Source: a virus. From it: a DNA stretch of 28,691 nucleotides. Below, one piece after another: positions 1-28,691 of this stretch. The DNA lies in the IMG/VR virus record IMGVR_UViG_3300008120_000220, positions 1 to 28,691 of that record; one strand, written 5' to 3'. Every line of letters starts with the position of its first letter. The stretch's first letter is position 1. The position numbers were made by a program, and so were the translations under genes. The notes under the pieces were generated by a model. That model ran no database searches, had not been told where the DNA came from, and saw nothing but the letters and a program-made list of their open reading frames with translations.

Positions 1-951
1 CTTAGAAGTATTACCATATTTATTAGATTCTAAAATCTTATCTTCTTTAGAAATATTATTAACTTTATTTAATTCTGCAAATGTTTTTTTACCTAATTTT
101 AATCTATCTGAAAATATCATTGAGTTTCCAGGTAAAGCTACTGGTACCCCACCTTGTTCATGTGTAGGTCCATCAGCTTGTAAGAATCCACCATTAGTTG
201 CACCTACATTTTCTTGTTTTTCAATCTCAGCATTAGGTTGCATATTCATACCCCCCATTGCATATTGTATAGATACTCCTTTAGGTTGTTGATAGTTAGC
301 CATACCTGCTTGAATAGCATTATTGATATAATCATTTTGTTGTTGTTGATAAGCAGCTTGTTGTTTAGCTTGTTCTTCTTGTGCTAATTTATTTGCAGCA
401 ATAGTTTCTTTAGCACTAGACTCAACTTGATTTTTATGTCTATTAGTAAACATATCTGAGATACCTCCCGTTAAAGCTCCAGCTACTTTTTGACCATCTG
501 TTGCATTAGGATCACTCATTATACCTATTAGTGAATTAGAAGGGCTTAAAAATCCTCCTACAACTTCACCAGCTTTAGAATCACCAGAATTAATTATATT
601 ACCATTAGCATCAGTTCTATCTACTTGCGTCTGAACACCAGAACCAATTTGAGTTACAGCACCCACCGCAGTCCCTAACAAAGGGTTAATTGCAGTAGCC
701 ACTCCTACTTTTGCTGTATCAGCTCCTGCTTGTAAAGATCTAGTTTTTTCTAAACTAGTAGCTCCTGGAGTATTGTATCCAGAGTATGCTTGCATTCCTC
801 CTGCAGCTATAGCCCCAGCAGCCTGTGCATATTGATCATTAGATACTCCTCTTTTTTTGTTGTATAAATTAGATGTAGCGTCACCACCTTCTCCACCATT
901 AACAAATTTAGGTAAATGAGTTTTAGGGACTTTTTTATTTGATTTTTTCAT
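1..951 (-). CDS. Internal virion protein, N-terminal part (3' end off window)
   Basis: The frame is open from the ATG at 951 to the window edge, giving 317 residues of an incomplete protein. It starts basic (MKKSNKKVPKTHLPKF) and becomes Ala/Gly-rich with hydrophobic stretches (residues about 41-55 and 77-105). A Gln-rich helix at 188-208 (QEEQAKQQAAYQQQQND) follows. The region at 228-300 holds AMGGMNMQPNAEIEKQENVG, then GPTHEQGGVPVALPGNSMIF and FSDRLKLGKKTFAEL. I recall the E-x-E-K-Q-E-N/GPxHEQGG combination from large virion proteins of Bacteroidota phages following the tail gene. Likely an ejected or capsid-stored (cargo) protein, with the hydrophobic stretches used for membrane passage. 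A 129-nt gap with a terminator separates it from the tail gene, so it probably has its own promoter. Confidence 0.7.
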   Translation of the reverse strand, partial: MKKSNKKVPKTHLPKFVNGGEGGDATSNLYNKKRGVSNDQYAQAAGAIAAGGMQAYSGYNTPGATSLEKTRSLQAGADTAKVGVATAINPLLGTAVGAVTQIGSGVQTQVDRTDANGNIINSGDSKAGEVVGGFLSPSNSLIGIMSDPNATDGQKVAGALTGGISDMFTNRHKNQVESSAKETIAANKLAQEEQAKQQAAYQQQQNDYINNAIQAGMANYQQPKGVSIQYAMGGMNMQPNAEIEKQENVGATNGGFLQADGPTHEQGGVPVALPGNSMIFSDRLKLGKKTFAELNKVNNISKEDKILESNKYGNTSK

Positions 952-1010
952 AATAACAAATTTAGTTATATTGTATTATATAATATAGTGTATTTTTTTG
1001 TAATATCCAA

Positions 1011-1049
1011 ATAAAAACCCCAGTATTTACAGTTAAGTAATAACCAGGG
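1011..1049 (-). terminator. Rho-independent terminator after the large tail gene
   Basis: On the minus strand CCCTGGT (1043-1049) and ACTGGGG (1018-1024) form a 7-bp stem with two G-U wobbles. It extends through an imperfect ATTAC/GTAAAT section with single-base bulges, and TTTTTATTT follows. It lies 32 nt after the tail gene stop, in the 129-nt gap before the next gene. The CCCTGG core is shared with the terminator at 16750-16793. The rest of the gap (952-1010) is A/T only and may hold a promoter. Confidence 0.75.
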
Positions 1050-1080
1050 TCATTATATGTTTTTTGTATAATTATTTTAG

Positions 1081-4000
1081 TTATCTGTCAGATACTCTAA
1101 ATATAGACTTGAGATTGTGTATTATAAATCTCACATTTGGACTGTTGTTGTAATATAGATCAATCATCATCCATTTATCTCTTATCCTCTCTCCAAATGT
1201 AGTTTTAGTTAATTTACCTGGATCAAATAAAGAAGCTGTAGAAGGAGTCGTTGTGTTATAGTTAAACTTATTTCTAGGTACTTGTAAATTAAATCCTTGT
1301 TCAACCTTTCTCAAATTACTATCTGGAGCAATAGTTAAATTAACCCAATCTGTATTTTGATATTGATTATAAACTCTAACCTTACTAAATGTTTCAAATG
1401 GTTTATTTACATCATCTGGATAACTAATAAAGTCTAAAGAAGGTTCTGATGGAGAACCAGGATAAACATTCAAGTCATCATTAAACTCTAAATTATCATC
1501 AATAGCTTCAGACATCCAAGTTAAGTTATCTAATACTTTAGTAAGTAAAGGTTGCTCATTAAGTAATATTTTTAATGTACTAGGATATTGTACATTATAG
1601 AAATTACCATAAGGACCATAATTGTGAAACCATACTTTATTATCTCTATTAGTACTTAATAGATATTTATTACTATTGATATATAAATTAGGTGTAAAAT
1701 TATACATACCTGTAAATGCAGCCAATACTTCAGAATAAGCTAGAGTAAGTAATTCTTGTTTTGTTACTTTCTCAAAAATGGTATCTGGCATATTTAAAAA
1801 AGTATATAAAAATTCATTATGATAATAATCATAAGTTGTTAGTATACCTTTATTAATAATAGGATTATCATGTTTTAATATATCATCATGTAATCTTTTA
1901 ATTACAAAGTTTCTCTGTCCTTTAATATCAGATATAGGAGATACACCTTCACCGTTAAATGTGTATATTTTTTTATGTCTAGCATCAACAAATGAAATAG
2001 CTGACTGAGATCTATATACAGACCATTGATGTGAAGTACCAGTATCTATTGCTTTATAAAAATGTTTTTGAATAACTTGACTATCAGTACCATTACCTAA
2101 TTTAATAGATGTACCTGCACTATCATTAATCATAGATACAGGGTTAATTAATAGTTCACCAATACCTCTTTCTTGTAAGTAATACATCTTTTCTTTAAGA
2201 GATACTAAAGCCATAATTTGACCATAATTACCTTCTACATCATAGAAGTTATTAGTTAAATATTTACTCCATGAATCTTCTATTTCATTATCAAACTTAA
2301 TTTCTGAAAAGAATACTCTATTTCTCCATACATCATTTACTTGAAAGTTTAATGGTTTAGGAAAAAATGTAACAACATTCTTTTCATTAGAATGGTATGT
2401 AGGATAACCATATTGATCTTCAGAACTATAAAGATTATTTGTAAGTTGTGTATCAATATGCTCTCCAAATCTCATGGCTTGATTATTTTGATTAGTACAA
2501 GGAAATAAATAACTTACACTAATATTGAATTTGCATGTAGCTACTTTGCTAGGAAATCCTAATGCAACATTTCCCGGATCATCAGTAAAGGTACTCTCAT
2601 ACGGATAATATGCAAATTTAGGAGCATTACCTAAATTTTTAGATATTTTCTGTAAATCCCAATAGTTCATATGAATATCTCCACCAAAACAATTAATATC
2701 TAATACTAAATTATTCTTTAATGTTTCATTAATTCTTTTTAATGGCACAAAGCTACCACATGGAATATATATACTATTTGTTCTTGCAGCATATGTATTA
2801 CCACCATATTGATTAAGATTAGGTCTATAATATAATGCTATTAGTTTATTACCTTCAGTATCGGCAGTAGTTTTTCCTATACCTGATATACTAGTGTCTA
2901 AATTATTAGCGAGACAAACAGCTACAGTTTTACATCCCCATCCAGGTACATCAGATGTACTAGTACCTGAAGGGTAGATAGCAAGACCAGGATTTCCAAA
3001 ACTTTTCATGTGATTATATAAAGTATAACCACCTACTGTTACTGAATTATTTCCACCAGCAACCATACTACCTTCTGTAATATCGTAATTAGTTAATGCT
3101 GTAGAAGCATGTACCGCCTCTTCAACATAAAATAATAAATAATAAGGCATTTCATCAGAATCATAGGCTGTTTGAAATTTACCACAAGCTGTATTAAAAC
3201 AAGGAAGAGGTCCAAATGATCCATTCCCACCAACAAACCCGTGCGGATTACCAGGAATACCATTATTTGATGGAGGTATAGTACCTCTAGTTTTTATACC
3301 ACTACCAGCGGGACCATTAGTCCCTTCATTATTTAACCAGTCTTCTAAATTATCAAACCCTAATCTATATCTAGGATTAGCAACACCACTTCTAGCTCTA
3401 GACCTATTAATCGCTTTTACTCTAGACCTAATTAATAACTTATCACCATTTCTATAATTATAACCATTTAATAGTAAGTCAAATGAATCAAAAGTCATTA
3501 CTTTTTGACCTATACCCGTTTCACCATCACCTGAAGCAACTGTATAATCTGGACATAATGTTTCAATAGCTCTTTGACTAGGATTAGGCATATAAATAGT
3601 AGCTGTAGTAGTTGCACCTAAAAGTACCATAAATCCAGGTACTGCTTTATAATGAAATCCCCCACCTAAAACAATAGGTCCATCTGAAGGTTGTCTAGGT
3701 TGAGTAATAATACCACATCCTAATATTGTTTTATCAGATTCAGTTCTTTCAACTCTAACTATTTGATAACCCCCAATAAAATCTTTAATTGTAGAAATAT
3801 CTATAGTAAATTTAATATAAAGTATTTGACCATAAATATTATCATTATATTCAAACGAATTTCTAAAATCTGTAATACCTGTAGTTTGAGCAATTGTAGA
3901 AGGATTACTATTAGTATCTCCAGTTGAAGGCATTTTAATATCACCTATCCATTCAGTAAAGAAAGGATTACCTTGTAAATCAAAGAATTGTATTCCTAAT

Positions 4001-6003
4001 CTATATATTTCTTCTTGTTGAAACCCTTTCATTACAGAAGTTACGTATGGATTTTTAAATCCTGGAACTCCTTGAATAGGGTATGTTTGATTTTCAGAAT
4101 CTGTAGTAATACTAGGAGCTACAAAGTCAAGTAAATCTTGAGGAATTGTCATACCTGAAATACCACCTGTACTTTCTGGTTGATTGCTAAATGGTGGAAT
4201 AACTTCTGGATTAATTAAATAATCTCCTGAATCTCCTTTAGTCACATTTAAGTCAGAGATTTTTATAGTTTCAGTACCAAATTCATAAGATATAAATCTA
4301 CCTTTACCGCCTAATACTGATGTACCAGGTTTATAGAAACAAGCATTAGATGATTCATCACCATTAGTATCATAATACTCATTAATACAATCTTCTGTTT
4401 GAGGTAAAGCTTGAGCTTGAGTAGATGTATGTTGTGTAGGTGCAATACCATTGTTAGATAAATAAATATCATCAGCACCTGATGTCTTAGCTCTAAAAGC
4501 TCTAGCATCAAATATTGCACTAATATCTGATTGTGTAGTATATTTAACATTACCCCAGAATAATCTATTATCTTTAGTATCTACTGTTTTAGCATGTGTA
4601 AATCCTGTAGCTAAATTTAAAAACTCATCTAGTTCAATAGTAGCATAGGTTGATAAATCTGTTATTGTAATATAGTTATCTACTAATAATCCAATACTAA
4701 TTTCAGGTTTAACGTAAATTAATGGTATCTCAGTTTTAGAAGTTCTACGCAAAATAACATATTCTATAGTATCGTAAGATGTATCCAGGTTAGATACTTT
4801 CCAAGTAATACTTCTTAATGAAGCTCCCCCATTTCCTTCATATACTTTATAATTAGCATTAGATGTGTCATTAGGGTTTTCATTAATTATATGTACCATA
4901 TTAGATGTTTGAGAATAATTAGTAACAGCTCCTGCTGCTTTCTTTAATCTATAACATAATTCATAAGTACCTGCAGATAAATTACCAGCACCAATATTAT
5001 CAAGTAAAGGTACTTCAAAAGATACTGATGGAAATACATATAATTGTGCGGGATTCATAGCCATCAATTGAGGCTGTGCAACATTTATATTTCTAATCTT
5101 ATTGTAAAAATCTGTCCAATAAATACGTTGAATATTTGATGATTCATATCTACCTAAAATAGCACTAGGTGCAATAGGATGATATTTAGTAAAATCTATA
5201 TTATTAGAATATATTAAAGTTAATGTACCAGCTTTAGTAATATCATCAATATTTAATTTCCATATAGCACCTCCGTGTCCAAATGTATCATTACCAGGTA
5301 ATTCACCAGCTACACCAGCAGGACCATATGTCCCATCATCTGGAGCAGTTAATATATAAATATCATCTAATATAAATGTAGAACCAATTGGAATTATATC
5401 ATCACTTAATACTTTTGACACATAAGGTTTTGTAGTATTTTGAGTTAATGAAGGTGATACTTTATCACTATTAATAAATTTAAATACTGCTTTTGTACCT
5501 CCTGTAGATGCGGAATAAGATATACTTATTATAGTAGGTACTGAAGCTACAGGAGAACATCCTGAATAAACTGGTTGACTATAAAATACTACATAATCAT
5601 CTTCATAAGCAACACTAAATGTTTTAGTAGCTACAGTAGTCCCTGTATACTGATAACAATTAGGATAATTTTTTATTATATAATTATATAAATCAATACC
5701 TTGAGTACTATTAGAAATCTCTAAAGTACCAACAGTTGTACTATTTATAGTAATTGTAGCTACATTTTTTGTATCATTTGGTGCTACATCTGTACCTTTA
5801 ATTAATTGTAATTTATATACTGCTTGTAAATCAGGAAATGTTATAGCACATTGGTTACCTTTAATATTAACTAGTGCCCCATTAGATCCACCAGCTTCAG
5901 TTAAAGCTCTAAAATTTAAAGCTTGTAAATATGTATCTTTAGATTGTACCTGTTTAGATAAATCTGAAGACATACCGTTTGAAAATGTGTTAATACTTTC
6001 CAT
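1081..6003 (-). CDS. Large tail stabilisation/muzzle-like protein
   Basis: At 1640 residues this is the largest gene in the window. The N-terminus (SINTFSNGMSSDLSKQVQSK, then YLQALNFRALTEAGGSNGAL) matches the phrase I recall at the start of the large tail protein of crAss-like phages, related to P22 gp10/T7 gp12 tail nozzle proteins. The body is beta-rich, with several Ig/propeller-like stretches and a Gly/Pro/Asn-rich central region (about 880-960). The C-terminal part (residues about 1240-1500) looks like the nozzle core. The end GERIRDKWMMIDLYYNN is also characteristic. No catalytic motif is apparent. It is the last gene before a terminator. It probably forms the distal tail tube through which DNA exits, with appendages attached to it. 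Confidence 0.75.
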   Translation of the reverse strand: MESINTFSNGMSSDLSKQVQSKDTYLQALNFRALTEAGGSNGALVNIKGNQCAITFPDLQAVYKLQLIKGTDVAPNDTKNVATITINSTTVGTLEISNSTQGIDLYNYIIKNYPNCYQYTGTTVATKTFSVAYEDDYVVFYSQPVYSGCSPVASVPTIISISYSASTGGTKAVFKFINSDKVSPSLTQNTTKPYVSKVLSDDIIPIGSTFILDDIYILTAPDDGTYGPAGVAGELPGNDTFGHGGAIWKLNIDDITKAGTLTLIYSNNIDFTKYHPIAPSAILGRYESSNIQRIYWTDFYNKIRNINVAQPQLMAMNPAQLYVFPSVSFEVPLLDNIGAGNLSAGTYELCYRLKKAAGAVTNYSQTSNMVHIINENPNDTSNANYKVYEGNGGASLRSITWKVSNLDTSYDTIEYVILRRTSKTEIPLIYVKPEISIGLLVDNYITITDLSTYATIELDEFLNLATGFTHAKTVDTKDNRLFWGNVKYTTQSDISAIFDARAFRAKTSGADDIYLSNNGIAPTQHTSTQAQALPQTEDCINEYYDTNGDESSNACFYKPGTSVLGGKGRFISYEFGTETIKISDLNVTKGDSGDYLINPEVIPPFSNQPESTGGISGMTIPQDLLDFVAPSITTDSENQTYPIQGVPGFKNPYVTSVMKGFQQEEIYRLGIQFFDLQGNPFFTEWIGDIKMPSTGDTNSNPSTIAQTTGITDFRNSFEYNDNIYGQILYIKFTIDISTIKDFIGGYQIVRVERTESDKTILGCGIITQPRQPSDGPIVLGGGFHYKAVPGFMVLLGATTTATIYMPNPSQRAIETLCPDYTVASGDGETGIGQKVMTFDSFDLLLNGYNYRNGDKLLIRSRVKAINRSRARSGVANPRYRLGFDNLEDWLNNEGTNGPAGSGIKTRGTIPPSNNGIPGNPHGFVGGNGSFGPLPCFNTACGKFQTAYDSDEMPYYLLFYVEEAVHASTALTNYDITEGSMVAGGNNSVTVGGYTLYNHMKSFGNPGLAIYPSGTSTSDVPGWGCKTVAVCLANNLDTSISGIGKTTADTEGNKLIALYYRPNLNQYGGNTYAARTNSIYIPCGSFVPLKRINETLKNNLVLDINCFGGDIHMNYWDLQKISKNLGNAPKFAYYPYESTFTDDPGNVALGFPSKVATCKFNISVSYLFPCTNQNNQAMRFGEHIDTQLTNNLYSSEDQYGYPTYHSNEKNVVTFFPKPLNFQVNDVWRNRVFFSEIKFDNEIEDSWSKYLTNNFYDVEGNYGQIMALVSLKEKMYYLQERGIGELLINPVSMINDSAGTSIKLGNGTDSQVIQKHFYKAIDTGTSHQWSVYRSQSAISFVDARHKKIYTFNGEGVSPISDIKGQRNFVIKRLHDDILKHDNPIINKGILTTYDYYHNEFLYTFLNMPDTIFEKVTKQELLTLAYSEVLAAFTGMYNFTPNLYINSNKYLLSTNRDNKVWFHNYGPYGNFYNVQYPSTLKILLNEQPLLTKVLDNLTWMSEAIDDNLEFNDDLNVYPGSPSEPSLDFISYPDDVNKPFETFSKVRVYNQYQNTDWVNLTIAPDSNLRKVEQGFNLQVPRNKFNYNTTTPSTASLFDPGKLTKTTFGERIRDKWMMIDLYYNNSPNVRFIIHNLKSIFRVSDR

Positions 6004-6004
6004 A

Positions 6005-6706
6005 TTATCTTAAGTTTCTACGTTCATGATTTTCCATATGTCTAAATCCTGAAGCATAACCGTGAGGTTTAGGGATTAGACGTACCCAAGTTTTCTGTAT
6101 TCTATCGTACATTGCAGCATCAGGCATATTTGCTGAACCTCTAGCACTGTTTACATAGAAATACCAATCCTTCTCTGACATTCTAAATACAACTTCAGGA
6201 ATTAATCCTTTTCTAAACTGTATCTTGTCTAACATATAAGTTACATAGGCCTTTAAAGCTTTATCAAAATATACATCATCTGGAACTAATGGATACCCAT
6301 CTTCATCTACTGGAACACCTAAATACACTATACATAATTCTCCAGTTTCTAATGAAGTATTTAAATATCCATCTGATATGTAGAAATTATAATCTGTACA
6401 ACAAGTTGGCAATTGATTACATTCTGGACATTGATAGTTATTAGCTGCAGACTTAGTAGACCAAGATAATGGTTTACCATTGTGAGTAATATCTTTCATA
6501 TAAACAAAACTACAAGGTAGTTCTACTCTATGATTAACTACAGATAATGTAGTAGCTATTTCTTCCATCTGAGCATATGAACCTATCATGTTTAATGCTT
6601 CAGAAATCCATTCTACGATTGATGGCTCACTAAGTTCTACATTGATGTCTAAATCCCTATATAGACCAGCTATAATGGATTTCATTGATTTAAATCTTGT
6701 TATCAT
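6005..6706 (-). CDS. Putative tail tube/adaptor protein
   Basis: This 233-residue protein begins with helices (MITRFKSMKSIIAGLYRDLD; PSIVEWISEALNMIGSYAQM at 28-47) followed by a beta domain. Residues 93-103 hold CPEC-x5-CC, a possible zinc knuckle, and the C-terminal half is helical (DDVYFDKALKAYVTYMLDKI) with a basic tail (MENHERRNLR). This layout fits the T7 gp11/P22 gp4 type of tail tube or head-tail adaptor, which forms a ring below the portal. Adjacency to the 1640-aa tail protein (1 nt gap) supports it, because tubular tail proteins A and B are usually adjacent. The IHF-like gene overlaps its start by 4 nt. Assignment is by context and pattern. Confidence 0.6.
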   Translation of the reverse strand: MITRFKSMKSIIAGLYRDLDINVELSEPSIVEWISEALNMIGSYAQMEEIATTLSVVNHRVELPCSFVYMKDITHNGKPLSWSTKSAANNYQCPECNQLPTCCTDYNFYISDGYLNTSLETGELCIVYLGVPVDEDGYPLVPDDVYFDKALKAYVTYMLDKIQFRKGLIPEVVFRMSEKDWYFYVNSARGSANMPDAAMYDRIQKTWVRLIPKPHGYASGFRHMENHERRNLR

Positions 6707-7197
6707 AGTTGTAATCTTGCTAATTCTGAATAATAATCAAACCCTGGACTTTGTTTTAAATGTATAGGAATAGCTCTTGAAGCTTCTCTACAAGGTTGAA
6801 ATTTATAATACTTTTTACCAGTAAGTTTTAGTTTAGACTTATCCCACTTCCATTTATATCTAAATGGTTGGTCATAATAAACTAACATACCTTGTTTCTT
6901 AGACTCACCATAATTTACTCTCCATCCTTTAATATTCTCAATATCAAAGTCTACATCATATTTTATGATACCTAAGTAACCTAAGTTATAAGGCATTTTA
7001 AAAGAAGCTGCGTCTTCTACTATTTTACGTTGAAGTGCTTTATTAAAAGCTCTAACAACTTTATAGTATACTGCATAATCTACAGGTATTCTTTTATTGT
7101 TAAAAGATGCTCTACAATAATCTTTGTAAAAATCTTTAGTTGATAAGTCTTTAGTAAATTTTCCTTTAGTTCTTTTAGTAGCCTTAAATTCTATCAT
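6703..7197 (-). CDS. IHF-like structural ring/tail protein
   Basis: This 164-residue basic protein has a central helix (YAVYYKVVRAFNKALQRKIV, 41-60) leading into a beta turn with MPYNLGYLGIIKYD (68-81). That resembles the helix followed by the G-x-G-type strand of HU/IHF proteins. After it comes a Lys/Tyr/Trp-rich segment (FRYKWKWDKSKLKLTGKKYY, 112-131) like a long basic beta arm, then a C-terminal stretch with FQPCREASRAIPIHLKQ. Proteins first annotated as IHF subunits in crAss-like phages were later seen as tail-ring components, so a structural role is likelier than gene regulation. It overlaps both neighbours by 4 nt. The HU/IHF likeness is by eye. Confidence 0.55.
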   Translation of the reverse strand: MIEFKATKRTKGKFTKDLSTKDFYKDYCRASFNNKRIPVDYAVYYKVVRAFNKALQRKIVEDAASFKMPYNLGYLGIIKYDVDFDIENIKGWRVNYGESKKQGMLVYYDQPFRYKWKWDKSKLKLTGKKYYKFQPCREASRAIPIHLKQSPGFDYYSELARLQL

Positions 7198-7874
7198 TTC
7201 TTACCTATCTGGTTTTGAGATAATGCATCATTACTTGTATCATGTGGCATTTGTAAGAATGGCATTACTTTAGTTTGCATAATAATATTAGTAATATCAT
7301 TGGCCATCTTTAATGAACAAGGATATTTACTATCCCAAGAGAAACATGCTAATCCACCACATGTAGATAAACCTGCTAAATCTTCAGGATTCTCAAAGAT
7401 AGCAAATATATTTACATGTTCCAAAAGTAATTCTGAAGTTATGTATAAATAACCATCTCTTAAATACCATTGACTCTTCTTACTCGTATACTTATTATAT
7501 CTATTATACTTAGCTTCAAATATATTAGACTTAGGTATAATATCACCCATAGGATTAGTTACTCTAAGAATAAAATTATCTCCAGCTGTTTCAATAGTAT
7601 TAGGAATTCTAACTTTAGTCTTTAAGATATAACAATCAGTAGTTATAAAACAGCATTCTGAGGCATCTACAAGTTCCAATTCCATACAGGATAAATCCTG
7701 TACCCAAGTATCTGTAATGTCCTGACGTTTAGCAATAGCTTGTGATATGAGCATAGCTCTAATCTCTGCAAACCAAAAAGCTATTTGTTTATCTGTAATT
7801 CTAAATGAATAGTTATTTTTACCAGAATCTGCGATATTACGCACATCCGCCACTCCATGTCTCAGTGTAAACAT
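7194..7874 (-). CDS. Putative tail adaptor/ring protein
   Basis: This 226-residue protein matches a virion protein type I recall from Bacteroidota phages. It has an N-terminal helix-forming segment (ITDKQIAFWFAEIRAMLISQ at about 26-45), a beta-rich middle with YLRDGYLYITSELLLEHVNI near 136-155, and a conserved-looking end with FLQMPHDTSNDALSQN. Six cysteines occur, including a CC pair near 73-74. It follows the lysis genes by 2 nt and overlaps the IHF-like gene by 4 nt, so it starts the tail block. In ΦcrAss001 several ring proteins stack between portal and tail, and this is a good candidate for one. Precise ring position is not known. Confidence 0.6.
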   Translation of the reverse strand: MFTLRHGVADVRNIADSGKNNYSFRITDKQIAFWFAEIRAMLISQAIAKRQDITDTWVQDLSCMELELVDASECCFITTDCYILKTKVRIPNTIETAGDNFILRVTNPMGDIIPKSNIFEAKYNRYNKYTSKKSQWYLRDGYLYITSELLLEHVNIFAIFENPEDLAGLSTCGGLACFSWDSKYPCSLKMANDITNIIMQTKVMPFLQMPHDTSNDALSQNQIGKK

Positions 7875-7876
7875 AA

Positions 7877-8464
7877 TTATTTCTTTCTTTTCTTAGGTGT
7901 CCAACCAAATATTCTATATTTAAATCCAATAATAGGTTGTTTATTAAATGGATCATACCCTAACATATAGGTACTTTTATCAATTGATACTTCAGCTACT
8001 GGGGCAAACATTCTAGGACTTACTACAATACCTCCATGTATTTCATATTTATAAGGTCTATAAACTAAACTATCTATTTTAACTACTGTACAATCTTTAA
8101 TCATTAAAGGTACTTTTAACTTAACGTTTAAAAGCATACCTTTTAATTCACCTTGAACCGTTACATTGGAATAAATATCATACTCTTTTTTTTTAAAAGT
8201 ATCTGTGTAACTTAATAATCTATTACAGTCTACATTTGGAGATAAAGGTTCTTTCCAAAAAGTGTCTACCCTTGATTTACTTGGATACCATCTATCAGAA
8301 TAGATTGTATCTTTTGGAAAAATAGTATCTCTATAGTGCCATTCATGCTGAATAATAGTTTCTGGTTTAGGAGTAACGGAACAAGATTTACCTACAAAGA
8401 ATATTATAATCATTGCAAATACTGCTAATATAAATTCTAAAACACTTTTCATATTATTCTCCAC
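7877..8464 (-). CDS. Membrane-anchored spanin-like protein
   Basis: This 195-residue protein has an N-terminal membrane anchor (residues about 7-25, SVLEFILAVFAMIIIFFVG) followed by a large, presumably periplasmic domain. The domain begins with RDTIFPKDTIYSDRW, a phrase typical of anchored proteins in Bacteroidota phages and prophages. The next ~60 residues are polar, and a beta-rich C-terminal part (about 120-190) ends in a basic WTPKKRKK. No lipobox precedes C28 (GKSC is not a good match), so it is more likely an anchored than a lipidated protein. Placement after lysin and holin makes an inner-membrane spanin or other outer-membrane disruption factor the best guess. Start Met1 or Met5 is uncertain. 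Confidence 0.5.
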   Translation of the reverse strand: MENNMKSVLEFILAVFAMIIIFFVGKSCSVTPKPETIIQHEWHYRDTIFPKDTIYSDRWYPSKSRVDTFWKEPLSPNVDCNRLLSYTDTFKKKEYDIYSNVTVQGELKGMLLNVKLKVPLMIKDCTVVKIDSLVYRPYKYEIHGGIVVSPRMFAPVAEVSIDKSTYMLGYDPFNKQPIIGFKYRIFGWTPKKRKK

Positions 8465-8651
8465 CTTTTAATTTTAAAGTAGATTTATAACCACCAGCTG
8501 CAATGAATGCAGATAATACTAATTTAGGCCATTCTTTCTTAATATCAAATGTACTAAAATCAATGGTCATCCATGCTGATGCAATAGCCATTGCTACTCC
8601 CATAAATGTTGCTCCGTGGTCTGAAAACCAATCTAATCTTTTCTTTGTCAT
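8454..8651 (-). CDS. Holin-like small membrane protein
   Basis: This 65-residue protein has two hydrophobic stretches (residues about 13-28, ATFMGVAMAIASAWMT, and about 44-55, KLVLSAFIAAGG) and short charged ends, the size and topology of a small holin. It begins 3 nt after the muralytic gene and overlaps the spanin-like gene by 11 nt, giving an enzyme-holin-spanin order. Holins permeabilise the inner membrane at a programmed time to release the lysin. The call rests on topology and context; sequence similarity was not tested. Confidence 0.6.
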   Translation of the reverse strand: MTKKRLDWFSDHGATFMGVAMAIASAWMTIDFSTFDIKKEWPKLVLSAFIAAGGYKSTLKLKGGE

Positions 8652-8654
8652 AAT

Positions 8655-9203
8655 TTATAAAGGTTCTTTAAGTAACGTATAACTAAAATCTTTTAATCCA
8701 GATGCTTTACATCTTTCTATTAAATAATTAAAATCTTTAGGATTGTTTAATACTTGACAACCTGCTGACCATTTATCTATAATACTAGATATAACTGAGG
8801 GATTGGCTCTATGAATATTAATACCAAATAATCCAGTATCTACAGCAGCAGTTTCCTCAGCAAAGTTATCTTTATCTGAATCTCTGTAAACAGTAACTGG
8901 TTTACGTTGACATAATGCTAAGTATTTACCTTGATGAAGATCTAACTTCCAAGTATCTAAATATTGATTAGGTTTAAGTAATGCTGCACCTTTAGGATTT
9001 AACAAGTTTTTTAACCAATGTAATCCTGGATTAGTAGTTCCTGTAAACCAAGTAATTCTATCTGCTTCAAATAATCCTATTAAGTCATCAAACTTATTAG
9101 GGGCATCAGCTTTAGATCTAATTCCTATAATGTGAAAAGGTAACCATTTGTAACCTAATCTATTGAACTCTGTTTTAAGTTCTTGTGTTGTAAGTTGTTT
9201 CAT
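8655..9203 (-). CDS. Putative YkuD-like peptidoglycan peptidase (endolysin)
   Basis: This 182-residue protein probably degrades the host cell wall. Its C-terminal part contains H131, a 14-residue spacer, then S146-A-G-C149, matching the L,D-transpeptidase (YkuD) active-site pattern H-x(14-17)-[ST]-x-G-C in which the cysteine is the nucleophile. The first 100 residues (HIIGIRSKADAPNKFDDLIG) are probably part of the same fold. There is no signal peptide, as expected for a holin-dependent lysin, and no separate wall-binding domain. It is followed 3 nt later by a holin-like gene and then a spanin-like gene, so context strongly suggests lysis. A phage enzyme of this fold would more likely hydrolyse than cross-link peptidoglycan; that is inference. 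Confidence 0.65.
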   Translation of the reverse strand: MKQLTTQELKTEFNRLGYKWLPFHIIGIRSKADAPNKFDDLIGLFEADRITWFTGTTNPGLHWLKNLLNPKGAALLKPNQYLDTWKLDLHQGKYLALCQRKPVTVYRDSDKDNFAEETAAVDTGLFGINIHRANPSVISSIIDKWSAGCQVLNNPKDFNYLIERCKASGLKDFSYTLLKEPL

Positions 9204-9544
9204 TAATCAAATTTTTTAGCTAAATACGCTTTCATTATAATATACGCTGAAAATCCATCAAATGAATAAATACCTTTATCTCTTAAAGCATTAAAATCAT
9301 TTAATGAACCTTTCCAATAATCATATTCACCAATACCATCTAAGTTAACATCATTACTTAATGTAATTAATATTACATCTTTAGTTAAAATATTAGTACC
9401 AATAAATTCATTGGTATCTTTATTATAATAATTTAAATTACAATCTAACAAAATAGTTTTATTAAGCTTATTATCAACAAATTTAATAAATTCTATCTCT
9501 CTTTTAAGTCCAGTTTTAGGACAAATATCTTCTTTAATTATCAT
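9203..9544 (-). CDS. Small protein with Ca-loop-like motif, function unknown
   Basis: This 113-residue protein is not recognised. It is mixed alpha/beta with a beta-rich first half and a helical end (SAYIIMKAYLAKKFD). Residues 65-75 carry D-x-N-x-D-G followed by an acidic residue (SNDVNLDGIGEYDYW), which looks like a dockerin/EF-hand-type calcium loop with the last ligand shifted by one position. It overlaps the 490-aa gene and the lysis-enzyme gene by 1 nt each, so it bridges the appendage and lysis blocks. It may be an accessory of the 490-aa protein. No signal peptide or membrane segment. Confidence 0.6.
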   Translation of the reverse strand: MIIKEDICPKTGLKREIEFIKFVDNKLNKTILLDCNLNYYNKDTNEFIGTNILTKDVILITLSNDVNLDGIGEYDYWKGSLNDFNALRDKGIYSFDGFSAYIIMKAYLAKKFD

Positions 9545-11016
9545 TACTCGTGATATAAGTTAGGTGAAATTACAAACTGTAATACTTGTGAAGCTGTTGC
9601 CGCACCTGATAATATCTTACCCATCACACCAACAAATTCACCTGGATTAACAATAATAGGCGCTTCAAAATCAAATTGTACAGATGTACCTTGTTGACCT
9701 ACAACAGCGGATACAGGAATACTAACAACACCAATAGGTTGTGGTCTTCTAATTTTAGTTGTATTATTAACAAAAGAACCTGCCTCAGTAGTTGCTAAAG
9801 AAGCTGCTGTTGAACCCCATGCTAACGCCAACGCAATAGTTGTAGGTACAGTTGCAGAGTTAGCTGCACCGGCATTTACTATATCAACTCTAATACCTCT
9901 AATGTGCATTACTCTACCAGTTTGATTGACACCTCCTAATGGATTTTGATAACTAGATATAATAACATCAGTTGCAGATGTAGCAGCAGCATTCATTTGA
10001 AATATACCACCTAAGAAAGCTCCTAGTGCAGCAGTAGTATTAGTTGCAGCAGCAGCAGTTGGTAAAGTTGTATTAGCCCATTGTATTTGTTGCGCTCCAT
10101 TTGTAAATGTACCACCATCTAATGTTTGTAATCCTAATCCTGAACTAGCTAATTGACCAGCCCATGTTTTATTAGTTGCAATATCCATTAAAGTTACAGT
10201 AACATCTCCAACTTTAAATATCATATTTGGAGATGAACCAACTGTACCAGAATTATATTTTTGTATAAATACTGGTAAAGATGTAGATAAAAAAGCTTGT
10301 CCTTGACCAACAGGTATCATTTGCTCCCCATATAATACATCATCAATCCAATATTCTATTTCTCGTTCTCCTACAACTATACTATATTTTGTATTTGTAT
10401 TTAAAGGAAAATTAGTTATAGTTGTTTCTAATGCTTGTTTAGTGGTAGTTCCAGAGTTATATCTAATACATCCATATAAGCCAGCACTTGTAAATTCAAA
10501 CCATACACCATCCACAGGTTCAGCAGCTCCAGTAGCTACACCTAATCCTGCTTGGAAAACTTCATTAGCAGTTGGATAAGCTGTAAACGCCCCTGTAATT
10601 TCAGCGCAAACTGGCGCAGTTCCTATTAATGGAAAATACCTCCATGTTTGTAAATACGCAAAGTTACCTGAAACTGTTGATGTACCAGCAGCATTTACAT
10701 TTAAGAAACCTGCTGATTGTGTCATTGTCATAGTAGTAAATGAATGCTTCCATACACCTGTATTTTGAGTAGTAGCGTTAAATGTAGCACTAAACAAAAC
10801 TGTATCCATACCTACACGACTTCTAAAATCTTGTGATACTTCTTGAGATTTTAGATAAGCTTCACCTGTTTTAGAACCAGGGTCATTCTCACTAAAAGCT
10901 CTTACGGCACCTACATTACCTGGATTTGTAGCTACATCTGTTTCTGTTACTACTTTAGCAGCATTAAAACTATTTACTTCTTGTTCATAAGTTGAACCTT
11001 TAACTCTTATACTCAT
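9544..11016 (-). CDS. Large beta-rich virion appendage protein
   Basis: This 490-residue protein has a polar N-terminus and, from about 70 to 270, a jelly-roll (concanavalin/LamG-like) pattern with TNTKYSIVVGEREIEYWIDD near 208-228, as in carbohydrate-binding domains. From about 305 to the end there is a second Ala/Thr-rich beta domain with TTAALGAFLGGIFQMNAAAT, RVMHIRGIRVDIVNAGAANS and PIIVNPGEFVGVMGKILSGA. I recall this C-terminal domain from head or tail fibre proteins of environmental phages. A carbohydrate-binding decoration or receptor-binding protein is the best reading. It sits between the short fibre gene (1-nt overlap) and a 113-aa protein (1-nt overlap), so the three may form one appendage. 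Confidence 0.65.
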   Translation of the reverse strand: MSIRVKGSTYEQEVNSFNAAKVVTETDVATNPGNVGAVRAFSENDPGSKTGEAYLKSQEVSQDFRSRVGMDTVLFSATFNATTQNTGVWKHSFTTMTMTQSAGFLNVNAAGTSTVSGNFAYLQTWRYFPLIGTAPVCAEITGAFTAYPTANEVFQAGLGVATGAAEPVDGVWFEFTSAGLYGCIRYNSGTTTKQALETTITNFPLNTNTKYSIVVGEREIEYWIDDVLYGEQMIPVGQGQAFLSTSLPVFIQKYNSGTVGSSPNMIFKVGDVTVTLMDIATNKTWAGQLASSGLGLQTLDGGTFTNGAQQIQWANTTLPTAAAATNTTAALGAFLGGIFQMNAAATSATDVIISSYQNPLGGVNQTGRVMHIRGIRVDIVNAGAANSATVPTTIALALAWGSTAASLATTEAGSFVNNTTKIRRPQPIGVVSIPVSAVVGQQGTSVQFDFEAPIIVNPGEFVGVMGKILSGAATASQVLQFVISPNLYHE

Positions 11017-11612
11017 TATATTATTTCTTTATAAGTTATTTTATATCTTCCCCAAGTTAAATTATGTGCTACTGCAATAATATCAAAACTTGTATTTGGT
11101 GTTATGTTATAAACAGAGGCTATTATGTTTTCTAAATAAACATCTTCATCTGTATGATCAACTCCATCATTTTCTACAAAGCATTGAATCTTAGTAGTCG
11201 CTGTAATCCATGGAGCTAATACTGTTGTAATTACTAAATCATTTTCAGATAGTACTCCATCATTACCAAAATCTATATTTACACTTCCTGAATGTAAAGC
11301 TGCTACTTCTTGTATTACTACTAATTCTGCATCAGTTACATAGTTTCTATCAGTACTAGGAGCTATATCAGCTGTTGTAGCATCAGCTCCTGCGGTAACT
11401 AAACCTTTACTATCATAAGTAATTTTAGTTTTAGTTGCTCCTGTAATAGGGGTATTTTCATCTACTTTAGCATCTAAGGCATTTTGTAAATCTGTTTGAT
11501 TAGCTAAAAAACCTGTAATAGTACCCCATATAGAAGAACCACCACCACCTCCTCCACCTTCTTTTGTGGTAGAAGTAAAGATTTTAAATTTTTTAAATAA
11601 ATTGTTACTCAT
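11016..11612 (-). CDS. Short fibre-like protein with poly-Gly hinge
   Basis: This 198-residue protein starts with an anchor (MSNNLFKKFKIFTSTT) matching the 395-aa fibre, then a run of seven glycines at about 19-25 acting as a flexible hinge. It continues with two tail-fibre phrases: WGTITGFLANQTDLQNALDA (trimerising coiled coil) and ITGATKTKITYDSKGLVTAG (beta-triangle shaft). The C-terminal ~90 residues are a mixed beta domain with VNIDFGNDGVLSENDLVITT, perhaps the tip. It is joined by 1-nt overlaps to the membrane protein before and the 490-aa protein after it. The fibre assignment is good; target and attachment site are unknown. Confidence 0.7.
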   Translation of the reverse strand: MSNNLFKKFKIFTSTTKEGGGGGGGSSIWGTITGFLANQTDLQNALDAKVDENTPITGATKTKITYDSKGLVTAGADATTADIAPSTDRNYVTDAELVVIQEVAALHSGSVNIDFGNDGVLSENDLVITTVLAPWITATTKIQCFVENDGVDHTDEDVYLENIIASVYNITPNTSFDIIAVAHNLTWGRYKITYKEII

Positions 11613-11809
11613 TATTTCTTAATTTTAGTTTCTAACCATTCTTTTCTCCATTTCCAAATAGTGTATGCCACAGTAATAGCGATACCTAATATTCCAAATA
11701 TATCTTTATATTGTGATAAAGTATAACTTCCAATAGTCATAAGTGGTACATCTATTAAATCCAATAGCCTATTTAATTTGTGATGAATAATATCTAGATA
11801 ATGTTTCAT
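11612..11809 (-). CDS. Small membrane protein, holin-like
   Basis: This 65-residue protein has an amphipathic helical N-terminus (HYLDIIHHKLNRLLDLID), a hydrophobic segment around residues 37-52 (FGILGIAITVAYTIWKW) and a Lys/Arg-rich C-terminal tail. Size, one or two membrane segments and a basic tail agree with a holin or an accessory membrane protein. However, the window has a second 65-residue membrane protein next to the muralytic gene (8454-8651) that is better placed to be the holin. The stop overlaps the 198-aa fibre gene by 1 nt (TAATG), so it is co-expressed with appendage genes. Confidence 0.55.
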   Translation of the reverse strand: MKHYLDIIHHKLNRLLDLIDVPLMTIGSYTLSQYKDIFGILGIAITVAYTIWKWRKEWLETKIKK

Positions 11810-11840
11810 TGTTCAGTTTTAACAATTTGTACCATAAAGT

Positions 11841-11927
11841 TTAATATTTTCTTAATTTTTTAATTTCAATCACTTGCTTAGTTTTTTTTAATTCAGTTAG
11901 TTCTATTTTTTTAATTACTTTTTCCAT
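11841..11927 (-). CDS. Possible 28-aa Lys-rich peptide
   Basis: An ATG at 11927, 3 nt after the stop of the 120-aa gene, opens a 28-codon frame rich in Lys, Ile, Glu and Leu (EKVIKKIELTELKKTK) and ending in TAA at 11841. It would form one amphipathic helix. The tight spacing resembles its neighbours and it fills most of an otherwise empty 121-nt gap. Short A-rich frames arise easily in such DNA, so the call is tentative. A further 9-codon frame overlapping the next start by ATGA is even less certain and is not annotated. Confidence 0.3.
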   Translation of the reverse strand: MEKVIKKIELTELKKTKQVIEIKKLRKY

Positions 11928-11930
11928 AAA

Positions 11931-12293
11931 TTATACATTCATATCTATTGCTCTAATACAATGATTTGGTTTTTTATCTATTTTTTCTAAAAAATTATAC
12001 CAAAACATACCATTACTAAATCCTTTTTTAGTCAGGGTTGAAGTTAAGAAATTTTTTCCAATTACGCTACTCATAGTTTCTTTTGGATTACCAAATTTAT
12101 AACCATCTTTAGTAATCAGTAATTTATTAGCAATTGGAGCTAGTAAAACATTTAGATACCTATCTTTAGCTAAAGCTAAATCTCTATTGTATTTATTATC
12201 ATCTTTAATTGTAATAAGGCTATAAAACCAAGCCCATCGCCTTAGTACCCATATAGCTAGTGTAGCAATTATGTTAAGTAAAAAGCCTATCAT
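11931..12293 (-). CDS. Small membrane-anchored protein with FGNPKETMSS motif
   Basis: This 120-residue protein has an N-terminal hydrophobic segment (residues about 2-18, LLNIIATLAIWVL) followed by a short arginine pair and a soluble C-terminal domain. The domain carries FGNPKETMSSVIGKNFLTST near 67-86 and ends CIRAIDMNV, with a preceding N-H-C. I recall a similar G-N-P-x-E-T-x-S-x-x-G-K motif in small proteins of many unrelated phages, but no function is established to my knowledge. A single N-terminal membrane anchor puts the domain at the inner membrane. It could take part in lysis or superinfection exclusion; neither is shown. Confidence 0.6.
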   Translation of the reverse strand: MIGFLLNIIATLAIWVLRRWAWFYSLITIKDDNKYNRDLALAKDRYLNVLLAPIANKLLITKDGYKFGNPKETMSSVIGKNFLTSTLTKKGFSNGMFWYNFLEKIDKKPNHCIRAIDMNV

Positions 12294-12303
12294 TATAATC
12301 TAA

Positions 12304-12702
12304 TTATAAAATTATTTTTTCTCTAGTATCTCTTCTTAAAGGATAATTATTTGCTGCATTTAAAGAAAGTATTAATATATTTTCTAAAGTTTCTCTAGCT
12401 GGATTAATAATACCTGTGTAACCTAATGAATTAATAAATCCTGTTAATACAGCAAGTGGCTCTTGTTTCCATCCTTCAACATCATTAATAGTTTCAGGTA
12501 AATCTTGTAAAGTGTACCATTTTAATTCACTTTTAATTACATTACCGTTTGGATATAATTCACGCTCATGATATTTTACTTTACAAAATAAAACTTCATC
12601 AGTTTCTGAAATTTCAGTATCTAAACCTGCAAATTTTCTTTGAACTGTCACACCATTTCTCAATTCAGTAAGTGTTATCCATTCATTATTTATTGTTGTC
12701 AT
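12304..12702 (-). CDS. Small protein in appendage block, function unknown
   Basis: This 132-residue protein is unrecognised. It is polar and mixed alpha/beta, with a beta-type N-terminal half (ISETDEVLFCKVKYHERELY near 31-50) and a helical C-terminal half (LENILILSLNAANNYPLR near 105-122). There is no signal peptide or membrane segment. It begins with MTTINNEWITL preceded by an A/T-rich leader and is spaced 10-13 nt from its neighbours. Its place directly after the beta-helix protein suggests an accessory or chaperone for that appendage, but there is no sequence evidence beyond position. Confidence 0.6.
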   Translation of the reverse strand: MTTINNEWITLTELRNGVTVQRKFAGLDTEISETDEVLFCKVKYHERELYPNGNVIKSELKWYTLQDLPETINDVEGWKQEPLAVLTGFINSLGYTGIINPARETLENILILSLNAANNYPLRRDTREKIIL

Positions 12703-12715
12703 TTTATATATATAT

Positions 12716-13807
12716 TTATTGTATTAACCACCAAGAACCTTGACCTATTTCCCAATTAATTGTATTATTTAAAACACCAAATGAAGACTTAATTGTTTGA
12801 CCGCCACTACTATCAATCCAAGTCCCATTTGTATTTTGTACGTTTTGAGTTGCCGCAGGGTTTAAATTAAAATAAGCGTGTGCAGTTGTTGAACTTACTA
12901 CTGTAATTAAACTTCCAGATGCTCCTGTTAACGTTAATGAATTATTAATAGTATATGTTATTCCGTTCTTTAAAGTAATAGTTCTTCCTGCCGTTACACT
13001 TGATAAATTTGAAGTAGTAAATCCTGCTGTTCCTGAAAAAATAACATTTCCCACACTCGCTAAATTTAATGTGGTACAAGTCAATAAACTATTAACTATA
13101 ACTGTACCTGTTGTAATTGTTACTATATTCCAATTAATACCATTTGTATCGAGAGTAGTTGATGCCCCGATTGAAAGTGTAGAGCTAGTTGTTATAACGG
13201 TACCAGCTATATATGTTAATGTTCCTGTGTTAAATTGTAAAGTACCACTTATTGTTATTGTACCAACTGTGTTAATAGTTAATGAATTTTTAAACCCACT
13301 TGAAGTCCAAGTGCCAGTTCCAATAAGTTCAAAAACAGTAGTCCCTCCATTTGTGTTATTCGCTAAAGAACCCCCGATTAACATTTTATTTCCGTTAAAA
13401 GTTGCAATGTTTGTAAGAAAAGAAACAGATCCTGATATAGTTAAATTATCAGCAAGTGTTACAATTTGACTACCTGCTGTCATATTAAAATCTACAGAAT
13501 TAGGAAATGTTTTACCATTTGATGTTATTGTAGAGGTTGCTCCTATTGTTAATTTACTAGTTCCTGAAATAGTCATAGCTGCAACAAATGTTATACTACC
13601 ATTTACAACAAGAACACCATTCATAGTCAATGTGTTTACGTAATTTGTAAAATCAATACCTGCAATTGTAAACGTTGTATTAACTGTTAATTGGCCACTT
13701 GTTGCAGTAAATGCAATAGTATCCGTAGACAAAGGGACTATTCCCCCTACATACGTTGCGCCTGCATTTATATTACCTCCTCCATTAGCTACTGTAAAAA
13801 CTGCCAT
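12716..13807 (-). CDS. Beta-helix/beta-solenoid appendage protein
   Basis: This 363-residue protein is almost wholly Thr/Ser/Asn/Gly/Ile/Val with recurring short strands and turns (repeated motifs such as LTVNTTFTIAGIDF, LTMNGVLVVNGSITF and LTIGATSTITSNGK about every 20 residues). That pattern indicates a right-handed parallel beta-helix, as in tailspikes and phage surface adhesins. It has no cysteine-rich end or coiled coil. The C-terminus shifts to a less repetitive cap (WIDSSGGQTIKSSF and a final WEIGQGSWWLIQ rich in Trp). It may bind or modify host surface glycans, though no catalytic residues can be assigned. Spacing of 6 and 13 nt to neighbours supports a common transcript. Confidence 0.65.
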   Translation of the reverse strand: MAVFTVANGGGNINAGATYVGGIVPLSTDTIAFTATSGQLTVNTTFTIAGIDFTNYVNTLTMNGVLVVNGSITFVAAMTISGTSKLTIGATSTITSNGKTFPNSVDFNMTAGSQIVTLADNLTISGSVSFLTNIATFNGNKMLIGGSLANNTNGGTTVFELIGTGTWTSSGFKNSLTINTVGTITISGTLQFNTGTLTYIAGTVITTSSTLSIGASTTLDTNGINWNIVTITTGTVIVNSLLTCTTLNLASVGNVIFSGTAGFTTSNLSSVTAGRTITLKNGITYTINNSLTLTGASGSLITVVSSTTAHAYFNLNPAATQNVQNTNGTWIDSSGGQTIKSSFGVLNNTINWEIGQGSWWLIQ

Positions 13808-13813
13808 AACTTA

Positions 13814-15001
13814 CTATATTGAATATGAATAAACCCAACAATTATAAATTCCTGTAGAAGCATTGTATCTAAAACCTACTGCTAAATTTTTACCTATAAT
13901 TGTAGTAGTCGGTAACGATGCAAAAAAACTTGAAAATTTTGAACCCCATGTTATTGTTCGTGCCACACCATTATCTTTAATGTTTATAATTAAAGATTTA
14001 AAGTTTCCGTTAACTCCACTTAATCCAGAAGTCATTGAAGTTATATTAGTAGCTAATGCCGTAATATTTACAATATCATAAAGACTTACATCTATTGTTG
14101 GGGTTGCAGAAGAAGTAATTGTTAAAACTCTTGGGTCTATTTTAGCATAAGTAGATAAATCAGGAGCTACTCCTGCTGCTGAATCTGTTACTAAGATATA
14201 ACCAATTAACGCTGTATTAGCAGGTTGTGTTGGTAATGCAGCATATTCACTCTCAGTACCTTCTACTTTTACAATAGTATTTGAAGTATTACCATAAAAT
14301 CCAACATATCTTTGTAATCCTGCTGAACTTAATGCAACTGAAAAATCAGTATCTATTGCTGTTGTGTAATTACTTGGAGATATAAACCATACAGCAGCAG
14401 CTACTCTTACGTTATTTGCACCAAATGTACCAATAGTAATAACCCCGCCACTTGTTAATCCATTTACTTTATCTTGCTTACCTAATAAAGCATCAATAAC
14501 AGTGTCCTCACTAGGTGCTTTGTCCGTAACGCCATTAGTGAGTGTTTGAGATATAGGAAAGTCAGATAGTTCTACAGTTTCAATAATATTAGTATATGTT
14601 AAATTACTATAATTAATAGCTTTTATCTTAATAGAATATATTAATGCTACATCAGTATCTGTATAAGTTCCTGATGCTACCCAAGCTCCTGTTGTTTCAT
14701 TTAAACTAGCAGTTACTACCGTACCACCAACTGTTTTAGGACTTTCAAAAGTTGGTTTATTCGAGCCATCAATCTTTGAAAGAATGCAGTTACCCGATAA
14801 CCCAAATTCCCCTGCGTTGATAATTGCTCCTGTAGGAATTGTGAGGCTTCCGCTTGCTCCTGACACAATCTCATAATATGTAATTTTGTATTCATTGTTT
14901 TCTAAATTTGTTACACGACCATTTAAGGTAGGATCAGAACCGCCGCTTCCACTTGAAGGTGTTGTAAATATTCTAACTTTACTAAATAAGGAGTTAGCCA
15001 T
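13814..15001 (-). CDS. Tail-fibre-like protein with shared N-terminal anchor
   Basis: This 395-residue protein is built like a fibre. The first ~15 residues (MANSLFSKVRIFTTPS) match the start of the 198-aa protein at 11016-11612, followed by a Gly/Ser linker and a short coiled-coil-like stretch (LNGRVTNLENNEYKI). Then comes a beta-rich shaft and the phage-fibre phrase TNGVTDKAPSEDTVIDALLG near 155-175, a heptad-containing trimerisation motif seen in many tail fibres. The C-terminal ~100 residues are beta-rich (GVARTITWGSKF) and end in Tyr-rich WVYSYSI, a likely receptor-binding tip. The shared anchor implies that both proteins plug into the same virion site. Head versus tail attachment cannot be told. 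Host receptor binding is inferred. Confidence 0.7.
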   Translation of the reverse strand: MANSLFSKVRIFTTPSSGSGGSDPTLNGRVTNLENNEYKITYYEIVSGASGSLTIPTGAIINAGEFGLSGNCILSKIDGSNKPTFESPKTVGGTVVTASLNETTGAWVASGTYTDTDVALIYSIKIKAINYSNLTYTNIIETVELSDFPISQTLTNGVTDKAPSEDTVIDALLGKQDKVNGLTSGGVITIGTFGANNVRVAAAVWFISPSNYTTAIDTDFSVALSSAGLQRYVGFYGNTSNTIVKVEGTESEYAALPTQPANTALIGYILVTDSAAGVAPDLSTYAKIDPRVLTITSSATPTIDVSLYDIVNITALATNITSMTSGLSGVNGNFKSLIINIKDNGVARTITWGSKFSSFFASLPTTTIIGKNLAVGFRYNASTGIYNCWVYSYSI

Positions 15002-15006
15002 TATAA

Positions 15007-15357
15007 TTATTTATAATATTGTATATTTAATTTATGTGTTCCTGCACCTACTTGAATAGCTCTAAAGTTTTCTAAATTAGGTCTACCTTCAATATCTACA
15101 CCGTCTAAATTACTTCTTCTAATACCTGTAGAAGCAGTGGGTAATGTTGTATTACCTAATTCTAAATAACGGATAGCAGGAGTAGTTAAATCTGATTCTA
15201 CTTCTATTAAAGCATAAGTAGCATCAGCTGGTACAGTTAATGCTACAGCAGTCCCTCCAACAACTAATTGTTGGTATCCTATTGCTGTTAAATTATATCT
15301 TTGTTGTCTAAGTAATTGATCTAAATAACTCTTTGACTGATTTCCAAATTGTGACAT
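15007..15357 (-). CDS. Small beta-rich virion decoration-type protein
   Basis: This 116-residue protein begins with a polar helical tail (SYLDQLLRQQRYNLTA at 10-25) and continues as a compact beta domain with LTVPADATYALIEVESD and FRAIQVGAGTHKLNIQYYK at its end. I recall this pattern from small fibre or capsid-decoration proteins in many phages, where it forms trimers on the virion surface. There are no cysteines and no membrane segment. It starts the run of appendage genes that follow at 5-13 nt spacing. The fold is inferred from pattern; whether it sits on the head or tail is not known. Confidence 0.6.
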   Translation of the reverse strand: MSQFGNQSKSYLDQLLRQQRYNLTAIGYQQLVVGGTAVALTVPADATYALIEVESDLTTPAIRYLELGNTTLPTASTGIRRSNLDGVDIEGRPNLENFRAIQVGAGTHKLNIQYYK

Positions 15358-15367
15358 TGTATTTATT

Positions 15368-15673
15368 TTATTGAGTTAATTGGCAATCACATATATCACA
15401 TGTTGCCATTATTTGATGAGCCATTAAATCTTGTTGTTCTTCTGTTAAACAGTTAATTGAATCATTAGTAACATTAATATCTGTACTAAAGTTATAACAT
15501 CTTAATACTTCTATTTTATCATTAAGTAATTTAAGTTTAATTAATTCTTTATCTGCACAACTATTACCTATGGAGTATAGTTTAGATACTTCTTTAGCCT
15601 TAGTTGCAGAACAACATAAGGCATTAGTTAATATTAAATTTAAATTAGACTCTGTCATAAGATTATCCAGCAA
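15368..15673 (-). CDS. Small cysteine-rich protein, function unknown
   Basis: This 101-residue (or 96-residue) protein is mostly helical, with eight cysteines at 20, 21, 39, 59, 75, 92, 95 and 97, ending CDICDCQLTQ. The terminal CxxCxC and the CC at 20-21 might bind metal or pair with the Cys-rich neighbours. Met1 (15673) overlaps the collagen-like gene by 11 nt; Met6 (15658) would start 4 nt after its stop, and no ribosome binding site decides between them. It is the last of three consecutive Cys-rich genes, which suggests they form one complex. Not recognised otherwise. Confidence 0.65.
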   Translation of the reverse strand: MLDNLMTESNLNLILTNALCCSATKAKEVSKLYSIGNSCADKELIKLKLLNDKIEVLRCYNFSTDINVTNDSINCLTEEQQDLMAHQIMATCDICDCQLTQ

Positions 15674-16163
15674 TCATACTTATATACAAGTAAGTATCGG
15701 AAGCAGAATCACCGTTACTATCTGTTACAGTACATTTCAGTAAACCAAAAATACCAGCATTACTAGTAGCTATAGCATCAAATGCTTGTGTATATATCCC
15801 TATATTAAATAATACATTATTTGCTGTAATAGGACTATCAAAAATAAACCATGGAGTTGCACCATCAAATCCCGAGTTTATATTGTCTGCCCATTCCCAT
15901 AAATAAGTATAAGGAGCTGTACCACCTGTAGTAGTAGTAAAGGCTCTAGGACCTCCTTCAGTTATTTCTATTGAAGAGATTTTTAAAGTTACACATGAAC
16001 ATGTCCCAGTAGGGCCTTGAGGACCAGTAGCTCCAGTAGCTCCAGCTGGTCCTGTTGCACCAGGTGCTCCAATAGGTATTGTTAATTCTTTGCAGTTACA
16101 CATACAAAATTTATTTAAAAGTTTACATATTAATAATATAAGGTTTTTTTTCATCATTTGCAA
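15663..16163 (-). CDS. Collagen-like protein with PKD/SprB-like domain
   Basis: This 166-residue protein starts with a hydrophobic, basic segment (KKNLILLICKLLNKF), then a C-x-C-x-C cluster (C20, C22, C24). About eight Gly-X-Y collagen triplets follow at 32-55, ending in a second C-x-C (C55, C57). The rest is a beta domain with TTTGGTAPYTYLWEWADN, the hallmark of PKD/SprB-like Ig folds common in Bacteroidota surface proteins, finishing in CTVTDSNGDSASDTYLYI. Collagen triplets in phage proteins form trimeric stalks, and flanking cysteines could lock the trimer. The start could be residue 1, 3 or 4 (all Met). It overlaps both neighbours by about 10 nt. A trimeric virion spike or adhesin is likely; a membrane-anchored form cannot be excluded. 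Confidence 0.75.
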   Translation of the reverse strand: MQMMKKNLILLICKLLNKFCMCNCKELTIPIGAPGATGPAGATGATGPQGPTGTCSCVTLKISSIEITEGGPRAFTTTTGGTAPYTYLWEWADNINSGFDGATPWFIFDSPITANNVLFNIGIYTQAFDAIATSNAGIFGLLKCTVTDSNGDSASDTYLYISMIAG

Positions 16164-16726
16164 GTTTTACATCCACTATTTAAGCATAATTTATCAATTA
16201 TCTTTTTAATGCTTGTAAATGTTGCATTATCCCCACATTCTGCGGCATTCTCTAGTGAATCAAACATAGTTTTAGCTTTTAGATATTCTTTTTCAGAATC
16301 ATCTTGAGGACAACTATCACAAGTATTTACATTAGCTAACATATTACTTATACAACATCTCGTATTACAAGTAAAATATTTATAGATTCCTGTAGAATAT
16401 ACTTCATCGTTATCATCTACTACAGTATATACAAAGTACCATTGACCATCAGTTATGGTTGTAGGGTTGCCCATATCAGATAATGGAATATTATAAGAAG
16501 TTCCTTTTACAATAGAAGGAAATCCTTCAGCTTTTAAGTCTATAGTATATTCTATATTATCTGGTCCTTTAATTAGTAATGTTGCGGATACTATATTACT
16601 TGTAGGTATATTAGGATCATCCCAACCACCAAGATTAGCTAGACTATATATTCCAGTATTTTCAGAAAATTGCAATTGTGTACAACCATTGATTACACAT
16701 ATATCAAATTGTAAGTTAAGTGCCAT
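16154..16726 (-). CDS. Cysteine-rich virion-associated protein, function unknown
   Basis: This 190-residue protein has an N-terminal beta domain (about 1-118) of tail-accessory type, with GQWYFVYTVVDDNDEVYSTG near 94-113. Its C-terminal ~70 residues are helical and cysteine-rich. There are 11 cysteines, at 10, 15, 120, 124, 125, 136, 139, 164, 181, 186 and 189, including CxxxCC, CxxC and a terminal CxxxxCxxC. A helix with KAKTMFDSLENAAECGDN links them. Metal binding or intermolecular disulphides are possible. It is the first gene after the strong terminator, and its stop overlaps the collagen-like gene by 10 nt. I recall similar C-terminal Cys-rich segments in small proteins of Bacteroidota phages but know no assigned function. 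Confidence 0.65.
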   Translation of the reverse strand: MALNLQFDICVINGCTQLQFSENTGIYSLANLGGWDDPNIPTSNIVSATLLIKGPDNIEYTIDLKAEGFPSIVKGTSYNIPLSDMGNPTTITDGQWYFVYTVVDDNDEVYSTGIYKYFTCNTRCCISNMLANVNTCDSCPQDDSEKEYLKAKTMFDSLENAAECGDNATFTSIKKIIDKLCLNSGCKTCK

Positions 16727-16749
16727 TGATTTTGTTTAATTTGCTTTAT

Positions 16750-16793
16750 AAATAAAGCCCCTGGAAAACTTTAAGGAAGAGAAACCAGGGGCT
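16750..16793 (-). terminator. Strong Rho-independent terminator
   Basis: On the minus strand AGCCCCTGG (16785-16793) pairs perfectly with CCAGGGGCT (16756-16764) around a 20-nt loop, followed by TTTATTT. The G/C-rich 9-bp stem stands out sharply in this AT-rich DNA. It terminates the head-decoration unit and separates it from the appendage genes. Its CCCTGG core recurs in the terminator at 1011-1049. Confidence 0.85.
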
Positions 16794-16823
16794 AATTATA
16801 CTAATTAAGGCTTTAAAGATTGA

Positions 16824-16840
16824 CACATCAGAATGATGTG
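16824..16840 (-). other. Second 3'-UTR hairpin, 7-bp perfect stem
   Basis: CACATCA and TGATGTG form a perfect 7-bp stem with a 3-nt loop (GAA on the plus strand). No U-tract follows on either strand. It lies between the stop-codon hairpin and the terminator. An inverted repeat this compact could also be a protein-binding operator for a promoter of the appendage operon, but no promoter boxes are recognised. Confidence 0.4.
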
Positions 16841-16847
16841 GATTGTA

Positions 16848-16862
16848 GTCTAAGGACTAGAC
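16848..16862 (-). other. Hairpin at the stop codon of the 440-aa gene
   Basis: GTCTA (16848-16852) and TAGAC (16858-16862) form a 5-bp stem with a 5-nt loop that begins in the TAG stop codon of the 440-aa gene. There is no U-tract after it. It is the first of three hairpins in this 135-nt gap and may help protect or process the mRNA 3' end. Confidence 0.35.
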
Positions 16863-18184
16863 TATGCGATTAATACTGCAGTACTAATTTTAGTTGGAGT
16901 TCCAGCTAACCAAGCACCTATATTAGTAAGTAATTCAACACCTTCTGTTGAGTAACTTCCTGTGTCTAATGTTCTATCAAATGGATCAGCAGAACTAACA
17001 TTAATAGATGGAGTAGCTATAATGATTGCTTTTTGAGCTAATGCTTGAATATCTGCCCCTGAAGTGAAAGTGTTGTCTGCAAAAGTTATAGTTAAAGTAT
17101 CATAGAAATATTTTACTAAGAATGCTGTACCTGCTACAACTGCTGTTAAAGGAGATGTGATCACAAATTTAGTAGAACTGATTATGTATTTAATCTCATA
17201 AGCAACACTATTTAAAGTAATTAATTCACCTGCTCTTAAACCTGCTGTAGAAGTAGCAACTTCAACTACATCATATCCTACTGTATTAGCTCCTAATACA
17301 CCAGTTGATGCTGCAGATAAAGCTCCTGTTGGAGTAGTTGCTGCTGCAACAACACTTCCAGATAAATAACCTGTATTAACTACATTAAATTTAACTGCTT
17401 GTGCTGGCCATAATCTACGGTTAGATAAACCTTCGTATTGGTATTCAAAGTTCTCTTTGTTATAGATTTGATTATAAGTACCTTCTCCATAAGAGTTAGC
17501 AGAAATTTGAGTACAAGAAGTAGATCCAAATCCTGTAGAATCATCTATATGACAAGAGAAATATACACGGTTTTCTTTAAAAGTACTAGATTGAAATTGT
17601 TCAATATCTTTAGCTGTAATTTCTACACCATAAGCAGTTGCACCAGTTAATCCCATTGCTCCTGAACCATTACCTACTAATAATGCTACAATTAATGATT
17701 TAAAACCACTATTATTAATATTATCTCTTAATTGAGTTGCAACACTTAATTGTGATGCCGAAACACTAGAAGTAAAGTTAATTCTTAATACTTCTGGACG
17801 TTCAGAATATAAAGATTTATCATTTTTAAAACGAATACTAGCTGTATAATCAGAAGAAGCATTTACTTCAATTGAACCTGTAGCTAATTTACGATCATAT
17901 CCAATAGCCCATACTTCACGAGATGCTGGAGCATATTTTTCAAAACGTGCAGATTTTACTGCAATACCATTAATTCTCATTGATTTTTTAAATGAACCAT
18001 CTGAATACGTTTCAGAAAACTGAATATCATTTGTTGCTGTTCCTGCTATATAAGGTTCTGCTGCACCTAAAGCTGTTTGATTAGCTTTAAACATACCTAA
18101 TTTACCTGGAGTTAATGTGTTTACATCTGTTTGAAATGCACCACCTGTCCCTACGAAAATGTTTGTTACTTTATGAATTGACAT
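16862..18184 (-). CDS. Probable abundant virion structural protein
   Basis: This 440-residue protein is beta-rich, with no signal peptide or membrane segment. The first ~250 residues look like one conserved unit (IFVGTGGAFQTDVNTLTPGK near the start; FEYQYEGLSNRRLWPAQAVK near 240). Residues about 275-350 look like an inserted Ala/Thr/Val-rich small domain (VGYDVVEVATSTAGLRAGEL). The C-terminus returns to the conserved style with the phrase DPFDRTLDTGSYSTEGVELL. It stands alone between a 46-nt leader and a 135-nt downstream gap with a strong terminator and extra hairpins, the layout expected of an abundantly made protein. An auxiliary capsid or major tail component is plausible; I cannot decide between them. 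The gene call is very secure, the function is not. Confidence 0.65.
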   Translation of the reverse strand: MSIHKVTNIFVGTGGAFQTDVNTLTPGKLGMFKANQTALGAAEPYIAGTATNDIQFSETYSDGSFKKSMRINGIAVKSARFEKYAPASREVWAIGYDRKLATGSIEVNASSDYTASIRFKNDKSLYSERPEVLRINFTSSVSASQLSVATQLRDNINNSGFKSLIVALLVGNGSGAMGLTGATAYGVEITAKDIEQFQSSTFKENRVYFSCHIDDSTGFGSTSCTQISANSYGEGTYNQIYNKENFEYQYEGLSNRRLWPAQAVKFNVVNTGYLSGSVVAAATTPTGALSAASTGVLGANTVGYDVVEVATSTAGLRAGELITLNSVAYEIKYIISSTKFVITSPLTAVVAGTAFLVKYFYDTLTITFADNTFTSGADIQALAQKAIIIATPSINVSSADPFDRTLDTGSYSTEGVELLTNIGAWLAGTPTKISTAVLIA

Positions 18185-18230
18185 TGTTTTTAATTTTTAA
18201 AATTTATTTATTATTTAAGATATTTATTAA

Positions 18231-18641
18231 TTAGTTTACTACAAAATTAAAAATTAATGCTGTAGTAATATTCCCACCTGTAGCATTAAGATAGCGTATT
18301 TTAAAAGACCCTGCTGTAATACTTTCAATACTAAAATGTACACCATAAGCGGTTAAGTTTGTTGTATCCATATTTGCAATAACAACGGAATCCGCTTTTA
18401 CAGCCGAGTTATTTACTGTAAATACAACATTAGTTGCTGTAGATAAAGACGTTGTATTTGTAGTAATTACACCTTTTGTAGCATTTAATGTTACTTCATT
18501 AGTGCGATTAGTTGTTTGAGTTACTGTACCAGATGTACCATTTACTTCATCAATGATTTCATCAATCTTTGAAGACAGTACTTTGACATTTGGAATTTGT
18601 GCTCCTAAGAATTGCTTAGGGGATGTTTTTGATATTGCCAT
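18231..18641 (-). CDS. Small fibre/decoration-like beta protein
   Basis: This 136-residue protein has a short helical N-terminus (SSKIDEIIDEVNG at about 23-35) and a Thr/Asn-rich beta domain from about 40 to the end. The domain includes NEVTLNATKGVITTNTTSL and VVFTVNNSAVKADSVVIAN and finishes in ALIFNFVVN. That C-terminal domain is one I recall seeing repeatedly at the ends of fibre or capsid-decoration proteins in environmental phages, probably as a trimeric beta structure. The helix may trimerise or attach it to the virion. The position between head-completion genes and the 440-aa virion protein suggests a head fibre or decoration rather than a tail fibre. Function is inferred from fold-like pattern and context. 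Confidence 0.65.
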   Translation of the reverse strand: MAISKTSPKQFLGAQIPNVKVLSSKIDEIIDEVNGTSGTVTQTTNRTNEVTLNATKGVITTNTTSLSTATNVVFTVNNSAVKADSVVIANMDTTNLTAYGVHFSIESITAGSFKIRYLNATGGNITTALIFNFVVN

Positions 18642-18656
18642 TTTAAATTAAATTTA

Positions 18657-19334
18657 TTATTCGTTAGTGTTATTAATCAAAGGATTAAATGATTGTGTTC
18701 TTTTACCCTCTATTCCTTCTAATGCAATGCTTACTGCGGTGTCTACTAATTCATTATGAATATGTTCTGATAATTCACAAGTAATATTTCCAGATAAACT
18801 CATTTTAACAGGTTGTCTTAAATATCGTAATTGATAATCTACAATTGTACAATTTGATATTAATTCAACTTTTCCTGCTATCATAAGTCTAAGAACTTTT
18901 TCATTATTAGGTTTAGCAAAAGGATCTTTTAAAGATTTAGATGCTTCTAAATGAGTAATTGGTATTACTTCAACTCTTTGTGTTATTGGAGTACCACAAT
19001 TAGTACAAGTTATTCCAGCTCTCTCCTGTATAGTAAACCAATGGTTAGTTGGTAAATTTACAAATCTAGCATTAGCATCTATATTGTTTACTGAGTAAGC
19101 TAAAGGAGTTAGTATTGTATTTTCTGTAATATTCTTTAAATCCTCTGTACGCTTCTGAGTTTCTTCAAAAGATTGTCTTTTAGCATTATTAAAACCATAC
19201 CTTTGTTTAATTAACCTATCCTGAGCATTATTCAATATCAAATCAATCTCTTCAGGTAAGAAGTTAGGATAGTTTAAGGCATCCATTTTATCTAACCTAA
19301 ATTTAAATTCAATATGAAATTGAGATATTGTCAT
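18657..19334 (-). CDS. Putative head-tail connector/ring protein
   Basis: This 225-residue protein resembles the adaptor-type proteins that extend the portal in short-tailed phages. The N-terminus is helical, with FLPEEIDLILNNAQDRLIKQ at 26-44 and a charged EETQKRTEDLKN helix. The middle is beta-rich and carries a CTNC pair at 110-113, and the C-terminus has a helix following LSEHIHNELVDTAVSIALEG. The single CxxC plus C162 and C186 could bind metal or just be structural. It is coupled to the preceding gene by a 1-nt overlap. Related helix/beta/helix layouts occur in the 226-aa and 233-aa proteins further along the window, suggesting that several ring proteins stack on the portal as in ΦcrAss001. 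Exact ring identity is not assigned. Confidence 0.6.
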   Translation of the reverse strand: MTISQFHIEFKFRLDKMDALNYPNFLPEEIDLILNNAQDRLIKQRYGFNNAKRQSFEETQKRTEDLKNITENTILTPLAYSVNNIDANARFVNLPTNHWFTIQERAGITCTNCGTPITQRVEVIPITHLEASKSLKDPFAKPNNEKVLRLMIAGKVELISNCTIVDYQLRYLRQPVKMSLSGNITCELSEHIHNELVDTAVSIALEGIEGKRTQSFNPLINNTNE

Positions 19335-20131
19335 TATTCAGCTTTAACTTTCTTTGGTTTTAATTTACTTTCTAAAGCTAATTTAACAGCTTGGTTTTTT
19401 AAGTCTGATAAGTAACTTACTACTTCATCAGTTGAACTACCTAATAAGTCTTCACCATTATAAAAATAAGTTCCTTTCTTTTTAAGAATACCTTTCTCAA
19501 TTAAGGCTTCAATTAAACCTCTTACTGGAGTATCTTTAGCTGTAGCTAAACGAATAAACTCTTTAGGATCAGATTTAACTTGTTTATACAATTCAGTCTT
19601 AACCATAGTTTCAGACATTGTATCTACACCTTTCTTACCATAGATTCTCAATAGACCTTTTCTTTCTTCGATAGTTGCATTACTGAAAGCCTCAATAGCT
19701 GCAAACTCGAATTCCATTTTAGCATCTTCAATCTTAGAAGCAGCTTCTGGATCATATATGTAGAATCTAGCTGTAGAGTTTCCAACAACGTCATGCTCTG
19801 TATTAGCAATCCAATCATGTTGTTGTAACATTCTAAACTTTAATTCATCATAATCATTTACTATATTAAATATAGTCAATTTATCATTTCTTAATCGTAC
19901 TTCCATATCACCCCAGAACTCACCATTTCTAGCACTTAAAGTTCCTTTAGGTAAGTTTAACTTTTCTTCATAATGTTTTTGATCTTCTAAAGACAATCCA
20001 GTTTTATACAAACCATTTTGACTTAGTTGAGCACCTTGAATTACAGTTAAAGTCTTGTTGTAATAAGATTGACCTGAAAATTTGTTTCGTATGATAGGTC
20101 TAATAACATACTGTTTTAATTGTTCTTCCAT
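19334..20131 (-). CDS. Conserved virion protein after capsid gene, function unknown
   Basis: This 265-residue protein follows the capsid gene in a position conserved in crAss-like structural modules, but its role is not recognised. The N-terminal part (about 1-120) looks mixed alpha/beta, with IIRNKFSGQSYYNKTLTVIQ and a D-W-I-A-N-T-E-H-D-V-V motif. Residues about 125-175 are an acidic helix (ASKIEDAKMEFEFAAIEAF), and the C-terminus is Lys-rich and helical, ending KLKPKKVKAE. There is no signal peptide or membrane segment. It overlaps the next gene by 1 nt (TAATG), so the two are likely made together, perhaps as neck or capsid-associated proteins. A head-completion or minor capsid role is inferred from context only. 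Confidence 0.7.
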   Translation of the reverse strand: MEEQLKQYVIRPIIRNKFSGQSYYNKTLTVIQGAQLSQNGLYKTGLSLEDQKHYEEKLNLPKGTLSARNGEFWGDMEVRLRNDKLTIFNIVNDYDELKFRMLQQHDWIANTEHDVVGNSTARFYIYDPEAASKIEDAKMEFEFAAIEAFSNATIEERKGLLRIYGKKGVDTMSETMVKTELYKQVKSDPKEFIRLATAKDTPVRGLIEALIEKGILKKKGTYFYNGEDLLGSSTDEVVSYLSDLKNQAVKLALESKLKPKKVKAE

Positions 20132-20143
20132 TGTTTTAATAAT

Positions 20144-20157
20144 TTGCCTTTATTAGT
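20144..20157 (-). promoter_or_regulatory. ACTAATAAAGGCAA element after the capsid terminator
   Basis: On the minus strand ACTAATAAAGGCAA lies between the capsid terminator and the 265-aa start (12 nt upstream of the ATG). It matches the element before the scaffold gene except for one inserted A. A weaker ATAAAGCAA occurs in the equivalent place before the 190-aa gene (16741-16749). It may be a late-promoter or leader element restarting expression after a terminator, but the Bacteroidota TAnnTTTG box is not seen here. Confidence 0.3.
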
Positions 20158-20160
20158 TTA

Positions 20161-20193
20161 AAAATAAAGAGTGTTTGGGTAAGGTACACTCTT
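20161..20193 (-). terminator. Rho-independent terminator after the capsid gene
   Basis: On the minus strand AAGAGTGT (20186-20193) pairs perfectly with ACACTCTT (20167-20174) around an 11-nt loop, and the 3' arm runs into TATTTTT. The hairpin starts 19 nt beyond the capsid stop codon. Perfect 8-bp stem plus U-tract in an 80-nt gap makes this a convincing intrinsic terminator for the head operon. Confidence 0.8.
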
Positions 20194-20211
20194 CAAAACC
20201 TTTTATTTTTA

Positions 20212-21663
20212 CTAGCTAATGCTAGAAGCATCTAAAATTAATTGAGCCGCATCTGAAGGATCTCTTAACATGATACCACATTCAGTCATTGCTTCAAATG
20301 TGTAACCATCTACTGAACTTGCAGATGAACCATTCTTCTTAGGTCCATAAGGTCCATACATACCTTCGATGTAAGTTGTTACCATCTCACGATCTTTAGA
20401 GTATACTTTTTGAATATTTGGTTCTCCTTTGTTATAAGACTTAAAGTTTAAGAAAGTTGCTTTGTAAGACTCAGCTGGTTTACCAGTTTGAGGGTGTAAC
20501 AAACGATTTCTTACAACATCATTATAAGGCTTGTATTCTTTTAAAGTAATCTTATCACCATTTAAACCTGTGTAAGTCATGAACTGGCCATGTAACTCTA
20601 AGTTTTGTCCTTCACCTGCAATGAATTTACTATCAACTAAGTTGAAAGCAGATGCACTACGTTTCATAGCTTGATCAAATAAGTTCATGAACTCACGACC
20701 ACATAATGCTACATACTCACGAGGACCATCTTCAGTACCATTGTATGCTAAATCTCCCATGAAATCACGGATAGTTTTCTCATTCAAAGTAGTGTATAAA
20801 CGTTTGTTACCTGGAGCAATTTGAGATTCTAATCCAGCACCAGAATAAATAGTATTTCCTGAAGCACCTTTTAAATCTGTAGTACCGTTAGATTTAACGT
20901 TAGATTCACCAAACATTAAACTAATTTCAATCTCATCCATGAACTGTTTCCAGAATTCCCACTCAGCATATTTTACCCAAGTGTTAGTTTTTTCATTAGT
21001 TTCAGGATTTAACATTGAGATAACCATAACACGGCTGTGAGCAGCACCAGTTACAGAATATTTTTTACGCAATGTAGACATAAAGTTTTCTAACATCATT
21101 GGTGTAGCATAGTGAGTTTCACCAGATGTACGAGAATGATCATGCTCTACTAAGTTGTATTCTTTAGATACCTCTTTACCAACTACTAATAACGCTCCTG
21201 GGATTGCTTTAGTAATATCAGCAGTAACTAATTGACACACTAAGATGTAATCAGCTCCGTCATAAATTGGTTCAGAAATTACACGAGCTTTATAATCTGG
21301 ACTGTCAAATAATAAAACGTCACCTTCTGAGAACCATTTTTCACCTACACCAATTTTAAAAGTTGTAGCATTGATACCTACTGAAGCAGCAGCATCAAAT
21401 ACTGAACGTGTAATTGAAATAGCTTTACGAGAATCTCCAATGATATTCCAACGATATTGGATACCATCAATCTCTTTAGATTTACCCATACCACCTGTTA
21501 AGAATGATAGAGCATTTTTATAACCGTTTTGTTTGTTATAAATACGAGTGATAACTTGACTAGCAATAGCTGGCTCAGTTAAAAAGAAACTAGACAAATG
21601 TGAATCTTGAGTAAGACCCGCATGCCAGTTCATGTTTGTTATTTGTAATGGACTAATTTGCAT
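20212..21663 (-). CDS. Major capsid protein (HK97-fold, crAss-like)
   Basis: This 483-residue protein is called the major capsid protein because it follows the scaffold-like gene, has the ~490-residue length usual for crAss-like capsid proteins, and is closed by a strong terminator as expected for a highly expressed gene. Recognisable segments include WVKYAEWEFWKQFMDEIEIS near residues 228-247 and REYVALCGREFMNLFDQAM near 310-330, typical of this family as I recall it. The C-terminal region at 427-459 (YIEG...KKNGSSASSVDGY) recurs in the 102-aa protein upstream of TerL. Codons look somewhat richer in C and G than in the appendage genes, compatible with high expression. No N-terminal protease domain is fused to it. 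Confidence 0.85.
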   Translation of the reverse strand: MQISPLQITNMNWHAGLTQDSHLSSFFLTEPAIASQVITRIYNKQNGYKNALSFLTGGMGKSKEIDGIQYRWNIIGDSRKAISITRSVFDAAASVGINATTFKIGVGEKWFSEGDVLLFDSPDYKARVISEPIYDGADYILVCQLVTADITKAIPGALLVVGKEVSKEYNLVEHDHSRTSGETHYATPMMLENFMSTLRKKYSVTGAAHSRVMVISMLNPETNEKTNTWVKYAEWEFWKQFMDEIEISLMFGESNVKSNGTTDLKGASGNTIYSGAGLESQIAPGNKRLYTTLNEKTIRDFMGDLAYNGTEDGPREYVALCGREFMNLFDQAMKRSASAFNLVDSKFIAGEGQNLELHGQFMTYTGLNGDKITLKEYKPYNDVVRNRLLHPQTGKPAESYKATFLNFKSYNKGEPNIQKVYSKDREMVTTYIEGMYGPYGPKKNGSSASSVDGYTFEAMTECGIMLRDPSDAAQLILDASSIS

Positions 21664-21695
21664 TTTTATTGTTTATATTAAATTAATAATTGTTC

Positions 21696-22826
21696 TTAAA
21701 TTAAGCCATTATTTAATGCTTGGCGGAAAGCACTGAAGTTACTTGAAGATTTTTCTTGACTAAAACTATCTGATTGACCAGTTTTTAATTTAGATCTACT
21801 ATCTCCTTTAAAGTTAGATAACTTACTAGCTAACTCTGAACTTACTTTATTCTTTACTTGTTTTTCTAACTTACTCATATCCCAATCATTCATTGCTAAA
21901 TAAGCATACATAAATTGAGCATTTTCGTTAGTTTCATTATGCTTCTGTAAACCAGTCTTACCTGATTTATCGGGTTTCATAATGAAGTCCCAAAGATTAT
22001 CTTTTAATTTGGGAGTTAACTTAAACCCTTGAATTTCATCTTTAGAATATAATTTGTCTTTAAACTCCTCATATTGTTTTTTAGCTAAAGCCTTTTGTTC
22101 AGCATCATATTTCTTTTGAACTTCAACTAACTGTTCTTGATAAGACTTTTCAGCATTTTGTAATTTAGTTAAAGCTGTTTTAGCTTTCTTTTCCAATATA
22201 CCAGAAACTTCATATGTATCAAGAGTTTCATTAATTTCTTCTTCATCTTCACCTTGAGCTTTTAAATACTCTTTTAAAACAACTTTTGAATCAGATTCAT
22301 CTTCTAATTTAAAGTCTGCCCAAGAACTTTGGTTGTAATAAAGATCCATAAATTGTTTAGGATCTCCACCTGCTTCAACAAATTCTACAAGTTTGTGTAC
22401 ATCTTCAGGTAAACTTTGTTTATACCTTTCAACTTCTTTCTCAACTGTAGTACTCATTAGTTTTTTTAAACCATCTTCAGAATCTTCAAAAGTTTCTTCA
22501 TCATAGTCTACTAAACCTTTATCTCCTAACCAACTTGCAAATACTTTGAGAGAAGAACTCTCTTCAGTAGTTTCTTGTTTAGTCTCAACTTCAGCAACTT
22601 CTTCAGGTGCTTTAGTTTCTTCTTTGGGGATGTCTTTAACAACCTCTTTTGTAACTTCCTTAGTTTCATCAACTGGTGTCACGTCTTCTAGATTTTCAAG
22701 TAATGGTTGAGCTACTGAATTATTCTCTTTAAAATCTGAAGAATATTCATCATTAAACTGCATTTCCATACCTTCACCAAATGGTGTATCTAGGATATTA
22801 AATTCCTTTTGTTTTTCCTTACTCAT
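21696..22826 (-). CDS. Putative capsid scaffolding protein
   Basis: This 376-residue protein sits immediately before the capsid gene, the usual place for a scaffold. The first ~100 residues are very acidic, low-complexity and probably disordered, rich in Glu, Lys, Thr and Val with repeated KEV/KEE-type steps. A helical middle follows: residues about 135-215 contain the VEFVEAGGDPKQFMDLYYNQ segment, and about 205-265 form a charged coiled-coil-like stretch. The C-terminal ~40 residues are Ser/Lys-rich and end in SAFRQALNNGLI, a possible capsid-binding tail. No protease motif is visible. Composition, helical content and position agree with a scaffold; direct homology was not tested. It lies 96 nt downstream of ferritin, after a hairpin, and may have its own promoter. 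Confidence 0.7.
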   Translation of the reverse strand: MSKEKQKEFNILDTPFGEGMEMQFNDEYSSDFKENNSVAQPLLENLEDVTPVDETKEVTKEVVKDIPKEETKAPEEVAEVETKQETTEESSSLKVFASWLGDKGLVDYDEETFEDSEDGLKKLMSTTVEKEVERYKQSLPEDVHKLVEFVEAGGDPKQFMDLYYNQSSWADFKLEDESDSKVVLKEYLKAQGEDEEEINETLDTYEVSGILEKKAKTALTKLQNAEKSYQEQLVEVQKKYDAEQKALAKKQYEEFKDKLYSKDEIQGFKLTPKLKDNLWDFIMKPDKSGKTGLQKHNETNENAQFMYAYLAMNDWDMSKLEKQVKNKVSSELASKLSNFKGDSRSKLKTGQSDSFSQEKSSSNFSAFRQALNNGLI

Positions 22827-22828
22827 GC

Positions 22829-22841
22829 TTGCCTTATTAGT
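22829..22841 (-). promoter_or_regulatory. ACTAATAAGGCAA element before the scaffold gene
   Basis: On the minus strand, ACTAATAAGGCAA sits 2 nt before the scaffold ATG. A nearly identical ACTAATAAAGGCAA lies upstream of the 265-aa gene at 20144-20157. Both follow a hairpin that closes the preceding gene. Here the AAGG is 5 nt from the start codon and could act as a weak Shine-Dalgarno; at the other site it is too distant for that. Function is unproven. Confidence 0.3.
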
Positions 22842-22886
22842 AATATACTATAAATATAACTGTTTTGGTTATTGTCTCCTAATTTT

Positions 22887-22912
22887 AAAAGTTAGACAGT
22901 TAACTAACTTTT
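22887..22912 (-). terminator. A/T-rich hairpin after the ferritin gene
   Basis: On the minus strand AAAAGTTAG and CTAACTTTT form a perfect 9-bp stem around an 8-nt loop, starting 11 nt beyond the ferritin stop codon. The 3' arm ends in four T residues. The stem has only two G-C pairs, so it is a weak terminator at best. It may only attenuate read-through into the scaffold and capsid genes, or act as an mRNA 3'-end stabiliser. Confidence 0.45.
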
Positions 22913-22922
22913 TATAGCTTTA

Positions 22923-23447
22923 TTATCCTTTTAATTCTGTATCAAATAATCTCATTGCTATCTTATCTTCACCAAAAGCTTCTAATTTATCTATATAAGT
23001 TTGAACTTTTCCTAGTTCTTCTTGTTGTTCAGTTAAGAATTTCATAGCTAATTGATATAATAAATGATTACCATATTTCATAGCATGTGAAGCTAATTCA
23101 TTACATTGTTGAGTAACCATTATTTCATGAGCAAATGATTGTCTAATAATATCAGGTAATCCAGCAAATACTTGAGGAGGTTCTTTTAAAGCCGGTAACT
23201 TTGGAGTTACTCCCATATCTAAAAGAAAATCTTTAGCCCATTGAGCATGTTTCATCTCATCTTCAGAATCCTTTAACCAGGCTGAAGCTGCTCCAGTATA
23301 TCCATGATCATTTAACCATAAAGACATTATTTGATATAGCCGACTAGAATATTCTTCTTGCTCAATTCTATAATTTAATATATCAATGCATTCTTTAGAT
23401 GCAAAAGGGTTTTTAACCCCACCAAGTTTTACTTTAGGTACTTCCAT
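22923..23447 (-). CDS. Non-haem ferritin (FtnA-like)
   Basis: This 174-residue protein resembles bacterial ferritins along its whole length. Ferritins assemble 24-mer cages that oxidise Fe(II) and store it as mineral. Against the remembered E. coli FtnA sequence the ferroxidase ligands are all in place: E31 (EQEEYSS), E64 and H67 (SEDEMKHAQ), E108 (FAHEIMVTQ), Q141 and E144 (TEQQEELGK). No haem-binding methionine typical of bacterioferritin is obvious, and the protein ends in a FtnA-like FDTELKG. The start overlaps the portal stop by 1 nt, so it is embedded in the packaging/head operon. A hairpin follows the stop. Whether it acts in the host cytoplasm (iron or oxidative stress control) or is virion-associated cannot be told from sequence. 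The family call is very confident. Confidence 0.92.
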   Translation of the reverse strand: MEVPKVKLGGVKNPFASKECIDILNYRIEQEEYSSRLYQIMSLWLNDHGYTGAASAWLKDSEDEMKHAQWAKDFLLDMGVTPKLPALKEPPQVFAGLPDIIRQSFAHEIMVTQQCNELASHAMKYGNHLLYQLAMKFLTEQQEELGKVQTYIDKLEAFGEDKIAMRLFDTELKG

Positions 23448-26026
23448 TATTTTTTAGGTTTATTAGATTTAGCTTTAGCTGCGGCCAACTTCATACGTTC
23501 TATCTCCATCTTTTTATTCATCATATCTTTATCTAAAGCAGCTTTCTTATTAGCTAATTCAATTTGATTCTTATTTTGAATTTTAATTTGTTCAAGTTTC
23601 TTATTTTCTAGATCTTGTTTCATTCTAATCTCTTTATCTTTTTGAGCTAACTGAGCATCATGTTTAGATTTATCATGTCCAATCTTAGATTGTTCTAAGA
23701 ATGCTTTAGATGATAATTCTTGTTGTTTTAATGCATTAGCCGCAATCTCTGAAGGATCAGGGATACCATTATCATTTTGATCTAAATCTTGTTGTCTAGC
23801 AAATACACCAATCTCAGCAATTTGAATTTTTGTAGAATTATTAGCTTCAGCAATATATCTTTCTTGATCAAGTTTTAAATGATCTAATTCAACTTGTTCA
23901 GCATGCATTTGTTGTTGAATAGCTTCAACTTTCATTTCATGCTCTTGTTGAGCTTTAGAACTATCAGCTTGACGTTTATAGAACTCCTCTTCTTTACGTT
24001 GTAACAATCTTACAATATCTCTAGGAGAATCATTCATTAATGTTTCAACTATTGAAGATAAATCTATTTTTTCAGACTGTAATGCTACTTGAACTAATTG
24101 GTCTAACTTAGCTTTTAATTCAAGATCTTTAGTATTGTTAGTTACAAATACATTAAACTCTGAATTCTCAAATTCATTCTCTTCTAGGTTAAGCATCTCA
24201 ATACCCATATCATCTAAGACATACTGAGCAACTAATCCTTTCTTATAACATATCTTAGCAACTTCAATCATTGCTGTATAGGCTCTACGTTTAACTTCAG
24301 CATGAGCTTCATACAAGTATTCTGTAATTAATGAAGACTGATTTACACTACGTTCTACATTACCAACTAGTTCAGAGTTATTAATAGCACCTAAACGTTG
24401 AGGTGTAACACCAGATACAAAGGCTACTTGTTGTTTAATGTAATCCAACATATTGATATATTGTTGAATAGATTGACTAAGACTTAAATCAATTGCTTGA
24501 AACTGATTAAACTTGTTGGCCAATTGTCCTGTAGCAGCACCTTTCTTACCTTCCTCAAATGAGTTAATGAATGCAATATTCATCTCTTTAAGATAGTACA
24601 TCCACTTATCAATATCGATACCTTGACTTTGAGGTATCTGAGCTAAGTCCATGATGAACTTCTTACCTTGATCTGAAGCAAATGCTATCTCTAATCTATA
24701 AGATATAATATCATATAAATATTGATAAGGTTTTAATCTGTCAATTAAACTAACTGATTGAGAGTTAGTAGCTTCATATATAAATCCTGTATAACCTAAT
24801 CTGCAGTAGTATGGATTATCCAATCTACGTCTTTGGTTAGGTTTAGGTTTAATGTCTGTAAATATATCTAATCCAATTTTAACACCTTCCCAAGCTTCAT
24901 TGATCCAATACCATTCTACTTTAGCATCAGGGAAAGCTTCTTTAAATATTCTAGTATTAAAGAATTCATCTACAATCTCTGTATTAACAGTTCCTTCTTC
25001 ATCAGTCCAAGTTAACTCACCAATCTTCTTCATTGATTTCCATTCAACTCTAGTAACTCTAATAGAATAGTTATTACTATTATTTCCATTATAAGCATTA
25101 GTTGGAGTAACTCCTGCAAAAGCATTTTGTCCATTAACTACATCAAACTGAGGTTCAAATCCACCTGCTGTATTAAAAGAACCAAAGGTCCCTCTAGTAT
25201 AATTTTCTAATTTCTCTATATCTGCTTTAGATAGAATATCACCATATTCATCTAAAATAGTATTGATGGCCAACATACGTTCTTCAACTACTGCTATAGC
25301 ATCATCAATAAAAGTAGTATCTCCATCTAGTATCACAGTTAAGTTAACTGGATTAACTCTACGCATAGCTACTTCATCATTCTCAATACCTACCCAATAA
25401 ATCTCTTCTCCAGCAATTAAAGCATCTTTCCATCCTTGAGAAAATAATAATCTAGTATTACATTTCTTCTTTAAAGACTTAAGAATCTTGTTAGCTTTAG
25501 ATTCAATTATATCCGACGGTGTATATTTTTCATGCTTGATAATTTCTTCCGGTGGAGGTGGTGGATTATTAGGATCTGCATTAGGATCAATTTGATAAGC
25601 CAAACCTTGTTGTAAAGCCTGGAAAATCTTTTCCTTAATTGCTGAAGTCTTTCTGTTAATATCATCTGGAGATTCAGATACCACAATATGATTATCTGGA
25701 CGTTTAGTTTCCTCACCAATAAGTAACTTAATTGGTTCAGAGATGATGTCATAATGTTGAAATCTAGCGGGAAATGTATTTGAAGTATTGATACCCAATG
25801 GATCACATATAGTTTCAATATCCTTATGGTTGACTTTACCATTATATAAATCGTAGTTAATTAACTTTCTAAGTCTATCAGAACGCAGATTACTACCATT
25901 AGTATATCTGTAATTTGAATAATAATTAATGCAAGACTTACCCCACTCTTTGTCTTTGCTAGACATAGGTAACTTTTGTTGTGGTAAATTCTGACCACCT
26001 AAATTGGCGTATATATCTTGACTCAT
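23447..26026 (-). CDS. Portal protein with long coiled-coil C-terminus
   Basis: This 859-residue protein is called the portal, the dodecameric ring at the capsid vertex through which DNA passes and on which TerL and the tail rings assemble. Support is its position directly after TerL with a 4-nt overlap, its size, and a mixed alpha/beta core of about 650 residues. A proline-rich stretch (PNNPPPPPEE) lies near residue 155. From about residue 670 to the end it is a highly charged Lys/Gln/Glu-rich helical region, likely coiled coil. That tail is interrupted at 749-760 by a loop matching the EF-hand pattern (D749, N751, N753, G754, D757, E760). The gene ends in a TAATG overlap with the ferritin gene. 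Portal identity is strong by synteny and general resemblance to phage portals. Confidence 0.85.
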   Translation of the reverse strand: MSQDIYANLGGQNLPQQKLPMSSKDKEWGKSCINYYSNYRYTNGSNLRSDRLRKLINYDLYNGKVNHKDIETICDPLGINTSNTFPARFQHYDIISEPIKLLIGEETKRPDNHIVVSESPDDINRKTSAIKEKIFQALQQGLAYQIDPNADPNNPPPPPEEIIKHEKYTPSDIIESKANKILKSLKKKCNTRLLFSQGWKDALIAGEEIYWVGIENDEVAMRRVNPVNLTVILDGDTTFIDDAIAVVEERMLAINTILDEYGDILSKADIEKLENYTRGTFGSFNTAGGFEPQFDVVNGQNAFAGVTPTNAYNGNNSNNYSIRVTRVEWKSMKKIGELTWTDEEGTVNTEIVDEFFNTRIFKEAFPDAKVEWYWINEAWEGVKIGLDIFTDIKPKPNQRRRLDNPYYCRLGYTGFIYEATNSQSVSLIDRLKPYQYLYDIISYRLEIAFASDQGKKFIMDLAQIPQSQGIDIDKWMYYLKEMNIAFINSFEEGKKGAATGQLANKFNQFQAIDLSLSQSIQQYINMLDYIKQQVAFVSGVTPQRLGAINNSELVGNVERSVNQSSLITEYLYEAHAEVKRRAYTAMIEVAKICYKKGLVAQYVLDDMGIEMLNLEENEFENSEFNVFVTNNTKDLELKAKLDQLVQVALQSEKIDLSSIVETLMNDSPRDIVRLLQRKEEEFYKRQADSSKAQQEHEMKVEAIQQQMHAEQVELDHLKLDQERYIAEANNSTKIQIAEIGVFARQQDLDQNDNGIPDPSEIAANALKQQELSSKAFLEQSKIGHDKSKHDAQLAQKDKEIRMKQDLENKKLEQIKIQNKNQIELANKKAALDKDMMNKKMEIERMKLAAAKAKSNKPKK

Positions 26027-28116
26027 TGGTTTGTACTTGTGTTAAATTGGGAATTCTTCCTATTAAATATAAGGCCTTTTTTATAAATTCTTTCTAAGTA
26101 ATTACTAATAGGGTTAGCATCATTTGATAGCTCTTCTACATGTATTCTATGTAATTCATAGGTTTGTAAAATACATAGCATTAACGCAATAACTCTATCT
26201 GTATTTATTTCTCTATCATAAGCTATTAACTCTTTTAGCAATGGTATAGATTTAATAGTCTGAAATCTAAGTTGTTTAGTTCCTTCTACCTCACCATTAA
26301 TTTCCTCATATAACCATTTCTTAAGATATAACTCACACTGATCTTTAATACCCGCCGCACCTCCAGATCCTCTATTCATATGGATACCATATCCACGTTG
26401 AACTCTAGAATCCTTAATCATATCCTTAATAATACCAGGTTGTTCACACATATATTGTAGAGAGTTCTTTTGTTCAAAGTATACCTTTAAACCTTTTAAC
26501 TGGTTCTCATACAATACTTTAGAGTTATAATACATACATAGTTTTCTACATACTTCATAAAACTCTTCTGCAGTATCTGGTCTAGATGTGTATTCAGCAA
26601 CTATAATATCATGAGTTCTATCCGCTCTATAAAATCTCTTATAGACAAAGAATGAGCCTAGAGATCCAGATTCTGATTTATCTTGATCATAAGGGTCACA
26701 TCCTGCAATATATAAGTAATTAGGTATCTCACCATTCTCATGTTTCTCAGGGTGTTCCCAAATCACTGCACAGCCATTTGTAGAGAATGATTCTCCTGAC
26801 TTAGGATCTTTTCTTAAAGGGAAGTCTGTAATATGAACTAAGTCATCATTAGGTCTCCATTTAACATATCCATCATCAAAGAATAGTTCACCTTTCTGAG
26901 CTTGACCTCTAAGACTAGGAGTATTCTCTAAATGACCTAACCATTCTAACATCTCTGGAGAACCAAAGACATTACCTTTATTTCTTAAAAAAGCTTCTTT
27001 CCAAGTACAAGGGAATTGAGTAGTAATATTATGAATTGCTTTAGGATCTAAACCATGTTTAGCCTTAGCTCTTAAAAAGTCAATATCATCTTGAGCTGCT
27101 TCATAGTTAGAGTTACCATCTTCATCAACCATAGGTTTTTTATACCATTTAGATTCTGGATTAAGACATAAGCCTAATCTGCCTTTTGTAGCTGAACTAA
27201 AGAACCCTATCCTGCCATTAGGATTAAATGGATCCTCAAAATCTAACATGTTGTATTTTTCAGGATTAGTAAACATCTCATAGAAATACTTACTCCCTGA
27301 ATCCATGTCTCCAGAAGATCCAAATAACAGAGCTACACCTGTGTATGTACTACCGTCTTTTATAAGGGGTTCAGAGTAACCATATGCATCTACAATGTTT
27401 CCAAAAACACCGCATTCGTCGAGGATTAACCAGTTAGCACTAAGCCCAACACCACTAGTAGGATTATCTTTGTAGCTAATGGCACGCACTTCGGAATTAA
27501 ACCCCTTCCACACCTTAACCCCGCTAACAGTTGCCTGATACCTTGCCTTAATAAAGTCTTTAAGGTCAGGATTTCTTTGCTTTCTGAATTCAGTATTCAT
27601 ATTGATAAAATTTGAATTATCAATAACCATATTCATAGTGTTTTGACTAAAGGTGCTGTAAAAAGCACCTATAATTGCTTTACTATCTGGATAGAAATAG
27701 AATTCATGTGTACATATTGCTGCAGCTTTGTAAGACCAACCTTGACGACGACCTTTTACAGCAACTAGTGATTTTTGATTTAGTCTACAATATTCTACCA
27801 TGTGGAAGAATTCATAATCTAAATCTATAAATCTAGGAAAGATTTTAGATTTCTTTCCAGTCTTTTCATTAAGACCTAATATTGGACAGAAGTTTAAATA
27901 GAAAAAATGTTGACCAGTAATATGTTGCCCACAAGAGTTAGTAAATCCATTTAAACATTTATCTCTAACATCTTGCCAGAACTCTACATATTCTATAGTT
28001 CCTGGAATAGAGTTAGTATATAATCCTGTTCTATTATATTGTTCAGCAAGATATGAAAACTCTTTAGTATTCTTAAAGTAGTCTACACATATTACGTATT
28101 TATTGTCATTCAGCAT
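26023..28116 (-). CDS. terL: Terminase large subunit (TerL), crAss-like
   Basis: This is the packaging motor ATPase and headful nuclease, which docks on the portal and pumps DNA into the prohead. The 697-residue length fits crAss-like terminases. The ATPase domain shows a Walker A-like GRRQGWSYK at residues 122-130, a Walker B WLILDE at 229-234 with D233 and the catalytic E234, and a coupling motif GSSGD at 266-270. The C-terminal RuvC/RNase H-type nuclease shows candidate metal ligands D474 in GCDPYDQD, E537 in LYENQ and D640 in NTDRVIA. All key motifs are present, so the protein looks active. Its stop overlaps the portal start by 4 nt (ATGA), implying translational coupling. The family call is firm; the crAss-like placement comes from context and general resemblance. 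Confidence 0.93.
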   Translation of the reverse strand: MLNDNKYVICVDYFKNTKEFSYLAEQYNRTGLYTNSIPGTIEYVEFWQDVRDKCLNGFTNSCGQHITGQHFFYLNFCPILGLNEKTGKKSKIFPRFIDLDYEFFHMVEYCRLNQKSLVAVKGRRQGWSYKAAAICTHEFYFYPDSKAIIGAFYSTFSQNTMNMVIDNSNFINMNTEFRKQRNPDLKDFIKARYQATVSGVKVWKGFNSEVRAISYKDNPTSGVGLSANWLILDECGVFGNIVDAYGYSEPLIKDGSTYTGVALLFGSSGDMDSGSKYFYEMFTNPEKYNMLDFEDPFNPNGRIGFFSSATKGRLGLCLNPESKWYKKPMVDEDGNSNYEAAQDDIDFLRAKAKHGLDPKAIHNITTQFPCTWKEAFLRNKGNVFGSPEMLEWLGHLENTPSLRGQAQKGELFFDDGYVKWRPNDDLVHITDFPLRKDPKSGESFSTNGCAVIWEHPEKHENGEIPNYLYIAGCDPYDQDKSESGSLGSFFVYKRFYRADRTHDIIVAEYTSRPDTAEEFYEVCRKLCMYYNSKVLYENQLKGLKVYFEQKNSLQYMCEQPGIIKDMIKDSRVQRGYGIHMNRGSGGAAGIKDQCELYLKKWLYEEINGEVEGTKQLRFQTIKSIPLLKELIAYDREINTDRVIALMLCILQTYELHRIHVEELSNDANPISNYLERIYKKGLIFNRKNSQFNTSTNQ

Positions 28117-28117
28117 A

Positions 28118-28426
28118 TTAAAACATTATATGTAATTCATAACCATCTACAGCAGATGCTGAACATCCATTTTTATTTTTAAAAGGACTACATACACCTT
28201 CAAGATATGATAATACTTTTATGTCTTCAGGTTTTAAGTTATATTGTTCTAATGTTTTTAATTCATTATCTAATATCCAACTTTGATTTCCTTTAAAATT
28301 AATTTCTATTGGTGTATTATTACAACCAATAACTAACATGTATCTTTTTATATTTTTTAAATCTAATCCTTTTTTAGATTCATTTAATAAAAAAGTTGAA
28401 TAATGATTTTCTTTTGTAAATTCCAT
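28118..28426 (-). CDS. Small protein with a capsid-protein-like C-terminus
   Basis: This 102-residue protein lies 1 nt before TerL. Its N-terminal two thirds are not recognised. Residues 70-101 resemble residues 427-459 of the major capsid protein encoded at 20212-21663: both carry Y-[IL]-E-G near the start and a K-N-G-[SC]-S-A-S-[SA]-V-D-G-Y core, giving about 16 identities over 33 positions with one gap by eye. An upstream N-F-K may also match in the two proteins. It could be a duplicated and trimmed capsid segment, an assembly cofactor sharing a binding motif, or chance similarity in a short region. No signal peptide or transmembrane segment is visible. The gene is real on length, tight spacing and codon usage like its neighbours; its function is unknown. 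Confidence 0.75.
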   Translation of the reverse strand: MEFTKENHYSTFLLNESKKGLDLKNIKRYMLVIGCNNTPIEINFKGNQSWILDNELKTLEQYNLKPEDIKVLSYLEGVCSPFKNKNGCSASAVDGYELHIMF

Positions 28427-28428
28427 AA

Positions 28429-28683
28429 TTATTTATCTTCAAACATTCCAAGCTGAGCATCTCCTCTAACTTTATTACCAGATGATTGTTCTTTATTACA
28501 ATTATCTAAAGCTGATTGAACAGCTTCTTGCATCTTAGGCATATCTATAATTGCCTTTTGAATTTTAGTAATACTATCCTCATTGTATTCTGCAGTCTTA
28601 AAGAACTCCTCCATTTTACCAATAGATTCTTGAACAGCTTTAAACAATCTCATTGCAGGAGTAGTATGTATTTTATCGTACAT
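28429..28683 (-). CDS. Small helical protein of unknown function upstream of terminase
   Basis: This 84-residue protein is not recognised. It looks almost entirely alpha-helical and charged, with a mid-region containing AIIDMPKMQEAVQSALDN and no membrane segment or signal peptide. It is the first complete gene at the right edge and ends 2 nt before the next start, so it is probably co-transcribed with the terminase genes. A small helical protein just upstream of TerL is where a small terminase subunit often sits, but no DNA-binding helix-turn-helix can be pointed to and another small gene intervenes, so that role is only a possibility. Only 8 nt of upstream sequence are visible, too little to judge a promoter. 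Confidence 0.75.
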   Translation of the reverse strand: MYDKIHTTPAMRLFKAVQESIGKMEEFFKTAEYNEDSITKIQKAIIDMPKMQEAVQSALDNCNKEQSSGNKVRGDAQLGMFEDK

Positions 28684-28691
28684 ATTAATAC

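Follow-up and report, generated by a model that had tools for sequence, protein, structure and literature searches.

Iron-oxidising proteins of the ferritin superfamily have been described in several groups of phages. Kavagutti et al. (2019) listed ferritin genes of freshwater phages among functions for ROS defence, and the part of that work considered here does not describe their genomic position, an exchange of genes within one slot, coupling to the portal gene or an N-terminal peptide (PMC6802176). The 'Gratiaviridae' encode Dps and Mn-catalase as oxidative-stress enzymes; these belong to other families, and portal coupling is not among the features described in the part of the source consulted (PMC8008677). 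In Lactobacillus phages, a Dps-like gene is found close to the replication genes (PMC6669764). Within the crAss-like phages, the putative DpsA (gp7) of crAss001 is a candidate member of the ferritin superfamily that weakly matches the Pfam family DUF5856. However, its gene resides in the tRNA region rather than next to the portal gene, and crAss001 has no FtnA; two papers on crAss001 make no mention in their main texts of Dps in the virion. A literature search, to which subscription papers and preprints were mostly inaccessible, returned no report of ferritin in Crassvirales, of a "phage-encoded ferritin" or of DUF5856, and nothing on the portal coupling, the interchange within one slot or the N-terminal peptides in common that are reported below. 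It is not the presence of ferritin or Dps in phages but their portal-coupled, interchangeable arrangement that appears to be new.

Here, we analysed a viral DNA of 28,691 nucleotides (IMG/VR record IMGVR_UViG_3300008120_000220, positions 1 to 28,691; hereafter the window), which carries a ferritin gene next to the portal gene (Table 1).

Table 1. Coordinates of the features discussed; positions refer to the window unless a contig is named.
Feature	Position	Strand	Basis
FtnA-type ferritin gene, 174 aa	22923..23447	(-)	PF00210 and PDB FtnA matches, AF2, VIA, dN/dS
N-terminal peptide MEVPKVKLGGV of ferritin	23415..23447	(-)	AF2, comparison with DUF5856
TAATG, overlap of portal stop and ferritin start	23445..23449	(-)	letters read directly
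Portal protein, 859 aa	23447..26026	(-)	phrog_6547, E=1.1e-147
Terminase large subunit (TerL), 697 aa	26023..28116	(-)	phrog_6681, E=9.3e-116
Intergenic region with hairpin and promoter-like motif	22827..22922	(-)	sequence, comparison with relatives
Putative scaffold protein, 376 aa	21696..22826	(-)	between portal and MCP
Major capsid protein (MCP), 483 aa	20212..21663	(-)	PF23898 Crass_capsid, E=8.2e-123
Tail ring protein 3/4	18657..19334	(-)	PF25710, E=1e-27
DUF5856 (PF19174), examples	L110:6361-6747; L166:6013-6375; L171:2947-3345		Pfam

The window encodes an FtnA-type ferritin

A preliminary description of the window had proposed a full-length, phage-encoded ferritin of the FtnA type. The open reading frame was found as described, extending from ATG to TAA on the minus strand, a detail absent from that description, and the assignment was borne out by family, structure, ligand and fold comparisons as well as by the presence of the gene in related phages. 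The product matches the Pfam family Ferritin (PF00210) with E=4.6e-22 and 78.9 bits relative to a cut-off of 24.5, covering positions 1–140 of the 142-position profile, and it also matches PHROG 16594, which carries no functional annotation. The nearest solved structures in a PDB sequence search are of E. coli-type FtnA (E=5.5e-24). The NCBIfam model for the FtnA equivalog (NF007638) scored 90.2 bits, below its cut-off of 178, indicating a relative rather than a member of this equivalog.

The alignment with FtnA is free of gaps and has a constant offset of 14, which places the six previously listed ferroxidase ligands E31, E64, H67, E108, Q141 and E144 at FtnA positions E17, E50, H53, E94, Q127 and E130, respectively. 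All six are invariant among 24 phage ferritins sharing 48–94% identity with the window copy. FtnA residues E49, E126 and E129 form the third-iron (C) site; in the same 24 sequences, the counterparts E140 and E143 of the latter two are invariant and the counterpart of E49, D63, is variable. The AlphaFold2 model, computed for a single chain with the phage alignment as input, reached a pLDDT of 90 and predicts helices at residues 18–47, 51–77, 97–124, 128–158 and 162–173, i.e. a four-helix bundle followed by a short C-terminal helix E. VIA-align superposed it on E. coli and Vibrio FtnA with Z 24–25 and rmsd 0.8–1.0 Å (for 1eum, Z 24.4 and rmsd 1.0 Å, residues 16–174 of the model on 2–160 of the chain). 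Gapless alignment and model superposition thus show that the ligands are superposable on those of FtnA.

As compared to FtnA of E. coli (1EUM) and V. cholerae (3QZ3), the protein has the same fold with short helix E, the same A/B-site ligands and the same core length, but identity is only ~32%, there are ~14 extra N-terminal residues, and the phage sequences form a clade of their own. With Dps, the 12-subunit mini-ferritin, it shares the proposed function, and the alternative occupant of its genomic slot, DUF5856, has the Dps motif and a Dps-like predicted fold; the window protein itself, however, is of FtnA type with five helices and FtnA ligands. Bacterioferritin was considered and rejected, since Q141 and E144 occupy the positions of the E127/H130-type ligands of that family and the best matches are to FtnA rather than Bfr. 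Comparison with the copy in contig L006 indicates purifying selection (dN 0.033, dS 0.71, dN/dS ~0.05). The window protein would oxidise and store iron, and it may assemble into a 24-mer.

Genomic position and probable transcription unit

The order of the crAss-type MCP, portal, TerL and tail ring protein genes identifies the carrier as a member of the Crassvirales with a gene order as in phi14:2, and every gene from TerL through the tail lies on the minus strand. The reported translational coupling to the portal gene was confirmed: the last A of the portal stop codon is the first A of the ferritin ATG, and this TAATG overlap is kept in many relatives. A portal-ferritin fusion via frameshifting at AAAAAATAATG was dropped as a candidate, the A-run being lost where other genes precede ferritin. 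On its other side, ferritin is indeed followed by a gene that had been called scaffold. This gene has no family match in Pfam or PHROG, and we refer to it as putative scaffold on account of its place before the MCP gene and its acidic, coiled-coil-like sequence.

The intergenic region behind ferritin contains a hairpin, AAAAGTTAG and CTAACTTTT separated by 8 nt, and then a promoter-like GTTATATT close to the scaffold ATG. A role of the hairpin as terminator was rejected, as overall folding there is no better than in shuffled sequences (z 0); the same hairpin is present in contig L084, a relative in which the slot is empty. Bacteroidota promoters differ from the sigma-70 consensus, and we therefore assessed the promoter-like motif by comparing conserved upstream sequence among relatives instead of searching for that consensus. 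In relatives, TTGCA-N18-TATATT is found 25–47 nt upstream of the scaffold gene and also precedes cargo-like and fibre-like genes; the window retains the GTTATATT part of this motif. Because this promoter-like motif separates the slot from the scaffold gene, ferritin is more likely to be transcribed with TerL and portal than with the capsid genes, and we infer that it is the last gene of a TerL-portal unit and expressed late. The proposed placement in a head operon holds in so far as ferritin lies within the crAss-like packaging and head block. It is not a fixed part of this block, as the content of the slot varies among relatives.

Further features were observed in the structural modules of these phages. 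A short gene at 15663–16163 of the window has collagen-like GATGPAGATGATGPQGPTG repeats. In contig L061 (cr131_1), an HNH endonuclease gene has seemingly inserted into the major head protein and split it (L061:14475-18063), and the matches to portal and TerL are interrupted in table-11 ORFs, perhaps reflecting introns or stop recoding.

Ferritins of related phages

With the window ferritin as query, 56 viral contigs were matched, and a ferritin beside the portal gene, for which the preliminary description had proposed a search in other Crassvirales, was found in many of them. Wherever neighbours are visible in group A (L002–L035 except L032), ferritin is flanked by the portal and scaffold genes. 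In L032, the tail muzzle protein gene (PHROG 28748) precedes ferritin and a large cargo-like gene follows it. Homologues of tail ring protein 3/4 are immediately upstream in group B (L036–L056), crAss-like phages further off whose MCPs share a PHROG with those of group A. Ferritins thus occupy three places within crAss-like structural modules. This module holds the ferritin in 23/23 long contigs with PF00210 hits, and no ferritin was detected outside of it in the 30 contigs searched. The group B ferritins have long, disordered-looking N-terminal tails rich in Lys/Arg with a recurring K-R-x-L-K-like motif, which by analogy to the tails of Dps could bind DNA.

In a tree with 29 Bacteroidota ferritins, 25 phage sequences grouped together with a UFBoot of 57, or 99 when a Bizionia ferritin (43% identity) was included. 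The phage ferritins fall apart from the sampled bacterial ones, in two bodies that are not tied to the slots: B-type ferritins occupy the portal-scaffold slot of L113, L118, L124 and L127, and L029 and L118, whose MCPs are 92% identical, carry ferritins of different bodies. Ferritin has thus moved between lineages as well as between positions. For phage isolates, searching 50,697 phage records with tblastn yielded no match to the window protein, only chance-level hits appearing at E 10, and a group B query gave five weak matches (25–28%) in unannotated records. Scanning genome contigs returned only the Bizionia ferritin (43%) and a 5.5-kb contig from a Tissierellales MAG (L135; JACIXZ010000027.1). 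The latter encodes a phage-type ferritin with 55% identity to the window protein and is probably mis-binned phage DNA.

DUF5856 proteins as alternative occupants of the slot

To survey the slot regardless of ferritin, relatives were gathered with MCP as query. Where portal and scaffold are both visible, 50/81 loci have ferritin in between and 31/81 have not, overlapping contigs being counted. Most of these 31 have in its place a DUF5856 protein of 126–138 aa, and L118, L124 and L127 carry ferritin and DUF5856 together. The slot is empty in about 11 loci, and some slots have HNH or GIY-YIG nuclease, GroES-like or YkuD/LysM genes, so that tolerance of this operon end for extra genes may also explain the location. 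Both proteins also occur behind the tail muzzle gene, a second slot that is taken by ferritin in L032 and by DUF5856 in L199. The relatives G008 and G009, at least 90 kb in length, have neither. A gene family encoding proteins of 177–919 aa (L014:6692-9451 and 35 relatives) occupies the portal-scaffold slot as well, mostly after ferritin; its length is highly variable, and the longest member has LysM and L,D-transpeptidase (YkuD) domains. Genes for GroES-like co-chaperonins were also seen near portal and scaffold genes, at L125:6466-6729 and in L127 and L128 among crAss-like phages, and at L166:3573-3821 in phage DSL-LC05.

Two His, one Asp and one Glu are invariant in DUF5856 (alignment A5, which includes T4-like RB49 and crAss001 gp7). 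The pattern H...H-x14-D-x3-E, characteristic of the Dps ferroxidase site, is present in 149/149 DUF5856 sequences as compared to 11/2980 shuffles, and the Dps of Bizionia displays it too. Among the structures compared, the predicted fold is closest to M. smegmatis Dps2 (VIA Z 12.8, rmsd 2.6 Å over 117 residues), although at such a Z helical bundles can give misleading matches. Foldseek hits of the model were at the top mainly Dps/ferritin-like with prob 1.0, but with E 0.03–0.1. Profile comparison detected no sequence homology between DUF5856 and ferritin, and hhalign gave a weak match to one Dps (prob 15.7%, E 0.0017). Considering pattern and predicted fold, DUF5856 is probably Dps-like.

A single scan confirmed 497 viral loci encoding DUF5856, and rI.-1 of T4-like RB49 is a relative. 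In phage DSL-LC05 (from Dishui Lake; stated host Gammaproteobacteria) and in a Manatee Spring podovirus with P22-like portal and coat, the gene comes directly after portal and its start overlaps the portal gene. Among viral loci of this P22-like podovirus type, the arrangement is present in all 70 testable cases, which are mutually related and hence amount to one event or a few. Of 79 crAss-like loci, 16 have DUF5856 just behind portal; elsewhere, it is found upstream of TerL, after muzzle (L199) or, in T4-like phages, in other places.

The N-terminal peptide

Residues 1–11 of the window ferritin are predicted to be disordered, mostly with pLDDT < 50. The sequence MEVPK-x-K is seen again on DUF5856 proteins that occupy this slot in relatives, and more generally the starts of portal-slot ferritins (MEVPKVKL, MAIPTFKP, MALDINK and others) resemble those of same-slot DUF5856 proteins. 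This sharing of N-termini, which concerns some lineages, amounts to a mean BLOSUM score of 14.8 versus 3.4 for 283 other genes, and none of 20,000 random draws was as high. In five sequences of the MALDINK type, differences in codons 2–7 are mostly synonymous, whereas those in codons 8–14 are only residue changes, affecting 4–7 of the 7 codons; this pattern suggests that the peptide is under constraint. Other genes in these genomes carry no convincing copy of the motif. Similarity of the peptides correlates weakly with portal identity (Spearman 0.27, P 0.017, the sequences being related); in view of this weak tracking of the portal lineage, recombination of the 5' end may have contributed. Some DUF5856 proteins (L166, L167) are without an N-terminal extension. 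The N-termini of ferritin and Dps point outwards, and the peptide could therefore dock the cage to a phage component.

Possible functions and their alternatives

Sequence and predicted fold, the conserved ligands, the purifying selection, the alternation of two proteins in one slot and the resemblance of their N-termini are best accounted for by a working FtnA-type ferritin, an iron-oxidising cage made with the late packaging genes that removes Fe2+, and we consider this explanation rather probable, if far from certain. Such a 24-subunit cage would oxidise Fe2+ at its intact di-iron site and store it as ferric mineral. Being produced as last gene of the TerL-portal unit, together with the late packaging genes, it would have been selected for clearing reactive Fe2+ during genome copying and packaging, so that phage DNA and the dying cell suffer less Fenton damage. 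In sister phages, the Dps-like DUF5856 may do the same job. The interchange of both proteins indicates that the chemistry matters rather than the shell, i.e. that the conserved trait would be iron oxidation in a cage and not one given shell. On the outside of either cage, the short disordered peptide may provide attachment to a phage component.

A serious rival, albeit in our judgement a somewhat unlikely one, is that ferritin is an accessory gene like others, which assists the host cell in dealing with iron or oxidative stress during infection and lies here only because the end of the TerL-portal unit tolerates insertions. It has to be taken seriously because the slot is open to other genes and in some loci has none; conservation of TTGCA-N18-TATATT after the slot fits with it, as do the ROS-defence reading of freshwater-phage ferritins (PMC6802176) and the Dps-like gene near replication genes in Lactobacillus phages (PMC6669764). 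However, ferritin-fold genes dominate the slot, the same portal coupling recurs in unrelated podoviruses, and in the 30 contigs searched the ferritins keep to the structural module. Alternatively, ferritin or DUF5856 cages might be present in or on the particle by means of the N-terminal peptide, protecting packaged DNA or handing the next cell a cage that binds iron. This attractive possibility, which extends the proposed Fe2+ removal rather than excluding it, we hold to be unlikely. It is consistent with the location of ferritin among structural genes at all three places and with constrained peptides common to two protein families. Moreover, the gene right after portal in crAss001 encodes the head fibre, whose residues 1–38 bind the capsid (PMC10172136), and the crAss001 virion offers cargo space. 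On the other hand, the peptide follows the portal lineage weakly, some DUF5856 proteins do without an extension, and the shared 5' end could in part be a remnant of recombination. Still more speculative and quite doubtful is a scenario in which unrelated phages repeatedly coupled an iron-oxidising cage to portal and virions carry the nanocage; here, the short interchangeable peptide of crAss-like phages would dock ferritin or the Dps-like cage on the assembling head.

Reuse of a catalytically dead ferritin shell as structural part, which the preliminary description had also listed, is very improbable. The position among head genes is all that speaks for it, whereas invariance of all ferroxidase ligands and replacement by a smaller Dps-like protein with Dps ligands would not be expected if only the shell were kept. 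Misassembly or host contamination, finally, has a negligible probability: contigs of four other metagenomes (L002, L003, L004 and L005) carry the identical ferritin with 100 bp on either side, which excludes misassembly, more than 50 related viral contigs exist, and phage ferritins group apart from the sampled bacterial ones. Neither of the two outcomes named in the preliminary description as fatal to the functional claim was observed.

Earlier phage ferritin and Dps genes were noted singly and interpreted as help for the host. Two differently built putative iron oxidisers in one late slot, along with portal coupling of one of them in unrelated phages, point to packaging-stage iron control as a selected trait and suggest that these viruses benefit from handling iron late in infection. 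For DUF5856, a family so far uncharacterised that is present in hundreds of viral contigs, a function as Dps-like ferroxidase is suggested. The arrangement predicts that iron may be found in the virion or at the packaging stage.
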